Assembly (NCBI RefSeq): GCF_039542385.1
Contig: NZ_BAABIA010000003.1
Location: 682,001-746,000 of the forward strand
Direction of reading: 5' to 3'
Origin: Prosthecobacter algae
Lineage (GTDB): Bacteria > Verrucomicrobiota > Verrucomicrobiia > Verrucomicrobiales > Verrucomicrobiaceae
DNA: 64,000 bases
Of this stretch, positions 1 to 64,000 are shown piece by piece. Both the position numbers and the translations under genes were made by a program. Within the stretch, counting starts at the first letter, position 1; each line of letters starts with the position of its first letter. The notes below the pieces were generated by a model, which saw only the letters and a list, made by a program, of their open reading frames with translations, was not told the origin of the DNA and searched no databases.

Positions 1-1
1 C

Positions 2-1240
2 TTTCTCATGATGGAGGGCGGGCCGAGCCACATTGATTGCTTCGATCCCAAACCGGCGCTGGAGAAGCTGCACCTGAAGGAATTTGTGCGCGAGGGGGCG
101 ATGAGATCCGCCATGGAAAGTGGCAAACGCTACTACGTGCGCAGCCCTTTCAAGTTTGCCCAGCATGGCCAAAGCGGTGCCTGGATGAGCGAGCCCTGGC
201 AGCACCTGGCCAAGGTGGCGGATGATATCTGCTTTTACCGGGGGTGCCAGGTGGACAGCGTGAATCACCCCACCGCGATGTACCAGATGAACTGTGGCAA
301 CCGCTTTGGCGGAGATCCCGCCCTGGGTGCCTGGGTCTCCTACGGTCTAGGTTCGGTGAATCAGGACCTACCCGGCTTTGTCGTGCTGCCGGAGATCAGC
401 TACCCGCAAGGCGGCAGCGCGAACTGGGGCAATGGCTACCTGCCTGCCGATTTCCAAGGCACACCCCTGCGCCCCAAAGGCAGCCCCGTACTGGATCTGC
501 TGCCGCCTCCTGGCATCTCGCCCGAGCACCAGCGAGCGAACCTAGACCTGCTGACGCGGCTTAACCAAAAGCATGTCCAGGACCACCCCTGGCATGACGA
601 GCTAAAAGCCCGCATGAATAACTACGAGCTGGCCTTTCGTATGCAGATGCAGGTGCCCGAGGTCATTGATCTGGAAAAAGAAGATGCCGCGACGAAAACG
701 ATGTACGGCATCGGCCAAGACGCCACGGATGCCTTTGGCCGCAAGTGCCTGCTGGCGCGCAAGCTGGTGGAAAAGGGCGTGCGCTTTGTGCAGCTCTACG
801 CCGGGACCTGGGACAGCCATGATTACATCGAACGAGCCCACGGCAACCTCATCCGGCAGGTGGATCAGCCCATCGCTGCGCTCATCGCCGATCTCAAACA
901 ACGCGGTCTACTAGAGGATACCCTCATCGTCTGGTGTGGCGAATTTGGCCGCACCCCGGACAATGGCGTGCGTGGCGGCACCCAGTATGGGCGGGATCAC
1001 AACCCCAAGGCCATGACGATGTGGTTCGCCGGAGGTGGCGTGAAGGCTGGGCACACTATCGGTGCCACGGATGATCGCGGCATGGAGGCCATCGAAGAAG
1101 TGCATCATGTTCGCGATGTCCACGTCACCCTTTTGCGCCTGCTGGGGCTGGATGACAACAAACTCACGTTTTACCACGCAGGCCGGTTTAAACAGCTCAG
1201 CCAATTCGGTGGCCAAGTCATCGACAAGCTCATCGCCTGA
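2..1240 (+). CDS. DUF1501 family protein, 5' end outside the window
   Basis: The reading frame is open at the left edge and runs 413 codons to a TGA, so the N-terminus (normally a Tat-type leader) is missing. The visible start, FLMMEGGPSHIDCFDPKP, matches the DUF1501 family, a sulfatase/alkaline-phosphatase-like fold common in Planctomycetes and Verrucomicrobia. Further family features are the GTWDSHD segment, the WCGEFGRTPDN motif and GRDHNPKAMTMWFAGGGVKAG near the C-terminus. These proteins are usually exported and often sit next to DUF1549/DUF1553 genes, but that partner would lie upstream of the window. The biochemical function is not established. The gene converges on the kinase gene, with only six bases between the stop codons. 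Confidence 0.9.
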   Translation, partial: FLMMEGGPSHIDCFDPKPALEKLHLKEFVREGAMRSAMESGKRYYVRSPFKFAQHGQSGAWMSEPWQHLAKVADDICFYRGCQVDSVNHPTAMYQMNCGNRFGGDPALGAWVSYGLGSVNQDLPGFVVLPEISYPQGGSANWGNGYLPADFQGTPLRPKGSPVLDLLPPPGISPEHQRANLDLLTRLNQKHVQDHPWHDELKARMNNYELAFRMQMQVPEVIDLEKEDAATKTMYGIGQDATDAFGRKCLLARKLVEKGVRFVQLYAGTWDSHDYIERAHGNLIRQVDQPIAALIADLKQRGLLEDTLIVWCGEFGRTPDNGVRGGTQYGRDHNPKAMTMWFAGGGVKAGHTIGATDDRGMEAIEEVHHVRDVHVTLLRLLGLDDNKLTFYHAGRFKQLSQFGGQVIDKLIA

Positions 1241-1246
1241 GACGAT

Positions 1247-3163
1247 TCATCCGTCCACAGGCAGCGGATCCAGCGCCTGAGGCGGCTGAGGTTTGACATC
1301 GAGATCGAGCACGAGCCGGAAACCAAAGTCTGGCTGGGCACGAGAGCGACTGCTGTGCATGCGGCTATCTGGGCGCATCTTCACAATGCGCCCCGTGGCC
1401 CAGGATCCGCCACGGAGGTAGTAGTGAATCGGCACACGGTTAGCCCCGGAGGCCCAGCGGGTATCCGTCCATTCAGCCACATTCCCATGCAGATCGAAAA
1501 GGCCCAGGGCATTGGCGGGAAAGCTCCCCACTGGGGCCGTGCAAGGATAGGGATCTTCCGGGGCATCGGCCGCCAGCCGCGAAGGCCACAGGGCATACTG
1601 ACGCGCTTCTGGCCCTGCAAAATTGCCAGCAGGTAACATGTGAGGCTCCGCTGAAAAAGTCGGGGGGGCATCCGGGCCTGGATCTTGGGTGATGCCAGCA
1701 GCCAGGCTCCATTCGGCATCCGTGGGCAGACGATAGGCCTGATTTTTCTTCAACCAGCCAGCAGCGATTTCCTGATTGGTGAGCCAGGCGCAAAAGTAGC
1801 GAGCATCTCTCTGGCTCATACCACAGACGGGATGGTCTGGAGACTGGCTGAAGCCAGGGTGTTCCCAGCTCGTGGTGGAGGCAGAGGGAGGAACTCTGCC
1901 TGCTGATGCAGCCCTACCGCTCCAGTCCGGCAGCGCCTGCCGTGTGCGGACATAGGCCGCAAAGTCGCGAACGCGTGTTTCATGCTGGGCAAAAAGAACC
2001 TGGGTGCCGGGGACGGGCACAAAAGCCATGCCCAGACTGTTTTCCCAAGCCTGGTCGCGGGTAGCGCGACCGGGGTCATTGAGCTTGCGAAGAGGATGAT
2101 AGGAGGTCAGCCGACCGTCGCGAATCCAGGCCCCCACTGCCCCGCCAATACCCATGATCAGGAAGATGGAAACCACGGCCAAAACCCTGCGGCTGCGGGC
2201 TTTTTTGGCATGGCGTCTGCGGTGCTCCGTGGCGATTTTCTCAACGGCTGCTGCCATCTCAGCCACCGATGAGAGGCGGCGCTGAGGGTCATCCGCCAGG
2301 GCATGGCAAACAATGGCATCAATCTTTTTGCTGAGGCCGGTTTTTTGTGACAGCGGGGTGAACTGACCCATGGGCACGGAGCCGGTGAGCAGTTCATAAA
2401 GCAGAACGCCGAGCGCATAAATATCCGCCCGGACATCGGCCGTACCCGCACTGCGGGTGACCTCCGGGGCCACATAATAGGGGGTGCCGAAGGTATCGCG
2501 AGTTTGGGTAAAGCCGTAGGCGGTGGAGTTTTCCACCAGTGTCTTGGCTAGGCCAAAGTCGGCCACCTTCACAGTTCCGTCCGCACCGATGAGAATGTTG
2601 GCGGGCTTGATGTCGCGATGCACTAGGCCGCGCTGGTGGGCGTGGGAAACTCCGGCGCACACCTTGAGGAAAATATCCAGAGCGCGCTCAAGGTCCAACC
2701 GCTGGGCGCGAAGAAGGCGACGCAGATCGCAGCCGTCCACATATTCCATGACCAGGAAATGGCGGCCATTGACCGTCTCCCCATGATCCAGCACACGCAC
2801 CACATGGTGATGGCTGAGCTGGGAAAGGGCGGCAACTTCGGCCTCGAAACGCGCCGTGACTTCGGGGTCCCGGGTAAGCCTGCCGGAGACCACCTTCATG
2901 GCCACCACCTTGCCACGGGCAGTCAGGACGGCACGATAGACTTCGCCCATGCCACCGCCGCCGATGAGTTCCTGAATTTCATAACCCTGAACATTGAGGG
3001 AGAGAGGCTCCTTTTCCTCAATCTCATCATCCATACTGGCGAAAAGATTCTTCTGAATCGTACTGGCCACACAGGCGGGGCAGATGCCGCCCACCATCAT
3101 TTTGGGGGCCAGTTCCTTGCCACATCGCGGGCAGGCGGTCAGACTGGGGGCAGTTTCACTCAA
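1247..3163 (-). CDS. Membrane Ser/Thr protein kinase fused to an FGE/SUMF1-like domain
   Basis: A 638-residue protein with three parts. An N-terminal zinc-ribbon-like piece has two CxxC pairs (C11/C14 and C28/C31). A Hanks-type kinase domain (about 60-310) has the glycine loop IGGGGMGEVYRA, Lys90, HRDIKPAN (Asp184), DFG at 202-204 and an APE motif near 232. One transmembrane helix (about 327-346) is followed by an extracytoplasmic formylglycine-generating-enzyme-like domain (about 372-630, with GNVAEWTD and LRGGSW motifs). By family knowledge the cytoplasmic kinase phosphorylates Ser/Thr. The FGE-like half probably acts as a sensor or binding domain (inference). The gene overlaps the upstream sigma-factor gene by 8 bases, so the two are probably co-expressed and functionally linked. 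Confidence 0.93.
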   Translation of the reverse strand: MSETAPSLTACPRCGKELAPKMMVGGICPACVASTIQKNLFASMDDEIEEKEPLSLNVQGYEIQELIGGGGMGEVYRAVLTARGKVVAMKVVSGRLTRDPEVTARFEAEVAALSQLSHHHVVRVLDHGETVNGRHFLVMEYVDGCDLRRLLRAQRLDLERALDIFLKVCAGVSHAHQRGLVHRDIKPANILIGADGTVKVADFGLAKTLVENSTAYGFTQTRDTFGTPYYVAPEVTRSAGTADVRADIYALGVLLYELLTGSVPMGQFTPLSQKTGLSKKIDAIVCHALADDPQRRLSSVAEMAAAVEKIATEHRRRHAKKARSRRVLAVVSIFLIMGIGGAVGAWIRDGRLTSYHPLRKLNDPGRATRDQAWENSLGMAFVPVPGTQVLFAQHETRVRDFAAYVRTRQALPDWSGRAASAGRVPPSASTTSWEHPGFSQSPDHPVCGMSQRDARYFCAWLTNQEIAAGWLKKNQAYRLPTDAEWSLAAGITQDPGPDAPPTFSAEPHMLPAGNFAGPEARQYALWPSRLAADAPEDPYPCTAPVGSFPANALGLFDLHGNVAEWTDTRWASGANRVPIHYYLRGGSWATGRIVKMRPDSRMHSSRSRAQPDFGFRLVLDLDVKPQPPQALDPLPVDG

Positions 3164-3905
3164 AGCTCAGAACACTCATCAGGTAACGCAGTTCCTCATC
3201 GGCATCGGATTCGGGAGCAAGGGTGGCAGCGACCTCCGCTCGCAGTTCTTCGGCAAAACGACGGCGCGCACGGTGCACTTCCAGTTTCACCTGGTTTTCG
3301 GTCATTTGCAGAGTCAGGCCGATTTCGGCATACGGCTTGAGAAGTTCAGGACAGATGAGGCCCTCTTTCAGGGTGGAAAAAACAGCCATCCGGTTGCGAC
3401 GCTGATACCGTGCCTCCAGGCGATCCATGGAACGTTTCACCAGCGCCCAGGCCCAGCGACGGTCAAACCATTGGTCCGCTGCATCCGGCTCACTGGGTAC
3501 ATCGAAGACCTCCACATCATCCAGGGACACAAAAGTTTTGCCACCACCGCGTTTTTGCCGGGCCGCATCTCGACGAACCGTGGTGAGGTGATTGCGCAGG
3601 GACTGGCGGAGGTAGCTCCGCAGGCGGCCACGTTCCGGCGAGACATTGTGAAGGCCCCCTCCTTGGATGAAGTGGGTCATGAATTCCTGGGTCTCATCCA
3701 GGGCCTCTTCACGGTCGCACCCGAGGGCACGGAGGTAGGTGTAGATGGCCGGCCAATAACCCTTGCAGAGTTCTTCCAGCGCAGCCTTGGAAGCCACTTC
3801 ATCCCCTTCCCGCGCAGTCACGACCTGTGTCCAGGCAGTGACCGGGAACGAGGCACGAACGGTGGATGCAGGGCGCAAGGACATGCGAGAAGTGGCGACG
3901 ATCAT
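3156..3905 (-). CDS. ECF-like sigma-70 family RNA polymerase sigma factor
   Basis: A 249-residue protein resembling the ECF-like sigma factors found beside protein kinases in Verrucomicrobia and Planctomycetes. The region-2-like part includes FPVTAWTQVV, a GYWPAIYTYLRALG helix and DETQEFMTHFI. The C-terminal region-4 helix-turn-helix is around GLTLQMTENQVKLEVHRARRRF. The ATG at 3905 is used here; another in-frame ATG at 3884 gives MSLRPAST and is equally plausible, while a TTG at 3929 is less likely. It directly precedes and overlaps the kinase-FGE gene. The pair may be a signalling module in which the kinase or its output controls the sigma factor, which is inference from context. Confidence 0.85.
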   Translation of the reverse strand: MIVATSRMSLRPASTVRASFPVTAWTQVVTAREGDEVASKAALEELCKGYWPAIYTYLRALGCDREEALDETQEFMTHFIQGGGLHNVSPERGRLRSYLRQSLRNHLTTVRRDAARQKRGGGKTFVSLDDVEVFDVPSEPDAADQWFDRRWAWALVKRSMDRLEARYQRRNRMAVFSTLKEGLICPELLKPYAEIGLTLQMTENQVKLEVHRARRRFAEELRAEVAATLAPESDADEELRYLMSVLSFE

Positions 3906-4046
3906 CCAGCACAGACGATTGCCGGGCAATCTTCATTCGGTGGATTAGCCATTCCTTTGGCTCGGATCGGCACTTTTGGCAAGTGCCGTCCAGCCATGCA
4001 CAGGATGCAATATGCAACCCGCCATAATAGCATTTCAAATGCTGAG

Positions 4047-5396
4047 TCAGATCGCCCAGCCTTCGCGGTAGGTTTTGGTCAGCAGTTTGTTAGCTTCGGG
4101 GAAGTTTTTAAAGCTGAGGTTGGCCGCATCCCATTCCAGGATCTTCGGCTCCACAGGATCGCCCGTGCGGGAGTCAATGGGGCCGGGGCAGAAGCGCGTG
4201 GCCACATTGCCAAGTTGCACAGCCTCAGAGAGAGGACCTGCGTAGTGGAACCCATCGCTGGTTTTACTATTAGTTAGGCAGGCATCCACCCAGACATGCC
4301 AGTGGCTGAGGCCTTTTTCCTTCGGGTATTTGAAGGTGGTGAATTTATCCGTAGGGTACAGACGCGGACCGGCGACGTGACCGAGGACCATGTTCCCGCT
4401 TTCACCGATGAAGAGGGAGCCGCTCTTGGGCAGTTCCAGGTTATCCGGCATCTTGGCCAGCTTGCGGTCGGGGCGCAGGCCACCATCGCTCCAGGTCACT
4501 TTCAGGGTTTTGTCCGCCGTCAGGTCATTGCCAGGGAAGACAAATTCCACCTCTTCGGAGGTGGGCCAGATATGCTGATTGATGCCGCTGTTCCGCGCTG
4601 TGACGGTGAGGGGTGCATTCAGCCCCAGGGCCGTGAAAACGGGGTCCAGGATGTGGCAGCCGAAGTCGCCCATGGCACCACCGCCAAAGTCCTGCCAGTC
4701 ACGCCAGATGAAGGGGTGGTAGCAGGCGGCGTACTCGCGCATGGGCGCGCAGCCGATCCACAGGTCCCAGTTCACATTTTTCGGCACGGCGCTGCCCGGC
4801 ATGGGGTCCAGGCGCTTGTTGCGCTCGTTGCCTGTCACGGCCACCCAAGAGTATACTTCTTTGATTTTCCCAATGGCCCCTTCCTTCAGCAGGCGGGTGC
4901 CCAGGCGATACTCGATGGCGGAGTGGATCTGATTGCCCATCTGCGTGGTCACGCCAGCTTTTTCCGCCTCCAGGCGCATTTGGCGTGACTCCCACACGGT
5001 GTGGGCGAGGGGTTTTTGGCAATACACGTGCTTCTTCAATCGCAAGGCATCGATAGAGGCCTTCGCATGCATGTGGTCCGGTGTGCCCACGGAGACGGCA
5101 TCGAATTTATCGCCCAGTTGCGCGAACATTTCGCGGAAGTCGGCAAAGTGTGGGGTGCCCGGGAAGGCTTTGTCCACCTGATCAAAGCGGGTGCTGTCAA
5201 TGTCGCAAAAACCCACGTACTTCACCGCCGCATGCGCGCCGATGTTCTTAATGTCGCTGAAGGCCATGCCATTCGCGCCCACGGACACGACCTGGAGCTT
5301 CGAGTTCGGGTTGGCAGACTTTACCACCGCTGGAAAGGCGACGGAGGCAGCGGCGAGGGAGGTGTTTTTGAAAAAGGTGCGGCGGCTGACAGGCAT
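4047..5396 (-). CDS. Gfo/Idh/MocA family oxidoreductase with Tat leader
   Basis: The start at 5396 places a twin-arginine leader (MPVSRRTFFKNTSLAAASVAF) at the N-terminus, so the 449-residue product is probably exported folded with its NAD(P) cofactor. The Rossmann part shows VVSVGANGMAF followed by the CDID segment. The EKP-like motif is CQKPLAH, and the C-terminal domain contains DWLWIG-like and GAMGDFGCHILD segments typical of the family. The substrate, probably a sugar or polyol, cannot be read from the sequence. A longer in-frame start at 5477 would bury the leader and overlap the sufE-like gene. It lies 10 bp downstream of that SufE-like gene on the same strand. Confidence 0.9.
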   Translation of the reverse strand: MPVSRRTFFKNTSLAAASVAFPAVVKSANPNSKLQVVSVGANGMAFSDIKNIGAHAAVKYVGFCDIDSTRFDQVDKAFPGTPHFADFREMFAQLGDKFDAVSVGTPDHMHAKASIDALRLKKHVYCQKPLAHTVWESRQMRLEAEKAGVTTQMGNQIHSAIEYRLGTRLLKEGAIGKIKEVYSWVAVTGNERNKRLDPMPGSAVPKNVNWDLWIGCAPMREYAACYHPFIWRDWQDFGGGAMGDFGCHILDPVFTALGLNAPLTVTARNSGINQHIWPTSEEVEFVFPGNDLTADKTLKVTWSDGGLRPDRKLAKMPDNLELPKSGSLFIGESGNMVLGHVAGPRLYPTDKFTTFKYPKEKGLSHWHVWVDACLTNSKTSDGFHYAGPLSEAVQLGNVATRFCPGPIDSRTGDPVEPKILEWDAANLSFKNFPEANKLLTKTYREGWAI

Positions 5397-5406
5397 AGGC
5401 AAAGGA

Positions 5407-5829
5407 CTACGCCTGGGGGACCTGCGAGCTTGCAGCGGCCCAGTCACGCATGCGGGTGCGCATGGAGGCCAGTCCATTCAGCCGGGTGGGCGACAAAGCC
5501 TTATGGAAGGCGCATCCGACCCAGATTTCAGGCTCTACGGCCACCACCTCCGCCGGTTCCGAATCCGTGTAAAGGTGACACAAAAGAGCCACTAATCCCG
5601 CGACCATGGGCGAGTCTGCCGCGCAACGAAAATGGCAGCGCCCATCTCGCAGCTCCCCATGCAACCACACGCGCGAAACGCAGCCGGGGACGAGGAGATC
5701 GTCCGTGCGCAGGGTCTCGGGAAGCGTCACCGCTGGGATGAAAGAGGTGAGGGCAGAGAGGCGCTCCTGAACGTTTTCGATGAGGTTCAGGTCGGCGATG
5801 AGTTCGGTTTGTTTATCCCGCAGGGTCAT
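5407..5829 (-). CDS. SufE family protein (sulfur acceptor / Fe-S assembly accessory)
   Basis: The 140-residue product starting at MTLRDKQTEL has the SufE signature DLLVPGCVSRVWL, with the expected sulfur-accepting Cys at residue 50, then a DSPMVAGLVALLCHLY segment and a C-terminal LSPTRLNGLASMRTRM helix. SufE proteins accept persulfide from SufS-type desulfurases. No sufS or sufBCD is visible here, so it is an isolated copy and the partner is unknown. An in-frame start 30 bases upstream exists but adds residues not typical of the family. The gene is divergent from the SWIM gene. Confidence 0.85.
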   Translation of the reverse strand: MTLRDKQTELIADLNLIENVQERLSALTSFIPAVTLPETLRTDDLLVPGCVSRVWLHGELRDGRCHFRCAADSPMVAGLVALLCHLYTDSEPAEVVAVEPEIWVGCAFHKALSPTRLNGLASMRTRMRDWAAASSQVPQA

Positions 5830-5909
5830 GGGCACCAGCATGGCCACGCTTTGCCCCACCTGCCACTCGTTTCACTGGCAAGTCCGGTGCGCCGGGGCTA
5901 AAAAAGCGC

Positions 5910-6611
5910 ATGTCATGGAACCAGGAAGAGACGCAGGAAGCGGCGGAGCGAGTGCAGCGGGAGATCGCCAAACGGCGCGCCCGAGGCGAGGCCCTGCTGC
6001 CACTGGAGGCCCCGCAAAAAAGCCGTCACCTGTGCCAGAGCTTTTGGGGCCAGGCCTGGTGCCGACATCTGGCCCACTACCAGCACTATGAGGCACGCCT
6101 GCCAGCCGGCCGCAGCTACCTGCGCCAGGGCAAGGTGCTGGATCTCACTGTGGAGCCCGGAACCATCAGCGCCGTGGTGGCCGGGACGGAGCTTTACGAG
6201 ACGCTCATCCACATCCGCCCACTGGCGGCCGATCATTGGCAAGAGATCGTCCAGGCCAGCCAGGGCCAGGTGAACTCTTTGTTAGACCTGCTGACGGGGA
6301 AACTGGGCGATGGGCTGATGCAGGTGCTTTCGCACCCGGAAGACGGCCTGTTCCCGCAGCCGGGCGAGATCCGTTTTGACTGCTCCTGCCCGGACCACGC
6401 GGACCTGTGCAAACATGCGGCTGCGGTGCTGTATGGCACGGGCATTTTGCTGGATTCCCAGCCACAGCTCCTTTTCACCCTACGTGGGGTGGATCAGGCG
6501 GATCTGCTGGCCACCGCCAGCGAAACCTCTGCCGCAGGCCTCGGCCAAACCGACCGTGAGTTGCAGGGTACGGACCTCTCTGCCCTCTTCGGCATTGATC
6601 TCACGGAGTAA
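5910..6611 (+). CDS. SWIM zinc-finger protein
   Basis: A 233-residue protein with a SWIM zinc finger near the C-terminus (C158-x-C160 ... C167-x-H169 within FDCSCPDHADLCKHAAAVL). The upstream part contains SFWGQAWCRHLAHYQHYEARLPAGRSYLR, here read as SFWGQAWC... AGRSYLR, which matches the bacterial SWIM proteins usually encoded beside an SNF2/DEAD helicase. No such helicase gene is adjacent in this window, so it is an orphan. SWIM domains bind nucleic acid or protein; the specific role is unknown. The ATG at 5910 is the first in frame and sits 80 bp from the divergent SufE-like start. Confidence 0.82.
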   Translation: MSWNQEETQEAAERVQREIAKRRARGEALLPLEAPQKSRHLCQSFWGQAWCRHLAHYQHYEARLPAGRSYLRQGKVLDLTVEPGTISAVVAGTELYETLIHIRPLAADHWQEIVQASQGQVNSLLDLLTGKLGDGLMQVLSHPEDGLFPQPGEIRFDCSCPDHADLCKHAAAVLYGTGILLDSQPQLLFTLRGVDQADLLATASETSAAGLGQTDRELQGTDLSALFGIDLTE

Positions 6612-6735
6612 ATTCAGGACCGAAGATGGTTCAAAGACCGTGCCGATCTGAGTAAACTTCCGAAAAACAGGTTCCGGCTGACTTTGCCTTTGGCCTCCGC
6701 GAATTTCCCGCTAAGGTGATTTCTCTCACCCGCAC

Positions 6736-6820
6736 GCCGCTGTGGTGAAATGGTAAACACAGCAGACTTAAAATCTGCTGGGAGGTAACTCCCTTGCCGG
6801 TTCGAGTCCGGCCAGCGGCA
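6736..6820 (+). tRNA. tRNA-Leu (UAA anticodon)
   Basis: An 85-nt class II cloverleaf. The acceptor stem pairs GCCGCTG (6736-6742) with CAGCGGC (6813-6819), followed by discriminator A. The anticodon stem GCAGA/TCTGC encloses the loop CTTAAAA with anticodon TAA. The long variable arm (GGGAGGTAACTCCC) and the GGTTCGAGTCC T-arm are as expected for tRNA-Leu. CCA is not encoded. There is no intron in the anticodon loop, unlike many bacterial tRNA-Leu(UAA) genes. Confidence 0.97.
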
Positions 6821-7007
6821 CTTTTACAAAAGAAGGCGGTGGCTTCGTTCGCAAAGAATGGATTTCCCTTCAGAACAAAGCCGCTCAAAGTCGAGTGGTG
6901 GCTGTGAAGAACCAACTTTTGACGTCCATTTGTCCACTGGTATCCATTTGTAACCAAAGATTGCCATTAGGTTTGCGGCTCGCTGCTGCGTTTTGTCTGC
7001 GACAATC

Positions 7008-7997
7008 ATGCATTCCATCCTCATCATCGGCTGCGGCAGCATTGGAGAGCGGCATCTGCGCTGCTTTCAGAACACAGGGCGCTGTCTGGTAGCCGCCTGC
7101 GACACGAACCCAACGCTGGCAGCCGCAATCAGGGAACGTTATGGGCTGACGGTTCATGATTCTCTGGATGCAGCCCTGGCCGCTTCATCGTTCGATGCCG
7201 CCGTCATCTGCACCCCGGCCCACCTTCATCTGCCACTGGCGAATAGGCTGATGATCGAAGGTCTGGACGTCTTCATCGAAAAACCGCTCGCGATTGATCA
7301 GACGTTGGTCGCGGAGACTCGGCGGACGATTGCCCAAACCCGACGAAAGGTGGCGGTGGCCTATGTTTATCACCTCATGCCGTGGCTCAAGGCCGCGCAT
7401 GAATTTCTGGCGCAAAAGGAATTGGGCAAAATCCTTCACGTCAGCAGCACCTCAGGGCAGCATTTCCCGACCTTCCGCCCGGCCTACCGGGACATCTACT
7501 ATGCGAGGCACGATCTGGGAGGAGGCGCCATCCAGGATGCCCTGACGCATGTGATGAATGCGGTGGAGTGGCTCATCGGCCCCTGCACACGCGTTTTTTG
7601 CGATGCCTCGCATCAGGCCTTGGAAGGCGTGACGGTGGAAGACACGGTGAACATCCTCGCACGCCACGGCGAGGTGCTGGCCAGCTATGCGCTGACGCAA
7701 TTTCAGGCCCCCAACGAAAACACCCTGCTCCTCAACGGTGAGCGCGGCAGCCTGAAGATCGAGATCCATCACCGGCGCTGGGGGGTGATGAAACATGGCG
7801 ATGCCGACTGGACCTGGCACGTGACTCCACCAATGGAAAGGGACGAGCTTTTCACAGCCCAGGCCCATGCTTTCCAGGATGTCATGGAAGGGAAAAAGAC
7901 CTCGCTCTGCACTTTTGAAGAGGCGGTGCAAACGCTACGGTTCAATGAAGCCGCGCTGCGTTCCTCCGCAACTCAACTCCCCATCACCCTCGAATGA
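7008..7997 (+). CDS. Gfo/Idh/MocA family oxidoreductase
   Basis: A 329-residue cytoplasmic member with no leader. It opens with MHSILIIGCGSIGERHLRCF (Rossmann GCGSIG), then AVICTPAHLHLPLA and the family motif FIEKPLAID. The C-terminal half contains GGGAIQDALTHVMNAVEWL, where family members place the catalytic Lys/His/Asp residues. A TTG 15 bases upstream is in frame, but the ATG at 7008 gives the usual N-terminus. The stop overlaps the next start by four bases (ATGA), indicating translational coupling with a second member of the family. The pair may act on successive or related sugar substrates, which is inference. Confidence 0.9.
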   Translation: MHSILIIGCGSIGERHLRCFQNTGRCLVAACDTNPTLAAAIRERYGLTVHDSLDAALAASSFDAAVICTPAHLHLPLANRLMIEGLDVFIEKPLAIDQTLVAETRRTIAQTRRKVAVAYVYHLMPWLKAAHEFLAQKELGKILHVSSTSGQHFPTFRPAYRDIYYARHDLGGGAIQDALTHVMNAVEWLIGPCTRVFCDASHQALEGVTVEDTVNILARHGEVLASYALTQFQAPNENTLLLNGERGSLKIEIHHRRWGVMKHGDADWTWHVTPPMERDELFTAQAHAFQDVMEGKKTSLCTFEEAVQTLRFNEAALRSSATQLPITLE

Positions 7998-8950
7998 GCG
8001 CCCCAGCAAAAGAACTCCGTCTGGCCATGCTGGGAATGATCGAAGGCAACGGCCACCCTTACTCCTGGAGCGGCATCATCAATGGCTACAATCCGACCGA
8101 GATGGCCAAGTGCCCCTACCCCGGCATCACGGCCTACATGGGACGGCAGCCGCTGGAGGCCATCCGCATCCCAGGGGCCCGAGTGACGCACATCTGGACG
8201 GACGATCCCGCCGATGCACCCAAGGTGGCCGCAGCCAGCCTAATAGAACAGGTCGTGGCCCGACCTGAGGATGTGATTGGCGAGGTGGATGCTGTCATCA
8301 TCGCCACCGACGATGGCGATGATCATGTGCGCCGGGCGCGGCCCTTCATTGAAGCCGGACTGCCTGTCTTCGTCGACAAACCAATGGCCACCAACATGGC
8401 TGATCTGCGCCAGTTTGCCCATTGGCATCATGAGGGCAAAACCCTCCTGTCCACCAGCGGCATACGCTATGCACCGGAGATGCGGCTTAGCGAATCCCAG
8501 CGCACCCACCTCGGCGATCTGCGCTGGATCACCAGCTTCACCTGCAAGACTTGGGAGCGTTACGGCATCCACGCACTGGAAGCGGTGGAGCCGCTCCTCG
8601 GCACCGGATTTGTCAGCGTTCAGGCCCACAGTGATGAAGGCGGGGATGTGATGCACGTCACCCACCACAGCGGCGTTAGGTTGACCCTGGGTGCCCTGCA
8701 TGATGCGTATGGCAGCTTTGGCGCGGTGCACCTTTATGGAACAAAAGGCGATCTCGCGCTGAAACATAGCGACACTTATCACGCCTTCCGGGCCCAGTTG
8801 GTGGCGTTCATCCACATGCTGCAGACGGGGGTGCGGCCGCTGCCATTTGATGAAACCGTGGAACTGATGGCCGTGATCATCGCCGGAATCCGCAGCCGTG
8901 AGCAAGGCGGGTCCATGATACGCATCGCCGATGTGCTGCATGAACTTTAA
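7994..8950 (+). CDS. Gfo/Idh/MocA family oxidoreductase, second of a coupled pair
   Basis: A 318-residue protein translated from an ATGA overlap with the preceding oxidoreductase. It has an unusual N-terminus in which the typical GxGxxG is replaced by LAMLGMIEGNGHPYSWSGII. Family features follow: VDAVIIATDDGDDHVRRARPFIEAGLPVFVDKPMATN, of which FVDKPMA is the EKP-like motif. The nucleotide-binding glycine pattern is therefore degenerate and cofactor binding may differ. It resembles the proteins in Bacteroidetes and Verrucomicrobia annotated as Gfo/Idh/MocA family or putative dehydrogenases. The substrate is unknown. Confidence 0.85.
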   Translation: MSAPAKELRLAMLGMIEGNGHPYSWSGIINGYNPTEMAKCPYPGITAYMGRQPLEAIRIPGARVTHIWTDDPADAPKVAAASLIEQVVARPEDVIGEVDAVIIATDDGDDHVRRARPFIEAGLPVFVDKPMATNMADLRQFAHWHHEGKTLLSTSGIRYAPEMRLSESQRTHLGDLRWITSFTCKTWERYGIHALEAVEPLLGTGFVSVQAHSDEGGDVMHVTHHSGVRLTLGALHDAYGSFGAVHLYGTKGDLALKHSDTYHAFRAQLVAFIHMLQTGVRPLPFDETVELMAVIIAGIRSREQGGSMIRIADVLHEL

Positions 8951-9070
8951 ACTCCCCGGACCTGACAGCCCCCACTTTGCTCTTCCTGCGGCCTCACGAT
9001 TCTTGTTAAATCAACTGCCTGACGGCGCGCACTGACCGCATCCCAGGCACTTCCAGCCCTTCCTTTTTCC

Positions 9071-9832
9071 ATGAGCCATTGCATCGACCTCCAAGGCAAA
9101 GTTGTCCTTATCACTGGAGCCTCCCAGGGTATCGGAGCCCAGATGGCCCGCACCTTTCATCAGGCTGGTGCCACGGTGGCGCTGAATCATCCAGGGCTGG
9201 GCAGCACGGGTGAAGACGCCCAAAAGATCGCCGATGAACTGAATGCGCTGCGCGCTACGAGCGCAGCCGTGGTGATGGCAGACGTGGCGGATGCCGAAGC
9301 CGTGCAGGCCATGATGACGGAGGTGCAGCGGACCTTTGGCGGTCTCGACTACCTGATCAACAACGCGGCCATCCTGCGCGACCGCACCATCGCCAAGATG
9401 AGCCATGAAGAATGGGAATCGGTGATGGATGTAAACCTCACGGGGGTGTTTCACTGCTGCAAGTACGCGCTTGAAATCATGCGTGAAAACGGGGCCATCG
9501 TCAGCATGGGCAGCATCGCGGCGATCCAGGGTTTCTACGGCCAGGCGAACTACGCGGCAGCCAAGGCAGGCGTACAGGCGATGATGCGGGTGCTCAGCCG
9601 TGAGGCGGCACGAAGGAACATCCGCGCCAATGCGATTGCCCCGGGCGTGGTGGATACGGCGATGGCCGCAACCATCCCGGAAAGCGTGCGTGCCGAGATG
9701 ATCAAAAACATCCCATTGGGCCGATTCGGCAGCACGGCTGAGATCGCCAACGTGGCGCTGTTTCTATGCTCGCCGCTGGCCTCCTACGTGACAGGGCAAA
9801 CTCTGGAAGTGAACGGAGGCTGGCGCGGATGA
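9071..9832 (+). CDS. SDR oxidoreductase (3-ketoacyl/acetoacetyl reductase or 3-hydroxybutyrate dehydrogenase type)
   Basis: A 253-residue classical short-chain dehydrogenase. It has TGASQGIG (15-22), NNAAI (97-101), catalytic Ser148, and the YAAAK motif with Tyr161 and Lys165. The C-terminus SYVTGQTLEVNGGWRG is typical of FabG/PhaB-type reductases. The stop overlaps the CoA-transferase start (ATGA), and that gene overlaps the thiolase in turn. This context points to oxidation or reduction of a 3-hydroxyacyl/3-oxoacyl C4 unit rather than general fatty-acid synthesis (inference). Cofactor preference was not judged. Confidence 0.9.
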   Translation: MSHCIDLQGKVVLITGASQGIGAQMARTFHQAGATVALNHPGLGSTGEDAQKIADELNALRATSAAVVMADVADAEAVQAMMTEVQRTFGGLDYLINNAAILRDRTIAKMSHEEWESVMDVNLTGVFHCCKYALEIMRENGAIVSMGSIAAIQGFYGQANYAAAKAGVQAMMRVLSREAARRNIRANAIAPGVVDTAMAATIPESVRAEMIKNIPLGRFGSTAEIANVALFLCSPLASYVTGQTLEVNGGWRG

Positions 9833-11361
9833 GGGCGGCGGCTCTTTGCGTCACGGCAGATGAAGCCATCGCCGCCATTCCAGATGGCACCTGTGTGGCG
9901 GTTGGTGGCTTTGTGGGTGCCGGACATCCGGAGATGCTGACGGCGGCACTGGAACGGCGCTTTCTGCAAACGGGCACGCCCAATGACCTGACGTTGTACT
10001 ATTGCGCCGGCCAAGGAGACCGGGGCGAACGCGGCCTGAACCACCTCGCCCATCGGGGGCTCATCAAGCGGGTGATCGGCGGCCACTGGAACCTCGCGCC
10101 CAAGTTGGGAGCCATGGCGCTGGCCAATGAAATCGAAGCCTACAATTTCCCGCAGGGGGTGCTGAGCGTGCTCCTCCGCGAGATCGCCGCCAAGCGCCCA
10201 GGCCTGATCACCCAGGTCGGCCTGAACACCTTCATCGACGCATCGCAGACCGGAGGCCGGATGAATGCGCGCACCACAGAACCTCTGGTGGAAAGGCTGA
10301 TGCTGGACGGCCAGATTTGGCTGAGATACAAGCCCGTGCCTGTGCATGTGGGACTCATCCGCGCCACATATGCGGACGCACGCGGCAATTTAAGCATGGA
10401 ACGCGAAGGCTTGGTGGGGGAGGTGCTGCCCATCGCCCAGGCCGCCAAAAACCATGGAGGCATCGTCATCGCCCAGGTGGAAAAAGTCGTGGACCGCCTG
10501 CCAGATCCGAAAGCGGTGCGTGTGCCGGGCATCCTGGTGGACTACGTGGTGGCCAGCGAGGGGGTGCAGCATGACCAGACATTCGGCGAGGTGTTCAATG
10601 CCGACTATGTGAGCACCTGTAACACGGCCTTTGAACTGCCCGCGATGGCTTTTTCTGAGCGCAAAATCATCGGCCAACGCGCCCTGCAGGAGATTCGTGC
10701 GGGGGACATTGTGAATCTGGGAATCGGCCTACCCGAAAGTGTCGCCATGGTGGCCGCGGAGACAGGAAGGCTGCAAGAGTTTACCCTCACGGTGGAGAGC
10801 GGCCCTACCGGGGGAGTGCCCGCTTCCGGCCTCAGCTTTGGCTGCAGCTATTTTCCGGAAGCCATCATTGACCAGCCCTCTCAATTTGACTTTTACGATG
10901 GCGGCGGCCTGGACATCGCCGTGCTGGGTGCCGTGGAGGTGGATGCGGAGGGCAGCGTGAATGTGGCCAGCTTTGCCGGGCGTTTTGCGGGCGTGGGCGG
11001 CTTTGTCAACATAGTCCAAAGCGCGCGCCGCCTGGTCTTTTGCCTCACCTTGCGTGCAGGAGATCTGGAGGTGGCCGTGGAGAATGGGCGGCTGGTGATT
11101 GTCAAAGAAGGCCGCCATGCCAAATTTGTGAAACGTTTCCAGCATGTCTGCTTTCACGGCCCCACCGCCCTCCATCGGGGTCAGCAGGTCATCTATGTCA
11201 CGGAGCGGGCGGTCTTTGAACTGACAGCGCAGGGGCTGAAGCTCATCGAACTGGCCCCGGGGGTGGATCTGCAAAAGCAGGTCCTTGACCAGATGGAGTT
11301 CGCTCCTGTTATCGAGTCTGTCTCCGCCATGCCTGACGGCTGCTTTTCCCTTCTCTCATGA
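9829..11361 (+). CDS. Fused alpha-beta CoA-transferase (acetoacetate/propionate CoA-transferase type)
   Basis: A 510-residue family I CoA-transferase with both subunits in one chain, similar in layout to YdiF/Pct. The N-terminal half has GGFVGAGHPEML, and the C-terminal half has the catalytic-glutamate motif TVESGPTGGVPASG, in which Glu323 would form the glutamyl-CoA thioester. It would move CoA between acyl-CoAs and free acids such as acetoacetate. The start at 9829 overlaps the SDR stop by four bases, and the stop overlaps the thiolase ATG by four bases. An in-frame ATG at 9766 lies inside the SDR gene and is not favoured. The operon fits acetoacetate activation followed by thiolysis. Confidence 0.9.
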   Translation: MRAAALCVTADEAIAAIPDGTCVAVGGFVGAGHPEMLTAALERRFLQTGTPNDLTLYYCAGQGDRGERGLNHLAHRGLIKRVIGGHWNLAPKLGAMALANEIEAYNFPQGVLSVLLREIAAKRPGLITQVGLNTFIDASQTGGRMNARTTEPLVERLMLDGQIWLRYKPVPVHVGLIRATYADARGNLSMEREGLVGEVLPIAQAAKNHGGIVIAQVEKVVDRLPDPKAVRVPGILVDYVVASEGVQHDQTFGEVFNADYVSTCNTAFELPAMAFSERKIIGQRALQEIRAGDIVNLGIGLPESVAMVAAETGRLQEFTLTVESGPTGGVPASGLSFGCSYFPEAIIDQPSQFDFYDGGGLDIAVLGAVEVDAEGSVNVASFAGRFAGVGGFVNIVQSARRLVFCLTLRAGDLEVAVENGRLVIVKEGRHAKFVKRFQHVCFHGPTALHRGQQVIYVTERAVFELTAQGLKLIELAPGVDLQKQVLDQMEFAPVIESVSAMPDGCFSLLS

Positions 11362-12524
11362 TCTACTCCACGCCCGTCTTCATCACCGATGCAAAACGCT
11401 CCCCGATTGGTCGGCTGGGCGGCGGCCTGCGCTCACTTTCTGTGGCAGACCTAGCCCTGCCAGTGGCACAGGCGATGGTTCCAGAGCCGCTGAAGCCTGC
11501 CATTCAGCAGGTGATCCTGGGCCAGGTGCTGCAGGCGGGAGCAGGCATGAATGTGGCACGCCAACTGGGGCTGCGCCTGGGCCTGCCGCAGAGCACGCCC
11601 GCCTATGTGGTAAACATGGTCTGCGGCTCTGGCATGAAGGCCGTGGCCCTGGGGGCAGATGCCATCGCGGCAGGTGAGGCCGCTCTGGTTCTGGCGGGAG
11701 GCGTGGAATCCATGAGCCGTGCCCCGCATTATGCCCCCGACTTGCGCAGCGGTTGCAAACTGGGCAACAGCTCGTTGGTGGATGCCATCTTGGCCGATGG
11801 CCTGACGGATCCCGTGCTGAACATCGGCATGGGAGAAACCGCCGAACGCATTGTAGATGCCTGTGCCATCACCCGGGCAGACCAGGATGCTTTTGCCCTG
11901 GCCAGCCAGCAAGGGGCCAGTGCCAGCCGTGAGGCCTTTCAGCGCGAGATTGTTCCACTGGAAACCCGTGAGGGGATGGTGCAGCACGATGAGCATCCGC
12001 GGTCAGATACCACCCTGGAGAAGCTTTCCAAACTGAAGCCCGCCTTTCGCAAAGACGGCAGCGTCACGGCTGGCAATTCGTCGGGGGTAAACGATGGATC
12101 GGCCCTGCTGATGCTGGCTTCGGAGGCCGCCATCTCCCGACACAGCCTGACAACACGGGCACGTCTTGTCGGCTGTTCCGCGGTGGGCTGCGATCCAGCC
12201 ACCATGGGCCTGGGGCCGGTACATGCCATCCGCCGTCTGTGCGAAGAGGCCGGGTGGGAACTCGATTCAGTGGACGCTGTGGAGATCAACGAAGCCTTTG
12301 CTGCCCAGGCACTGGCCTGCGCCCAGCAGTTGGGACTTGATCAGAGCCGATTGAACCGTCGCGGTGGAGCCATTGCGCTCGGCCATCCGGTGGGGTGTAG
12401 CGGTGCGCGGGTGCTGGTGACGCTGCTGCATCTCATGGAGGACCTGGACCTGCGGCGTGGCATCGCCTCCCTCTGCATCGGCGGAGGCATGGGCATTGCC
12501 ATGGCCATTGAACGAGGGAAATGA
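11358..12524 (+). CDS. Acetyl-CoA acetyltransferase (thiolase family)
   Basis: A 388-residue thiolase. The nucleophilic Cys89 is in [12 protein letters not shown]. The EINEAFAAQ motif follows, then [10 protein letters not shown] with His343, and the second catalytic Cys373 in SLCIGGGMG. Length and motifs match biosynthetic/degradative acetoacetyl-CoA thiolases (PhaA/AtoB type). It is the last gene of a three-gene operon with four-base overlaps. Together with the CoA-transferase it can convert acetoacetate to two acetyl-CoA, or run in the synthetic direction. No PHB synthase is in the window, so a storage role is unproven. The following 292 bp hold no gene. Confidence 0.93.
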
Positions 12525-12816
12525 GCCGGTCTAACATCAAGGGAGTGGCGCGGGAGCGGTGAGAGACGGCTTTGGCCGGATGCACGAGAGCAAGACAGCA
12601 CAGATGAGACGCCCGGCTGCGGAAATTTCAACCATTTGGCCGACGTTGACATCGGCCCCACAACAAACCTTCGGCATAAATAGTTAGGCTACTCATCCCA
12701 CAGCCATAAAGTGGGAAAGGCCATGAAAGTTCCGTTTCCTTCAAAACAGGTGGCGATTTTCGTTTGCCAAACCACAGCGTCGGAAGAGTCTAATTCTGGT
12801 CACTTCAAGGATCCAG

Positions 12817-13905
12817 ATGAAGAAAAAAGCCGCCACCTCCCCCAGCCTTCCTCGGCGACTATCCTTAGTGGCCCAAACGGTAGACAGCCTTTGTGAAGGC
12901 ATCAAAAACGGCCATTGGCAAAAGCTGCTGCCAGGAGAGCGCGAACTCTGCGAAAGCCTCCAGGTCAGCCGTCGCACACTCCGTTCGGCCCTGGATGAAT
13001 TGCAGCGCAAAGGCTGGCTGGAAGTGGCCCACAGACAGCGGCGGCGCATCAAGGGCCGCCGGAGCAAACCTGAGATCGAAGAGCCCAAAAAGGTCGTCGC
13101 CATCCTCATGCCCGGCTCTTTCCTTTCCCTACCCTCACGGATCACCTTTGTCATCGACAGCCTGCGGAGCAAGCTCACCGCCGCAGGTTGTGAGGTGCAG
13201 TTCCACGTGAACCCAGCCTGCTACACAGCCAACCCGGGGCGGGTACTCTCGCAGTTTGTAGCAACCCACCCCGCCTCAGTTTGGCTGGTGCTCAGCGCCC
13301 AGGAACCCATGCAGCGGTGGTTCAGCAAGCAGCCACTGTCTTCCCTAATTCTGGGGTCCTCCGCCCCAGGGATCAACCTGCCCTCCGTGGATGTGGACTT
13401 TCACGCCGCCTGCCACCACGCGGGCGGCCTGCTCTGGCGCAAAGGCCACCGACAGATCGGCCTGGTGCTTTTCAAAGATGTGTACGGGGGTGACATCGCC
13501 AGCGAGGAGGGGCTGCGCGATGCCCTCAAGGACATGCCCGGAGCCCAACTGCATGTACTGCGGCATGACAACCAGTCCAGCAGTCTCTGCGCCTTGCTGG
13601 ACGAATCCCTACGACAACCAAAACCGCCCACCGCCTACGTGGTCGGCGGGGCCACCCAGGTCCTCACCGTCATGATGCATCTCATGCGCCGCGGCAAACG
13701 CATCCCACAAGACATCGCCGTGATCTCTCGGGACAACGATCCCATCCTGGATGCCACCAGTCCCACCGTCGCCCGTTACGCCATCCAGCCTGCGCAACTG
13801 GCCACCCGCATCGCCCTGGTCGTCCGCCAGTTGGCAGAGACGAATACCGTGCCCGCCAATGCCATCCGGCTGATGCCCACCTTCGTCGCCGGAGAGTCCG
13901 TCTAA
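12817..13905 (+). CDS. GntR-type HTH regulator with LacI-like sensor domain
   Basis: A 362-residue regulator. The N-terminal winged helix-turn-helix (about 15-75) carries LPGERELCESLQVSRRTLRSALDEL, summarised by LPGERELCESLQVS and RRTLRSALDELQRKGWLEV, as in GntR proteins. A basic linker with RRRIKGRR follows. Residues from about 90 form a LacI/periplasmic-binding-protein fold with VVAILMPG, GGLLWRKGHRQIGLVLF and IAVISRDND. This architecture is common in Verrucomicrobia and usually controls sugar-catabolic genes. The 292-bp non-coding stretch upstream probably holds its promoter. No target operon is adjacent, so its regulon is unknown. An ATG slightly upstream is not in a better context. Confidence 0.85.
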   Translation: MKKKAATSPSLPRRLSLVAQTVDSLCEGIKNGHWQKLLPGERELCESLQVSRRTLRSALDELQRKGWLEVAHRQRRRIKGRRSKPEIEEPKKVVAILMPGSFLSLPSRITFVIDSLRSKLTAAGCEVQFHVNPACYTANPGRVLSQFVATHPASVWLVLSAQEPMQRWFSKQPLSSLILGSSAPGINLPSVDVDFHAACHHAGGLLWRKGHRQIGLVLFKDVYGGDIASEEGLRDALKDMPGAQLHVLRHDNQSSSLCALLDESLRQPKPPTAYVVGGATQVLTVMMHLMRRGKRIPQDIAVISRDNDPILDATSPTVARYAIQPAQLATRIALVVRQLAETNTVPANAIRLMPTFVAGESV

Positions 13906-13919
13906 CAAAAAGCGCCAAA

Positions 13920-14891
13920 TTAAACACGTGCGCCCATCAGAACTTTCATCACATCGTCCAGGGTGATCCATCCCGCCATGCGCGCACCGGGGGCATCCAC
14001 CAAGGCGGCGACCTCCTGCTCCTCCAAAAAGAGGGCCAGAAGCTGGGTGAGGGAGGCCTTGCCATCCACATGCAGCGCTGGCCGGACCAGCTTTGTCCAG
14101 TCCGCCGTGGCAGGGGTGGTGAGATTCTGAACGAAGAGCTCGCGCACGCGGATGTAACCGATAAGACTGTCTGGCGTACCATCCAGGCTCACAGGATAGC
14201 TGCGATGCAACTTGGGCCCCACCGCCTGCACATTTTCCAGAAGGGAGAGCCGGGCGTCAAAGACGCGCACGGCTTCCTTCGGCACCATGGCCGTCTTCAC
14301 CCGCCGGGCGCTGAGGGTGGCCGCATGGATCATGATGATCTCTTCCTGGTTATGCAGCAGTTGCTCAGCCTTAGCCGCCTGCACCAGGGTGATGATGTCC
14401 ATGATTTGGTCGCTTTGGTTGCGCCCTTCGGTGCTGCGGCTCTTCAGCCGTTCGCAGAATTTTTCCATCAGCAATACCAGCGGATGGCAGAGGCGCAGCA
14501 TGACGGTGAGAGGCCCGATGAGCCGGGGAGCAAACTTGGCCGCATGATGCACACCGATGATCTTCGGCGCCATCTCCCCACCAAAGAGGACCAGGATGGA
14601 CATGAGGATGGAAAAGACCCACAGCCACTCTGCCCCATAGATACCGGTAAAAAGGGCACCTGCCAGCGTAGCCAGGCCCGTGTTGGCCAGGGTATTGAAG
14701 ACGAGGATGGCGGAGATAGGCCGCTCGATGGCGTTCTTCATTTCCAACCAGCGCCCCGCACTGCGGATGCCCTTTTTCTCCTGCAACTTCAGTTCCAGTG
14801 GATTCAGGCTGAGCAGCACCGCCTCCGTCAAGGAGCAGGTGAAGGAGACGGCGAGGACGGTGACGGAGATGGCAAGGAGGAGCAGCAGCAT
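13920..14891 (-). CDS. CNNM/DUF21 domain membrane protein (CorC/HlyC family)
   Basis: A 323-residue protein starting at MLLLLLAISVTVLAVSF. Four hydrophobic segments make up a DUF21 transmembrane domain in the first 150 residues, with the family motif LVFNTLANTGLATLAGALF and GGEMAPKIIGVHHA. A cytosolic part with two degenerate CBS-like units follows (AMVPKEAVRVFDARLSLLENV and YPVSLDGTPDSLIGYIRVREL, quoted in part). Family members are linked to Mg2+/Co2+ efflux. A longer start at 15002 would add a non-hydrophobic extension and is rejected. The 215-bp leader contains a long-range inverted repeat that could be regulatory. Confidence 0.85.
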   Translation of the reverse strand: MLLLLLAISVTVLAVSFTCSLTEAVLLSLNPLELKLQEKKGIRSAGRWLEMKNAIERPISAILVFNTLANTGLATLAGALFTGIYGAEWLWVFSILMSILVLFGGEMAPKIIGVHHAAKFAPRLIGPLTVMLRLCHPLVLLMEKFCERLKSRSTEGRNQSDQIMDIITLVQAAKAEQLLHNQEEIIMIHAATLSARRVKTAMVPKEAVRVFDARLSLLENVQAVGPKLHRSYPVSLDGTPDSLIGYIRVRELFVQNLTTPATADWTKLVRPALHVDGKASLTQLLALFLEEQEVAALVDAPGARMAGWITLDDVMKVLMGARV

Positions 14892-15002
14892 CGAGTGGGG
14901 GGGAAATGAATGGAACCCAAGACGAGCAGAAACCCCGCCCAGCAAGCTCGCTAAAAAAGCACGTGTAAGGTCAGGTGCTGACTTCGCCCATGGGCAGGGC
15001 AT

Positions 15003-15087
15003 GCGCCCTCAGTCTCTTCGGATGGGAAAGATCTTTTGCGGGCACCGGGTGGGGTGACCCGAGACCGAAATCTGAGGCTGAGGGCGC
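15003..15087. other. Long-range inverted repeat in the leader of the CNNM gene
   Basis: GCGCCCTCAG at 15003-15012 is perfectly complementary to CTGAGGGCGC at 15078-15087, closing an 85-nt segment. Inside, on the minus strand, GTCTCGG and CCGAAGAGAC can form a second helix. The segment lies between the stop of the M14-type gene and the start of the CNNM gene, both on the minus strand. It could be a structured 5' leader, an attenuator or a read-through terminator. It does not match a riboswitch consensus that I recognise, including the yybP-ykoY and M-box types. Confidence 0.4.
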
Positions 15088-15106
15088 GCTCCGGGGGGGG
15101 GAGAGA

Positions 15107-15874
15107 TTACAAGTTCGCCGCGTAGGCCTGGAGCTGGCGATATTCCGCCAGAATGGTCTTCACCGCCGCCACCGTAGCGCTGACCTGATGGTGCATGGGC
15201 GAGAGAGCGGGTGTTTCAAAGACGATTTCCAGAGGCCGCGGATGCTGCTCCGGCGGCGCGCTGAGGATGCCGTGGTAACCTTCCTTGATGATGCCACGGG
15301 AGGCGAGGAAACCATCAATGATGGGCAGCTCATTGCGCGGCAGAGATTCCGCTGCGGCGGCCAGCGCAGGCTCCAGCAGGTGCTCGCTGAGCAGAGCCCC
15401 GCTGACAAAGCCATAGCAGCCATCAGAGTCATCGTCGGCATGCAGGGAGACGATGCCGTCGTAACGTTCGCGGCGCAGCTCGTTCTCCAGGTAAATGACC
15501 TCAGGCTCAATGGAGCCATACCAAAATTCGCGATTCAGATCCAGGCCGTTCTGATTGTGGCGGATGCCCAGATTACGTCCTGTCGGATTGCAGATGGGAA
15601 AGAAATGGAGTTCGAAGTCGTGCAGTTCCTCCGGCTTTTCCGCCGCCCACTGGATCAGTTCCTGAATGGCCAGCGTACCCGCCTCCTCATCGCCATGAAT
15701 GCCGCCGAAGATGCCAAATTTGTAGCCCTGGCCCTTCTTCAGCGGTTTGCTGATGATCTTGGGAATGTAGATTCCCTGGTCTGGTGGCAGGCTTTCCAAA
15801 ATGAGGCGTGAAGGGGCGATGCGCAGCGGGGTGTGGCGACTGCGGGAGAGATGAACAGGGGGAAAGATATTCAT
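15107..15874 (-). CDS. M14-family succinylglutamate desuccinylase/aspartoacylase-like zinc hydrolase
   Basis: A 255-residue protein with the M14 zinc-site pattern: GGIHGDEE (His60, Glu63), NPTGR at 96-100 and DLNREFW at 112-118 for substrate carboxylate binding. His145 in SLHADDD is the third zinc ligand and Glu220 in EIVFETPA is the catalytic base. This arrangement fits the AstE/ASPA branch (amide deacylases) or a small carboxypeptidase. The substrate is not determinable. It lies 21 bp downstream of the YezD-like gene on the same strand and may be co-transcribed with it. Confidence 0.88.
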   Translation of the reverse strand: MNIFPPVHLSRSRHTPLRIAPSRLILESLPPDQGIYIPKIISKPLKKGQGYKFGIFGGIHGDEEAGTLAIQELIQWAAEKPEELHDFELHFFPICNPTGRNLGIRHNQNGLDLNREFWYGSIEPEVIYLENELRRERYDGIVSLHADDDSDGCYGFVSGALLSEHLLEPALAAAAESLPRNELPIIDGFLASRGIIKEGYHGILSAPPEQHPRPLEIVFETPALSPMHHQVSATVAAVKTILAEYRQLQAYAANL

Positions 15875-15895
15875 GATGGCGTGAGCGGCAAGGGA

Positions 15896-16078
15896 CTACT
15901 TCTTCGCGGGGACCTGGGTGGTCTCAGAGGAGAGGCGGGTTTTCTCCGTGCTCTCCACCTGCGTCACCCGCCCTTCATGGACGATGATCTGCACCGAGCC
16001 AAAACGCATAGCGCCGACTTTCTGACGGACGATTTCCAACCAGGCTTCGGATTCTGTTTCGGCGGTGTGTTGACTCAT
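15896..16078 (-). CDS. YezD-like (DUF2292) small protein
   Basis: A 60-residue protein with the core VRQKVGAMRFGSVQIIVHEG followed by RVTQVESTEKTRL. This is the YezD/DUF2292 pattern (RFGSVQIIVHDGRVxQIExTEKxR). Family members are often found near sulfur-assimilation genes and Rrf2/CymR-like regulators, but their function is unknown. Here the next upstream gene on the same strand (177 bp away) is an Rrf2 regulator, which fits that pattern, though no cys genes are present. Its stop is 21 bp before the M14 gene. Confidence 0.8.
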   Translation of the reverse strand: MSQHTAETESEAWLEIVRQKVGAMRFGSVQIIVHEGRVTQVESTEKTRLSSETTQVPAKK

Positions 16079-16254
16079 AGACGCCTAATTCCTATCTTTC
16101 ATATCTACACCCGTCAAGTAGGATTTAAAACAGACATGGATTGCTCTTCAGGCCTGAAAAAAAGGTCGTTCAAAGCATGGGAAAGCCCGGCGGCAGAAAG
16201 CGGGCCGGGCTTGATCAGCAAGGACGAGATGACCGTTAGACCGCGTCTTCACCT

Positions 16255-16794
16255 TTACACAGGCGTGTCCAGCAGCACGGCCAGGAATCCATCGGCAGGA
16301 TCAGCATGGCGCGACTTGCCTGTTTTTTTGGCAGTCTTTTTCTTCGTCGTGCCGCACTGTTCCTGCTTCCGCAGCGTCACCTCCACCACATGCTCCAGGG
16401 TGTAGCGATCCAGGATATTGGCGATGGCATTGCGCACATCGATCATGAGCATGCGCAGGCCGCAGTGCTCCTCATCCGGGCAGGTGCATTTTTCATATTC
16501 CGTCTCGCTCGCGCAGCCGATGGGGGCCAGCTTGCCATCAATAAGGCGGACGATTTCGCCCATTTTGATGCCACTCATCGGGCGGGCCAGCCGGGCTCCC
16601 CCGTGCTTGCCGCGCAGGCTTTCTACGTAGCCTGCAGTCCTCAACTCAAAAAGGATGGCTTCGAGGAACTTAAACGGCAGGTGCTCCTGCTCGGCGAGGG
16701 AGGATACGGAAATCACCCCTTCACCATTGCGGGCAGCGACCCCCAGGCGGATCATGGTGCGGAGGGCGTACTCTCCACGTTTGGTCAGTCTCAT
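16255..16794 (-). CDS. Rrf2 family transcriptional regulator
   Basis: A 179-residue protein beginning MRLTKRGEYALRTMIRLGVA, the standard Rrf2 start, so the ATG at 16794 is preferred over a longer frame reaching 16974. The winged helix includes VSSLAEQEHLPFKFLEAILFEL, then GYVESLRGKHGGARLARP as the wing (given here in two parts). Four cysteines, 94, 103, 105 and 111, could hold an Fe-S cluster or zinc as in some Rrf2 members. A Lys-rich C-terminal tail (KKKTAKKTGKSRH) is unusual. The gene is divergent from ilvC across 183 bp, so it may control ilvC, itself or the YezD/M14 genes. Confidence 0.88.
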   Translation of the reverse strand: MRLTKRGEYALRTMIRLGVAARNGEGVISVSSLAEQEHLPFKFLEAILFELRTAGYVESLRGKHGGARLARPMSGIKMGEIVRLIDGKLAPIGCASETEYEKCTCPDEEHCGLRMLMIDVRNAIANILDRYTLEHVVEVTLRKQEQCGTTKKKTAKKTGKSRHADPADGFLAVLLDTPV

Positions 16795-16977
16795 GACAAC
16801 GATGTAGGCCAAAATCCCGACCTCGCAAGTATGGCTTTGCGGCTTGGCCAAACAGTCCGGCAGGACGGAATGGGCTGCAGCGGCGCACTCCACCCGGCCT
16901 AACCGCCTGTCAACTCCTCCTTGACCATCCCCCTCAGTTGCACCACTCTGCGCGCCCTCTAACCAGACCCACAACTA
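16795..16977. promoter_or_regulatory. Divergent promoter region between the Rrf2 gene and ilvC
   Basis: This 183-bp segment separates the starts of two divergent genes and must hold both promoters. I see no perfect palindrome of 12 bp or more. A long open frame runs through it on the minus strand as an extension of the Rrf2 gene, but it shows no family similarity. Confidence 0.45.
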
Positions 16978-18006
16978 ATGCCCGCAAAAATCTACACTGA
17001 AAAAGACGCCAGCCTGGCGCCTCTCAAAGGCAAAACCTGCGCCGTGATCGGCTTTGGCTCGCAGGGCCATGCGCACGCCCTGAACCTCAAGGAAAGCGGC
17101 GTCAACGTCATCATCGGTCTGTATTCCGGCAGCAAGAGCCGCAAGGTCGCTGAAGAAAAAGGCTTCAGAGTTTATGACACCGCCGAAGCTGTGAAGCTGG
17201 CCGACGTCATCTTCGTCGCCGTTCCTGACACCAAAATCGGTGGTGTGTACAAGGCTGACATCGCCCCGAACCTGACCAAGGGTAAGACCCTCCTGTTCAG
17301 CCACGGCTTCGCCATTCATTATAAGACCGTCGTCCCACCGAAGGATGTGAACGTGATCATGGTCGCCCCGAAAGGCCCAGGCCACATCGTCCGCCGTCAG
17401 TACACAGAAGGCAAAGGCGTTCCAGGACTCATCGCCATCTATCAGGACCCTTCCAAAAAATCCAAGCAGATCGCTCTCGCTTGGGCACACGGCGTGGGTT
17501 GCACCCGTGGCGGCGTCATCCAGACCGACTTCAAGGAAGAAACCGAAACCGATCTCTTCGGAGAGCAGACCGTTCTTTGCGGCGGCACCAGCGCCCTCGT
17601 GCAGGCTGGTTTCGAAGTGCTGGTCGAGGCCGGCTACTCCCCTGAAATGGCTTACTTCGAGTGCCTCCATGAGCTGAAGCTCATCGTGGACCTCATGAAC
17701 GAGTCCGGCATCGCCGGCATGCGTTTCTCCATCTCTGAAACCGCCAAGTGGGGCGACGTCAAAGTCGGTCCGAAGATCATTGACGCCAGCGTTAAGAAGC
17801 GCATGAAGGCAGCTCTGAAGGAAATTCAGAACGGCAAGTTCGCCAAGGAGTGGATCAAGGAAACCGAGAGCGGTTACAAGACCTTCAACAAGCTGCTCAA
17901 AGACGGCGAGAAGCACCCGATCGAGAAGACCGGCGCTCGCCTCCGCAGCCTGATGCCATGGATCAAGAAGCGCGACTTCAAAGGCCAGCAGGCCAGCTAC
18001 GAGTGA
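16978..18006 (+). CDS. ilvC: Ketol-acid reductoisomerase, class I
   Basis: A 342-residue protein that matches class I (short) ketol-acid reductoisomerases over its whole length. It has the Rossmann motif VIGFGSQGHAHALNL, the GPGH segment (APKGPGHIVRRQY), the metal-binding DLFGEQTVLCGG and CHE-like LHELKLIVDLM. It converts acetolactate to 2,3-dihydroxyisovalerate with NADPH in branched-chain amino-acid synthesis. It stands alone, without ilvB/ilvN/ilvD, and is closed by a strong intrinsic terminator 46 bp downstream. Its codon choice looks more biased than that of its neighbours, consistent with high expression. Confidence 0.97.
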   Translation: MPAKIYTEKDASLAPLKGKTCAVIGFGSQGHAHALNLKESGVNVIIGLYSGSKSRKVAEEKGFRVYDTAEAVKLADVIFVAVPDTKIGGVYKADIAPNLTKGKTLLFSHGFAIHYKTVVPPKDVNVIMVAPKGPGHIVRRQYTEGKGVPGLIAIYQDPSKKSKQIALAWAHGVGCTRGGVIQTDFKEETETDLFGEQTVLCGGTSALVQAGFEVLVEAGYSPEMAYFECLHELKLIVDLMNESGIAGMRFSISETAKWGDVKVGPKIIDASVKKRMKAALKEIQNGKFAKEWIKETESGYKTFNKLLKDGEKHPIEKTGARLRSLMPWIKKRDFKGQQASYE

Positions 18007-18052
18007 TGAAAGCGGTCGTAAAAAACGGCCCCTCACACCTCTGACAATCTTG

Positions 18053-18084
18053 AGCGCGGGTCCGAAAGGACCCGCGCTTTTTTG
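18053..18084 (+). terminator. Rho-independent terminator after ilvC
   Basis: A perfect 11-bp stem, AGCGCGGGTCC / GGACCCGCGCT, closes a GAAA tetraloop and is followed at once by a run of seven T. This is a textbook intrinsic terminator on the plus strand. Confidence 0.95.
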
Positions 18085-18508
18085 TCAGTGTATTGGAGTT
18101 CCGGCTTCAGCCGCCCCCGAAAACTTCGTTCTGATTTCAGCACTCTCGCCCTGCCAAGAGGGGACGCGGAGGTCCATCCCTATGACCGCCCTTGAGAATT
18201 TATCAGCTTGAGATCGTCTTTGAATAGGGCTGGCGCTTCGTCATACAGTTGCTGCTTCAGCCGATCATGCCTCACGGCTTGAGCAACAAAGAACGCGGCT
18301 GCCCCCACCGCTGTGATGACCACCAAGGTGATGAGGATCTTGGACAAAGGTATCCTTCGAGGGGCGGAGGAGTTTCCAACAAACATCGCAGGATCATGAA
18401 GCAAGGGTGCTAAATCATCAAAGATTGATTTCCCCTCACCTGAATCCCAAAGCGAAACTCTCCAAGGCGTAATGAAGAATGCCTTTGATTCGGTCGTACT
18501 GTCTGCCC
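18085..18508. other. Weakly coding 424-bp stretch between ilvC and the phosphodiesterase
   Basis: Apart from the possible 68-codon minus-strand gene at 18180-18386, I see nothing with clear coding or RNA character here. The right end must contain the promoter of the phosphodiesterase gene. Confidence 0.4.
18180..18386 (-). CDS. Possible small single-pass membrane protein
   Basis: A 68-codon frame starting at MFVGNSSAPRRIPLSK, with one strong hydrophobic helix (ILITLVVITAVGAAAFFVAQAV, about 18-39; 20-residue core ILITLVVITAVGAAAFFVAQ) and a charged C-terminal tail. The frame stays open upstream to 18554, but that would overlap the start of the divergent phosphodiesterase gene, so a shorter form is preferred. 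I recognise no family. It may be real because of the clean membrane helix flanked by positive charges, but it has no supporting neighbours. Confidence 0.35.
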   Translation of the reverse strand: MFVGNSSAPRRIPLSKILITLVVITAVGAAAFFVAQAVRHDRLKQQLYDEAPALFKDDLKLINSQGRS

Positions 18509-19864
18509 ATGATTTTTCGACCTCTCCTCCTGGCCCTCGGATTGACTGCGGCACTTTCTGCGGCTGACAAAAACCAGCACGTCGTGCTCATCAGCCTTGA
18601 TGGTTTCCCAGCCTGGATGTGGAAGGACCCATCACTGGCCGTCCCAAACCTGCGCAAGCTGGCGGCTGAGGGTGCGCAGACGGAGGCGATGACCGTCTCC
18701 AACCCCTCCATCACCTGGATCAATCACACCACCATGGTCACAGGAGTGAATCCCCGCAAACATGGCGTTTTGTTCAATGGTCTGCTGGTAAGGGGAGAGG
18801 GCAACAAGCCGCCGAAGATTGAACCCTGGGTGCACAAGAACCGCCTCGTCCATGTGCCGACGATCTATGACATCGCCCACAAAGAGGGCCTGACCACCGC
18901 CGAAGTGGACTGGGTAGCTATCAAGGATGCGGAAACCATCACCTGGAGCTTCGAAGAACTGCCGAATGCGGACCGCCCCATCGAAAAGGAAATGATCGCC
19001 GCCGGCCTGCTGACGGCAGAGCAGGTCTCCTGGATGAACCCGGGCCCGCAGCGCAAGAACATGGCCTGGCATGACCTCACCTGGACAAAGGCCGCCAGCC
19101 ACATCATCAAGACGCACAAGCCTAACCTTCTATTGTACCACACCCTGAACACCGACGGCATGCACCACCGCTACGGCCCGGCCAACATGGCCAGCTACAC
19201 GGCGCTGGCTTACACAGATCGGCTGGTGGGAGATCTGGTGAAAGCCGTGGAAGAAGCCGGGTTGAAAGACAAGACCACCTTCGTCATCGCTACGGATCAT
19301 GGTTTCAAAAAGGTAACCAACTATGTGTTCCCCAATGTGGCCCTGAAAAAGGCCGGTTACTCCAAAGCCTTTGGCAATGCCATCACCCAGTGTGATGTCG
19401 CAGCGATGACCCAGGGCGGCCTGTGCTTCATCTACGTGCTGGACCCCGCCCGCAAGGCGGAACTGCTGCCGAAACTCAAGGAACTCTTCACCGCCACCGA
19501 GGGTGTGGACAAGGTGATCGATGGCAACGACGGACCCACACTGGGCATGCCGACTCCCGCCGAAAATCAGGGCATGGGTGACCTGGTGCTGTACGCGAAG
19601 GCAGGCTTTGCCTTCAACAACGGCGCAGCAGGCGATGCCGTCACCGGCCCTAGTGTGGACTACGGCGGTACGCACGGTTACCCCAATACAGACCCGGAAC
19701 TGGACGGCATCTTTATCGCCTCCGGCAAAGGCATCAAAAAAGGCGTGGTGCTGCCTCGCATGGCGAACCTGGACATCGCCCCCACCATCGCCCGGCTGCT
19801 GGACATCTCCTTGCCAGCACCAGATGGCCGTGTGCTGGAGGAGATTCTGGAAGCCGGGAAGTAA
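18509..19864 (+). CDS. Secreted alkaline-phosphatase-superfamily phosphodiesterase (ENPP type)
   Basis: A 451-residue protein with signal peptide MIFRPLLLALGLTAALSA. The type I phosphodiesterase/nucleotide pyrophosphatase signature is present: metal Asp in VLISLDGFP, the nucleophile region NPSITWINHTTMVTGVNP (Thr), HTLNTDGMHHRYGP, and VIATDHGFKKV for the second metal site. The final HGYPN...GIFIASG segment is also typical. It should hydrolyse phosphodiester or pyrophosphate bonds in the periplasm; the substrate is unknown. The ATG at 18509 is chosen because it starts the signal peptide. Confidence 0.9.
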   Translation: MIFRPLLLALGLTAALSAADKNQHVVLISLDGFPAWMWKDPSLAVPNLRKLAAEGAQTEAMTVSNPSITWINHTTMVTGVNPRKHGVLFNGLLVRGEGNKPPKIEPWVHKNRLVHVPTIYDIAHKEGLTTAEVDWVAIKDAETITWSFEELPNADRPIEKEMIAAGLLTAEQVSWMNPGPQRKNMAWHDLTWTKAASHIIKTHKPNLLLYHTLNTDGMHHRYGPANMASYTALAYTDRLVGDLVKAVEEAGLKDKTTFVIATDHGFKKVTNYVFPNVALKKAGYSKAFGNAITQCDVAAMTQGGLCFIYVLDPARKAELLPKLKELFTATEGVDKVIDGNDGPTLGMPTPAENQGMGDLVLYAKAGFAFNNGAAGDAVTGPSVDYGGTHGYPNTDPELDGIFIASGKGIKKGVVLPRMANLDIAPTIARLLDISLPAPDGRVLEEILEAGK

Positions 19865-19965
19865 CTTCTCCACAGCAGGCGCATCCGCGCGGGCTTGTGC
19901 TTCGCGGGGAACCATGTTCTTTGCAGGGGCCGGGGCGTGATGCCAGCGGCCCCTTGTCATTGCCC

Positions 19966-22230
19966 ATGCCACGCTGGCTCAAACGTCTGCTATCTCTGCT
20001 GTTCGTCGCCCTTCTGCTAGGGCTGGCGACCTGGTTCGCTTTGCCCTGGGCAGTGTCGTTGCCCGCCGCCCTGCAGACTCCGCTACAGCCCTCTTCTCGC
20101 TACCTTTCCAGCGAGGGTGAACCGTTGCGTCTTTTGCTGACCTCGCAGGGAGATCGTGTGGCACAGGTGCTGCGGTTTGAAGAGATCCCCACCCGCTTCA
20201 TCCAGGCTACCCTGGCAGCAGAGGACAAACGCTTCTTTGATCATGGCGGGGTGGACCTGCTGGCCATTGCGCGTGCAGCACGCGACAATGCCTCGCAAAG
20301 CCGCATTGTCTCGGGCGCTTCGACAATCCACCAGCAGCTCATCAAAGTGGCCGCTGCCCGGCCCGGCAAACGTGGTTGGTGGGTCAAAACCGTGGAGGCC
20401 ATCCAGGCCCGTCATCTGGCCATGGCCTGGAGCAAGGAACAGGTCATCACCGAATACGTCAACCGCATCAGTTATGGCAATCTCTTGACCGGCTGCGCCA
20501 GCGCCGCCCAGGGCTATTTCGACAAGCCTCTGCAGGATCTCACCCCGGCGGAATGCGCCTTGCTAGCAGCCATTCCTCAGTCTCCTTCCCGCTACAATCC
20601 CTTTCGACAACTGGCAGCCATCCTACCCCGGCAGCAGCGCATCCTAGCAAAGATGCACACCCTAGGCTGGCTCACAGACGAGCAACTCCACGTGGCACAA
20701 AAGGAGACCCTAAAGTTGCAGCGATACCACGGCGGATTCGAGGCACCCCATGCGGTGGAGATGCTACGTACCACACCACGCGAGACCACACGCACAACCC
20801 TCAAAGCCGGACTGCAACGGCAGGTGGAAACGATCATTGCCCAACGCCTTCGGGCCTTGAAGGAGCGTCACGTTTCCCAGGCCGCCGTGGTCGTCATCGA
20901 AAATGCCACCGGCCACGTCCTGGCGCTGGCAGGCTCGCGTGATTTCCTCGCCCCCGAAGGCGGCCAGATCAATGGCGCGTGGGTGCCCCATTCACCCGGC
21001 TCCGCCATCAAACCGTTCACCTACCTGCTGGCGTTGGAACAAGGCCACACACCCGCCAGCATCATTGCAGATCTTCCCATCGAATACACCACCCCTACCG
21101 GCACCTACCGGCCCGACAACTACGCGCATAAAACCTATGGCCCCATGACCTATCGGAATGCCCTGGGCAACAGCCTCAACATTTCAGCCGTGAAGGTGCT
21201 CAGTCTGGTTGGGGGCGCACAGCCCCTGTTAGATACACTTCAACAGTTAGGCCTGAGCACACTCACTGAGCCCGCAGATCATTACGGCCTCGGTCTCACC
21301 ATCGGTAATGCCCCGGTCCGGCTGCTGGAGCTGGCGAATGCCTATGCCTGCCTGGCCCGCCTGGGAAAGGACCTCCCCTGGACGCTTGTGAACGAGGCCG
21401 CCACCACCCCTGCGCCGCGACGTCAGTTTGATGAAGCCACCTGCTACCTCATGGCCGACATTCTGGCGGACAACCAGGCCCGCCAGCTCACCTTTGGCCA
21501 GAACTCCCCACTGCGCCTCCCCTTCCCTGTTGCCGTCAAAACGGGCACGAGCACCGGCTATCGCGACAACTGGTGTGTCGGCTACACCCCGGAGTTCACC
21601 GTCGGTGTCTGGGCAGGCAATTTTGACAACTCTCCCATGCAGGATGTCTCTGGTGTCACAGGTGCGGCCCCCATCTGGCGGGATGTCTTTTTGGAACTTC
21701 AGACCCGCTTCGGCCTAACTTGGTATGCCGAACCGCACGGCATTGTCCGTGCCCGCATCGATCCTCGCACCGGCAAGCGCCTCACAGCCCAATCCCCGCC
21801 CGTGCGTGTGAGCCATGAAGAAATCTTTGTCCAGGCCCAGCAGCCGCCCGCCGCCACCGCTGCGGACTATGACTCCCAAGGTCGCGCCTACCTGCGACCT
21901 GAGTACGCCACCTGGATCCGCAGCGCTGACAATTGGATGGGCAACTTGGTCACAATAGAGACCACCCCGCAGGCACGTCCCTGGCGAATCTCAAATCCCA
22001 TTCCCGGCACCGTGGTGCGGCTGGACCCGGACCTGCCTATGGGAGGGCGTCGCCTGCTGCTGCAAACCGAACCCCAGCGATCCATAAGCTGGGACTGCGA
22101 CACCCTGCCGGTGAAGACCGAAGGTGATGTAAACTATGTGGATCTCACCCCAGGTCGTCATGATCTCCGGGCCACGGAGCCAAGCAGCGGTGAAGTGCAG
22201 CGCACTCACATCATTGTGCATCCAGAATAG
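19966..22230 (+). CDS. pbpC: Penicillin-binding protein 1C (bifunctional glycosyltransferase/transpeptidase)
   Basis: A 754-residue protein with an N-terminal anchor (about 8-30). The family 51 glycosyltransferase domain has catalytic Glu86 in AAEDKRFFDHGGVD and SGASTIHQQLIK. The transpeptidase domain has SAIK (Ser346-Lys349), the SLN motif in GNSLNISAVK and KTG at 525-527. The C-terminal part resembles the PBP1C BiPBP_C domain (NPIPGTVVRLDPDLP). It polymerises and cross-links peptidoglycan at the inner membrane. PBP1C genes often neighbour an alpha-2-macroglobulin gene, but none is visible here. Start chosen at MPRWLKRLL; an upstream frame lacks membrane character. Confidence 0.93.
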   Translation: MPRWLKRLLSLLFVALLLGLATWFALPWAVSLPAALQTPLQPSSRYLSSEGEPLRLLLTSQGDRVAQVLRFEEIPTRFIQATLAAEDKRFFDHGGVDLLAIARAARDNASQSRIVSGASTIHQQLIKVAAARPGKRGWWVKTVEAIQARHLAMAWSKEQVITEYVNRISYGNLLTGCASAAQGYFDKPLQDLTPAECALLAAIPQSPSRYNPFRQLAAILPRQQRILAKMHTLGWLTDEQLHVAQKETLKLQRYHGGFEAPHAVEMLRTTPRETTRTTLKAGLQRQVETIIAQRLRALKERHVSQAAVVVIENATGHVLALAGSRDFLAPEGGQINGAWVPHSPGSAIKPFTYLLALEQGHTPASIIADLPIEYTTPTGTYRPDNYAHKTYGPMTYRNALGNSLNISAVKVLSLVGGAQPLLDTLQQLGLSTLTEPADHYGLGLTIGNAPVRLLELANAYACLARLGKDLPWTLVNEAATTPAPRRQFDEATCYLMADILADNQARQLTFGQNSPLRLPFPVAVKTGTSTGYRDNWCVGYTPEFTVGVWAGNFDNSPMQDVSGVTGAAPIWRDVFLELQTRFGLTWYAEPHGIVRARIDPRTGKRLTAQSPPVRVSHEEIFVQAQQPPAATAADYDSQGRAYLRPEYATWIRSADNWMGNLVTIETTPQARPWRISNPIPGTVVRLDPDLPMGGRRLLLQTEPQRSISWDCDTLPVKTEGDVNYVDLTPGRHDLRATEPSSGEVQRTHIIVHPE

Positions 22231-22268
22231 AGAGCGGCCCCGCTGCTTTCACACACTCGCTTTCCACC

Positions 22269-23237
22269 TCAAGTGCAGCAGGGGCAGGGCTGCACCCAGT
22301 GGCCGGGGGCGATTTCTTTTAAGCTGAGGTCCATGCCCACGCTGTCTTTCCAGCGGGGGTGGGCCATGCGATGGCCGAAGGCGCAGCCGGCGGGGGGATT
22401 GATGGGGGAGGGCACGTCCCCTTGCAGCAGGGAGCGCGGGCGGCGCAGGGCGGGATCGGGCACGGGGATGGCATCCAGCAGGGCGCGGGTGTAGGCGTGC
22501 AGTGGCTGGCGGTAAAGGGTTTCCGCTGGGGCGAGCTCGACGATCTTGCCCAAGTACATCACGGCGACGCGGTCGCTCATGTGCTTCACGACGCTGAGGC
22601 CGTGGGCGATGAAGAGGTAGCTGAGTCCCATCTGCCTCTGGAGGTCTAACAAGAGGTTTAGAACCTGGCTTTGCACGGAGACGTCGAGCGCGGAGACGGG
22701 CTCGTCACAGACGATGAGTTTGGGCTTGAGGGCGATGGCGCGGGCGATGCCGATGCGCTGGCGCTGGCCGCCGGAGAACTCGAAGGGGAAACGATCGCCG
22801 GAGGTGGTGGGCAGGCCGACTTTATCCAGGAGATCGGCCACCCAAGCGCGGCGTTCTTCTTTGTTGCCGAGTTTTTGGACGATGAAGGGCTCCTCCAAAA
22901 TGTCGCGCACGGTGTGGCGCGGGTTCAGAGATTCAGCGGGATCTTGGAAGATCATCTGCATGTGCCGGCGCGTGGGGCGGAGCTGGCCCATGCTGGCGTG
23001 GGTAATGTCTTGCCCTTCAAACTGGATGCTGCCGCCGGTGGGTTTCAGCAGGCGCACGATGCTTTTGCCGAGGGTGGTTTTGCCACAGCCGGATTCACCC
23101 ACGAGGCCTAGGGTCTCCCCAGCAGCCAGGGAAAAGCTGACACCATCCACGGCTTTGCAGGAGGCCACAGAGCGCCGCAGCAGGCCGCCACGGACGGGGA
23201 AATGCTGCTGGAGATTTTGAACGGTGAGGAGGCTCAT
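22269..23237 (-). CDS. Peptide ABC transporter ATPase, DppF/OppF type
   Basis: A 322-residue ATPase with Walker [14 protein letters not shown], signature [16 protein letters not shown], Walker [13 protein letters not shown] and the C-terminal oligopeptide-transporter extension with GCAFGHRM. The family normally has Cys-rich C-terminal motifs that bind an Fe-S cluster in some members. It powers import with the second ATPase just upstream, whose stop overlaps this start (ATGA). It is the last gene of the yej/opp operon reading from 29682 downwards. The ATG at 23237 begins the conserved [14 protein letters not shown]. Confidence 0.93.
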
Positions 23238-24220
23238 GCGACGCAGATGGGGCAGTTTTCTACCCAATGGTTAGGCGAGATTTCAACGAAGGCGGGGCGC
23301 ACGCTCAGGTGCGTGTCCGTGTGGGGGCGGCCCGAGCGTGTGGCGAAGCGGCAGCCGGGGCGGAAGTCGGCAATGCCAGGGACGTTTCCAGGGATAGCTT
23401 TCAGCAGGGTCTTGGGCGTGCTGTCCAGACGCGGGATGCTTTCCAGCAGGCCCTGGGTGTAGGCGTGGCGTGGGCGGGCAAAGAGCTCGTGCACGCTGGC
23501 GCGCTCGACGATGCGGCCAGCGTACATGACGGCGACTTCATCACACACCTCCGCGATGACGCCGAGGTCATGGGTGATGAGGATGACGCTCATGCCCATT
23601 TCCTGCTGGAGATCGGCGATGAGTTTGAGGATCTGTGCCTGCACGGTGACATCCAGCGCAGTGGTGGGCTCGTCGGCGATGAGGAGCTTCGGTTTATTGA
23701 TGAGCGCCATGGCGATCATGATGCGCTGGCGCATGCCGCCGCTGAGCTGGTGCGGGTATTCGCCCAGGCGGGCCTCGGGCGCGGGGATGCGGACTTTTTT
23801 CATCATGTCCACGCTGCGGCTCAGCACCTCGGCCTTGCTGCATTGCGTGTGCAAAAGGATGGCCTCGGCGAGCTGGCGACCGACCGTTTGCACGGGGTTC
23901 AGGGCGGTCATGGGCTCCTGAAAAATCATGCTGATGTCATTGCCACGGATGGCCTGCATTTGCTCCAGCGGCAGACTCACCAGGTCCTGCCCTTCAAAGC
24001 GGATGCTGCCACTGAGGATCTGGCCGTGGGGCTGGGGCAGCAGGCGGGTGATGGAAAAGGCGGTGACGCTTTTGCCACAGCCGGATTCGCCGACGATGCC
24101 CAGCGTCTTGCCACGCGGCACGTCAAACGAAATGCCGTCCACGGCGGTCATGCGCCCGGCATCGGTGTCAAAGGCGGTGACGAGGTTTTCGACCTGTAAG
24201 ATGGAGTCCACGGTGGTCAT
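23234..24220 (-). CDS. Peptide ABC transporter ATPase, DppD/OppD type
   Basis: A 328-residue ATPase with Walker [14 protein letters not shown], signature [15 protein letters not shown], Walker [13 protein letters not shown] and the switch His in [14 protein letters not shown]. The C-terminal GCRFATR segment is typical of peptide-transporter ATPases. In Yej systems the two ATPases are often fused as YejF; here they are separate, coupled genes. Its start overlaps the stop of the binding-protein gene and its stop overlaps the DppF-type start, both as ATGA. Confidence 0.93.
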
Positions 24221-26163
24221 CGGGGTTTTACAAAGGAGTCATGCACCTGCAGGGATTCACCGAAGTCGCGCCCATCTTTTTGGGCCTGCTGGGTTTCGCG
24301 TTTGAGGTCTTCATCAATCCAGAACATGCGGGCATCCAGCGGCATCTGGCTGTGAAAGGCGTTGCCCGTTTTCGGCCAGCGCAGCCAGCGCCAGCTAAAG
24401 TAGCGGTAGTTGGAAGATTCCCACAGCGGGATCGTATTTGCCCGATCATGGATGAGCTGGGAGAGCTGCCAGGAAAGCTGCTGCACCTCCTCCTCCGTGG
24501 CGGCTTTGCGGTGGCGATCAATGATCGGATCCAGCGCCGGGTCGGCCGTCATGGTCAGGTTGTTGGTATCCACCACCACGGTGCGTTTGCCATCGGGCCC
24601 GGTCTTGTAGGCATTGTCGCTGTGATAATCATCCCAAAATCGCGGGTAAGGCGGCTGTGCCCCAAAGCCAGCGAGGCCTAACTCATGATTCTTCTGGTTC
24701 AGCTTTTTGTAGAGCTGGGTGGTGTCCAGTCCCTCCACGATGATCTCCAGCCCGGCCTTTTTCGCCTCCTCCTTCAGCCGCAGCATGATGGGGGTGATGG
24801 TGCCGGAATTGAAGGTGGTGAGGGTGAAGGAAAGACGTTTGCCACTGGCATTCATGAGGATGCCATCCGCCCCAGGTTTGGTATAACCAGCTTTAGCGAA
24901 ATGCTCGCGCGACTTCACCACATCAAAGGGCCGGGCCTTGACAGCGGGATTGGTGAATTTGCCAAAGCCAGCCTCAGTGGTGTTCATGCGGGTCTTGTCG
25001 CCCCGGAAGTCCACATCCAGCACCTTTTGCAGGTTCATGGCGTAGTTGATGCCGATGCGCAGGTCCAGATTGTCCAGCGGCGGCTTGCTTTCATTGATGC
25101 GGATGCCCCAGCTCACTTGAGGGAACTCGTTGTAGAAGATGTGGCGCTCGATGTAGCCTTTGTAGATCTCGGGGATCTCGGCCTTGTCATACCAGTAGCG
25201 CGGCAGGCCAGCGATGAAGAAGTCGAGCTGGCCCTGGCGGAAGAGCTCAAAGGCCTTGTCCTGACTGGCGATGATGCGGTAGTCCGTGGCATCCACATTG
25301 TAGATGTAGCGGAAGTGTTTTTTATCCCGCGCCCACCAGTTTTTCACCCGGTGGATGGTGATGCGGCGGCCACGTTTCACATCCACTTCGGGATCGAAGT
25401 CATAGGCCCCGGTGGTGGGGGATTTCCGCCACTGGTAGCGGGCGGGGAAGTCCTGGCCAAACTCCTTGTAAAACTTCCGTGACATGGGCTGCACGTCCGC
25501 CACCTTCCACATGGGATCGGGATAGTTTTCCTTGAGCGTGTAGGAGAAGGTGTGCTCGTCGTACTTGGTGATGCTCTTGAATTCTTTGCTGTAATAGTCG
25601 TTATACCAAGGGTCCTGGATATGGGGACTCAGCATGATATAGAAGGTCATGAAGAAGTCCTCCACGGTGATGGGCGTGCCATCGGAGAAGGTGAGTTTGG
25701 GATCGAGCCGGAAGTAAACGGTCTTCTTGTCTGGAGAGTAGGCCCAGGCATCGGCCATGCCGGGGATCCAGGCATCTTGGTCGGGATGGCGGGTGGCCAT
25801 CCAGATCATCACCTGGTCATGATGCTCGCCGCGGAAGGTGCCGCTGGCATCCGGGCCGACGACGCGGTAGGTGGCGGGAAAGGTTGGGTGGTAGTCGTGA
25901 AAGGTGCCGCCTTTTTTAGCGGCGGGATCGCCAAATTCGGGCACATCCGCGCCGGTTTCCCACTTCAGATCCGTGGGCAGATCTGCCGGGGTTTTCCACT
26001 GAAACAGCTCCGGTTTGGACTTCCAAAAAGCCTCCACTTCCGCCGTATTGTCGTAGGGGGGAAAGCGATCGTCGGTGGACTCGGAACAGGATGGCAGAAA
26101 AGCCAAACAGAGGGTGATGAGCAACATCGTTGCTTTGAGCATAGGGGAAAGTTTCATGGTCAT
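24217..26163 (-). CDS. yejA: Peptide-binding lipoprotein, YejA-like (SBP family 5)
   Basis: A 648-residue extracellular solute-binding protein with a lipoprotein leader ending in LAFLPSC (lipobox Cys about residue 26). The domain resembles Yej[10 protein letters not shown], then LRPD-like [20 protein letters not shown], and [20 protein letters not shown]. It would capture oligopeptides for the YejB/YejE permeases. The start at 26163 gives MTMKLS and overlaps the toxin stop by four bases (ATGA); the second ATG at 26157 is also possible. It is unusual that its immediate upstream neighbour is a toxin-antitoxin pair rather than the permease genes. Confidence 0.9.
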
Positions 26164-26645
26164 TCTCCAGCCTCCTTCAAAACTTGCTGGATCAAAGACG
26201 GGCTTGCACGAAAGCCCAGATTCAAAAGTGCCTCCAAGACGGGGCCTAGCGATCCATTCAGATGGCCTGCTTTTTTGGCTGCGATCAAAACGCCTAAAAG
26301 GCCAATTCGCTTGATGCCCAGCCTCGCAGCCAGATCCCTGGCTTCCTGGTCATCCACCATCAAGAGGTCTGCGTGAATTTCTTCTGCCAGAGTGATGGCT
26401 TCGGCTTCGCCACGGTCCACCTGCTTTTCCAGCTCAGCAGCGCGGGAAGCAGAGTTGAGCGTTCGCACGGTCAACCAAGCTGCATCAAGCACCCGATGGA
26501 TGGCAGGAAAGTCCACGGCCCCCCGAGCCAGCTCTGCCGCCACCGCAGGTGGAATGATCACGTCGTGAAAAAGTAGGAGCAGCAACTCCTCCTGACGAAT
26601 CATCGCCAGATAACACAGACAGGAAGTGTCTGAGACGACGATCAC
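26160..26645 (-). CDS. DUF3368 PIN-fold protein, probable toxin
   Basis: A 161-residue PIN-like protein. It starts MIVVSDTSCLCYLA with the first acidic residue Asp6. GEAEAITLAEE and LLMVDDQEAR supply the other acidic positions of the PIN ribonuclease site, and GLLGVLIAAKKAG is typical of DUF3368. Family members form toxin-antitoxin pairs with UPF0175 proteins, as here: its start overlaps the antitoxin stop by four bases. Its stop in turn overlaps the yejA start, so the pair is built into the transporter operon. RNase activity is inferred from the fold. Confidence 0.88.
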   Translation of the reverse strand: MIVVSDTSCLCYLAMIRQEELLLLLFHDVIIPPAVAAELARGAVDFPAIHRVLDAAWLTVRTLNSASRAAELEKQVDRGEAEAITLAEEIHADLLMVDDQEARDLAARLGIKRIGLLGVLIAAKKAGHLNGSLGPVLEALLNLGFRASPSLIQQVLKEAGE

Positions 26646-26890
26646 AGCAATCCTTCGGAGCGCAGGGTTTCAAGATCACTCTCCAACTCATCCATCATGA
26701 ATTCGCGGATGGGAAGGTCGCGTTCATGGCGCCATTGTTCGAATTCAAAAAAGTCCACCCCACACAGTTTGCGAGCCTGGCTGGCGGAGAGCCGCTTTTG
26801 AGCAAAAAGAGTGAGCGCCAGTTCCTTGAGAGCGGCCTGCTCATCAAGGCCAGCCTGCTGGGCGATGGGGTCTGGAATTTGAATCGTCAT
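26642..26890 (-). CDS. UPF0175 family antitoxin
   Basis: An 82-residue protein beginning MTIQIPDPIAQQAGLDEQAA. The short helix-turn-helix-like segment LALTLFAQKRLSASQARKLCG and the conserved FFEFEQW...RDLPIREF mark the UPF0175 family. It would neutralise the DUF3368 toxin encoded immediately downstream. The start at 26890 is preferred; upstream in-frame codons reach into the yejE stop region and lack similarity. The gap to the yejE stop is 28 bp with no obvious terminator, so it probably shares the transporter transcript. Confidence 0.87.
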   Translation of the reverse strand: MTIQIPDPIAQQAGLDEQAALKELALTLFAQKRLSASQARKLCGVDFFEFEQWRHERDLPIREFMMDELESDLETLRSEGLL

Positions 26891-26918
26891 GACAAAAGTA
26901 TAACAGCGGGCTGGCGGT

Positions 26919-28427
26919 TTATCTATAGGTCGTGAATTTTTTCGGGTCGAAGGCCTCACGGATGGCTTCACCCACGAAGGTGACCAAAATGAGCACGGTG
27001 GTCATGGCCACAAAGGCACTGCCCACGATCCACGGATAATTAAAATCCTCCGTGCCTTCCCGCAGCAGACGGCCCCAGCTAGGCTCCTCCGGCGGCAGGC
27101 CAAAACCCAGGAAGTCCAGCGCGGCTAGGGAGCTAATGATGGCCGCCACTTCAAAGGGGGCCAGGGTGACCAGGATGGCGATGCTATTGGGCAAAATGTG
27201 GCGGAAGATCACCCGGCTGGTGCTGGCCCCTAGCAGGCGGGCGGAGGCGACGTAGTCACGGGCCTTTTCTTTATAGGCAGCGGTGCGGATGTACATCGTC
27301 GTGCCCATCCAGCTAAAGGCCGAGATGATGAGCACCAGCATGAACAGTGTGGGGCTGATGATGGAACTGATGATGAGGATGATGAACAGAAAGGGCAGCA
27401 CGGACCAGATCTCGATAAGGCGGGAACCGATGATGTCATACAACCCGCCGAAGTAACCCAGGGTACCGCCGACAATGACGCCCACCACAAAGACAATGGT
27501 GACGAACAAGACGGAGGCGATGATGGCCTGCTGCCAACCGCCAAAGAGGATGGCCAGCACATCCCCACCGGAGGAAGTGGTGCCGAGGAAATGCTGATGC
27601 GTGGTGGAGGGCGGCGAAGGCGGGTAAATGGCCGCATACAGCGTGGGTGCGGTCTGCGCATCCAGCGCGGGGATCTTGCCATTCGTGTAGTCTGTGTAGG
27701 CCTGACGCTGGCCTTTCTCATAGGTGGCCTTTTCCACCTGCTCCCCGGCCAGGTCCCAGCCGCGCAGCTCGCCGTGGCGCTGGCCCTGGCGAAAGACGAT
27801 CTCCTGGCGCTTCTGCTCGGGCTTGTCTTTAAAGACGGTGTAGGCTCGGCCATTGAAGGGCTGGCTGGAGCCCGTTTCATAGATGAGGCCGCCGCGCTCC
27901 TCCATGATGGCGATGGTCTCGGATGTGTCCAATTTCGCATCGTAGGGGACAGGTGGCATCAGCACCCAGTTAGCGGATTTTTCCTCGCGAAATTTCAGCT
28001 TCAGTTCGCGGTAGTCTGTCTCACTTTCTTCCGTGCCGCCAAAGGTGGTGGCGGGTAGGACCTTTGTCACAAAGGGAAAGTAAAGCTTCCCCTCATAACT
28101 GACGATGAGGGCGCGCTTGCCCACCAGCAACCCATCCAGCGAGCCCAGCAGTACCAGCACCAGCAGGAGGAGGAAGGAGACGTAGCCCCGGCGAATGGCC
28201 TTGAATCGGCGCAACTGTTTCAGCGTGAGCGGGCTGAACTGCCACTGACGCGGCCCGCGCAGCAGCCACACCCCGGCCAGCAAACACAGGCCCAGCAGGA
28301 CCCAGCCCACCGTGGCGGTGGAGAGGAAGGGGATTTTAAAAACAGGCACACTCAGGCCCGCGAGGCGAAAGCCCCCGCTCAGGAGTGTGTACAATGCCAG
28401 CAGGGTGCCAAGGATGCGCGGTGACAT
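26919..28427 (-). CDS. yejE: Peptide ABC permease, YejE-like, with a MORN-like insertion
   Basis: A 502-residue permease. The N-terminal part has two extra hydrophobic helices (about 3-20 and 38-56) before the usual first helix (about 82-101). The external loop contains GKLYFPFVTKVLP and FGG as in YejE. An insertion of about 95 residues (about 168-262) has YwqK/MORN-like repeats (GLIYETGSSQPFNGRAY, RQEIVFRQGQRHGELRGWD, KATYEKGQ). The binding-protein-dependent transport domain follows, with the EAA loop AASARLLGAS-like segment YVASARLLGASTSRVIFRH and DFLGFGLPPEEPSWGRLL. Start 28427 lies one base after the yejB stop. Confidence 0.88.
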   Translation of the reverse strand: MSPRILGTLLALYTLLSGGFRLAGLSVPVFKIPFLSTATVGWVLLGLCLLAGVWLLRGPRQWQFSPLTLKQLRRFKAIRRGYVSFLLLLVLVLLGSLDGLLVGKRALIVSYEGKLYFPFVTKVLPATTFGGTEESETDYRELKLKFREEKSANWVLMPPVPYDAKLDTSETIAIMEERGGLIYETGSSQPFNGRAYTVFKDKPEQKRQEIVFRQGQRHGELRGWDLAGEQVEKATYEKGQRQAYTDYTNGKIPALDAQTAPTLYAAIYPPSPPSTTHQHFLGTTSSGGDVLAILFGGWQQAIIASVLFVTIVFVVGVIVGGTLGYFGGLYDIIGSRLIEIWSVLPFLFIILIISSIISPTLFMLVLIISAFSWMGTTMYIRTAAYKEKARDYVASARLLGASTSRVIFRHILPNSIAILVTLAPFEVAAIISSLAALDFLGFGLPPEEPSWGRLLREGTEDFNYPWIVGSAFVAMTTVLILVTFVGEAIREAFDPKKFTTYR

Positions 28428-28428
28428 G

Positions 28429-29682
28429 TTATTCAAAACGGATGCGCGGATCTGTAAGCGCGACGAGGAAATCAGACAGGATGTTGCCGACCATGAGCAC
28501 CAGGACTTGGACGACGAGGATGCCCATGACCAGGGGGTAATCACGATCCAGAATGCTGTTGTAGCTCAGGAGCCCGAAACCGTTGATCTCAAAAATCATC
28601 TCAATGAGCAGAGAGCCCGCGACAAAGATGGAAACGATATGCCCCAGCGTGGTCGCTACCGGGATAAGGGAATTGCGCAGCGCGTGCACCAGCACGGCCC
28701 TTTTAAAGCCTGCCCCCTTGGCCACGGCTGTGCGCACATAGTCAGCGGCCAGATTGTCCATGAGGTTGTTTTTCATCAGCATGGTGAGGAAGGCAAAGGA
28801 CCCCACCATGTAGCAGACCAGAGGTAGGAAGGCATGATGCAGCACGTCCCACACCTGCGCGCCGAAGGTCAGCTCTTCAAAGTTATCCCCCACAAAGCCG
28901 CCGGTAGGAAACCACCCCGCACGGGCGGCGAGGAACACCACCAAGACACTGGCCAGCACAAAGCCCGGAATCGAGTAGCCCACAAAAATGAGAATCGAGG
29001 TGGCATTGTCCACGACCGTGCGGTGTTTGATGGCTTTTAAGATGCCCAGCGGGATGCAGACAAGGTACATGAGGAGGGAGGTGGCCAGCCCGTAGAAGAT
29101 GGAGATGGGCATGCGCTCCAGGACCATGTCCCACACATACAGATTGTAGCGGGTGGAGATGCCCAGATTTCCCTGGAAGAGGCCGCTGTACTCGCTGCGG
29201 TAGATCTGCACGCGCTGCTTTTCCTTTTCCACCTTCGTGTGCCAGGGTTTGAGGTCCTCGGCATCCGCTCCGCGCAGTTCGCCACTGGGGGTGACGGTGG
29301 CCTGGGTAGTGCGGTAGGCATTGTTGGGCTGCCATTCGGCCCGTGGCAGCAGCCTGCGAAGCGTCACTTCAGCCTCCGTTTTGCCGGCTTCAAATTTCAC
29401 AAACTGCTTGTCCATCTGCGCTGGGATGACCCCTAGCCAGGCCAGGTAAGCGGGGAAAAAGGAACGATCAAAACCGTAGTAGGCCGCCACGGCATCCTTC
29501 TGCTCCTCCGTCAGCGAGGCTCCGGCATTCTTCATGCCTCGGTCCCCCTGCATGGAGGCTTTTTGCATGGCGGCCTCCAGCGGTCCACCAGGGGTGATGC
29601 GGGTGATGAAAAACACCACCATCGTCGCCCCGATGAGTGTCGGGAAGATGAGCAGGAAGCGTCGGATGAAATAATCGCGCAT
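28429..29682 (-). CDS. yejB: Peptide ABC permease, YejB-like
   Basis: A 417-residue inner-membrane permease starting MRDYFIRRFLLIFPTLIGAT. It has a long first periplasmic loop (about 45-170) and then the transport domain with GFKRAVLVHALRNSLIPVATTLGH and the closing LSDFLVALTDPRIRF typical of OppB/DppB/YejB. It is the first gene of the operon yejB-yejE-antitoxin-toxin-yejA-dppD-dppF. An in-frame ATG at 29724 is possible but adds a non-typical leader. Upstream lies a 435-bp divergent control region. Confidence 0.9.
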   Translation of the reverse strand: MRDYFIRRFLLIFPTLIGATMVVFFITRITPGGPLEAAMQKASMQGDRGMKNAGASLTEEQKDAVAAYYGFDRSFFPAYLAWLGVIPAQMDKQFVKFEAGKTEAEVTLRRLLPRAEWQPNNAYRTTQATVTPSGELRGADAEDLKPWHTKVEKEKQRVQIYRSEYSGLFQGNLGISTRYNLYVWDMVLERMPISIFYGLATSLLMYLVCIPLGILKAIKHRTVVDNATSILIFVGYSIPGFVLASVLVVFLAARAGWFPTGGFVGDNFEELTFGAQVWDVLHHAFLPLVCYMVGSFAFLTMLMKNNLMDNLAADYVRTAVAKGAGFKRAVLVHALRNSLIPVATTLGHIVSIFVAGSLLIEMIFEINGFGLLSYNSILDRDYPLVMGILVVQVLVLMVGNILSDFLVALTDPRIRFE

Positions 29683-30117
29683 GATGGGGAGCTTAACAGT
29701 CAGACTATACGCCATAATGCTCAAGAACTTCTGCCAAAGATTGTGGGTGGCTGGGGGATGGGGATGAGAATGAAATTTTCCCCATTTGGGGATTTTAAAC
29801 CCTAACTAATTGATGAATGAGTTAGAGTGGGGAATTGATGGGGATCACGGTCCCCGTGTGGGGAAACTTGGGGATATGAGAATAGGGGCTGAGAGAAAGA
29901 CATGAAGGCCATTACAAGGTATCATATTGCGATGTTTTAACCAAGGGGAATTGTGGTGAAGGTCTTATGTCTTGCCGCTGGGCGGCGTATTCTGAGACGC
30001 TCCGAGTTTGTGAAGCTAGATGCCGCTACTTGGCAAGTCCTGATCCTCGATGAAGAAGGGCTTGAGGCACGGGGGCGTCTTGACAAGCTGGAGCGTGTCC
30101 CCCACCCTGAAGGACGC
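29683..30117. promoter_or_regulatory. Divergent control region rich in GGGG tracts
   Basis: This 435-bp non-coding stretch separates yejB from the second binding-protein gene. The motif GGGGA or its complement occurs about nine times between 29753 and 29948. Four GGGG tracts (29829-29832, 29840-29843, 29860-29863 and 29870-29873) have loops of 7, 16 and 6 nt. There are short inverted repeats, for example CTAACT/AGTTAG around 29802-29825 and CACGG/CCGTG around 29846-29858. It probably holds both promoters. The G-tracts could be repeated regulator sites or a G-quadruplex, and a plus-strand frame through its right part is not similar to any leader. Confidence 0.5.
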
Positions 30118-31749
30118 ATGCGAGCCTGGATCATACGAGCTTTGATTTTGACCGGCCTGATCGGGGCGGTGACTGCTTTTCATCAGTCCCGCACCCACCG
30201 GCCCACGCGCATCTCTGCAGCCACGGAGAAAGGCATCCTCCTGCTGGGCAATGGATCTGAACCGGAAACGATGGACCCGCAACTGGCCACAGGAACGCCG
30301 GAGCATCACCTCTTTGATGCGCTCTTCGAAGGCCTCGTGGCCACCACGGTGGAGGACCCCGATGCGAATGGCCCCGGCGTGGCCACGCACTGGGAGACGC
30401 CGGACTTCATCACCTGGACCTTTCACCTGCGCCCTGAGGCGAAGTGGAGCGATGGCACCCCACTCACGGCGCGGGATTTCCTCTTCTCCTTCCAGCGCAT
30501 CCTTTCGCCGGATCTCGCCGCGCCCTATGCGCCCATGCTTTACCCCATGCTGAATGCAGAGGAGTACAACAAGGGCACGGTGAAGGACTTCACCCAAGTG
30601 GGCGCGAAGGCGCCGGATGACCACACGCTGCAGATCATCCTCAAAGGCCCCGCCCCTTACCTGCCCTCCATGCTGAAGCACTACGCCTGGCACCCGGTGC
30701 CGCAGCACGTCATCGAGCGTTTTGGCAAGATGACCGATAAAGACACGCCCTGGACCCGCGTGGGCAACCTGGTGGGCAATGGCCCCTTCCAACTCAAGGA
30801 ATGGCGCTACACCCACTCCATCACCGTGGACCGCAATCCCCACTACTGGGACGCAGCCACCGTGAAGCTGAATGCGATCCAGTTCATCCCCATCGTCAGC
30901 GATGCCACAGAGGAGCGTGCCTTTCGCGATGGCCAGATCCACGTGACCAACACGGTGCCGCTTTCCAAGCTGGACCACTACCGCACCAAGGAGCCCCAGG
31001 TCTTCCATGCCGATCCCATGCTGGGCACCTACTTTTACCGCATCAACGTCACCAAGGCACCCTTTAAAGATCCCCGCGTGCGCAAGGCCCTGGTGCTGGC
31101 CGTGGATCAGCAGGCGCTCATCCAAAACGTGCTGCGCGGGGGGCAAAAGCCCGCGCTCGGCTTTACCCCTTCCGGCGCTGGCGAAGGCTACGTGAGCCCC
31201 GGCCAACTGAAGTACGACCCCGACGAAGCGCGCCGCCTGCTGGCCGAGGCCGGTTTTCCCGATGGCAAAGGGTTTCCCAAATTCGACATCCTCATCAACA
31301 CCATGGAGTCTCACCGCACCGTGGGTGAGGCCATCCAGGAAATGTGGAAAAAGAACCTCAACATCCCCGCCGGAGTGCTGAACCAGGACTGGGGCGTCTA
31401 TCTGGAAAATCAGCGAAAGCTGGACTACCAAATCTGCCGCGCCGGGTGGGTGGGAGATTACCTGGACCCGTATACCTTCCTGAGCATCTGGCAAAAGGGC
31501 GATGGCAACAACAACACCGGCTGGAGCAACCCCCGCTACGATGAACTCATGCAGGCCTCCCTGCGCGAAGGCGACAGCAAGAAACGCCTGGCCCTGCTGG
31601 GCGAAGCTGAAACCCTGCTGCTGGAGGAGCTGCCCATGATCCCCCTCTACTACTACGTGCGCAACCACCTCAGCCGCCCCGAAGTGCGCGGGCTGAAGTC
31701 CTCCCTGCTGGAGCACCGCTGCTACAAGGCCGTTTCTCTGATCCCATAG
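30118..31749 (+). CDS. Peptide-binding protein, OppA/DppA type (SBP family 5)
   Basis: A 543-residue solute-binding protein with an N-terminal membrane helix or uncleaved leader (MRAWIIRALILTGLIGAVTAF). It has the OppA-like core: NGSEPETMDPQLATGTPEHH, WTFHLRPEAKWSDGTPLTA, and GNGPFQLKEWRYTHSI with VDRNPHYWD. The C-terminal NPRYDELMQASL and LPMIPLYYYVRNHL are also typical. It is divergent from the yej operon and may supply a second peptide specificity to the same permeases (inference). Start chosen at 30118; a frame starting at 29953 adds a basic extension without leader character. Confidence 0.9.
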   Translation: MRAWIIRALILTGLIGAVTAFHQSRTHRPTRISAATEKGILLLGNGSEPETMDPQLATGTPEHHLFDALFEGLVATTVEDPDANGPGVATHWETPDFITWTFHLRPEAKWSDGTPLTARDFLFSFQRILSPDLAAPYAPMLYPMLNAEEYNKGTVKDFTQVGAKAPDDHTLQIILKGPAPYLPSMLKHYAWHPVPQHVIERFGKMTDKDTPWTRVGNLVGNGPFQLKEWRYTHSITVDRNPHYWDAATVKLNAIQFIPIVSDATEERAFRDGQIHVTNTVPLSKLDHYRTKEPQVFHADPMLGTYFYRINVTKAPFKDPRVRKALVLAVDQQALIQNVLRGGQKPALGFTPSGAGEGYVSPGQLKYDPDEARRLLAEAGFPDGKGFPKFDILINTMESHRTVGEAIQEMWKKNLNIPAGVLNQDWGVYLENQRKLDYQICRAGWVGDYLDPYTFLSIWQKGDGNNNTGWSNPRYDELMQASLREGDSKKRLALLGEAETLLLEELPMIPLYYYVRNHLSRPEVRGLKSSLLEHRCYKAVSLIP

Positions 31750-31772
31750 TTGGTTATCCTGCCAGGTCACCG

Positions 31773-32522
31773 TCAGGACAGCCACCGCTGCATTTCCGCA
31801 GGCAGGGGGGCCTCCCAAACATGGTGAAAATCTGGCGACTCCACTTCCAGGCGGCAGGAGTGCAAAGCCTGTCGGGAAAAATGCAGCCGCCTTTCCAGGT
31901 CGGAGGTCCAGCCGGTCTCGATGAAATCCAGATAGCAGCGTTCATCCGCGCCGTAGATTTTATCCCCCAGAATGGGATGCCCGAGATGCGCCAAATGCAC
32001 ACGGATCTGGTGCATGCGCCCCGTCACGGGCGAGGCCTCCACCAAGGTCAAACGCCCTGCCTGTTCATGCTCCACCGTCTGCAAAAGACGGAAGCGTGTC
32101 TGGCAGGCAGCACCATCGGGATGCACCATCTGTTTTACCCAAATGGGGGATTCTGCAATGTCACCTTTGCGCAAAATGGGGCCTTCACAGTCCAGCGCCT
32201 GCCAGGCGGGCCAGCCATGCACGATGGCCAAGTAAGTCTTGTGAAACTGACGCTCCTGCATGGCGATACCAAACCGACGCGCGGCAGCCTGGTTCTTGGC
32301 CACCAGCACCGTCCCGCTCGTTTCCCGGTCCAGCCGGTTGATGATGGAAATCTGCCCGCCATTGGCCATCTCATAGGCGAGCAGGCCATTCAGCCCATGC
32401 CACAGGGTCCAGGTGCCATTGGGCGTGCTGGGGTGCACCTGCAAAGGCGCAGGTTTGTCCACGACGATGTAGTCATCGGTTTCATCGAGAACGGTAAAGT
32501 CTGGGTTAACAGCGTGCAGCAC
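31773..32522 (-). CDS. RluA family RNA pseudouridine synthase
   Basis: A 249-residue protein with the RluA-type catalytic motif INRLDRETSGTVLVAKN (catalytic Asp in RLDRETSG), DKPAPLQVHPS at the N-terminus and TGRMHQIRVHLAHLGHPILGDKIYG near the C-terminus. It isomerises specific uridines in rRNA or tRNA. No S4 domain precedes the catalytic domain, so it is the short form. Its 3' end is 23 bp from the stop of the convergent binding-protein gene. Confidence 0.93.
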   Translation of the reverse strand: MLHAVNPDFTVLDETDDYIVVDKPAPLQVHPSTPNGTWTLWHGLNGLLAYEMANGGQISIINRLDRETSGTVLVAKNQAAARRFGIAMQERQFHKTYLAIVHGWPAWQALDCEGPILRKGDIAESPIWVKQMVHPDGAACQTRFRLLQTVEHEQAGRLTLVEASPVTGRMHQIRVHLAHLGHPILGDKIYGADERCYLDFIETGWTSDLERRLHFSRQALHSCRLEVESPDFHHVWEAPLPAEMQRWLS

Positions 32523-32630
32523 AGGGCCGCCAGCCTAGCACGGCGATTCATTTTTGCAGCGCTCCTTGTCGAGCCTCTCCATTCCCGGCAATATCTCTAA
32601 GCGATGTGCCGCAGGGCCGTTGCTAGAGGC

Positions 32631-34511
32631 ATGAGAACCTTTGCCGCCTGTCTTTTTCTCACCTCCAGCCTCGCAGGCAATACCCTCATGGACGGGTCCG
32701 CACCGCCTGATGCCGAAGCCCGAGCGGCTGCCGCCCGTCTGGACGCAGCCCTGACGCGGGCGCTGGCAGCGCAGCAGTCCATGGAACTGGCAATGGAGCA
32801 AAAAAGCTCCCGCCCTCCTGTTACCCCGACAACGATTCCACCAGTGGCCGATGATGCGACCTTCCTGCGTCGGCTGTCCGTGGACCTGCTGGGCAGGCTC
32901 CCGACCTCCACTGAACTGAAAGCTTTCCTCACCGATGCAAAGCCGGACAAAAGAGAACGTGTGATCAGCAGCTTCCAGGCCCAGTCCGCTGCCGCAGACT
33001 TGCGCTTTCTGCGCATGGCGGATGCCCTGAGAGTGAAAGATGAAGTTATGGGGACTTCCCAGCAACCTTACATTGACTGGCTGCGCCGATCCTTCCGTGA
33101 AGACCGTCCCTTGCCCAAGATTTTGACCGACCTGCTCACAGCAGAAGGCAGCCTGGCACAGAATCCGGCCACCGGCTTCATCCTCAGAGACTCCGGCTGC
33201 GCGCAGGTGACGTCCACTGAATCGGTGCGTGCCTTTCTCGGGGAATCCGTCCACTGCGCAGGCTGCCACGACGACCCTTTTGGCGACACCACTCAGCGCG
33301 TTTACTTGGAACTCGCCGCCTGCTTTGCCGTCACCCGCCTTGCCGAAAGCCCACCTGCCAAAGCTCCTGTTTTTAAACCTTTGATTCCAGGTGCCAAGCC
33401 GGTGGGGCGTAAGACGGAGCCTGCGCCAAAGAGCCCTGCGGCCTTGCCTCACCTTGATGAAATGGATGCAGCCAGCGCCCGAAAAACGTTCCCCTATCTT
33501 CAGTTAGGCCCCGTTCCGCTCAGCACCGTCTTCCCCCGTCATTATCTTTATCGGGATGGTAAGCCTGGAGATGTGGTCACGCCCGCCCTAACCTACTTTG
33601 AAAAAGATGAATCTCTCCTTTTGCCACGCCCTGCGGCTTTGCATCCAGCAGCAGATCCCAAAAAGATCCGCAGACGCCTGGCCCAATGGTTCACCCAGGA
33701 CAATCGCGAACGCATGGACAGCATGAGCGCCCTGCGGGTGTGGTCGTGGATGTTCGGCACCCCGGCCCTGCCCAAGGCTGAGGCGGCCCGCCTCAACGAA
33801 GGCTCCAGCACGCCCGCCACGCCCCAGGAGGTCCAGCGGCAGTTGAGCTGCGCGAGCCCCTCCTCCGCATCCATCCTCATGCAGAAATGGATGCGGGCAG
33901 ATCAGGGCGGCTTCGTCACCGCGCTGCGGCAGGAGTTCCAGCGTTGCGATCATCAAATCGGGCGTTTCCAGTCCGTCATCGCCCTCACTCAGGCCTACCA
34001 GCGCGAGGCGATCCCCCCGGCAGGTCGGGAAGGTACTTTGCTGGAAGGTTTTCTGCCAGCCCCCATCATTCGCAGGCTGCCTGCCGAAGTGGTGTGGGAC
34101 AAGTTTATCTCCTGCCTGCCCGTGGCCGGGCAAACGGATGGCCGGGTGCCCGCTGCCCAACTGCCCCAGGTGCTGCCCCCCGCACACCCGCTGCGCATTC
34201 TTGGCCGAGGCTCGCGTGAATGGGCGGATGAAAGCCTGCCCGCCCTCTCGCACGGAGTTGCACGGCTGATGATCGCCAGCCCCATCGTTGAAGAGGCAAG
34301 CGCAGCCGATAGTGCCCTCATCGCCAGTGCCCGTTCGGCGGCAGCCCCCGAGGCTCAGGTGGAGCAGCTTTTTCTCGACACCCTGGGCCGCACTCCGCTT
34401 GAATACGAGCGCGAAACTTCTCTCGCTCGGCTCCGAGAATCTCCGGCCACCGCGTTGCCAGACCTCGCCTGGGCCTTGCTGAACACCCGCGAGTTTTTGT
34501 TCCAACATTGA
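32631..34511 (+). CDS. Secreted DUF1549-type protein with CxxCH motif
   Basis: A 626-residue protein with signal peptide MRTFAACLFLTSSLAG. The segment DATFLRRLSVDLLGRLPTS is the hallmark of DUF1549. Residues SVHCAGCHDDPFGDTT give a CxxCH motif like those of cytochrome c or the Planctomycetes cytochrome-like domain, and the C-terminus (QLFLDTLGRTPLEYE, LPDLAWALLNTREFLF) resembles DUF1553. Such proteins are usually paired with a DUF1501 protein; here the follower is instead a secretin-like protein 12 bp downstream. Function unknown; a redox or polysaccharide role has been suggested for the class. Start at the ATG opening the signal peptide. Confidence 0.85.
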   Translation: MRTFAACLFLTSSLAGNTLMDGSAPPDAEARAAAARLDAALTRALAAQQSMELAMEQKSSRPPVTPTTIPPVADDATFLRRLSVDLLGRLPTSTELKAFLTDAKPDKRERVISSFQAQSAAADLRFLRMADALRVKDEVMGTSQQPYIDWLRRSFREDRPLPKILTDLLTAEGSLAQNPATGFILRDSGCAQVTSTESVRAFLGESVHCAGCHDDPFGDTTQRVYLELAACFAVTRLAESPPAKAPVFKPLIPGAKPVGRKTEPAPKSPAALPHLDEMDAASARKTFPYLQLGPVPLSTVFPRHYLYRDGKPGDVVTPALTYFEKDESLLLPRPAALHPAADPKKIRRRLAQWFTQDNRERMDSMSALRVWSWMFGTPALPKAEAARLNEGSSTPATPQEVQRQLSCASPSSASILMQKWMRADQGGFVTALRQEFQRCDHQIGRFQSVIALTQAYQREAIPPAGREGTLLEGFLPAPIIRRLPAEVVWDKFISCLPVAGQTDGRVPAAQLPQVLPPAHPLRILGRGSREWADESLPALSHGVARLMIASPIVEEASAADSALIASARSAAAPEAQVEQLFLDTLGRTPLEYERETSLARLRESPATALPDLAWALLNTREFLFQH

Positions 34512-34523
34512 TCTGATACCGTT

Positions 34524-35219
34524 ATGAAATCGCTGCTTCCCATTCTCGCACTTTGCGCACTTCCCTTGGCGGCCCAGGAGCCTGTGATGACCACCCTGCA
34601 AATCACGGTGGATTTTGTCGAAACCACGCCGGCCATCGCCACCGAAATCCTGCATGGCGAAAAACTTCCCACCTCCAGCCTGGAGTGGCACGACACCCTG
34701 AAGCGCCTGCTCAAGGACGGTGAAAGCAAACTCGCCGCCACACTGAATCTAACGACCAAAAGTGGCCAGCGTGCGACGGCCGAATCCGTCAAAGAGCGCA
34801 TCTACGCCACAGAGTACAATGTCCCGGTTGGCCGGGCCAAACATGCCCCCGCAGTGCCCGCCGGACTGTCTGGGGTGGACGTCCCGATTCCCACCGCTTT
34901 TGAAATGCGTCCCGTCGGTGCCCGTTTCGAGGTGGATCCCGTGCTGGGCCCCGATGGCAAATCCATTGATCTGAACATCGCCCCGGAATTTATCATTGAT
35001 CTCGGCAATGAACCTCAACTGAGCCTGCCCACCGATGGAGTCGAACGCGAACTCATCGTGATGCCGAAGTTTTACACCATGAAAATACAGACGGCCACCG
35101 CCGTCACTGATGGTGGCAGCGCCCTCCTCGGCGTCTTGCTGCCGCCCGCAGGCAATGAAGGGCCGGATGGTGAAAAACGGGTGCTGTGCTTTGTCACGGC
35201 ACGGATCGTCAAAGGCTGA
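34524..35219 (+). CDS. Secreted protein with a secretin-like C-terminal region
   Basis: A 231-residue protein with signal peptide MKSLLPILALCALPLAAQ. The N-terminal half (TLQITVDFVETTP) and the later ARFEVDPVLGPDGKSIDL, INIAPEFI-like and DGGSALLGVLLPP stretches resemble the beta-strand core of bacterial secretins (PulD/PilQ C-terminal domain), but the protein is far too short to form a full secretin. It follows the DUF1549 gene by 12 bp, suggesting co-expression. Stand-alone secretin-like proteins of this kind occur in Verrucomicrobia; their role is unknown. It ends before a strong bidirectional terminator. Confidence 0.7.
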   Translation: MKSLLPILALCALPLAAQEPVMTTLQITVDFVETTPAIATEILHGEKLPTSSLEWHDTLKRLLKDGESKLAATLNLTTKSGQRATAESVKERIYATEYNVPVGRAKHAPAVPAGLSGVDVPIPTAFEMRPVGARFEVDPVLGPDGKSIDLNIAPEFIIDLGNEPQLSLPTDGVERELIVMPKFYTMKIQTATAVTDGGSALLGVLLPPAGNEGPDGEKRVLCFVTARIVKG

Positions 35220-35245
35220 AGCGCTCTTGCCCGTCGAAGCCATAA

Positions 35246-35275
35246 AAAAAGCGGTGCCAAAAGGCACCGCTTTTT
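35246..35275. terminator. Bidirectional intrinsic terminator between convergent genes
   Basis: The stem GCGGTGCC / GGCACCGC (35251-35258 and 35263-35270) with an AAAA loop is flanked by a run of A on the left and a run of T on the right. It can therefore end transcription of the secretin-like gene and of the convergent oxidoreductase gene. Confidence 0.93.
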
Positions 35276-35292
35276 GTTTAAGCTCCTACCGG

Positions 35293-36450
35293 TTAACGGA
35301 AGCTTTTTGCGAAGTCGTCTGCGCTGGCTTTCGCCACCACCTTGGTCTTCTGGAAGGTGCTGGCCTCTCCTTTTTCGATGAGGATGCGCTCGTAGTCGGC
35401 GGCGCTCATCGGCAGCTCAATGGCCTTGTCCTGCCAAGTGCTCAGAAGGATGGCATTGGCCAGTTCCACGCTGTGGATGCCTTCTTCGGCGGGGCTGAGG
35501 AGTTTTTCACCTTTCAGGATGGCATTCGTGAAGTTCTGCAGGATCTCCACATGCTGACCACCGCTTTCGGCCACCGGGATTTCCATGTGCCAGCTTTCTG
35601 GCATCGCAAAAGCCGCCTCGGCCTCCATGCAGAATTTGCTCATGGGCTGGCGATTGCGCTGGAAGTGGATCTTAGCGCCATCGGTCACCGTCAGGCGGCC
35701 CATTTCGGCGGAGATTTCCAGCTTGTTCACGCCAGGAGCCTCGCCTGTGGAGGTCACAAAGGTGGCGGTGGTGCCATTTTCATACTGCATCACGGCGGTG
35801 ACATCGTCCTCCACCTCGATTTCATGGAAACGGCCGAACTGGCAAAAGCCGCGAACGGTCTTCGGGGCACCGAACATCCACTGGAAGAGGTCCAGATTGT
35901 GAGGGCATTGGTTCATCAGCACGCCGCCGCCTTCGCCTTTCCAGGTGCCGCGCCAGCCGCCTGTGGCGTAGTAGTAGTTCGTGCGGAACCAGTTGGTGAC
36001 TTCCCAGTGCACGCGGCGGATCTGGCCCAGCTCACCACTGTCGATGAGGTCCTTCACCTTCTTGAAGCAGGCGTTGGTGCGCATGTTAAACATGGCAGCG
36101 AAGATCTTGCTCTTGTCCGTGTGGGCAGCGATGAGGCGCTCGCAGTCGGCCTTATGAACGGAAATGGGCTTCTCCACGAGGACGTGGAGGCCGTTTTGCA
36201 GGGCCTCGATACCAATAGTGGTGTGGCTGAAATGAGGCGTGCAGATGAGGATGGCATCAATGTGGCCCGACTTGATCATCTTGCTCACATCCGTGAAAGG
36301 CTGCTCGCCCTCCAGCTGGGCAGGCAGGGTGCCCACGCTTTCGCACATGGCGGTGACGCGCATTCCGGGCACTTTGCCGGCGCGAATGTTTGCGAGATGG
36401 GCCTTGCCCATGTTGCCGAGTCCAACGATGCCGAGTCTGACGGTTTCCAT
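35293..36450 (-). CDS. Gfo/Idh/MocA family oxidoreductase
   Basis: A 385-residue cytoplasmic member starting METVRLGIVGLGNMGKAHL (GLGNMG Rossmann loop). It has AILICTPHFSHTTIG, then the motif LVEKPISVHKADC and a GGGVLMNQCPHNLDLFQWMFG segment with the His/Asp pair of the active site. It has no leader peptide. A frame start at 36504 would extend it by 18 residues without similarity. It is divergent from galE across about 100 bp. The substrate is unknown, but the context of galE and other sugar dehydrogenases suggests carbohydrate metabolism. Confidence 0.9.
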   Translation of the reverse strand: METVRLGIVGLGNMGKAHLANIRAGKVPGMRVTAMCESVGTLPAQLEGEQPFTDVSKMIKSGHIDAILICTPHFSHTTIGIEALQNGLHVLVEKPISVHKADCERLIAAHTDKSKIFAAMFNMRTNACFKKVKDLIDSGELGQIRRVHWEVTNWFRTNYYYATGGWRGTWKGEGGGVLMNQCPHNLDLFQWMFGAPKTVRGFCQFGRFHEIEVEDDVTAVMQYENGTTATFVTSTGEAPGVNKLEISAEMGRLTVTDGAKIHFQRNRQPMSKFCMEAEAAFAMPESWHMEIPVAESGGQHVEILQNFTNAILKGEKLLSPAEEGIHSVELANAILLSTWQDKAIELPMSAADYERILIEKGEASTFQKTKVVAKASADDFAKSFR

Positions 36451-36550
36451 AGAGGAGGCGAGGCTAGCGAGGGGGAAAGCAGCGGTCAACTGCGATAAAG
36501 TCACCGGATTTGGTATTGCAGTCTGCCGTGCCGATGGCTAAGGGCAGGCC

Positions 36551-37558
36551 ATGGCATCCACAGGCACCCTACTCATCACTGGCGGCGCAGGCTACATCGG
36601 CTCTCACACAGTCCGGCATCTGCTCACCCTCGGTGAAAAGATTGTCGTGCTGGATAACTTGGTCTTCGGCCATCGCGAAGCCCTGCCCCTGGACCGGGTG
36701 ACCTTTGTGCATGGGGACATGGGGGATACCGCCCTCATCGAGGAACTTTTCAGCGACCACCAGCCGGAGGCCGTTCTACACTTTGCCGCCTTTGCCCAGG
36801 TGGGGGAGTCGGTGGCGGATCCGCTGAAGTATTACCGGAACAACCTCGCCGCCCCGCTCGTCCTGCTGGAGGCCATGCAACGCCACGGCTGCCGCCGGTT
36901 CATTTTTTCCTCCACCTGTGCCACGTATGGTAATCCCGTGCGGGTGCCCATGGATGAAAACCACCCCCAGGACCCGGTGAACCCCTATGGGGCTAGCAAA
37001 TGGATGCTGGAGCGCGTGCTGCGCGACTGCGACCACGCCTGGGGACTGAAGTCCGTCTTCCTGCGTTACTTCAACGCCAGCGGCTGTGATCCGGCGGGGG
37101 AAATCGGCGAAGACCATGATCCGGAAACCCATCTCATCCCGCGCATCCTCATGGCGGCCACCGGAGAGATCGAAAACATCACCGTTTTTGGCACTGACTA
37201 CCCCACCCCGGATGGCACCTGCATCCGCGATTACATCCATGTCAATGACCTGGCCACTGCCCACGCGCTGGCGCTGGATTATCTCCGGCAGGGAGGTAAT
37301 ACGGAAGCCGTCAACCTGGGCACCGGGCGCGGCTTCAGCGTCAACGAAATCATCCAGACGGCCCAGGCCGTGACCGGTAAAACCATCCCTGTGAGCTACG
37401 GCCCCCGCCGCCCGGGCGACCCGCCCGAACTCATCTGCCAGCCGACCAAGGCCAAAACCCTCCTGGGCTGGGAAGCCACCCACAAAGACCCGCGTGAGCA
37501 CATCCAAAGCGCCTGGAACTGGATGACCGGCCCGAAAAAAGGCCGCTATGCGGACTGA
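36551..37558 (+). CDS. galE: UDP-glucose 4-epimerase
   Basis: A 335-residue extended SDR protein. It has the TGGAGYIGSHTVRHL NAD loop (10-24), FSSTCATYG (Ser120-Thr122), the catalytic Tyr146 and Lys150 in NPYGASKWMLE, and the GalE-type C-terminal half LRYFNASGCDPAGEIGEDH with THLIPRIL. It interconverts UDP-glucose and UDP-galactose for galactose use or cell-surface sugars. It is single, without other gal genes. The neighbouring aquaglyceroporin lies 109 bp downstream. Confidence 0.95.
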   Translation: MASTGTLLITGGAGYIGSHTVRHLLTLGEKIVVLDNLVFGHREALPLDRVTFVHGDMGDTALIEELFSDHQPEAVLHFAAFAQVGESVADPLKYYRNNLAAPLVLLEAMQRHGCRRFIFSSTCATYGNPVRVPMDENHPQDPVNPYGASKWMLERVLRDCDHAWGLKSVFLRYFNASGCDPAGEIGEDHDPETHLIPRILMAATGEIENITVFGTDYPTPDGTCIRDYIHVNDLATAHALALDYLRQGGNTEAVNLGTGRGFSVNEIIQTAQAVTGKTIPVSYGPRRPGDPPELICQPTKAKTLLGWEATHKDPREHIQSAWNWMTGPKKGRYAD

Positions 37559-37667
37559 GTTCTCGGCACGCGCATCCACTGGCCTGCGTTCTGCACTTGT
37601 CCTTTTCATCGCATCCCGATAGAAAGGTGGGGGAAATCATTTTCCTGTCCTCACCCAACCCACCGCC

Positions 37668-38414
37668 ATGTCCACCTTCCTGGCCGAAGTCCTCGGCACC
37701 CTCATCCTCGTCCTCCTCGGGGACGGTGTCGTCGCCAATGTCGTCCTGGGCAAGACCAAGGGGAACAACTCCGGCTGGATCGTCATCACCGCAGGCTGGG
37801 CCTTTGCCGTCACCATCGCCGTGTATTGCACCAGTGCCATCAGCGGTGCCCACCTGAATCCCGCCGTCACCCTGGCCATGGCCAGCATTGGCAAATTCGA
37901 CTGGGCCCTGGTGCCCGGCTACCTCGCCGCGCAGATGTTGGGGGCCTTTCTCGGGGCCGTGCTGGTGTGGCTCAGCTACCTGCCGCATTGGAAGGAAACC
38001 TCCGATCCAGGAGCCAAACTGGGCACCTTCTGCACCGCGCCCGCCATCCGCCACCCCGTGTCCAATCTCATCTGCGAAGCCATTGGCACGGCTATGCTTG
38101 TCATCGGTCTGCTGGCCATCCTCACACCTGAAAACCTCGTCCCCGGCACCGGCTTTGACAAAGCCTTCTCCCCTGCCCTCGTCGGCATCCTAGTCTGGTC
38201 CATCGGTCTCTCCCTGGGCGGCCCCACCGGCTATGCCATCAATCCCGCCCGCGATCTGGGCCCCCGCCTTGCCCACGCTCTTCTGCCCATCTCTGGCAAA
38301 GGCGGCAGCGACTGGGCCTATGCGTGGATTCCCGTCCTCGGGCCCATCCTCGGTGGCATCGGTGGTGCCTTTTTGTACAAGGCTCTCTGGGCCGCCAAGA
38401 CCGTCTTGCATTGA
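37668..38414 (+). CDS. glpF: MIP family channel, glycerol facilitator type
   Basis: A 248-residue membrane protein with six transmembrane segments and two half-helix NPA motifs: GAHLNPAVTLAM and YAINPARDLGPRLAHA. The Asp after the second NPA (NPARD) and the larger loops are features of aquaglyceroporins (GlpF) rather than water-only channels. It lets glycerol and small polyols cross the inner membrane. No glycerol kinase gene is adjacent. The ATG at 37668 begins the first helix (STFLAEVLGTLILVLLGDG). Confidence 0.92.
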   Translation: MSTFLAEVLGTLILVLLGDGVVANVVLGKTKGNNSGWIVITAGWAFAVTIAVYCTSAISGAHLNPAVTLAMASIGKFDWALVPGYLAAQMLGAFLGAVLVWLSYLPHWKETSDPGAKLGTFCTAPAIRHPVSNLICEAIGTAMLVIGLLAILTPENLVPGTGFDKAFSPALVGILVWSIGLSLGGPTGYAINPARDLGPRLAHALLPISGKGGSDWAYAWIPVLGPILGGIGGAFLYKALWAAKTVLH

Positions 38415-38506
38415 GGTCTGCACCGTTGGCCTAGCTCTGTGCCAAGTCCCTTTTTCATCGTCGTTGATTGACTCCCACCCCGGTTTCCGTTCATGCTTTC
38501 ACACGC

Positions 38507-39823
38507 ATGACTTCCCGTCGTTCCTTCCTCACCTCGGCCACTACAGCCTCCCTCGCCTTTTCAGCCTTGCCGGTCTTCGGCAAGGAAGAGAAAAAGTTCC
38601 GCACCGCCCTCATCGGCAGCGGTTGGTGGGGAATGAACATTCTGCGCGAAGCAATCGCCCAGGGCCGCACCCAAGTGGTGGCCCTCTGTGATGTGGATGC
38701 AAACGTCCTGGCCAACAGCCTCGAAGATGTGAAGTCCGAGACGGGCGATGTGGCCAAAGGTTACAAGGATTGCCGCGAGATGCTGGCTGAGGCCAAGCCG
38801 GACATCGTCATCATCGCCACGCCGGATCACTGGCATGCGCTACAATCCATCGCCTGCTGCAAGGCGGGAGCCCACGTCTTTGTGGAAAAGCCCACCGGCC
38901 ACACCATCCATGAAAGCCGCGCCATGGTGCAGGCAGCCAAGGAGGCAGGCGTCGTCGTCCAGGTGGGGCTGCATCGCCGCATCGGCCCGCATCATGTCGA
39001 GGCCATGAACTTCCTGAAATCAGGCAAAGTCGGCAAGGTGGGCATGGTGCGCCTGTTTGCCGACAGCAAAGGCGGCCCGGAAGCCCCCAAGCCCAACAGC
39101 AAGATCCCCGAAGGCCTGGACTGGGACCTGTGGTGTGGCCCGGCCCCCATGCGCCCTTTCAACACCAAAATGCATCCCGGCGGATGGCGCAGCTTCCTCG
39201 ACTATGCCAATGGCACCATGGGCGACTGGGGCGTCCACTGGCTGGACCAGATCCTGTGGTGGAGCGGTGAGAAAGGTCCGAAAAAAGTCTTCTGCACGGG
39301 CGGCCGTCCCATCTTTGGCGAGGCCATCCTGAATGAAAAGGAACAGACCACCGATGCCCCGGATCATCAGGTGGCCACCTTTGAGTTCGAGCACTTCACC
39401 GCCGTCTGGGAGCATCGGAAGTTTGCGGAGAACAACAACGAGAAGCACAAGATTGGTGCCTACTTCTATGGTGAAAAAGGCGTGCTCCACATTGGCTGGC
39501 GCGATGGCTGGACCTTCTACCCCGTGAACGCCAAGGAAGCCCCCACCCATGGCGACCATCAGCTCCAGGAACCGGACGGCCACAACATCGCCCTGCTCTG
39601 GGAAGATTTCATCAAGGCCATCGAGACGGGCAGCAAACCCGTGGCCGACATCGAAAGCGCCCATCGTTCCAGTTGCCTGCCCATGCTCGCCATGCTGAGC
39701 TGGAAGGCCGGCCGCAGCATCGCCTGGGATGCCGAAAAGGAAGTCATCATCGGCGATCCGGAAGCGAGCAAACTCCTCAGCCGGGAATACCGTGGACCAT
39801 GGGTTTATCCCGCCCCCCACTAG
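38507..39823 (+). CDS. Gfo/Idh/MocA family oxidoreductase with Tat leader
   Basis: A 438-residue exported member with the twin-arginine leader MTSRRSFLTSATTASLAFSA. The Rossmann segment is ALIGSGWWGMNILREA, followed by VIIATPDHWHALQ and the motif VFVEKPTGHTIHES. The domain after it has GLHRRIGPHHVEAMNFL and MGDWGVHWLDQILWW. This subtype is abundant in Planctomycetes and Verrucomicrobia and is thought to act on sugars in the periplasm. An in-frame ATG at 38468 would hide the leader and is not used. Confidence 0.92.
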   Translation: MTSRRSFLTSATTASLAFSALPVFGKEEKKFRTALIGSGWWGMNILREAIAQGRTQVVALCDVDANVLANSLEDVKSETGDVAKGYKDCREMLAEAKPDIVIIATPDHWHALQSIACCKAGAHVFVEKPTGHTIHESRAMVQAAKEAGVVVQVGLHRRIGPHHVEAMNFLKSGKVGKVGMVRLFADSKGGPEAPKPNSKIPEGLDWDLWCGPAPMRPFNTKMHPGGWRSFLDYANGTMGDWGVHWLDQILWWSGEKGPKKVFCTGGRPIFGEAILNEKEQTTDAPDHQVATFEFEHFTAVWEHRKFAENNNEKHKIGAYFYGEKGVLHIGWRDGWTFYPVNAKEAPTHGDHQLQEPDGHNIALLWEDFIKAIETGSKPVADIESAHRSSCLPMLAMLSWKAGRSIAWDAEKEVIIGDPEASKLLSREYRGPWVYPAPH

Positions 39824-39893
39824 ACCGCGAGCACTTCCAGCCTTTCAGTCAGCGAGCTTCATCAAAACCTGCAGAGGTTCACAAACTTCCATC

Positions 39894-40718
39894 ATGAGCA
39901 ATGTGACCCGTCTTGGCAGACTTTGGATGACCGTCATCGCGATGACGGTGGGCCCAGTTTCGGCCATGGAGCAAGACCGTGTCATTTATCGGGATGAAGG
40001 AGGGGAACTCCATCAACTGTATAACGAAAAACCTGCGGTCAATGTTTTGATGTGGCATCCCAAGGGAGGTCAACCTGAGACGGTTCATGATTTCAGCTCT
40101 GTTTATGGAGCCTCGCCCGACGCCTTTTACCGTGAGGGGGATCAGTTTTCAGGTTACACAGGCAGTCCTGAAGGAGGCTTGACCTACCATTTATTCACCC
40201 GCAACGAGGGGCGTTGGAAAGAAGCCATTAAGTCTCCCATGGGAAGCATCATGGTAATATTTAAATACCAGGAGTGGATATCCACTCGAAAAATAAAGAC
40301 CTATGATCGGCAAGGAAAACTACAGGAGTTTGTCGTGACGGATATTCCGCTGACTCCGATGTTCCCGGATAGTAATGCTACGCTCATTCTCCGCAACGGT
40401 CGGCCATATCACCCTCAAGGTGAGGAAAGAGGAGGGGCTATCTGGGACCAACCTTTGGAAAAGATCCTCGCGGACCATGAGGCCCGATTGAAAGCTGCGA
40501 GGGTCAAGGAACCGCAGAACTCGGCGGTGAAACCCACCGGCAAAACGCCTGCATCGGAAAAGGTTGGGGAGGCCATCGGAAAGAAAATCCTTCTGCCCGT
40601 TTCAGGGCAGGATGCAGAGAGGGGCACGGCTCTCTACTGGGCCGTCGGCGGGGGAGTGGCGGCGGTTTTCATCCTCGCCTTTTGGATGAGAAAAGCGGGT
40701 ATGGCACAGAAGGGTTAG
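39894..40718 (+). CDS. Hypothetical exported protein with C-terminal membrane helix
   Basis: A 274-residue protein that I do not recognise. It has a likely signal peptide (LGRLWMTVIAMTVGPVSAME), a soluble region with RTRKIKTYDRQGKLQEF and LILRNGRPYHPQGEE, a charged Ala/Lys linker and a C-terminal transmembrane helix (TALYWAVGGGVAAVFILAFW). The pattern suggests a periplasmic domain anchored at its C-terminus. An upstream frame that starts inside the preceding gene is not favoured. Just after the stop come tandem 91-bp repeats. Confidence 0.7.
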   Translation: MSNVTRLGRLWMTVIAMTVGPVSAMEQDRVIYRDEGGELHQLYNEKPAVNVLMWHPKGGQPETVHDFSSVYGASPDAFYREGDQFSGYTGSPEGGLTYHLFTRNEGRWKEAIKSPMGSIMVIFKYQEWISTRKIKTYDRQGKLQEFVVTDIPLTPMFPDSNATLILRNGRPYHPQGEERGGAIWDQPLEKILADHEARLKAARVKEPQNSAVKPTGKTPASEKVGEAIGKKILLPVSGQDAERGTALYWAVGGGVAAVFILAFWMRKAGMAQKG

Positions 40719-40731
40719 ACTTGGTGAACGT

Positions 40732-40913
40732 GGTTTTGGCTGCGGTGACCCTCCCTCACCTTGGCCTCTCCCAAGGGGAGAGGGAACTCGACTTTGGAAG
40801 CTCGGGATGGGGGAGCGAACGAGGTTTTGCCTGCTGCGACCCTCCCTCACCTTGGCCTCTCCCAGGGGAAGAGGGAACGTGGTTTTGGAAGCTCGGGATG
40901 GAGGAGCGAACGA
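40732..40913. repeat. Tandem duplication of a 91-bp intergenic repeat
   Basis: Two adjacent copies of exactly 91 bp (40732-40822 and 40823-40913) share most positions, both containing CCTCCCTCACCTTGGCCTCT and ending GGAGCGAACGA. Each unit carries the inverted repeat CCTCTCCC(A)AGGGGAGAGG, which can fold as a short hairpin. The CCCTCTCCC/GGGAGAGGG core resembles intergenic hairpin repeats seen in many bacterial genomes. They lie between convergent genes. Confidence 0.85.
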
Positions 40914-40944
40914 AGACGATCCGAGGGAGACCGAGCTTCCAAAA
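40883..40944. repeat. 14-bp perfect inverted repeat between convergent genes
   Basis: TTTTGGAAGCTCGG at 40883-40896 is perfectly complementary to CCGAGCTTCCAAAA at 40931-40944, with a 34-nt spacer. The left arm lies in the second 91-bp repeat. It may mark a degraded third, inverted repeat copy or a factor-independent transcription barrier for the genes ending at 40718 and 40953. Confidence 0.6.
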
Positions 40945-40952
40945 AACGCGAC

Positions 40953-43900
40953 TTACGGTGCGATGATCTGGCTGGTGCTGCCGTCACCGAAGGTGATGTA
41001 GAGCACCATGCGACCCGTGTTATCCATGACTGGCTGTTCCCAGCGACGATCGGTTTGAAGGGAACCTGGAAGGTCTATCTTGGTGACGGTTTTGCTGCCT
41101 TCGCTCGTGGGGATGACATCGCCCTTTCTCAGGACGAGGGTTAGGGCACCGCCGTTGGGGGCGCTTTTCCAGAGGCCTTGGTTGTTTTCAGCCACCGTGT
41201 CACCGCCAGCGAGGTTGCCGATGAAAGCGTATTGATTGTCCCCACCGACCACGGGCAAGTCAAAGCCGCTGAAGGTGGCCCCGGTGGTGCCTGGGGCCGC
41301 ATCGTTCACGGTGACGGCGAGCTGCATGGTGCCGGAGAGATCGGCGTAGATGGCGTGGCGATCCGCCGGAGAAGCGCTGGTGAAGTCGCCATTGGCATCC
41401 AGCCAGGCTTTCCAGGCCCCACGATTGGTGGTGGTGAGCCAGCCGCCCCAGGGGTTGCCCACACGGGTGCCGACGGGCAGGTTGGAAACGACGCTGCTGT
41501 CATCCCCACGACGCAGGATGCAGGTGAGGCTGGCCGGATTGTCCGCATCCACACGCCAGATGCCGTCGTTGCGGGTGCTGCTGCTGTTGTCACCATTTGC
41601 ATTGAGGGAGGCGCGGAAGGCGATGACGCCCCCGCTGCCGATGGAGGGACGATAGACTTTCAAGAAAGTGGCTCCCGAGGTGCCGGGGGCCGTCTCGCCC
41701 GAGAAGACGACCTTGCTGGTGGCTCCGGCCACGGGTTGATACCAGATGCCTTCTTTGTTGCCGGGGGTGGTGATGGCGGAGAAGACAAAATTGCCTGCGC
41801 TGTCCATGCGGCCTGGGTCGGAGTAGCTGCCAGCGAGGTTGGCGAAGTCCACGGCGGTGCCGGGGGCGTCTTCACCTTCGGTGGCAACGACGCTGATGGT
41901 GGTGGCGGCCCCGTTGATGCTAGCGCGCAGGAGGGCGGTCTTGGTGCTGGCTCCTTTGTAAGTGACGGAGAAGGCCGCCTGGCCGGTGCTGGCCCCGGTG
42001 GTGGCGGTGGCGTAGATGCCGGAGGCAAATTTGGCCACTTTCACGCCGGCGAGACCGGGTACGTTGTCATCTTCCCGCAGCAGGAGATTGAGGCCAGTGC
42101 CGCCCAATTCGCTCCACAGGCCGGTGTCATTGTCAGCCGTGACGCCGCCGATGCCGATGTTCAGGGTGCCCAGGAAACTAACATCGCCGCCCGCGCTGAT
42201 GCCAGGGACCTCTGGTAGGGTGGAAAACTGGGCCGTGGCCACATCCGGCACGGTGGTGCCGCTGCGGGCGAGGAGGAAAAGATTTCCCCCAGCGGTCTTC
42301 CACAAACCGGAGGAACTGGCCAAAGTCACCGCAGGGCTGCCCGTGCCGATCTCAAGCGTCCCAGGGAACACCAGGTGGCCATTGTCTGCGAGGAAGCCAC
42401 CCCGGCGCAGGAGGCCGAAGTCGCCGATGCTGGTGGTTCCATCACCACCCGGGGCGGAACCTGCGGAGACCACATCGCCCAGCGTAGTGGGTACCGGCTC
42501 AGGCAGGGTGGGGCCTGAGGAGTAAATGTAAGTTTCGCCGCTGTCGTAAGGCGTGTTCGCGATGGGGAAGCTCACCAGGTCAAAGGTCTGCGGCCCGGTG
42601 CCGGTGCCCTGGACGGTGAAGTTGTAGGAGGTCTCGCTGGCGTCATTGGTGGTGAAGCTCACCTCACCCGCACGGACGCCTGTGGTGGTGGGATCAAACC
42701 GGATGGTGAAGGTGGTGGTGCCACCGCTGATGCCCACATTGTTTGACGGTGTGGCCGTGATGCTGAAGTCCCCCGTCACCGCGAGGCTGGCAATGGTGAG
42801 GACGGCGGTGCCGCTGTTGGTGATGGTGAAGGTGTGCTCCACCTGACCGCCAGCGACCGGGGTGCTGCCAAAGTCGGTGCCATTGGCCAAAGCCGGCACC
42901 GTCGCCCCATCGGCCACATTATTGCCCGCGTAGGAAACGGCGATCTCAGGGGCAGGAGCGGCGAGAGTATTGAAGGTATTCACACTGCTGTAGCTCGTGC
43001 CGGAACTGTTCGTGGCATAGGCTTTGTAGCTGTAGGCACTGCTGGCCGTGAGGCTGGTGGCATTCCGCGTGAAGGCCCCGGTGCTGAAGGTCCCGCTCTC
43101 CGTGAGCACCGTCACATTCGCCCCGCCGATCTCCGGGTTCGCATTCTGCGAAGTCAGTGCATAGACCACGCCGCGTGCGGTGGCATCGGCCCCGCCGGTG
43201 GCGGAAATCGTGCCGCCCAAGGTGGCCGTGTTGTGCGTGACGGCGGTGCTCGTCGGGGTGGTGACGGTGGGGGGGGACCCCTCAGGAGTGGCCGTGCCCT
43301 TGATGATTGTGGACGCAGCCCCTGAAGACCAAATATCGGCCCCGTTGGTCGTGCACCAGATCGCATTCAAACTGCTGACAGTGCCGGTAGATTGAGTAGT
43401 CCAGGTGGTTCCGTCCCATCTCGAAGCAAAGCCACTGATGTCCCCGGCGACATAGATGTTATTGGCAGAAGTCCCCGTGATGCCACGGATACTCCCAACT
43501 GATGTGGCTGCAGGCATCCCTGTTGTATTGAACCGAGATATGGTAGAACCGTCCCATTTCAAAATCGTGACCACCCCTCCAGAAGAAGCACCGCCGATCC
43601 AGACATTGTTTGCATCAGTTCCCCAAATAGAAAACAAGGTGGTGTTTGGAAGCAAGGCCGGCGTCAGCGTATAATTGACGGTTGACCAACTGGTGCCATC
43701 ATAATGCACGATTCCGGTGCTGTTGCCGACCGCCCAAATATCGGTAGGCGAGGACCCCCAAATGGCGCGCAGGCCTGTCGTGTGGGTGTACTGTGTGCTC
43801 CAGCTAGTGCCGTTCCATTTGATGATCGGACCAAACTCACCGTTGTCCGCCACGGCCCAAATGTTATTAGGCGCAGTTCCCCAAATGTTGTAAATGAAGT

Positions 43901-44273
43901 AGGGGCCGTTAGTGCCGCCAGCTTCAAGTCCGCTGATATGAGTCGTCCAGGTGCTGCCATCATAGTGCATCATACTGGCTTCACGCGTGCCAACCCAGAT
44001 GTTAGTCGCACTGGTACCCCAAACACTGTAGAGTGCTTTTTGCACAGGTGAAGACTGAGCAGCCCACACCGAACCGTTCCATTTCAAAAGGGCAGGAACC
44101 GAGGTCGTCCCTCCTACAGCCCAAACATTGTTTGCATCCACGCCCCAAAGGTTGCGCAAGTTGGATGAAACAGGAGAATTGGAAGTCTGTGTCGTCCAAG
44201 TCGCCGCAGTGGTGTGAACCTGGCCAGCAAACCACAAAACGGCAAATGTGAGAAAAGGAATGAAAGCTTTCAT
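40953..44273 (-). CDS. Large secreted protein: beta-propeller, fibronectin-like, choice-of-anchor D and tandem repeats
   Basis: A 1106-residue protein with signal peptide MKAFIPFLTFAVLWFAGQ. Residues about 30-330 hold seven repeats of the pattern (S/A)IWGTxxNNIWAVGG, each probably one blade of a beta-propeller. A fibronectin-III-like segment (GADATARGVVYALTSQNANP) follows. Next comes a choice-of-anchor D-type domain (FGSTPVAGGQVEHTFTITNSGTAVL) and then repeats of about 100 residues with the pattern GLWxxxxGxLxLLLRxGDxxPG. The N-terminus points to export; no autotransporter barrel is present. It shares a nearly identical 290-bp block with the adjacent upstream gene. Likely an extracellular or cell-surface protein, function unknown. 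Confidence 0.8.
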   Translation of the reverse strand: MKAFIPFLTFAVLWFAGQVHTTAATWTTQTSNSPVSSNLRNLWGVDANNVWAVGGTTSVPALLKWNGSVWAAQSSPVQKALYSVWGTSATNIWVGTREASMMHYDGSTWTTHISGLEAGGTNGPYFIYNIWGTAPNNIWAVADNGEFGPIIKWNGTSWSTQYTHTTGLRAIWGSSPTDIWAVGNSTGIVHYDGTSWSTVNYTLTPALLPNTTLFSIWGTDANNVWIGGASSGGVVTILKWDGSTISRFNTTGMPAATSVGSIRGITGTSANNIYVAGDISGFASRWDGTTWTTQSTGTVSSLNAIWCTTNGADIWSSGAASTIIKGTATPEGSPPTVTTPTSTAVTHNTATLGGTISATGGADATARGVVYALTSQNANPEIGGANVTVLTESGTFSTGAFTRNATSLTASSAYSYKAYATNSSGTSYSSVNTFNTLAAPAPEIAVSYAGNNVADGATVPALANGTDFGSTPVAGGQVEHTFTITNSGTAVLTIASLAVTGDFSITATPSNNVGISGGTTTFTIRFDPTTTGVRAGEVSFTTNDASETSYNFTVQGTGTGPQTFDLVSFPIANTPYDSGETYIYSSGPTLPEPVPTTLGDVVSAGSAPGGDGTTSIGDFGLLRRGGFLADNGHLVFPGTLEIGTGSPAVTLASSSGLWKTAGGNLFLLARSGTTVPDVATAQFSTLPEVPGISAGGDVSFLGTLNIGIGGVTADNDTGLWSELGGTGLNLLLREDDNVPGLAGVKVAKFASGIYATATTGASTGQAAFSVTYKGASTKTALLRASINGAATTISVVATEGEDAPGTAVDFANLAGSYSDPGRMDSAGNFVFSAITTPGNKEGIWYQPVAGATSKVVFSGETAPGTSGATFLKVYRPSIGSGGVIAFRASLNANGDNSSSTRNDGIWRVDADNPASLTCILRRGDDSSVVSNLPVGTRVGNPWGGWLTTTNRGAWKAWLDANGDFTSASPADRHAIYADLSGTMQLAVTVNDAAPGTTGATFSGFDLPVVGGDNQYAFIGNLAGGDTVAENNQGLWKSAPNGGALTLVLRKGDVIPTSEGSKTVTKIDLPGSLQTDRRWEQPVMDNTGRMVLYITFGDGSTSQIIAP
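42971..43260. repeat. Copy 1 of a 290-bp near-identical coding block
   Basis: This part of the large propeller-protein gene is almost identical at the DNA level to 45669-45958 in the neighbouring gene. The encoded GADATARGVVYALTSQNANP stretch and what follows (EIGGANVTVLTESGTFSTGA) are unchanged. The two proteins otherwise differ greatly. Confidence 0.85.
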
Positions 44274-44308
44274 CGGATAATAAATTTTTACAGAACTCAC
44301 AAAGACAC

Positions 44309-46828
44309 TCAGTCCACCACACGCAGGCGGAACTCACCCGTGCCGCCGGTGATGCTGACGGTGACATCCCGTATGTTTCCCGTGCCACTCACACCAGTGA
44401 CCGTGCCCGTGATGCTGCTGCCGCTCACAGGGACGACGGCGTAACGCGAGGTGGCGGGTGCATTCAGCGTGACTGCCTCAGAGTATGTAACGCGGAAGGT
44501 GACGGTGGCGGAGGAGACAGCCTGCGCACTGGGGCTGAGACGCGTGACGGAAAGCACCTGTGGCGGGGTGGTATCCACCGTCCAGGTGTAGCTAGCGGGG
44601 CTGGCATCCACATTGCCCGCCGCATCCACCGCCCGCACTTGGAAGGTGTGGCTGCCATCCACCAAGCTGGTGTAGGAAGTAGGGCTGGTGCCCGTGGCGA
44701 AGCTGCCCAGGTCCAGTTTGACCTGATAGCTGGCCACACCACTGCCTGCATCGCTCCCCGTGAAGCTGAAGCTGGCACCCGTGCTGGTCGTCAGCAGGGC
44801 GGGATTTGCCGTGATGCTGGTATCAGGCGCGGTCTTATCAATCGTGTAAGTTTCCCCCACGAAAGGCAGAGTGGTGGTGATATCGGACGAGAGGCTCGTG
44901 TCATTGTCCAGACGCAGGAGCAGGGTGCCGTCTGTGCCTGTGGTGACGGGGACCGTCCAGCTCAGGCCCGCATTGGCCGTGGTGGGAGTGCCCACGCTAG
45001 CTCCGGTGCTGGTGCCGCCGAGGGTGAAGTTGCTGGCGGTGACGCCCGTGACGGCGCTGCCGAAGGTGAGCGTCCAGTTCACCGTGTTCAGATTGCTCGG
45101 CGTCGGATTCGCACGAGTCAGAGAGGAAACCGTGGCGGTGGAGGCTGAAGTGGTGATGCCTGAGATCGTGACATTGTTCACCGCGATGTACATGTTCACA
45201 CCGCCGCTGCCCGTGATGCGCACTTCATCGATGTCCACAAACTTCGTTCCCCCCAGGGTGGCCAGATCCACCGTGTCATACCACGGGGCCCCGGAGACCT
45301 GGTAGGTGATGAAGCCTGCGCTCACCCCATCGTCAAAAGCCTCAATCCTCAGCAGATCTCCATCCACGCCACCGTAGTCCACGATGAAGATCGAACTCAT
45401 GGTGAAGTTCGTGGCCGTGGACGAACTTTTGATTTTGAAGACCGACTGGATGCTGCTGCTGTTATAGCCCCCCGCAACGCCATTTGCTCCCGCATAAATA
45501 TTGGGTTGGTAGGTCATCGGCAGGTCCGTGGTGCCATCTGCCGCTTTGGCAGAAAACTGGAGCGCGATGTTCGGCACATCGTTGGATCCCCCCTGGCCAT
45601 CCGTCACCACCGTGCCGGAGATCCCCGTGGTGGCGTTGAAGATGATCGTGGCCGAAGCGGCCGTGGTGGTGAAGGTACCCACGCTGCTGTAGCTCGTGCC
45701 AGCGCTGTTCGTGGCATAGGCTTTGTAGCTGTAGCCACTGCTGGCTGCGAGGCTGGTGGCATTCCGCGTGAAGGCCCCCGTGCTGAAGGTCCCGCTCTCT
45801 GTGAGCACCGTCACATTCGCCCCGCCGATCTCTGGGTTCGCATTCTGAGAAGTCAGTGCATAGACCACCCCGCGCGCCGTGGCATCCGCCCCACCGGTGG
45901 CGGTGATGCTGCCCCCGAGACTGGCGCTGTTTCCCGTCACTGCCGTGCTCGTCGGCGTGGCCACTGTGGGGGCCACTGCTGAACCGCCAACATTCGGGGG
46001 CTCATCGAGAGAACCATCCGTCACCGCAAAAACCGTGGAACTGGACTGCCAATTGGCAGTGGTGTGCACCCGCTGGAGCCAGGTGTTCTTTGAAGCAGCG
46101 GTGGTGGGTCCCACATAGATGTAGTTAAACTGGTTTGCCAGCCTGCCATAGGCCGTGCCAAGTCCCGCATCCGCTGTGACTGCTGTCAGGGCCGTAATGC
46201 CAGGTGAGCCGCCCGAACCAGGAAGGGTGGACTTAAAAAACTCATTGTCCACAGTGATGCTGGAGGCCAGCGTCCAGCCATTGCCAGCATCGCGGTTGGC
46301 TTCAGGAAACTGGTTGAACCCATAGATGAATGTCGGGGTTCCGCCTACCGCATTATTGGCCGTCTGGTAAATGATGATGGATTCACTGGTTGATTGAAGA
46401 CCTGTCGTACCAAAGTCCCCCGTCACCGTTCCGGCACTGCCTGAAGAGGCCGTGACGGAGGTGCCGTCTCCCACAAAGTGGAGATAGACCCCTGCGGCGA
46501 CTCCGCCCGCTGGGGCGGTCCAGATCAAAGTACCATCCCCACGCCCAGCTGCGCCAACGGTGTTCGTTGTGAAGAAGGAGGTTCTCCAACCATGATCGGT
46601 GATCATGACGACACTGCCAGCGGGAATGGCTGCCAAAGAAAGCAGCGAAACCGAATCATTCGCCGCACCACTGACACCGGAATTAAAACGCACCACCACC
46701 AGATCTCCCGGCGTCAGTGTAGGTGCCCCCTGCATTAGCCCTGCGAATAAAACCAGGATACCAAGCAAGCACGCTCGCGCCGCCGCAGACAATCTAGGAG
46801 CTAAAGATGAAGGAATGAGACTTTTCAT
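44309..46828 (-). CDS. Large secreted multidomain protein ending abruptly
   Basis: An 839-residue protein with signal peptide (about 12-35, ARACLLGILVLFAGLMQGA). The N-terminal domain (LVVVRFNSGVSG...VVMITDHGWRTSFF) resembles secreted proteins of unknown function. Then come a fibronectin-like block shared with the neighbour, a region with SIFIVDYGGVDGDLLRIEAF, and Ig-like/cadherin-like repeats (KTAPDTSITANPALLTTSTG, VDAAGNVDASPASYTW). The last repeat stops at GGTGEFRLRVVD, inside what is normally a repeating unit, so the C-terminus (anchor or sorting signal) may be missing. It is followed after 35 bp by the second large secreted gene. Confidence 0.8.
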   Translation of the reverse strand: MKSLIPSSLAPRLSAAARACLLGILVLFAGLMQGAPTLTPGDLVVVRFNSGVSGAANDSVSLLSLAAIPAGSVVMITDHGWRTSFFTTNTVGAAGRGDGTLIWTAPAGGVAAGVYLHFVGDGTSVTASSGSAGTVTGDFGTTGLQSTSESIIIYQTANNAVGGTPTFIYGFNQFPEANRDAGNGWTLASSITVDNEFFKSTLPGSGGSPGITALTAVTADAGLGTAYGRLANQFNYIYVGPTTAASKNTWLQRVHTTANWQSSSTVFAVTDGSLDEPPNVGGSAVAPTVATPTSTAVTGNSASLGGSITATGGADATARGVVYALTSQNANPEIGGANVTVLTESGTFSTGAFTRNATSLAASSGYSYKAYATNSAGTSYSSVGTFTTTAASATIIFNATTGISGTVVTDGQGGSNDVPNIALQFSAKAADGTTDLPMTYQPNIYAGANGVAGGYNSSSIQSVFKIKSSSTATNFTMSSIFIVDYGGVDGDLLRIEAFDDGVSAGFITYQVSGAPWYDTVDLATLGGTKFVDIDEVRITGSGGVNMYIAVNNVTISGITTSASTATVSSLTRANPTPSNLNTVNWTLTFGSAVTGVTASNFTLGGTSTGASVGTPTTANAGLSWTVPVTTGTDGTLLLRLDNDTSLSSDITTTLPFVGETYTIDKTAPDTSITANPALLTTSTGASFSFTGSDAGSGVASYQVKLDLGSFATGTSPTSYTSLVDGSHTFQVRAVDAAGNVDASPASYTWTVDTTPPQVLSVTRLSPSAQAVSSATVTFRVTYSEAVTLNAPATSRYAVVPVSGSSITGTVTGVSGTGNIRDVTVSITGGTGEFRLRVVD
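45669..45958. repeat. Copy 2 of the 290-bp near-identical coding block
   Basis: Nearly identical to 42971-43260, in the same orientation and reading frame. It encodes the same fibronectin-like module in the upstream large secreted gene. Confidence 0.85.
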
Positions 46829-46994
46829 AAGGAAGGGGCAGGCATTTAGAGCTTTACACCTGAGATACCCTTAAACGTTTTTAACGTTGCCAAAAAAAGT
46901 CAGCAGGCACCCAGCGGGGAACCAACTTTGGTTGCACCATGACTATTTCAACTAAATTCCACCCAAACAGGCTTAACCGCCATACTATAAATAC

Positions 46995-48185
46995 TCATCT
47001 AACATCGGGTCTCTGCCCCACCCGGGCAGCCACAGAAATGGGTTCTCCGCCCCGGATGACCTCTAGTGTGATCTGGGAGTCTGGTGACATTGAGCGGATG
47101 ATCTTCAACAGGTCTCCGGGAGTGCGAAAGGTGCGGCCATTGATGGCCGTGATGACATCTCCTACGACCAGGCCTGCACGAGCAGCGGGCGACTGGGGAT
47201 CGAGGTCCGTGATATAAGCGCCCATAGTGACGGAGCCGCCCAAAGCCGCTTCCACACGGACGGGTTCGGCGTTCAGTTCCAGGCCCAGGTAGCCCATGCC
47301 GGCAACGGAGGCTGGGTCACCGCCTTTGGCCTGATTGCGAATGGAGTCCACTACCATCTTGGCATCGTTGGCCGGCACGGCCAGCCCTACGCCCTGCCAG
47401 GCACGCACATTTTCATCTCCCCGGTAAATAGCGACATTGATGCCGATGATTTCACCCCGAATGTTGACCAGAGGGCCACCGGAGTTGCCAGGATTGATGA
47501 CCGTGTCGGTTTGTAGGTAGTCTAGCTGACTGTCACTGAGATGGCGGTCCCGTGCACTGATGATGCCCTGAGTCACGGTGCCGCTAAGGCCGAAAGGATT
47601 GCCTACAGCAAATACCAACTGGCCCACCCGGGCGTCGTCCGAATTGGCGAAAGACAGGGCGGGGAAATCCTTTTTTCCGCCTTCGATCTTGAGGAGGGCG
47701 ATGTCACGTTCGCGATGCGCCCCCAAAACGCGGGCTGGATACTGCTGGTTGTCATTGGTGGTGACAATGACCTCGCTGACATCGGCAATGACGTGGTAGT
47801 TGGTAACGACGTGCCCTTCCTTTGAGATGATGGCCCCGGAGCCTAGTCCAGGGATGATCTGGGCACGGCCACTGACGACGCCAAAAAACGGATGCCAGGC
47901 GGTCTGCCCCCGGCGCACCGTTTTGGTGGTCACACTCACGACGCTGGGCAGCACGGCTGCTGAGAGCTTGGAAAACTCATCGTTCATGGCGCTGAGAATT
48001 TTCACGTCATTGAGATCCAGCTTAGGTGCTGCTGGGGCTGTGAAAGACTGGGCGGCTTGGGGCTTTTCGCCGCGAAGGAAATTCAGCAGCCCATACCCCT
48101 CCTGTCCCCGACGCCAGATGGAAAAAACCAAGGTGGCGATGAGAAAAACGGTGATGGCAAAAACGAGACGGCGGAGAGTTTCCAT
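46995..48185 (-). CDS. HtrA/DegP-type serine protease with PDZ domain
   Basis: A 396-residue membrane-anchored S1C protease. It has an N-terminal helix (RLVFAITVFLIATLVFSI), the triad His131 (VVTNYHVIAD), Asp161 (RERDIALLKIE) and Ser235 (NPGNSGGPLV), then one PDZ domain from about 290 (YITDLDPQSPAARAGLVVGD). Such proteases degrade or refold misfolded periplasmic proteins and cut regulatory substrates under stress. It is upstream of, and on the same strand as, the two large secreted proteins, which could be its clients (inference). It is divergent from the metallo-beta-lactamase-fold gene. Confidence 0.93.
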   Translation of the reverse strand: METLRRLVFAITVFLIATLVFSIWRRGQEGYGLLNFLRGEKPQAAQSFTAPAAPKLDLNDVKILSAMNDEFSKLSAAVLPSVVSVTTKTVRRGQTAWHPFFGVVSGRAQIIPGLGSGAIISKEGHVVTNYHVIADVSEVIVTTNDNQQYPARVLGAHRERDIALLKIEGGKKDFPALSFANSDDARVGQLVFAVGNPFGLSGTVTQGIISARDRHLSDSQLDYLQTDTVINPGNSGGPLVNIRGEIIGINVAIYRGDENVRAWQGVGLAVPANDAKMVVDSIRNQAKGGDPASVAGMGYLGLELNAEPVRVEAALGGSVTMGAYITDLDPQSPAARAGLVVGDVITAINGRTFRTPGDLLKIIRSMSPDSQITLEVIRGGEPISVAARVGQRPDVR

Positions 48186-48416
48186 AACGAAGCCCTACGA
48201 TGCGTGGCTGCGGGCCGATGGCAAGATGCGGACTGCGGCTTCTTACCGCCCCCTGAATCCCTCGCTGCCCAAAAAGATGGGCTGACAAAAGCGGCCAGGG
48301 CAGCAGGCGTGGCATTCTTTGTGCGTAAGGAAGTTTTGCTGCGAAGAGCCAACGCTTTCATATTCAAGGTTGTCAGACTCCTTTGCGTCCCATACCTTCA
48401 CTCAGACCGTCCTTTC

Positions 48417-49394
48417 ATGATTCACGATCCTGCCCCGGACAACGGTGGGCCCGCCTTTTTGGGCAGCTCAGGCCAGCGGCGTCCCCCTTTGGCCCAGGCC
48501 GCACGGGATGAGCACCGCATCGGACTCATGCCGACAGAAGGCTGGCGAAAGCGCAACCTGCAGTATTTTGGCGAAGTTCTGATCCCTTCCCTTCTCTCGC
48601 CACGCAAGCCGGGCCGCGTCATTGATGGCGTGCCGCTGGTCACTTCCACAGAAATTGGGGTCACTTGGCTAGGGCACGCTGGCTTTTTTGCTCAGATTTC
48701 TGGCGTCAACATTCTCATCGATCCGAACTGGGCACTGTGGCATGGCCCCATCAAGCGTCTGCGTCACCCCAGCGTCTGGGCCAGCGATCTGCCGCCCATT
48801 GATCTGGTGCTGGTGACACATGCCCACTATGACCATCTGCACCTGCCCAGCCTGCGCCGGGTGGCCCGTGGACAGCCCATTATCGTGCCCAAAGGCGTGG
48901 GCGGCATTGTCAAACGGGCCGGATTTGGCCAAATCGTGGAACTAGACACCTGGCAGCGGGCGAAATTCCGTGATCTGCGCATCACCCTTACCCCGGCCCG
49001 TCATTGGGGGGCCCGCATGATTCATGATACCCATCGCGGTTTTGGGGGTTACCTCATCAGCTCTCCCCAGCGCAGCCTTTTCCACTGTGGTGACAGCAGC
49101 CTTTTCGATGGATTTACGGAAATCGGTCAGCGCGCTCAGATTGATCTGGCCCTGATGCCCATCGGTGCTTACCAGGCTCCGAGCGGTCGCCCGGTTCACA
49201 TGAATCCCGAAGAAGCCTTGGACGCCTTTGCCATGCTAGGTGCCCAGCACATGGTGCCCATGCACCACGATACTTTCCCCCTGGGTGGAGAACCCATCCA
49301 TGAACCGGCAGAACGGCTGCTGCTGGCCACCCAGGCCCGTCAGCTTCAGGACCGCGTGCGCATCCTCCACGAAGGGGAATCGGCGCTGTATTAA
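48417..49394 (+). CDS. Metallo-beta-lactamase-fold hydrolase (UlaG/NAPE-PLD-like)
   Basis: A 325-residue protein with the metal motif THAHYDHLHLPSL (HxHxDH), TPARHWGARMIHDTHRGFGG, HCGDSSLFDGF and a final MVPMHHDTFPLGGEP His. The WLGHAGFFAQISGVNILIDP segment is typical of the UlaG/NAPE-hydrolysing branch. It acts on a phosphodiester or lactone; the exact substrate is unknown. An in-frame frame reaching 48057 overlaps the divergent HtrA gene and is not used. The start at 48417 gives MIHDPAPDN. Confidence 0.88.
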   Translation: MIHDPAPDNGGPAFLGSSGQRRPPLAQAARDEHRIGLMPTEGWRKRNLQYFGEVLIPSLLSPRKPGRVIDGVPLVTSTEIGVTWLGHAGFFAQISGVNILIDPNWALWHGPIKRLRHPSVWASDLPPIDLVLVTHAHYDHLHLPSLRRVARGQPIIVPKGVGGIVKRAGFGQIVELDTWQRAKFRDLRITLTPARHWGARMIHDTHRGFGGYLISSPQRSLFHCGDSSLFDGFTEIGQRAQIDLALMPIGAYQAPSGRPVHMNPEEALDAFAMLGAQHMVPMHHDTFPLGGEPIHEPAERLLLATQARQLQDRVRILHEGESALY

Positions 49395-49506
49395 GGGGCC
49401 CCCGGGCAATGGTCCCAGTGGGTTGAAAAAGATGTCCTCATAGAACGAGCCGGCAGCTCAACGAGGGGCCTAACAAGTCGTGGCCACTCAATTTTTCATG
49501 AATGTC

Positions 49507-49546
49507 TTGACGCGGAACTATTGTGCATATTAAATATGCACAGTAG
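49507..49546 (+). promoter_or_regulatory. Promoter with a 13-bp-arm operator palindrome before the GntR/ABC operon
   Basis: TTGACG at 49507-49512 is a good -35 element, with TAAATA at 49531-49536 as a plausible -10 (18 bp spacing). Overlapping the -10, CTATTGTGCATAT (49518-49530) and ATATGCACAGTAG (49534-49546) form an inverted repeat with a TAA spacer and one mismatch in 13 bp. Its position 10 bp before the GntR gene is as expected for autorepression by a YtrA-type GntR dimer. Confidence 0.75.
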
Positions 49547-49555
49547 ATCAACTGC

Positions 49556-49963
49556 ATGTCCAACACACCCTCCATCAAGCTGCTCCTGCCTGCCATTTCC
49601 CCGGCGGCCCCTGGGACGCTGTATGAGCAGATCATCACGGGGCTGAAAAGGATCATCAGCGAGGGGCTGCTGGAGCCGGACTCGGCGCTGCCCTCCTTCC
49701 GCCAGCTCGCGGGGGACCTGATGGTCAGCGTCATCACGGTGAAGCGGGCTTACGAGGAACTGGAGCGCGAGGGCATCATCTACCGCCGCCAGGGCCGGGG
49801 CACATTTGTCGCCGCACGGGGGCAGGATCGCTCCCGTGAGGTGAAGATTGCGCAGGCGCGGAGCCACCTGCGCAACGCCCTGCGGGAAGCCACCGAAGCA
49901 GGCCTTTCCCCAACTGAGATCCAGCAACTTTTCATGCAAACGCTCCACCCCACCGCCTCATGA
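49556..49963 (+). CDS. GntR family regulator, YtrA type
   Basis: A 135-residue short GntR protein: a winged helix-turn-helix (LYEQIITGLKRIISEGLLE, ALPSFRQLAGDLMVSVITVK and EREGIIYRRQGRGTFVA) followed by a short dimerisation tail of about 45 residues. This is the YtrA architecture, which usually represses a neighbouring ABC exporter. The ABC ATPase gene overlaps its stop by four bases (ATGA), and an excellent operator candidate lies immediately upstream. Confidence 0.93.
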   Translation: MSNTPSIKLLLPAISPAAPGTLYEQIITGLKRIISEGLLEPDSALPSFRQLAGDLMVSVITVKRAYEELEREGIIYRRQGRGTFVAARGQDRSREVKIAQARSHLRNALREATEAGLSPTEIQQLFMQTLHPTAS

Positions 49964-50826
49964 ATGCCACTGCCCTTGAAATTACCGGTTTGGAAAAACG
50001 CTTTCCTCGTTTCAGCCTTGGCCCCATCAGCCTGAGCGTGCCGTCCGGCACCATCTATGGCCTCATCGGTCCCAATGGCGCAGGCAAGACCACCCTGCTG
50101 GACCAGATCTTTGGTATGGGCCTACCCGATGCCGGCAGCATCCAGGTCAACGGGCTGGACCACGTGCGGCACGAAGTGGAGGTGAAACAAAGCGCCGCCT
50201 ATGTGGGGCCAGACCTCAGCTACATGGCCTGGGGAAAGGTGAGCCGCGCCATCCGTTTTGTGCGCGGTTTTCATCCGGGTTGGGACGAATCACTAGCCAC
50301 CCGGCTCATGCAGTCTTTTGGTCTCAGTGCCGGGGACCGCATCGCCACACTCTCCTTTGGTGGGCGAATGAAGCTGGCTCTGGTCCTGGCCATGGCCTGG
50401 CGCCCTCAATTCCTCGTGCTGGATGAGCCCACCACAGGCCTGGACGCCCACTCAAAGAAGTCCCTCTTTTCCGAATTACTAACCATCGTGAAAGATGAAT
50501 CCCGCACCGTTTTGCTCTCTTCTCACCAGATCAGTGATCTGGAGCGTTTCGCGGATCAGGTCAGTATCCTCCATCAGGGCCGTGTGCTGACCAGCGGCAC
50601 CACCTCAGCCTTAGTGGAGAGCCACCTCCAGTTGGAGTTCCGCAGCAAGGACCTCCTCCTTCGAGGGTTGCCGGGGCTTACGGTCCAAGAGCAGGCGGGC
50701 GATCGCTGGCGGGCCGTGCTGGACACGCACAGGACATCTGTAGCCGGGCTCACCTCACGCGGTGTGCAGGACCTACACGCGCAGCCCCTCTCGCTGGAGG
50801 AACTCTTCCTCGCCCTCACTCAATAG
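49960..50826 (+). CDS. ABC transporter ATPase of a YtrA-controlled system
   Basis: A 288-residue ATPase: Walker A GPNGAGKTTLLD, an unusual signature LSFGGRMKLALVLAMA (in place of LSGGQ), Walker B FLVLDEPTTGLD and switch His in LLSSHQISDL. This matches YtrB-like/DrrA-like ATPases that work with a separate membrane protein. It is translationally coupled to the GntR gene and precedes a hydrophobic protein by 11 bp, the expected permease. The substrate is unknown; YtrA-type systems are often induced by cell-wall-active compounds. Confidence 0.92.
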   Translation: MNATALEITGLEKRFPRFSLGPISLSVPSGTIYGLIGPNGAGKTTLLDQIFGMGLPDAGSIQVNGLDHVRHEVEVKQSAAYVGPDLSYMAWGKVSRAIRFVRGFHPGWDESLATRLMQSFGLSAGDRIATLSFGGRMKLALVLAMAWRPQFLVLDEPTTGLDAHSKKSLFSELLTIVKDESRTVLLSSHQISDLERFADQVSILHQGRVLTSGTTSALVESHLQLEFRSKDLLLRGLPGLTVQEQAGDRWRAVLDTHRTSVAGLTSRGVQDLHAQPLSLEELFLALTQ

Positions 50827-50837
50827 CCCCTGCCGCC

Positions 50838-52142
50838 ATGACACGAATCCTGCTCGATTATTTAAACCGGTGGCGCTGGGTCTGGGCCGCTTACATCCTG
50901 GTCATCGGGAGTCTGGCTTTTTTCACCCGTAACCTCCTCAGCTTTCCCCCACTGGCTCTGGCACTCCTCCATGTGGATGCTGGAACTGGCGTGCTTTACA
51001 CTGTTCGTCTCCAGCCTGTTTCCAGGCAGGAGCAGGACCGTGTGTGGTGGTTCATCTCGGTCTGTCTGCCCACACTCCTCAGCACCCCGCTACTGGCACT
51101 GGGCCTCCTCTGGCAGCAGGCCGGCCATGCCCAGGCCCCTTTGCCGGGGCTGGCAGCGCCGTGGTTTTCCCTCATAGTCGTAACGCTTCTCGGCATTGGC
51201 CTATCCGCCCTCATGTTCCTCATGTGGCGTTTTATCCTGCCACGCAAGCCGGAGACGAAGGTGGAATGGATGGTGACTGTCCCCTGTGGTGCGCTGTGGG
51301 GCTTACTGTTCCCAGGTTTTTTCATGCTCCGCTCGCAGTTGCCGGGCACTCCTGCGGCGGTGCAGCCCTGGCAATGGATCATGCTCGCGCTCATCCCACC
51401 ACTCGTAGCTTTTTCGTTCATTCAGGCAGGCAAGGTGGCGCAGAGCCGTCTGAAGGTGACCGCCTGCACACAGTCCCCAACAACCACAAATGCCAGCACA
51501 CCCGCCACTGGGAGCGGCGGCCTGCTGCTGCTCCTCCTCACTATACATGGGAGGCTGCTGAGCCTGCTATTATTCTTTGCCTGCACCTTCTGGGCCTTAC
51601 GGTTATGGCGAGGCCGGACCATCTCCGCTGAAGACGCCCGCCAGATCAACGATCAACTGGTGATCACGATGATGGTTGTCCCTGCCGTGGTGGCTGACTG
51701 GTTCAGCCTGCGGATGCTGCGCTCCGTCCCCCTCTCCACCCGAAGGCTGACGCTGGCCTTGCTCAGTGTTCCGATCATGCTAGGCCTGTTGGCCGCGTCG
51801 CAGACGGCCCTGACGGGGGCGATTTTTTCTCCAAACTCTTCGTTAGGCATTGAGTGTCTCAACGCCGCCCTCATCACCGCCGGAGTCTCTGCGGTGCTTC
51901 TCACTTTCAATTCTTATGTCGGGTCATCGTGGCGCTTTGTCATCATGCTGCTGCCGATATCCGTAATGGTGGCAGGGATCTTCGCGCCAGATCGCTCTGC
52001 ACTCTGGATGTCGGCCGTGGGTTCTGTGATGTTTTTGGCCGCCGCCTGCTTTCTACAGCGCGGCTTCTGGCGCGCACCCTCCTACTACCGTCCGCGCCGC
52101 GCCTTTGGCATAGCCGCAGCAGACTCTTTAGGCAGGCCTTGA
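50838..52142 (+). CDS. ABC transporter membrane protein, about ten predicted helices
   Basis: A 434-residue, strongly hydrophobic protein with around ten transmembrane segments, for example WVWAAYILVIGSLAFF, LLLLLTIHGRLLSLLLFFA and IECLNAALITAGVSAVLLTF. I recognise no named family, but its position behind a GntR regulator and an ABC ATPase makes it the permease. A soluble segment of about 90 residues (around 140-235) divides two groups of helices. It is followed by folA after 31 bp on the same strand. Confidence 0.8.
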   Translation: MTRILLDYLNRWRWVWAAYILVIGSLAFFTRNLLSFPPLALALLHVDAGTGVLYTVRLQPVSRQEQDRVWWFISVCLPTLLSTPLLALGLLWQQAGHAQAPLPGLAAPWFSLIVVTLLGIGLSALMFLMWRFILPRKPETKVEWMVTVPCGALWGLLFPGFFMLRSQLPGTPAAVQPWQWIMLALIPPLVAFSFIQAGKVAQSRLKVTACTQSPTTTNASTPATGSGGLLLLLLTIHGRLLSLLLFFACTFWALRLWRGRTISAEDARQINDQLVITMMVVPAVVADWFSLRMLRSVPLSTRRLTLALLSVPIMLGLLAASQTALTGAIFSPNSSLGIECLNAALITAGVSAVLLTFNSYVGSSWRFVIMLLPISVMVAGIFAPDRSALWMSAVGSVMFLAAACFLQRGFWRAPSYYRPRRAFGIAAADSLGRP

Positions 52143-52173
52143 ATTGTACATGGGAGGATGCTCCATTGCCATC

Positions 52174-52692
52174 ATGACGCCCCTGCTGACTCTTATCGCT
52201 GCGGTTTCATCGGATGGTTACATTTCCAGAAGCCAAGGCGTCCCCTGGGATCTGCCAGATGATCGCGCCAGTTTCCGCGCCTACACGCAGGGGAAATGGC
52301 TGCTGTTAGGCCGCAGGACCTATGAGGAGATGCTCGGCTGGTTCTCCGACCACCATCCGCTGGTGCTGACGATGAATGAAAAGTTTGTCCCGTTTTGGGG
52401 GGAACGTGTGGGTGGCGTCTCTTCGGCCTTGCGGCAAGCGGGGGAGGCACGACAGACCGAATTGGTCGTGTGCGGAGGGGCGGCGGCCTACGAGGCAGCG
52501 ATGCCCCTGGCGGACCGCCTCATCATCACCCATGTAAACGATGCCTTAGGCAACGGAGTGCCCTTCCCTGCCTTCAGCCACGATGATTGGGAACCCGTGA
52601 CTCGCCAAGACCACCCGGCGGACTCTCATCACGCCCATAGCTTCAGCATCGTGACCTACCAGCGCGTGCGCCATTATCAGCATGCGGCCTGA
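52174..52692 (+). CDS. folA: Dihydrofolate reductase
   Basis: A 172-residue protein with DHFR features: LIAAVSSDGYISRSQGVPWD, DLPDDRASFRAYT (active-site Asp), LLLGRRTYEEML and VVCGGAAAYEAAMPLADRLI with THVND. It reduces dihydrofolate to tetrahydrofolate with NADPH. The start at 52174 gives the usual N-terminus; in-frame alternatives at 52144-52150 add about ten residues. Its proximity to the ABC genes may be chance. No thyA is adjacent. Confidence 0.82.
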   Translation: MTPLLTLIAAVSSDGYISRSQGVPWDLPDDRASFRAYTQGKWLLLGRRTYEEMLGWFSDHHPLVLTMNEKFVPFWGERVGGVSSALRQAGEARQTELVVCGGAAAYEAAMPLADRLIITHVNDALGNGVPFPAFSHDDWEPVTRQDHPADSHHAHSFSIVTYQRVRHYQHAA

Positions 52693-52737
52693 CTGCCTGT
52701 TGCATGCTGCATCCCTCAAGACGACCTTCCGAAAGTC

Positions 52738-53448
52738 ATGACCCGGTCCTTTGCAGCCCTGCTTTTATTTGCCGGCCTGAGCCTCACGGCCCTGGCGGGG
52801 ACGCAGGATCTTCCGCCCCCACCCGCCAACGGTCTTCGGGATGACACCCGCGCCCTGCCCGAACCAAGGCAGGCGGAACTGGCCAGGGAAATCGCCGCCT
52901 GCCGGGCTGCCCTTCAGGCGGATGTCTGGCTGAATGCTGGCACTTTCCTGCCCTCGGGCCAGACCCTCCGCAGCCAGGCCAGAGATCTGCGCCAGCACTG
53001 GAGCCCGAACCGGGACGCCATCCTCCTGGCGTACGATCGGGCGAGTGATTCCCTGGCCCTGTCACTTTCCCCCAGCCTCTGGCAACGCTATCCGACAGCC
53101 GAAATCAGTGGCCTGTCCCAACACATGGCAGCCCTCATGGCTGTAAAAGAGCAACCGCTAGACCAAAGGCTGGCCGCCAGCCTGCGCGTGGTCATGACCC
53201 AGATGCAGCTTCTGGAAAAACAGCGCCGCACGGCTGCGACGACACTGTCCACAGATCACGGCCACATCGCCCGTATCTTCGCGGCCACCCTCGGAGGCGG
53301 GGCGTTTGTATTGGCCCTTTTGGGAACCTTCATGAGACGACGTGATGTGCAGGCAGCCTGGCAGCTTCACTTCCCCGAGGTGCAGGTGGGCCTTCGTTTT
53401 GGCGCAGCTCACGGTGGCGGCGTCGTTGTCGAAAAAGACAGAGGGTAA
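52738..53448 (+). CDS. Secreted TPM-domain-like protein with C-terminal helix
   Basis: A 236-residue protein with signal peptide MTRSFAALLLFAGLSLTALA. A TPM-like domain (LPEPRQAELAREIAACRAAL, ILLAYDRASDSLALSLSPSLW) is followed by a transmembrane helix near 175-195 (IARIFAATLGGGAFVLALLG) and a basic C-terminal tail. TPM proteins are periplasmic or thylakoid-lumen phosphatase-like proteins of mixed function. The segment RDDTRALP typical of the family is present as LRDDTRALPEP. Confidence 0.7.
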   Translation: MTRSFAALLLFAGLSLTALAGTQDLPPPPANGLRDDTRALPEPRQAELAREIAACRAALQADVWLNAGTFLPSGQTLRSQARDLRQHWSPNRDAILLAYDRASDSLALSLSPSLWQRYPTAEISGLSQHMAALMAVKEQPLDQRLAASLRVVMTQMQLLEKQRRTAATTLSTDHGHIARIFAATLGGGAFVLALLGTFMRRRDVQAAWQLHFPEVQVGLRFGAAHGGGVVVEKDRG

Positions 53449-53593
53449 TCACTGCTGTCGGGGCCTCGTTATCCCAAGGCAGTTCATGCCCCTCTACGCG
53501 CCCGGGTGAAAAAGGCCCGGCCCATGGAGGGATCCCTGGGGGGAACTAACGCAGTACGTCAGCAAATGGCGGTAGAAACACAAGAAGGCTCTC

Positions 53594-53899
53594 TCAATAC
53601 TCCTCCTCTTCCGCTGTCTCAGGGCCGCCGTGGGTTGGCACCGGGATGCCCAGCTTTTCCATGGCCGATTCCACGGTTTTGATGTGCTTCAGCGGCAGCT
53701 TTTTGCGCTGGTATTTGCGGAAAAGGAGATCATGCAGTTTCAGCCACGTATCGGCTGTGGGTTGCATGGGCATCCACTCCTCTCCATCAGGATGGGCCAG
53801 GCGGAAGAGCCACTCGCGTGAGTTCCAGTGGGCGCGAATGTACTGTTTCCGGTTGTCTTCCAGGCGCTCGTGCCATTCGTGGATTTGGTTTTTGGTCAT
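53594..53899 (-). CDS. Hypothetical 101-residue cytosolic protein
   Basis: The product MTKNQIHEWHERLEDNRKQY... is acidic at its C-terminus (PETAEEEEY) and rich in aromatic and basic residues in the middle (RAHWNSREWLFRLAHPD, KYQRKKLPLKHIKTVES). I do not recognise the family. Length, a plausible ATG at 53899 and good codon use support a real gene. It is divergent from the CPBP gene by 33 bp. An in-frame start at 53938 would reach into that gene's start and is less likely. Confidence 0.65.
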   Translation of the reverse strand: MTKNQIHEWHERLEDNRKQYIRAHWNSREWLFRLAHPDGEEWMPMQPTADTWLKLHDLLFRKYQRKKLPLKHIKTVESAMEKLGIPVPTHGGPETAEEEEY

Positions 53900-53932
53900 T
53901 GAGAGTGCGCAGGATGCGCTAGTATCGCCACC

Positions 53933-54892
53933 ATGCAAGCTGCCAACGCCAGCCCCCCCTCTGCCCTGCCCAAGCTTCTGCTCTATTTGGGCGCCGTCAT
54001 GCTGGGCGGTGCTCTGCTAGCGCCCGTGCTGTTTGACCTCGGGCAATGGGCCAAAGGTTGGCTGACTGACAACCCAACCAGATTAGGCAACTGGTTGCTC
54101 TCAGAAATCCAGCGCGCGCACTTTTCCCGTTACTTTAACCGGGCGGTGCTCCTCTGCGCCATCGTTTTCATCATTCCCTTCCTACGCTGGGTGCGGCTGG
54201 ACCGCCAGCTGCTGCCCACCTGGCAGCCCGTGGGCCGGGGCGTGGCGCAGTGGGCTCTGGGGTTTGTTCTGGCAGCTGGCCTGCTCTTGGCCCTAGGTTT
54301 CATCTTCTTGAAAATGGGTGCCTACCAGCTCCGGCCCAGGCCCGATTGGTTCAAGTTTGGCGAGCCCCTCACCGCCGCCCTCGGCGCAGGGATCGTGGAG
54401 GAGTTTTTCTTTCGCGGTCTCCTCCTGGGCCTGCTGCTTCGCACCATGAGCGCACGGGGTGCCTTGCTCGCAGGGACCTTCATCTTTGCCATCGTCCACT
54501 TCATGAAACCACCCGAGGGCTGGCAGATTGAGGATGCCGAGGTCACCTGGGCCAGCGGTTTCCTCGTCCTGCGGCAGATCGCCGCCGGCTTTGGCGATGT
54601 GGACTTCCTCCTGGCCGAATTCGCCACCCTTTTTGCCGTCGGCTGGGTGCTCGCTCAGGCGCGCATGAAAACCAGCGCCCTCTGGCTGGGCATCGGCCTT
54701 CATGGCGGCTGGGTCTTCGGGCTGAAATACTTCAGCGCCCTCACCCGCAGCCAGCCCGGCTGGCTCCCCTGGATCGGCAGCAACCTCAAAATCGGCCTCC
54801 TCCCCCTCCTCGTCGTCCTGCTCACTGGCTGGCTGGCCTTGCGCTGTCTGCGCACAAATCATTTGCAGCAAGCCCCCCAAGAGGGAACATAA
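53933..54892 (+). CDS. CPBP family intramembrane glutamic/metallo-protease
   Basis: A 319-residue protein with about eight transmembrane helices and the CPBP motifs: EEFFFRGLLLGLLLR (EExxxR), FIFAIVHFM (FxxxH) and LHGGWVFG (HxxxN/D-like). Family members (Rce1/Abi type) cleave substrates in the membrane. Prokaryotic ones have been tied to bacteriocin self-immunity or protein maturation, but the substrate here is unknown. It lies just upstream of tRNA-Leu(UAG), 19 bp from its stop. Confidence 0.88.
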   Translation: MQAANASPPSALPKLLLYLGAVMLGGALLAPVLFDLGQWAKGWLTDNPTRLGNWLLSEIQRAHFSRYFNRAVLLCAIVFIIPFLRWVRLDRQLLPTWQPVGRGVAQWALGFVLAAGLLLALGFIFLKMGAYQLRPRPDWFKFGEPLTAALGAGIVEEFFFRGLLLGLLLRTMSARGALLAGTFIFAIVHFMKPPEGWQIEDAEVTWASGFLVLRQIAAGFGDVDFLLAEFATLFAVGWVLAQARMKTSALWLGIGLHGGWVFGLKYFSALTRSQPGWLPWIGSNLKIGLLPLLVVLLTGWLALRCLRTNHLQQAPQEGT

Positions 54893-54911
54893 AGAGGTTC
54901 AGTCCTTCTTT

Positions 54912-54996
54912 GCCGGAGTGGCGGAATTGGTAGACGCGCCAGACTTAGGATCTGGTTGGGTAACTAGTGCAGGTTCGAGTCCTGTCTCCGGCACCA
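54912..54996 (+). tRNA. tRNA-Leu (UAG anticodon), integration site of the downstream element
   Basis: A class II tRNA with acceptor stem GCCGGAG (54912-54918) / CTCCGGC (54986-54992), discriminator A and an encoded CCA. The anticodon stem CCAGA/TCTGG holds the loop CTTAGGA with anticodon TAG. The T-arm is AGGTTCGAGTCCT. A tyrosine recombinase gene starts 114 bp downstream on the same strand, the standard layout of an element inserted at a tRNA 3' end. The CCA end may be the left attachment-site copy. Confidence 0.97.
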
Positions 54997-55046
54997 CTGA
55001 GGGAGGCTGTACGTAGGAGGGAGGAGAGACAAGCGCGGCTGCAAAC

Positions 55047-55066
55047 GGCCCGAAAAGGCCCGAAAA
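55047..55066. repeat. Exact 10-bp tandem repeat next to the tRNA and integrase
   Basis: GGCCCGAAAA occurs twice without a gap at 55047-55056 and 55057-55066. Its place between the tRNA end and the integrase gene suits recombinase arm-binding sites, which is inference. No third copy is adjacent. Confidence 0.6.
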
Positions 55067-55077
55067 GTCACGATTGA

Positions 55078-55093
55078 CGTTACACGTGTAACG
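55078..55093. promoter_or_regulatory. 16-bp perfect palindrome with ACACGTGT core before the integrase gene
   Basis: CGTTACACGTGTAACG is a perfect palindrome. It overlaps a possible -35 (TTGACG, 55074-55079) and ends 17 bp before the integrase start codon, with a weak -10 (TATCCC) about 16 bp further on. Its core ACACGTGT is shared with the 24-bp palindrome at 61550-61573. It is a candidate operator or parS-like site. Confidence 0.6.
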
Positions 55094-55110
55094 CCTATCC
55101 CTGCTGGGTA

Positions 55111-56283
55111 ATGCCCATTCGAAAGAGAAAGCTTCCTAGCGGAAAAATCGTCTACCAGCTCGACCTGGGGATGGTCGATGGGAAGCGAGTCCAGAAAAAC
55201 TATCCGACCGGACTGGCGGCAAAAACAGCGCAGGAAGATCATGAGAATGCCGCCGAAAGGCACGGCACCTCGCTGACTCATCTGACCTCAGCCGAAATCA
55301 CGGAAGTGCTGCTGGTAAGATCCAAGCTCAAGGATGCCGGGGCAACTTTGACTGAAGCTGCTGAGTTTTTCCTGAAGCATGGAGTGACCAAAGAGTCGAT
55401 CTCATTCGGGGCGATGGTGCAGCGATTTCTCAATGATAAGTACGAGCACTCCACGCCGAGATATCATCGGCAGCTCAAGGTGTCGCTGGGGGCTTTGAAA
55501 AATGAACTGGAGTCGAGGCCCGCGAATGAGATCCGGGGGCAGGACATCGAGAGATGGCTGAAGCGGAACAAGTGGGCACCGAAGACATGGGTGAACTATC
55601 TGGGCGATGCCTCGGCGCTTTTTTCCTGGGGAATCAAGAAGGGATACCTGTCGCTGAATCCATGTGCGGAAGTGGCAAAGCCGAAGCTCGGGGATGGCGA
55701 GATCGGCACGTTGACGGTCGAGCAATGCGAGCTGCTGCTGCGAGCGGCGGTCAAGGATCCGCAGGTGATCGGCTTTGTGGTGCTGGGCCTTTACGCGGGG
55801 CTGCGACCTGCGGAGATCGCGAGGCTGGATTGGAGCGCTGTGGATCTGGAGGCAGCGACGGTGGTGGTGGCAGGCAGCCAGGCGAAGACAAGAAGGCGGC
55901 GCATCGTGGACCTCAGTGAGAATGCAGTGGCCTGGCTGAAGGCCTCGGGACTGAAGCTGGAAGGGAAGATCACGGGCAAGTGGTGGGACGGGCGCTGGCG
56001 GGTATTCCGCAGCAAGCTGGGCTGGGATGCGGGCAACAGCGGCGATGGCTTGAGCCGGAACGAGAGGAAGAAAGCGCGAAAGGATCCTGAGCCTGCCCCC
56101 TTTGGGCGGTGGCCACACAACGCGCTGAGGCACACGTATGCCTCCATGCACTACGCGATGCACCAAAACGAAGCGCAACTGCAGACTCAGATGGGCCATG
56201 AGTCAGCAGCGATGTTGCATCGGCATTACCGGGCCTTGAAGACGAAGACGGATGCCTCCAAGTTTTGGGCGCTGAAGCCGTGA
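55111..56283 (+). CDS. int: Tyrosine recombinase (integrase)
   Basis: A 390-residue integrase. The N-terminal part (1-100) is basic, then a core-binding domain (about 98-185, FGAMVQRFLNDKY... and FSWGIKKGYLSLNPC) and the catalytic domain (about 200-385) follow. Catalytic residues: Arg232 (LYAGLRPAEIARLDW), Lys about 259, Arg340 (HNALRHTYAS), His363 (MGHESAAMLH) and Tyr373 (HRHYRALK). The position three residues before Arg340, normally His, is Asn337, with His336 one place further back; this HNALRHT form recurs in related integrases. It would catalyse site-specific insertion at the neighbouring tRNA-Leu gene. The ATG at 55111 has no clear ribosome binding site. Confidence 0.94.
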   Translation: MPIRKRKLPSGKIVYQLDLGMVDGKRVQKNYPTGLAAKTAQEDHENAAERHGTSLTHLTSAEITEVLLVRSKLKDAGATLTEAAEFFLKHGVTKESISFGAMVQRFLNDKYEHSTPRYHRQLKVSLGALKNELESRPANEIRGQDIERWLKRNKWAPKTWVNYLGDASALFSWGIKKGYLSLNPCAEVAKPKLGDGEIGTLTVEQCELLLRAAVKDPQVIGFVVLGLYAGLRPAEIARLDWSAVDLEAATVVVAGSQAKTRRRRIVDLSENAVAWLKASGLKLEGKITGKWWDGRWRVFRSKLGWDAGNSGDGLSRNERKKARKDPEPAPFGRWPHNALRHTYASMHYAMHQNEAQLQTQMGHESAAMLHRHYRALKTKTDASKFWALKP

Positions 56284-56330
56284 AAGTTTAATCCTTGATT
56301 TCATGAGCAGGCTTGGATTTAGTCATAGGG

Positions 56331-56825
56331 ATGATTACCTATTGGCTGTCCAAGACTGGAGAAAGCGCTGCGGAGGGACCGTTCACTGACGCCCAGCTCC
56401 TGAACATGTGGCATTCCGGTTCAGCGACCGCTAAAGCCATGATCTGTGAGGAAGGCAGTCCGGACTGGACACCGCTGATCGAACATGTGGAACAGGCGGC
56501 TGACTTTCAAAGAAAAGAGGACGCCATCAAACAGCGACGCCAGCAGATGCAGAACCATGCTCGTCAGCAATTCGAAGAGCGTAAAAAATCGCCAGGATTG
56601 GCGCTCGCATTAAGCGCCCTCCTTCCCTTTGGAGGCCAGATTTATTGTCGAGCATGGAAGCAGATCTTTTTAGCTGTGGGATTCTTGGCCATCTTTGCCT
56701 TTGCTGCCCTGAGCAGCCTTGTGGCAGCAGGATGGATCGTATGGGCCGCAATGATGGCTGATGCAGTGATCGGGGCGAAGGCTTACAATAAGAAGCTGGC
56801 GGCCGAGCTGGGTTTAGTGATATGA
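56331..56825 (+). CDS. GYF_2-like domain protein with two membrane helices
   Basis: A 164-residue protein. The N-terminus MITYWLSKTGESAAEGPFTD with QLLNMW matches the GYF_2 domain (about 1-60), a proline-rich-peptide-type binding fold. A charged linker with RQQMQNHARQQFEERKK is followed by two hydrophobic segments (GLALALSALLPFGGQIYC, LAVGFLAIFAFAALSSLVAA). Many bacterial membrane proteins with this layout are of unknown function. The ATG at 56331 starts directly at the GYF motif; upstream codons add nothing. Confidence 0.75.
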   Translation: MITYWLSKTGESAAEGPFTDAQLLNMWHSGSATAKAMICEEGSPDWTPLIEHVEQAADFQRKEDAIKQRRQQMQNHARQQFEERKKSPGLALALSALLPFGGQIYCRAWKQIFLAVGFLAIFAFAALSSLVAAGWIVWAAMMADAVIGAKAYNKKLAAELGLVI

Positions 56826-56828
56826 AAA

Positions 56829-56853
56829 AGGCCCGTGGGATTACCATGGGCCT
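56829..56853 (-). terminator. Intrinsic terminator for the minus-strand RHH gene
   Basis: The stem AGGCCCGTGG / CCATGGGCCT (56829-56838 and 56844-56853, one G-T pair) has a 5-nt loop. On the minus strand it is followed by TTTTTC, giving a clear Rho-independent terminator for the gene at 56891-57268. On the plus strand there is no T-run. Confidence 0.75.
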
Positions 56854-56890
56854 ATAATAATGTTGGATGATTGGTTAGGCTGCTCTAGGT

Positions 56891-57268
56891 CTACTTCTTC
56901 CTGCCAGAGCGATAAGTGACTTTCTTCGATTTCGCCTCGCCATCGGTTCCTGTCGCATGCTGCTCCGCCGCTTTCGAGGAAGACGCGGGCGTGGTGTGCC
57001 CGAACAAATGAGCAGCTTTCACAATCGGGGTGCCCTCCCCCTGGTTCACGGCTAGGGGGACGGGCTTTGAAATTGCATCAAGGACAGCGCCGCTGATGTC
57101 ATAGTTGATTCTTTTGAGATCGGCTAAGCCGATCCGAAGAGCTTCACGCATGGTCTCATGCAGGCTTTTATCGAGTTGATCAGCAGCAGCTCTGACTTCG
57201 TCCATGAGCCTATCACTGATGCGTATTGAAACGGGTTCACCTCCTTCGGTGCTTTTGGGGCGTGCCAT
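56891..57268 (-). CDS. Ribbon-helix-helix protein with Lys-rich tail
   Basis: A 125-residue protein whose first half (EPVSIRISDRLMDEVRAAAD, then KSLHETMREALRIGLADL) fits a ribbon-helix-helix/CopG-type DNA-binding domain. The C-terminal half is low-complexity, with Ser/Ala/Thr and KSKKVTYRSGRKK. It is divergent from another RHH-like gene (57349), and the 80 bp between them contains repeated ATGTAG motifs likely to be the operator for one or both. Confidence 0.72.
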   Translation of the reverse strand: MARPKSTEGGEPVSIRISDRLMDEVRAAADQLDKSLHETMREALRIGLADLKRINYDISGAVLDAISKPVPLAVNQGEGTPIVKAAHLFGHTTPASSSKAAEQHATGTDGEAKSKKVTYRSGRKK

Positions 57269-57280
57269 GCAAGAGAGTGC

Positions 57281-57344
57281 ATGTAGTTAAAAAAAACACA
57301 AAATAAAATTGATGGGATGCGTAATGTAGTTTAAACCGCTACAT
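57281..57344. promoter_or_regulatory. ATGTAG repeats between the divergent RHH genes
   Basis: ATGTAG occurs at 57281-57286 (ATGTAGTTAA) and 57324-57329 (ATGTAGTTTAAA), and inverted as CTACAT at 57339-57344. The latter two form an interrupted palindrome immediately before the plus-strand start codon. Ribbon-helix-helix repressors typically bind such short repeated sites, so these are operator candidates. Confidence 0.55.
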
Positions 57345-57348
57345 AATC

Positions 57349-57570
57349 ATGAGCACAAATCCCCAAACAGACGAACGGAATGCAGTCAAGCCAATGAGCC
57401 TGCGAATCTCAAACGAGCTGAGTGAAGATATTGAGACTGCAAGCGTCGAGACTGGCTTGTCCAAGTCCGACATTGCGAGACTGGCCCTTGAGCGCGGACT
57501 CAAAATCCTTCGCGCCCAACTGAAAGGCACAACCCCCGAGGCGGCAGCACAGACTGCCATCGCTGCCTAA
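57349..57570 (+). CDS. Small ribbon-helix-helix-like DNA-binding protein
   Basis: A 73-residue protein. VKPMSLRISNELSEDIETAS and GLSKSDIARLALERGLKIL are a good fit to a CopG/MetJ-Arc ribbon-helix-helix fold (strand, then two helices), followed by a short Ala/Thr-rich tail. No toxin gene sits beside it in the usual TA order, so it is more likely an element regulator. The ATG at 57349 follows the ATGTAG operator cluster. Confidence 0.72.
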   Translation: MSTNPQTDERNAVKPMSLRISNELSEDIETASVETGLSKSDIARLALERGLKILRAQLKGTTPEAAAQTAIAA

Positions 57571-57601
57571 ATCTGGAACGGCACTTTTATCGCTCCATTT
57601 T

Positions 57602-58474
57602 ATGACGCTTAAAATATTCGACTTTAACTCCCAGGCTGTGCGTGTGGTGGAAAGGGGCGCGGAGCCTTGGTTTGTGGCGGCGGACGTCTGCCGAATTTTG
57701 GAGATCTCCAACCCTAGCGAAGCAATCAAGGCGCTGGATGATGACGAAAAGATGACCCTAGATAATACTGAGGGTCATTCAGGGAAACGCGGTGGGGCTC
57801 AGTGCTTCAACATCATTTCCGAATCAGGCCTCTACGCTCTGATCTTCAAGAGTCGGAAGGCTGAGGCTAAGAGCTTCCGCAAATGGGTTACCGCTGAGGT
57901 GCTGCCGAGTCTGCGCAAGAGGGGCGAGTACATCGCGGCTGAAGGGATGGGGGGCGTGCCGGACCGAGCTGGGACCCTTCCCGTCCTACGCTACATTGAA
58001 GAGGTGGGTAAAAATTGGCCCATCGAAAGACAGATCGAATTTGGCTTTTTGGTTCGTCGCTACTCCAAAGCCATGGGCTGTGTGTTCCAGGTGGAAGAGG
58101 TGGATACGTATGGCCGCTGCTTTGTTTTCCCCAGGGAAATTCTCGACACTTTGCGGCTGAAGTTTGGGAGGCTGAAACAGCTTCCAGACAGTGATGCCGT
58201 CGAGATGGAGCGCCTGCTCGAAATGATCCAAAAAAGCGGTGCAAGCGGTGAAGTGCTGGACGCCCAATTTGTCCGGGACATGGCCCAGATGAACGGGTAC
58301 TTCCCGCAGATTTTCAGGAAGGACACAAGCATTGCGAGCCATCGAAGCGCCTTCGGGAAGCTGGCCGAGAAGTTCAACGGACGAATCTTCCCAAGTGGTT
58401 ACCAGCTCATCAGCCGGGGCGGAGCGGTGAGGAAGTACCAGATCAACAAGGTCGATGAGATGGCTCTCGTGTGA
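57602..58474 (+). CDS. BRO family antirepressor-like protein (Bro-N domain)
   Basis: A 290-residue protein with an N-terminal Bro-N domain (about 1-120): WFVAADVCRILEISNPSEAI, then ESGLYALIFKSRKAEAKSF and RKWVTAEVLPSLRKRG (shown here in pieces of 20 or fewer). These proteins occur in phages and DNA viruses and bind DNA or act as antirepressors. The C-terminal 170 residues (IEEVGKNWPIERQIEFGFLV and on) do not match a common KilA/ANT domain that I recognise. It is the first gene of the rightward cluster, consistent with an early phage-type function. Confidence 0.85.
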   Translation: MTLKIFDFNSQAVRVVERGAEPWFVAADVCRILEISNPSEAIKALDDDEKMTLDNTEGHSGKRGGAQCFNIISESGLYALIFKSRKAEAKSFRKWVTAEVLPSLRKRGEYIAAEGMGGVPDRAGTLPVLRYIEEVGKNWPIERQIEFGFLVRRYSKAMGCVFQVEEVDTYGRCFVFPREILDTLRLKFGRLKQLPDSDAVEMERLLEMIQKSGASGEVLDAQFVRDMAQMNGYFPQIFRKDTSIASHRSAFGKLAEKFNGRIFPSGYQLISRGGAVRKYQINKVDEMALV

Positions 58475-58501
58475 GCAAACAACAAACCAAACATCCGAAT
58501 T

Positions 58502-58897
58502 ATGAGCTCAACACTTGAGGCACCGAAGCCTGAAACCGTGGAGGCCTTCCTGGATTTTTTCGGGACGCTGCGGAATCAGCAGCAACAACAGCGGGTGTTG
58601 GCGCAGAATGCGCCTGCAGCGCTGGAACGGCTGGTGGAGGTCTGTGCGCAAAAGACGGGCCAGGGCTACACGCTGCGTAATCTGCTGTATTCTCTATGGA
58701 ATGGCCAGAAGACGAGTCTCCTGGAGATCGTGTCGCTGGACTGGCCTCTGCGTCAGGATCTGATGATCGTGCTGACGGCCTTCGGTTTTGAGGGCGGGCG
58801 AGACACGTTTTTTTACGATCAGGTTTCCGACGCCTTCAAGGCAGCCGGGCTGTTCGATTGGTTCACCGATGCACATAGAAAGGAGCCTTCGCTGTGA
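58502..58897 (+). CDS. Hypothetical 131-residue element protein
   Basis: A protein of unknown family. It has a Gln-rich helix (TLRNQQQQQRVLAQNAPAAL), then LRNLLYSLWNGQKTSLLEIV and a C-terminal FFYDQVSDAFKAAGLFDWFT. Its stop overlaps the next GTG start (GTGA), so the two are translationally coupled. It lies 27 bp after the Bro gene in the same direction. Confidence 0.75.
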   Translation: MSSTLEAPKPETVEAFLDFFGTLRNQQQQQRVLAQNAPAALERLVEVCAQKTGQGYTLRNLLYSLWNGQKTSLLEIVSLDWPLRQDLMIVLTAFGFEGGRDTFFYDQVSDAFKAAGLFDWFTDAHRKEPSL

Positions 58898-59514
58898 ACG
58901 CGCCGCTCTACCCACGCCGGATCATCCGGGAGGTGATCATGGATTGGCTTGTAGCGATGAAGCTGGTCAAGGGGCCTCGGGCGCTGTTGGAGCGCATGGC
59001 GGATGATCTGCTGTCGGAGATGGGGCTGACATCCGTCTTCGAACTGGTGCTGACGGAGCGGGCGGTGCAAGGGGCCAAGGGCTTTGATGCGGCGCACGAT
59101 GATCGGCATGTGAACGGTGAGCTGAATCTGGCCTCACTGGAGTATGCGCGGGCGGCGCTGGAACAAGAGCACCTGGGCAACGCGGGTGATCCTTCGAGCT
59201 GGTGGCCTTTTGAGGCAAAGGCTTGGAAGCCCAGGAAGACGCCGCTGGGCAACCTGATTGTTTCCCTCGCCTTCCAGATCGCTGAGGCGGAGCGCATCGA
59301 GCGAGCGGCGAAAGCGCCTCCTCTTCTAGGTGAGCTGGCTCTGTGGCGACCGAGCTGCCCGGATTGTGGTAGCCAGAATCTCGAAGATTTGCGCTGGGAA
59401 AAGCAGGGTCTGCCGGACGTCACGAAGGGCTGCAATGACTGCAACTGGATCGAAACGCCTGAGTCCATGCAGGTGAAAATTTCAATGAACCAAGGAGGCA
59501 CTGAAAGACCATGA
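58894..59514 (+). CDS. Phage-associated hypothetical protein with WWKP-like motif and zinc ribbon
   Basis: A 206-residue protein started by GTG, from a four-base overlap. The central part (AHDDRHVNGELNLASLEYAR, WWPFEAKAWKPRKTPLGN, VSLAFQIAEAERIERA) matches a family of uncharacterised proteins common in phages, where the same H-D-D and WxWKP-like positions recur. The C-terminus carries a CPDCGSQN...CNDCNW zinc ribbon with four cysteines, fused here to that domain. Function unknown; a nucleotide- or DNA-related role is plausible. Confidence 0.7.
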   Translation: MNAPLYPRRIIREVIMDWLVAMKLVKGPRALLERMADDLLSEMGLTSVFELVLTERAVQGAKGFDAAHDDRHVNGELNLASLEYARAALEQEHLGNAGDPSSWWPFEAKAWKPRKTPLGNLIVSLAFQIAEAERIERAAKAPPLLGELALWRPSCPDCGSQNLEDLRWEKQGLPDVTKGCNDCNWIETPESMQVKISMNQGGTERP

Positions 59515-60008
59515 ATGAAGCATCCATGACACCGCTGCCGATGAGAAAGGCAGCCGAACAGTTCCGGCTGGCGGGCTGCAATACCTGCCTGCTGACCGTC
59601 AACGCCGCCGATGGGCTGCACTACGTGGACGGCTGCGCGGGACGGGCCGTGATGACGGCGGAAGGCTGGCGGGAATACAAGGCGCTGTGTGCGCAGTTCG
59701 AGGCCAGTCCTCAGGATCTGGAGGGTGTGGATCCCTTTGCGGCGCTAGTGCTGGATCCAAAGCTGACCACCGGGGATCTGTATCACATCGTCCGGGCCGT
59801 GCGCTGCGAGTCGCGCCTGGTGCAGGAACTGATCCAGACGGCAGCGACCACGCTGAGCGTCGAGGATTATGGCGATGCCCTGAAGGGTGCCCAGGCCCGC
59901 CAGGGCGAGGTGCTGAAGTGCCTGGATCAACTGCATGAGCGGCTGCAGCGCGAGCTGCCGAGGGCAGAAGAGACGACCACGGAAGGTGCGGAAAACACGG
60001 AAGGATAA
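59511..60008 (+). CDS. Hypothetical 165-residue element protein
   Basis: An unrecognised protein whose start overlaps the previous stop (ATGA). It contains FRLAGCNTCLLTVNAADGLH with a CxxC pair and a helical second half (RAVRCESRLVQELIQTAATT, CLDQLHERLQRELPRAEE), which looks like a coiled coil. The C-terminus is low-complexity (ETTTEGAENTEG). It is followed by a 20-bp gap. Confidence 0.7.
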   Translation: MNEASMTPLPMRKAAEQFRLAGCNTCLLTVNAADGLHYVDGCAGRAVMTAEGWREYKALCAQFEASPQDLEGVDPFAALVLDPKLTTGDLYHIVRAVRCESRLVQELIQTAATTLSVEDYGDALKGAQARQGEVLKCLDQLHERLQRELPRAEETTTEGAENTEG

Positions 60009-60028
60009 CCCATCACTAACAAAATATT

Positions 60029-60325
60029 ATGAGCGTTGGACTACGCCGGGGAACCCTTTATCCGGGGGTGATTACAATCGAAGAGGCACGGCTTTGTGGG
60101 TCGTGTGAAATCGTCGTCAAGGAGGCCACGTGCCCTTTGTGCGATGAGGCTACCGTCGAGCATCCTGAGATCAAGGCTGTGGATCAGCGATACTGCTTGG
60201 ACTGCGCCGCTGAAAAGCCTGATGACCAACTGCGGGTCAAGCCTTGGACGCATGATCCTTACACGCAGGCCGAGGGTATGTTGATCACCTGCTGCCTGAA
60301 ATGCCTTAAAGAGGAGGAAGGCTAA
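60029..60325 (+). CDS. Small Cys-rich zinc-binding-like protein
   Basis: A 98-residue protein with four Cys pairs: CGSC, CPLC, CLDC and CCLKC, spaced for two or three zinc sites. There is no family that I recognise. The remaining sequence is acidic. Such Cys-rich small proteins are common in phage-like early regions. Its stop is 2 bp before the next start. Confidence 0.72.
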   Translation: MSVGLRRGTLYPGVITIEEARLCGSCEIVVKEATCPLCDEATVEHPEIKAVDQRYCLDCAAEKPDDQLRVKPWTHDPYTQAEGMLITCCLKCLKEEEG

Positions 60326-60327
60326 CC

Positions 60328-60528
60328 ATGCGCTGTGAAGTGACCGTTATCGCTGAGGGTGTGGCCAAAAAATGGTTTCGCACGCTGGAAGCTAAGAATG
60401 CCTGCGAGGCGGCGGGGCTGGCAATTAGGCTGCCTGAGGTGGCGATCTTTTTTGCCGAACGGCCCTACGCAGCGATGTGCGTGCATGCGAAACCTTTGGA
60501 CGCTGAGGAGGTGCGCCAAGCAGCATGA
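60328..60528 (+). CDS. Small hypothetical protein, 66 residues
   Basis: MRCEVTVIAEGVAKKWFRTL begins a compact basic/hydrophobic protein with no recognised motif. Tight packing supports it: the start follows the previous stop by 2 bp and its stop overlaps the next start by four bases (ATGA). Confidence 0.62.
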   Translation: MRCEVTVIAEGVAKKWFRTLEAKNACEAAGLAIRLPEVAIFFAERPYAAMCVHAKPLDAEEVRQAA

Positions 60529-60752
60529 GCGCACCCACCGAAATTCATGACGGGCTGCTGACCTGGGCGGACCTCGAAAAGCGCTGGCAGCCGCCGATGG
60601 AGTCCCCTGCCCTGCGTCGCCAATGGATGCGCCGGATGGCCCAGCGCTGGGGCCTGCGACCGATGAGCGGCACACGTGGAGAGACGGCCCGGTTTCGCTC
60701 TGCCGATGTGATGCGAGCTGAGGCCAGAGGCTCAGGCAACAAACAATTTTAA
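60525..60752 (+). CDS. Small HTH-like protein (excisionase-like), 75 residues
   Basis: The sequence LLTWADLEKRWQPPMESPAL and RWGLRPMSGTRGETARFRSA followed by DVMRAEA resembles the short winged-helix proteins of the MerR/Xis type (L-x(3)-DLxxRW...R-F-R-xxDVxxxE). It overlaps the upstream gene by four bases. It could be the element's excision factor or a small regulator; this is similarity of pattern only. Confidence 0.5.
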   Translation: MSAPTEIHDGLLTWADLEKRWQPPMESPALRRQWMRRMAQRWGLRPMSGTRGETARFRSADVMRAEARGSGNKQF

Positions 60753-60754
60753 CC

Positions 60755-60988
60755 ATGCCTCTGCCCTATATGATCGCTGAACAAGAATGGTGCAACGAGG
60801 TCGGTGAGATTCTCCAGATCCCAGAGAAGGATGGGCTGAGGGCCGTCCTGGCGCTGGCGGATGGGGATCGGGTGAGGGCCTGGCGCTTTGCCCTGACGAT
60901 GCGCAAGATCGGCTTCTGCCCGGTGAGCATGGCTCGCAAAATCCTCGGGGCAGCAGGCATTCAAAAAGGGGCGGCTAACCAACTGTAA
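60755..60988 (+). CDS. Small hypothetical protein, 77 residues
   Basis: MPLPYMIAEQEWCNEVGEIL starts a helical protein with LRAVLALADGDRVRAWRFAL and CPVSMARKILGAAG. No family recognised. The start is 2 bp after the preceding stop, and 3 bp separate its stop from the next start, in keeping with a single transcript. Confidence 0.65.
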   Translation: MPLPYMIAEQEWCNEVGEILQIPEKDGLRAVLALADGDRVRAWRFALTMRKIGFCPVSMARKILGAAGIQKGAANQL

Positions 60989-60991
60989 ATT

Positions 60992-61417
60992 ATGCCACTG
61001 GACGAACAACTGGAGCGCGAATGCGCGAGGGCTGTGGAGGCCGAGGTCACCATGCGTGAGCATGTGAGGCGGATGGAGGAACTGTATCCGAAAGCATTGG
61101 TGGTGACGATGGCCATTCGTCATTCAATGATTGAGATGCTGAGCTTTGTGAACGCCATTCGGAATGGTCTGGGAGCCAAGCGGATGGTGGGTGAAGCCAG
61201 CCAGGGGGTGGCACAAAAGAGTGTCGAAGATACCCCACTTTTTGCGGCGCTGCCGATGTCCGCAAGGGGCAGCTCTGAAACACTGGCCACTGCTCAAGAT
61301 TGGAAAGAGATCTGGACCGGGGATCGGATCGCTAAGGTGCCGGACCCGAAGAAGGTGGAGGCCTCGCTGCACCGGGCCGGGGATCACACTCAGGACAGAG
61401 AGGAGGGCGAGGTTTGA
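60992..61417 (+). CDS. Hypothetical 141-residue element protein
   Basis: A mainly helical, charged protein (LEREC ARAVEAEVTMREHV in its first part) with an acidic C-terminus (HTQDREEGEV). No domain recognised. Its stop overlaps the next start, a TTG, by four bases (TTGA), with a strong AGGAGG ribosome binding site in the end of this gene. Confidence 0.7.
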   Translation: MPLDEQLERECARAVEAEVTMREHVRRMEELYPKALVVTMAIRHSMIEMLSFVNAIRNGLGAKRMVGEASQGVAQKSVEDTPLFAALPMSARGSSETLATAQDWKEIWTGDRIAKVPDPKKVEASLHRAGDHTQDREEGEV

Positions 61418-62163
61418 GCAAGGCGCGTGAACAATACGAAGCCCATGTGGGTGGCACGCTCGCCAAGGTCTGGCGGCGTGAAGGTGAGTTCCTCGTCGTG
61501 GATCCTGCGGATTTTAACACGCCGCTGACGGAGGTGATCGGACGGGAGGCGGGGTCGACACGTGTCGACCCCGACTGGCTGCCGAGCGACCAGCAAGAGC
61601 TGAGGGGGATGGATCGCGAGGAGCTGATCGCACGCGTGCTGCAACTCCTGGAGGAACTCGATGATGCTCGCAGGCAGGCGGTGAATACAGCGCTGAACTT
61701 CGTCTTTGGCAAAGGGCCGGATCCGCTGACGGCGCTCGAGCGGCTGTTCATGCTGGCACGCGCTCAGCACCAGGCGCATGACTGGAACATGAGGCCCTGC
61801 GAGATGGCGCAGCTTTTTGGGCGTTCCAAACAGGACTGGCAGCTCATTGAAAAGGAGGTGGTGTGTGAATTGGTGGATCGCTACAGCCGCTCCGAATTTG
61901 TGATGAGCGGTGGCAAATCCGCCAGCGCCCAGATTGCCTATAGCAAGGCCCAGAAGGGCAACAAGCACCGTGCGCATGGCCGGAAGGCTGGTGATGAGAT
62001 GCCTGCCCTGCCACCGAAGTGCGACGGCCTGCCCACGATCAGCGCACGGGCCAAGCATCTAGCGGAGCTGCAACGCAAGCAGGCTGAGCGGGAGCGCCTG
62101 GCGAAGCTTTGCAACTGCCACCCTGACGAGATCGACCTCGACCGCATCGACCTGGAAGACTGA
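61414..62163 (+). CDS. Hypothetical 249-residue element protein, TTG start
   Basis: The frame is read from a TTG at 61414, supported by AGGAGG at 61401-61406 (7-nt spacing) and the four-base TTGA overlap; no ATG lies in frame until well inside. The product is acidic to basic with long helices (ELIARVLQLLEELDDARRQA) and MRPCEMAQLFGRSKQDWQLI, an HTH-like stretch around residues 125-150, then a basic segment KGNKHRAHGRKAG. I do not recognise a family. It contains the 24-bp palindrome and precedes parB by 30 bp. Confidence 0.72.
   Translation: MSKAREQYEAHVGGTLAKVWRREGEFLVVDPADFNTPLTEVIGREAGSTRVDPDWLPSDQQELRGMDREELIARVLQLLEELDDARRQAVNTALNFVFGKGPDPLTALERLFMLARAQHQAHDWNMRPCEMAQLFGRSKQDWQLIEKEVVCELVDRYSRSEFVMSGGKSASAQIAYSKAQKGNKHRAHGRKAGDEMPALPPKCDGLPTISARAKHLAELQRKQAERERLAKLCNCHPDEIDLDRIDLED
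61550..61573. promoter_or_regulatory. 24-bp perfect palindrome with ACACGTGT core, parS-like candidate
   Basis: Each 12-bp arm reads CGGGGTCGACAC inward to the centre and is matched without a mismatch. It lies within the coding sequence of the preceding gene. A random 24-bp perfect palindrome is expected about 0.004 times in a window of this length. Its CACGTG centre is also the centre of the chromosomal parS consensus, and it is 620 bp before the ParB-type gene. Binding is not shown. Confidence 0.6.
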
Positions 62164-62193
62164 CTTTTTTCAAACCCAAACGCAAACGACCAC

Positions 62194-64000
62194 ATGATCG
62201 CCCAAACTGAACCGATGAATCAGGGGGAGGAAGCTCCCCAAATCCAGTACCTCGAATACGTGGAGCTGCACGCCAGCCCCACCAATCCGCGCAAGCACTT
62301 TGATGAAGGGCCAATGCAGGAGCTGAGTGAAAACATTCATGAGCACGGCGTGCGCATGCCGCTGCTGGCCAGGCCAAGCAAAGACAAGCCGGGGAGCTAT
62401 GAGATCGTCGCTGGGGAGCGGCGCTTTCGTGCCACGGGCCTGGCACTGGAGAGGCTCGCTAAAGAGGAAGATGAAGACCGCTATGCCAAGCTCTTCAAGC
62501 TGCCTGTGATCGTCCAGGATCTGGACGACACCACCGTCCTGGAGCTGCAACTGATCGAGAATCTACAGCGGCAGGATCTGACAGCCATGGAAGAGGCCCG
62601 AGGCTACCAGCGACTGCTGGACCTGCCTGGTGGCGAGTACACGCCGCAGAAGATCGCCCAGAAAATCAGCAAGAGCGTGGATACCGTGCTGCTGAAGCTG
62701 AAGATGCTGAAAGCCCCGGAGGTGCTTCAAAAAGCCCTGGAGGAAGGCAAGGTTTCTGAGAGACATCTGGTGCTGGTCGCCTCGGTCCCGACTGAGAAGT
62801 TCCGCAAAGAATGCGCGGCCAAGGTTCTGGGTGGTGTTTGGAACTGGCAGGAGCAAGCCGACAGGCCGTGGAGCGTCCGGGAAACAGCGGACTACATCTC
62901 GCAGAATTACCGCATGTCTCTCAAGGGGGTGCTTTGGAGCCTCGACGACCAGACGTTGGTGCCAGCGGCGGGGGCCTGCAGCCAGTGCCCGCACTTTGCC
63001 AAAAAGGCGGCGGAGCAAGATCAGGAACTGGCGAGCAGCCTGGGCAACGGGCGCGGCCAGACGGACCCCATGACCTGCCTGCACCCTGAGTGCTGGCGCA
63101 AAAAACAGGATGCGACCCTGAAGGTGATGAAGGCAGCCGAGAAAGGTGGCGAGGTGAAGGTGATGAAGCCTGCCGACCAAGAGAAGGTGATCAGCGACAG
63201 CGGCCAGATTCAACCAGGCGCGAAGATGGTGAAGCTGGATGACAAGCTGCCCTACGAGATCCTGGGCCACTACAATGATGCGAAGGCCCCGACCTGGCGC
63301 GAAGTCATCGGACCTGTGCCCCCAGCGGGCACGGTGCAGATCGCCAATACCAAGCATGCAGGCCTGGTCGAACTCATCGACAAGAAAACGGCCATCGAGG
63401 CAGCCAAGGGCGGCAAGCACGCCCCCATCTTTGCCCGAGTGATGCTGAACGGGAAGAAAGAGAAGACGGAAGCCGAGGTCAAGCAGCGGGAGAAAGAGCT
63501 GTTCGCCCAAAAGGTCGAGCAACGGGAGCGATTCGTCCTCTTTGATCACCTAGCCGAAGTGGCTGCGGAAAAGGGTGGGACGATGGAAGCGGCCCTGGTG
63601 ACCTTCGACATCGTGCTGCTGGACTCTGGCATGGACGGCTGCCGATTCATGGCGGAGTGGCTGAAGCTGGAGGTCCAAGCGCCGAAGAAAGAGAGCCTCA
63701 ACCAGCAGCACTACCGGGAAGCGGTGCTGAAGCATGTGATCGAGCGCGACACCTCAAAGCATGAGGTCGAGACTCTGATCATGCTGGCCGCCATTGCCAA
63801 GTGGGTGAAGATCACGGGCATCGGCAGCGGCCTGGTGAAGGCCGTCTACAGCCACTACGGCTTCGATGAGAAAACGATCCATGCCCTGGCAAAGTCGCAG
63901 ATCGAGGCGGAGCTGGCTGCGAAGGCCGCGAAGAAAAAGCCGAAGCTGAAGAGCAAAGGCCGAGATCTGGAGCCTGCCGCGGCGACCGAGAAGGCGAATG
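62194..64000 (+). CDS. parB: ParB/Spo0J-type CTPase partition protein, 3' end outside the window
   Basis: An open frame of 602 codons begins at the ATG at 62194 and is still open at the window end. The N-terminal ParB fold has NPRKHFDEG (31-39), the CTP-binding box GERRFRA (74-80) and ENLQRQDLTAMEEA (122-135). A helix-turn-helix follows at about 150-172 (TPQKIAQKISKSVDTVLLKL). Four Cys (262, 265, 295, 300) in CSQCPHF and CLHPECW suggest a zinc-binding insertion. The rest is long and basic/charged (KKKPKLKSKGRD near the end). ParB proteins load at parS and spread on DNA with CTP. No parA gene is visible, so it is an orphan here or parA lies further right. Confidence 0.9.
   Translation, partial: MIAQTEPMNQGEEAPQIQYLEYVELHASPTNPRKHFDEGPMQELSENIHEHGVRMPLLARPSKDKPGSYEIVAGERRFRATGLALERLAKEEDEDRYAKLFKLPVIVQDLDDTTVLELQLIENLQRQDLTAMEEARGYQRLLDLPGGEYTPQKIAQKISKSVDTVLLKLKMLKAPEVLQKALEEGKVSERHLVLVASVPTEKFRKECAAKVLGGVWNWQEQADRPWSVRETADYISQNYRMSLKGVLWSLDDQTLVPAAGACSQCPHFAKKAAEQDQELASSLGNGRGQTDPMTCLHPECWRKKQDATLKVMKAAEKGGEVKVMKPADQEKVISDSGQIQPGAKMVKLDDKLPYEILGHYNDAKAPTWREVIGPVPPAGTVQIANTKHAGLVELIDKKTAIEAAKGGKHAPIFARVMLNGKKEKTEAEVKQREKELFAQKVEQRERFVLFDHLAEVAAEKGGTMEAALVTFDIVLLDSGMDGCRFMAEWLKLEVQAPKKESLNQQHYREAVLKHVIERDTSKHEVETLIMLAAIAKWVKITGIGSGLVKAVYSHYGFDEKTIHALAKSQIEAELAAKAAKKKPKLKSKGRDLEPAAATEKAN

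Follow-up and report, generated by a model that had tools for sequence, protein, structure and literature searches.

A window of 64,000 nucleotides from Prosthecobacter algae, corresponding to bases 682001–746000 of contig C3 in a genome of 6.12 Mb and 28 contigs, contains a perfect palindrome in the gene directly before parB. The question raised by this locus is whether the palindrome is the DNA site of the adjacent ParB and, if so, what kind of site it is. The palindrome search showed that the 24-bp sequence CGGGGTCGACACGTGTCGACCCCG at 61550–61573 has arms matching at 12 of 12 positions, with a single match in the window at up to 3 mismatches. It lies within the reading frame of the pre-parB gene. 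The perfect palindrome and its embedding in coding sequence had both been claimed in the preliminary description and were borne out. CGGGGTCGACACGTGTCGACCCCG is the longest spacer-free perfect palindrome of the window. One palindrome with 12-bp arms was obtained in 100 order-3 Markov copies of the window, indicating that CGGGGTCGACACGTGTCGACCCCG by itself is approximately a 1-in-100 event per window. The palindrome alone is less extreme than the earlier wording "far beyond chance" implies. The core of the site is 16–18 bp, represented by the 18-mer GGTCGACACGTGTCGACC at 61553–61570; this unit was conserved among the copies, and the outermost bases of the 24-mer were variable. The recurrence of the 18-mer in the prophage, more than the length of the palindrome, settles that the site is real.

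The element that carries the palindrome is a largely complete prophage, integrated at tRNA-Leu and reaching the end of contig C3. The gene order from tRNA-Leu is integrase, Bro-N antirepressor, smaller genes, the palindrome-bearing gene, and parB (Table 1). No Pfam family above the cut-off and no PHROG match was found for the pre-parB gene. The parB gene starts 30 bp past the end of this gene and runs beyond the window, ending at window-equivalent 64482. Past the window, a PF16473 3′-5′ exonuclease-like protein, a DUF3850 protein and two proteins with weak primase-type PHROG matches were annotated, and further on an N6/N4 DNA methylase, terminase, portal, head protease, and major head protein. 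The 3′ end of tRNA-Leu is repeated on contig C8 near base 1500 (L339) and is followed there by a decayed integrase start; no tRNA was called by ARAGORN at this copy. The right end of the prophage is therefore probably on C8, beside an older remnant of another element, in an inferred contig order. A second perfect palindrome with a ACACGTGT centre, CGTTACACGTGTAACG, was observed at 55078–55093 between tRNA-Leu and the integrase, and is gone from the decayed copy of the tRNA-integrase region on C8. It does not match the family form of the site described below and was left out of the counts.

Table 1. Features of the prophage in the window (positions are those of the window).
Feature	Position	Strand	Evidence
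tRNA-Leu (tag); 3′ end is the probable attachment core	54912..54996	+	tRNA call and recurrence of the 3′ end
Tyrosine integrase of the prophage	55111..56283	+	Pfam, PHROG
Bro-N antirepressor-like gene of the prophage	57602..58474	+	Pfam, PHROG
Pre-parB gene of 249 aa, listed with a TTG start; site at codons GSTRVD	61414..62163	+	ORF list
Palindromic site, first of four prophage copies	61550..61573		Palindrome search, genome-wide pattern search, copy comparison
parB, first 602 of 762 codons; ParB_N, HTH_ParB, four-cysteine region, long C-terminal part	62194..63999	+	Pfam, PHROG, structure

The genome-wide search for GGTCGACACGTGTCGACC at up to 3 mismatches gave four places in the whole 6.1-Mb genome, all within the prophage; the backward-read control gave 2 places in the genome at the same tolerance. 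Three copies are exact (C3:743553, C3:758578, and C3:774618, the latter two at window-equivalents 76578 and 92618), and one at C3:751768 (window-equivalent 69768) is degenerate with 2 mismatches. One exact copy lies within the pre-parB gene and another within the portal gene; the third is downstream of the head genes, between two ORFs. The idea of one site thus had to be given up, as the prophage has several. As in a parS system, a short palindrome lies near parB and is restricted to its replicon. The host's own parS candidate is a single TGTTCCACGTGGAACA on contig C10, unlike the prophage site. The backward control of this search also gave one match, so the assignment of TGTTCCACGTGGAACA rests on its perfect palindrome.

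A kinship search of 96 genomes showed that 6, including the own genome, matched the 18-mer at up to 2 mismatches. At least 9 genomes matched the backward control among the matches listed, and single near matches (1–2 mismatches) therefore carry no weight. Exact copies numbered 3 in the own genome, 3 in a second genome, of the same genus (G050, on one 34-kb contig), and 1 in another (G026). In IMG/VR, the exact 18-mer was found in 10 stretches on 6 contigs. The three contigs longer than 34 kb all encode a relative of the window ParB, with identities of 55% over 49 aa (G001, cut by the contig edge), 51% (G002), and 50% (G003). No ParB was found in the portion searched of the three shorter contigs (4.7, 5.8, and 22.2 kb). 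In these three long contigs and in the window phage, a copy lies at the homologous GSTRVD codons of the gene before parB, and the six site codons are identical in all four genes. Among invariant residues with at least four possible codons, the codon was kept in all four genes at 5 of 5 positions within the site versus 17 of 61 outside. Another copy is located directly past the 3′ end of the portal homologue in G001, G002, and G003; the corresponding copy of the window phage is inside the portal gene, not past its end. Among close relatives with parB, which the preliminary description had named as a check, these three phages keep the site; in L064 (ParB 48% identical, different recognition helix), no site of the family form was found in 12.3 kb. 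A chance palindrome, or the by-product of a conserved peptide, accords with one 12-bp-arm palindrome per 100 Markov windows and with the GSTRVD peptide kept in 4/4 homologues, but is hardly credible and already contradicted by a recurrence that is restricted to the prophage, by further copies, one within the portal gene and one between ORFs, and by codons fixed beyond what the peptide demands.

In 84,980 species genomes, the 18-mer was found in 11 stretches, 4 of them in two Verrucomicrobia MAGs. The other seven (Collinsella, Rubrivirga, and Micromonospora) were set aside because six have arms of at least 18, which are terminator-like or an assembly fold-back, and in the seventh the arms measure 10. 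One Collinsella MAG has long palindromes around this 18-bp centre near its contig ends (L018, L025, and L028), which are probably terminators or a repeat.

The protein encoded by parB belongs to the ParB/CTPase fold by domains, nucleotide boxes, and structure. Pfam showed ParB_N (E 1.1e-19) and HTH_ParB (E 2.8e-13). The phmmer search gave 13 distinct PDB sequences, of which Spo0J, Noc, and ParB were the best, and KorB (8qa8) was found with an E-value of 2.6e-6. The AlphaFold2 model of residues 1–602 had a mean pLDDT of 89.7. Foldseek on this model gave ParB 7bnk (E 6.4e-14), ParB 6t1f_D (target TM 0.79), Noc 7nfu_B (target TM 0.77), and KorB 8qa9 (E 1.3e-9, target TM 0.68). The nucleotide boxes of the window protein are GERRFRA and ENLQR. 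The core residues of GERRxRA and ENLQR were invariant in 20 aligned members, as were C262, C265, C295, and C300, and these four cysteines could form a metal site. Over 83 relatives, strict patterns of the two nucleotide boxes fitted 67 and 65, and that of the four cysteines 81. Neither contig C3 nor any of six phage records, which include fragments, gave a match to ParA (PF13614). The ParA-binding motif was found in 0 of 83 phage ParBs; the chromosomal ParB of the host has it as LGKGL. The cognate ParA and ParA-binding motif of a ParABS system were thus not detected for this ParB.

The search of viral contigs with the single window ParB gave no match. An alignment query of three ParBs gave 144 viral stretches with relatives, and the best 80 of the 144 were used. 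Sister palindromes were found in these loci: GTGCACACGTGTGCAC, GTGCAGACGTCTGCAC, mixed forms in many, and GTCGAAACGTTTCGAC-like ones in L126. The family form GTNNANACGTNTNNAC was set at a minimum of 9 of 10 fixed letters and 6 of 8 pairs. The preliminary description had taken CACGTG as the centre; the inner ACGT is general, but CACGTG itself is not. The form was found 122 times in the 80 ParB loci (1.25 Mb) and 3, 0, 0, 0, and 3 times in five shuffles, these loci having also served to define it and including near-duplicates (72 distinct).

A test set was taken from the 80 loci of a later search, of which 29 were retained and the rest dropped, their contigs being already used; the choice was made by contig name and verified afterwards with 31-mers. 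The 31-mers common to test and earlier loci were below 2%, except for L304 (44%), and L312 and L313 are near-duplicates. The test set showed 52 sites of the form, compared with 0–2 in ten shuffles and, for 59 rearrangements of the same fixed letters, a best of 9 and a median of 1. At least one site was present in 24 of the 29 loci, at least one outside parB in 19, and at least two outside parB in 10, where parB was not located by the script in L300 and L327 and the single L327 site was counted as outside parB. These loci are new data but not independent origins, since they share the same ParB family. The top two matches of the ParB-only search were Acidovorax phage Aval and Variovorax phage VarioGold, which have 5 and 6 sites over 39 kb, respectively. 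The VarioGold sites are at 5756, 15561, 21002, 31899, 37621, and 37753 of OP296522.

Only some members of the phage ParB family have sites of this form. It was missing from 22 of 83 ParB loci (80 viral, Aval, VarioGold, and the window), and 43 had none outside parB, the loci being stretches and not whole genomes. L064 lacks it in 12.3 kb, and in Verrucomicrobiota no site of the form was found in the 11.6–20 kb surrounding eight long ParBs of greater divergence or two chromosomal ones. Three loci without the form have other palindromes (L066, L142, and L107). In L142, whose ParB carries V as its first recognition residue, two GCGTCACGTGACGC palindromes lie 24 bp apart at 5363–5400; this pair is possibly another site variant. 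Six genomes from a single Verrucomicrobiota family (f8; L251–L256) have a second, long ParB (open frames of 537–603 aa) beside the one of chromosomal type, and no site of the form was found near it.

The comparison of ORFs (at least 70 aa, E 1e-4) showed that ParB is the sole pair common to the window prophage and Aval, and likewise to the window prophage and VarioGold. The site is therefore present with this ParB family across phages that have no other detectable common gene. Its outer bases vary from one ParB lineage to another. The exact sister 16-mer GTGCACACGTGTGCAC was found on 48 viral contigs, of which 27 encode this ParB family at an E-value of 1.7e-131 or better, 6 of these being already in the defining set. 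No ParB was seen on the other 21, which comprise 12 contigs shorter than 17 kb and nine of 25–207 kb; among the nine, G115 has a ParB_N match. An exception to the link between site and ParB is G109, a 77-kb viral contig with no ParB_N or HTH_ParB match despite eight exact GTGCACACGTGTGCAC copies (stretches L145, L146, L189, L190, L201, and L204). The control palindrome TGCGACACGTGTCGCA was found on contigs of which 0 of 6 encode this ParB. It is itself repeated as TTTGCGACACGTGTCGCAAA or near forms (L210–L216), with 11 copies on 6 contigs, four of them in L214 and three in another. TGCGACACGTGTCGCA is a poor control because it recurs in phages on its own, and the 59 rearrangements take its place.

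The position and letters of the site are also linked to ParB. The site is inside parB in 52 of 83 loci, commonly over the SADVCTD codons of the cysteine region. Of 30 non-redundant genes whose peptide has Ala at this place, 29 use the codon GCA, versus 4.0 (sd 1.8) expected from their own usage. The same test in the test set gave a weak result (3 of 8 versus 1.2 expected), so this constraint is not universal. SADVCTD is missing from the window-type ParBs, and the gene next to parB carries the site instead. When sites outside parB are considered, window-type ParBs have CG as letters 3–4 in 15 of 16 half-sites and L126 has it in 5 of 8, and the remaining ParBs have GC there in 131 of 146. At the places equivalent to Caulobacter 173, 179, 184, and 201, the window type carries V, K, K, and R, and L126 carries R, R, R, and M. 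According to the available sections of PMC7383237, G1 of parS is read by R173 and C6 of NBS by R201. This ParB/Noc specificity code was set aside as a predictor of the site, which it does not fit simply, the window site having T1 and A6 (numbering by hand).

The site might instead be read by another DNA-binding protein of the phage or host, such as a repressor or replication protein, and merely travel with ParB. G109, with its sister sites and no ParB detected, would agree with this, as would the unlike palindrome TGCGACACGTGTCGCA, which is likewise repeated in phages without this ParB. We regard such a reader as unlikely, given that ParB is the sole ORF common to the window prophage and Aval or VarioGold, that the site is inside or beside parB, and that its letters vary with the ParB lineage. 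Sister sites accompany the same kind of ParB in viruses of quite different bacteria, so a viral ParB that acts as a DNA clamp probably lands on the palindrome. It is likely that the palindrome is the predicted recognition and loading site of the adjacent ParB of the same prophage, and that it is phage-specific, dispersed, and of the parS class, as judged from sequence comparison.

The phage site was compared with known systems. Like chromosomal parS, it is a 16-bp palindrome with an ACGT centre beside or inside parB, and its putative reader would be a ParB with a CTPase fold and HTH. The outer letters differ (GTCGACAC versus TGTTTCAC per half). Agreement with the canonical parS TGTTNCACGTGAAACA was found at the inner letters only, and the preliminary description was correct that the flanks are unlike known parS. 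The phage site also differs from chromosomal ParABS in being spread over the phage genome with no ParA found. Noc and its NBS resemble the phage system in a ParB paralogue without ParA, a 16-bp site, and several loading sites per replicon (PMC7383237 and PMC8429893, in the parts available). The phage ParB differs from Noc in being phage-borne and in its long C-terminal part with four cysteines; instead of the Noc combination Q173, K179, K184, and R201 with A1/C6, the phage has V, K, K, and R with T1/A6 (numbering by hand). Orphan phage ParB-CTPase proteins belong to the same broad group, with a ParB fold, prophage encoding, and no ParA-binding motif, as far as the available text of PMC12704722 goes. 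That text gives no cognate DNA site, and palindromes go unmentioned in the main text of the paper; a site class for a phage family is proposed here.

The proposal of a new parS class specific to this ParB stood insofar as the site is kept with parB in close phages and sister sites occur with distant ParBs; a centromere role became less likely, as no ParA was found. The site could still be a centromere proper, that is, the dispersed parS of an excised or plasmid-like phage whose ParB recruits a host ParA, as in the prophage-plasmid N15. The IR1-4 sites of N15 are scattered over its genome. N15 shares with the window phage a phage-encoded ParB-type protein (SopB) and several separate inverted-repeat sites, four in N15 (PMC7205306, sections available). 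ParB together with multiple dispersed palindromes would fit a centromere, and the host has ParA-type ATPases (8 PF13614 matches, 7 over the cut-off). N15, however, is a plasmid prophage with SopA, and its IR letters differ; the window phage has its own integrase and is integrated beside a tRNA, so its lysogen needs no partition. PF13614 is also absent from the prophage contig and the six phage records, and the ParA-binding motif that the host ParB has is in none of the phage ParBs. A centromere is thus improbable. A role in gene control or DNA organisation is more likely than ParA-driven partition, because neither a ParA gene nor a ParA-binding motif was found.

KorB of plasmid RK2 is, by analogy, the nearest functional model for the phage ParB. 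According to the accessible part of PMC11790492, KorB, which is related to ParB, starts to slide at a 16-bp operator (OB) and silences at a distance. KorB/OB and the phage system are alike in a ParA-independent ParB clamp, a 16-bp operator, and a long reach (PMC11790492, same part), and differ in that the phage sites are often within genes and the sequence similarity is weak. The sites could therefore be KorB-like operators that chiefly silence phage promoters near and far, without wider coating or organising. KorB is the closest regulatory relative by structure and by sequence, its operator acts from 45 bp to more than 1 kb (PMC11790492, in the part consulted), and 4 of the 11 sites of Aval and VarioGold lie between annotated genes. 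The other 7 are within genes, however, and 0 of 11 lie between the repressor and its divergent neighbour. Pure silencing operators are therefore a possibility to be taken seriously, though a tentative one.

The preferred clamp system would work as follows. Each HTH of a ParB dimer would read one half-site, and ParB would close through its ParB/CTPase fold as a nucleotide-dependent clamp. The clamp may then depart from the site and slide, and a few dispersed sites could allow much of the approximately 40-kb phage genome to be coated. Palindromes of 16–18 bp are dispersed over the phage genome and show DNA-level constraint inside coding sequence. The coat might serve to control phage genes or to organise phage DNA during replication, comparable with KorB, Noc, and VirB on their replicons. 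In both lineages examined, parB is located among DNA-metabolism genes: the exonuclease-like and primase-like genes in the window phage, and genes for a ssDNA-binding protein and a nucleotide kinase with which parB is grouped in VarioGold (PMC9658991, available part). This location fits a role after induction. The gene order around parB suggests that ParB works on phage DNA that is replicating or has just been excised, or influences the expression of that DNA. On a wider scale, temperate phages of Verrucomicrobia and Proteobacteria may, with about equal chances for and against, share a widespread ParA-independent ParB clamp system with its own parS-class sites, one in or beside parB and several scattered. 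Its clamps would cover the phage DNA in cis, organising it or marking it for replication or gene control, and the site would diversify in step with the recognition helix from one phage lineage to another.

According to the part of PMC12704722 available, many phages encode orphan ParBs, whose DNA targets and roles are for the most part still to be established. None of the literature searched, which did not extend to preprints and most subscription papers, prints the window 16-mer or the four sister strings. The recurrent site that travels with the phage ParB family is real, and it is probably a variant of the parS kind. A site class is thus proposed for a sizeable phage ParB family, including those of Aval and VarioGold, and its natural variants follow the protein lineage. 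The proposed sites make the binding, CTP loading, and purpose of phage ParBs directly testable, and they could yield new orthogonal ParB/site pairs for DNA labelling.
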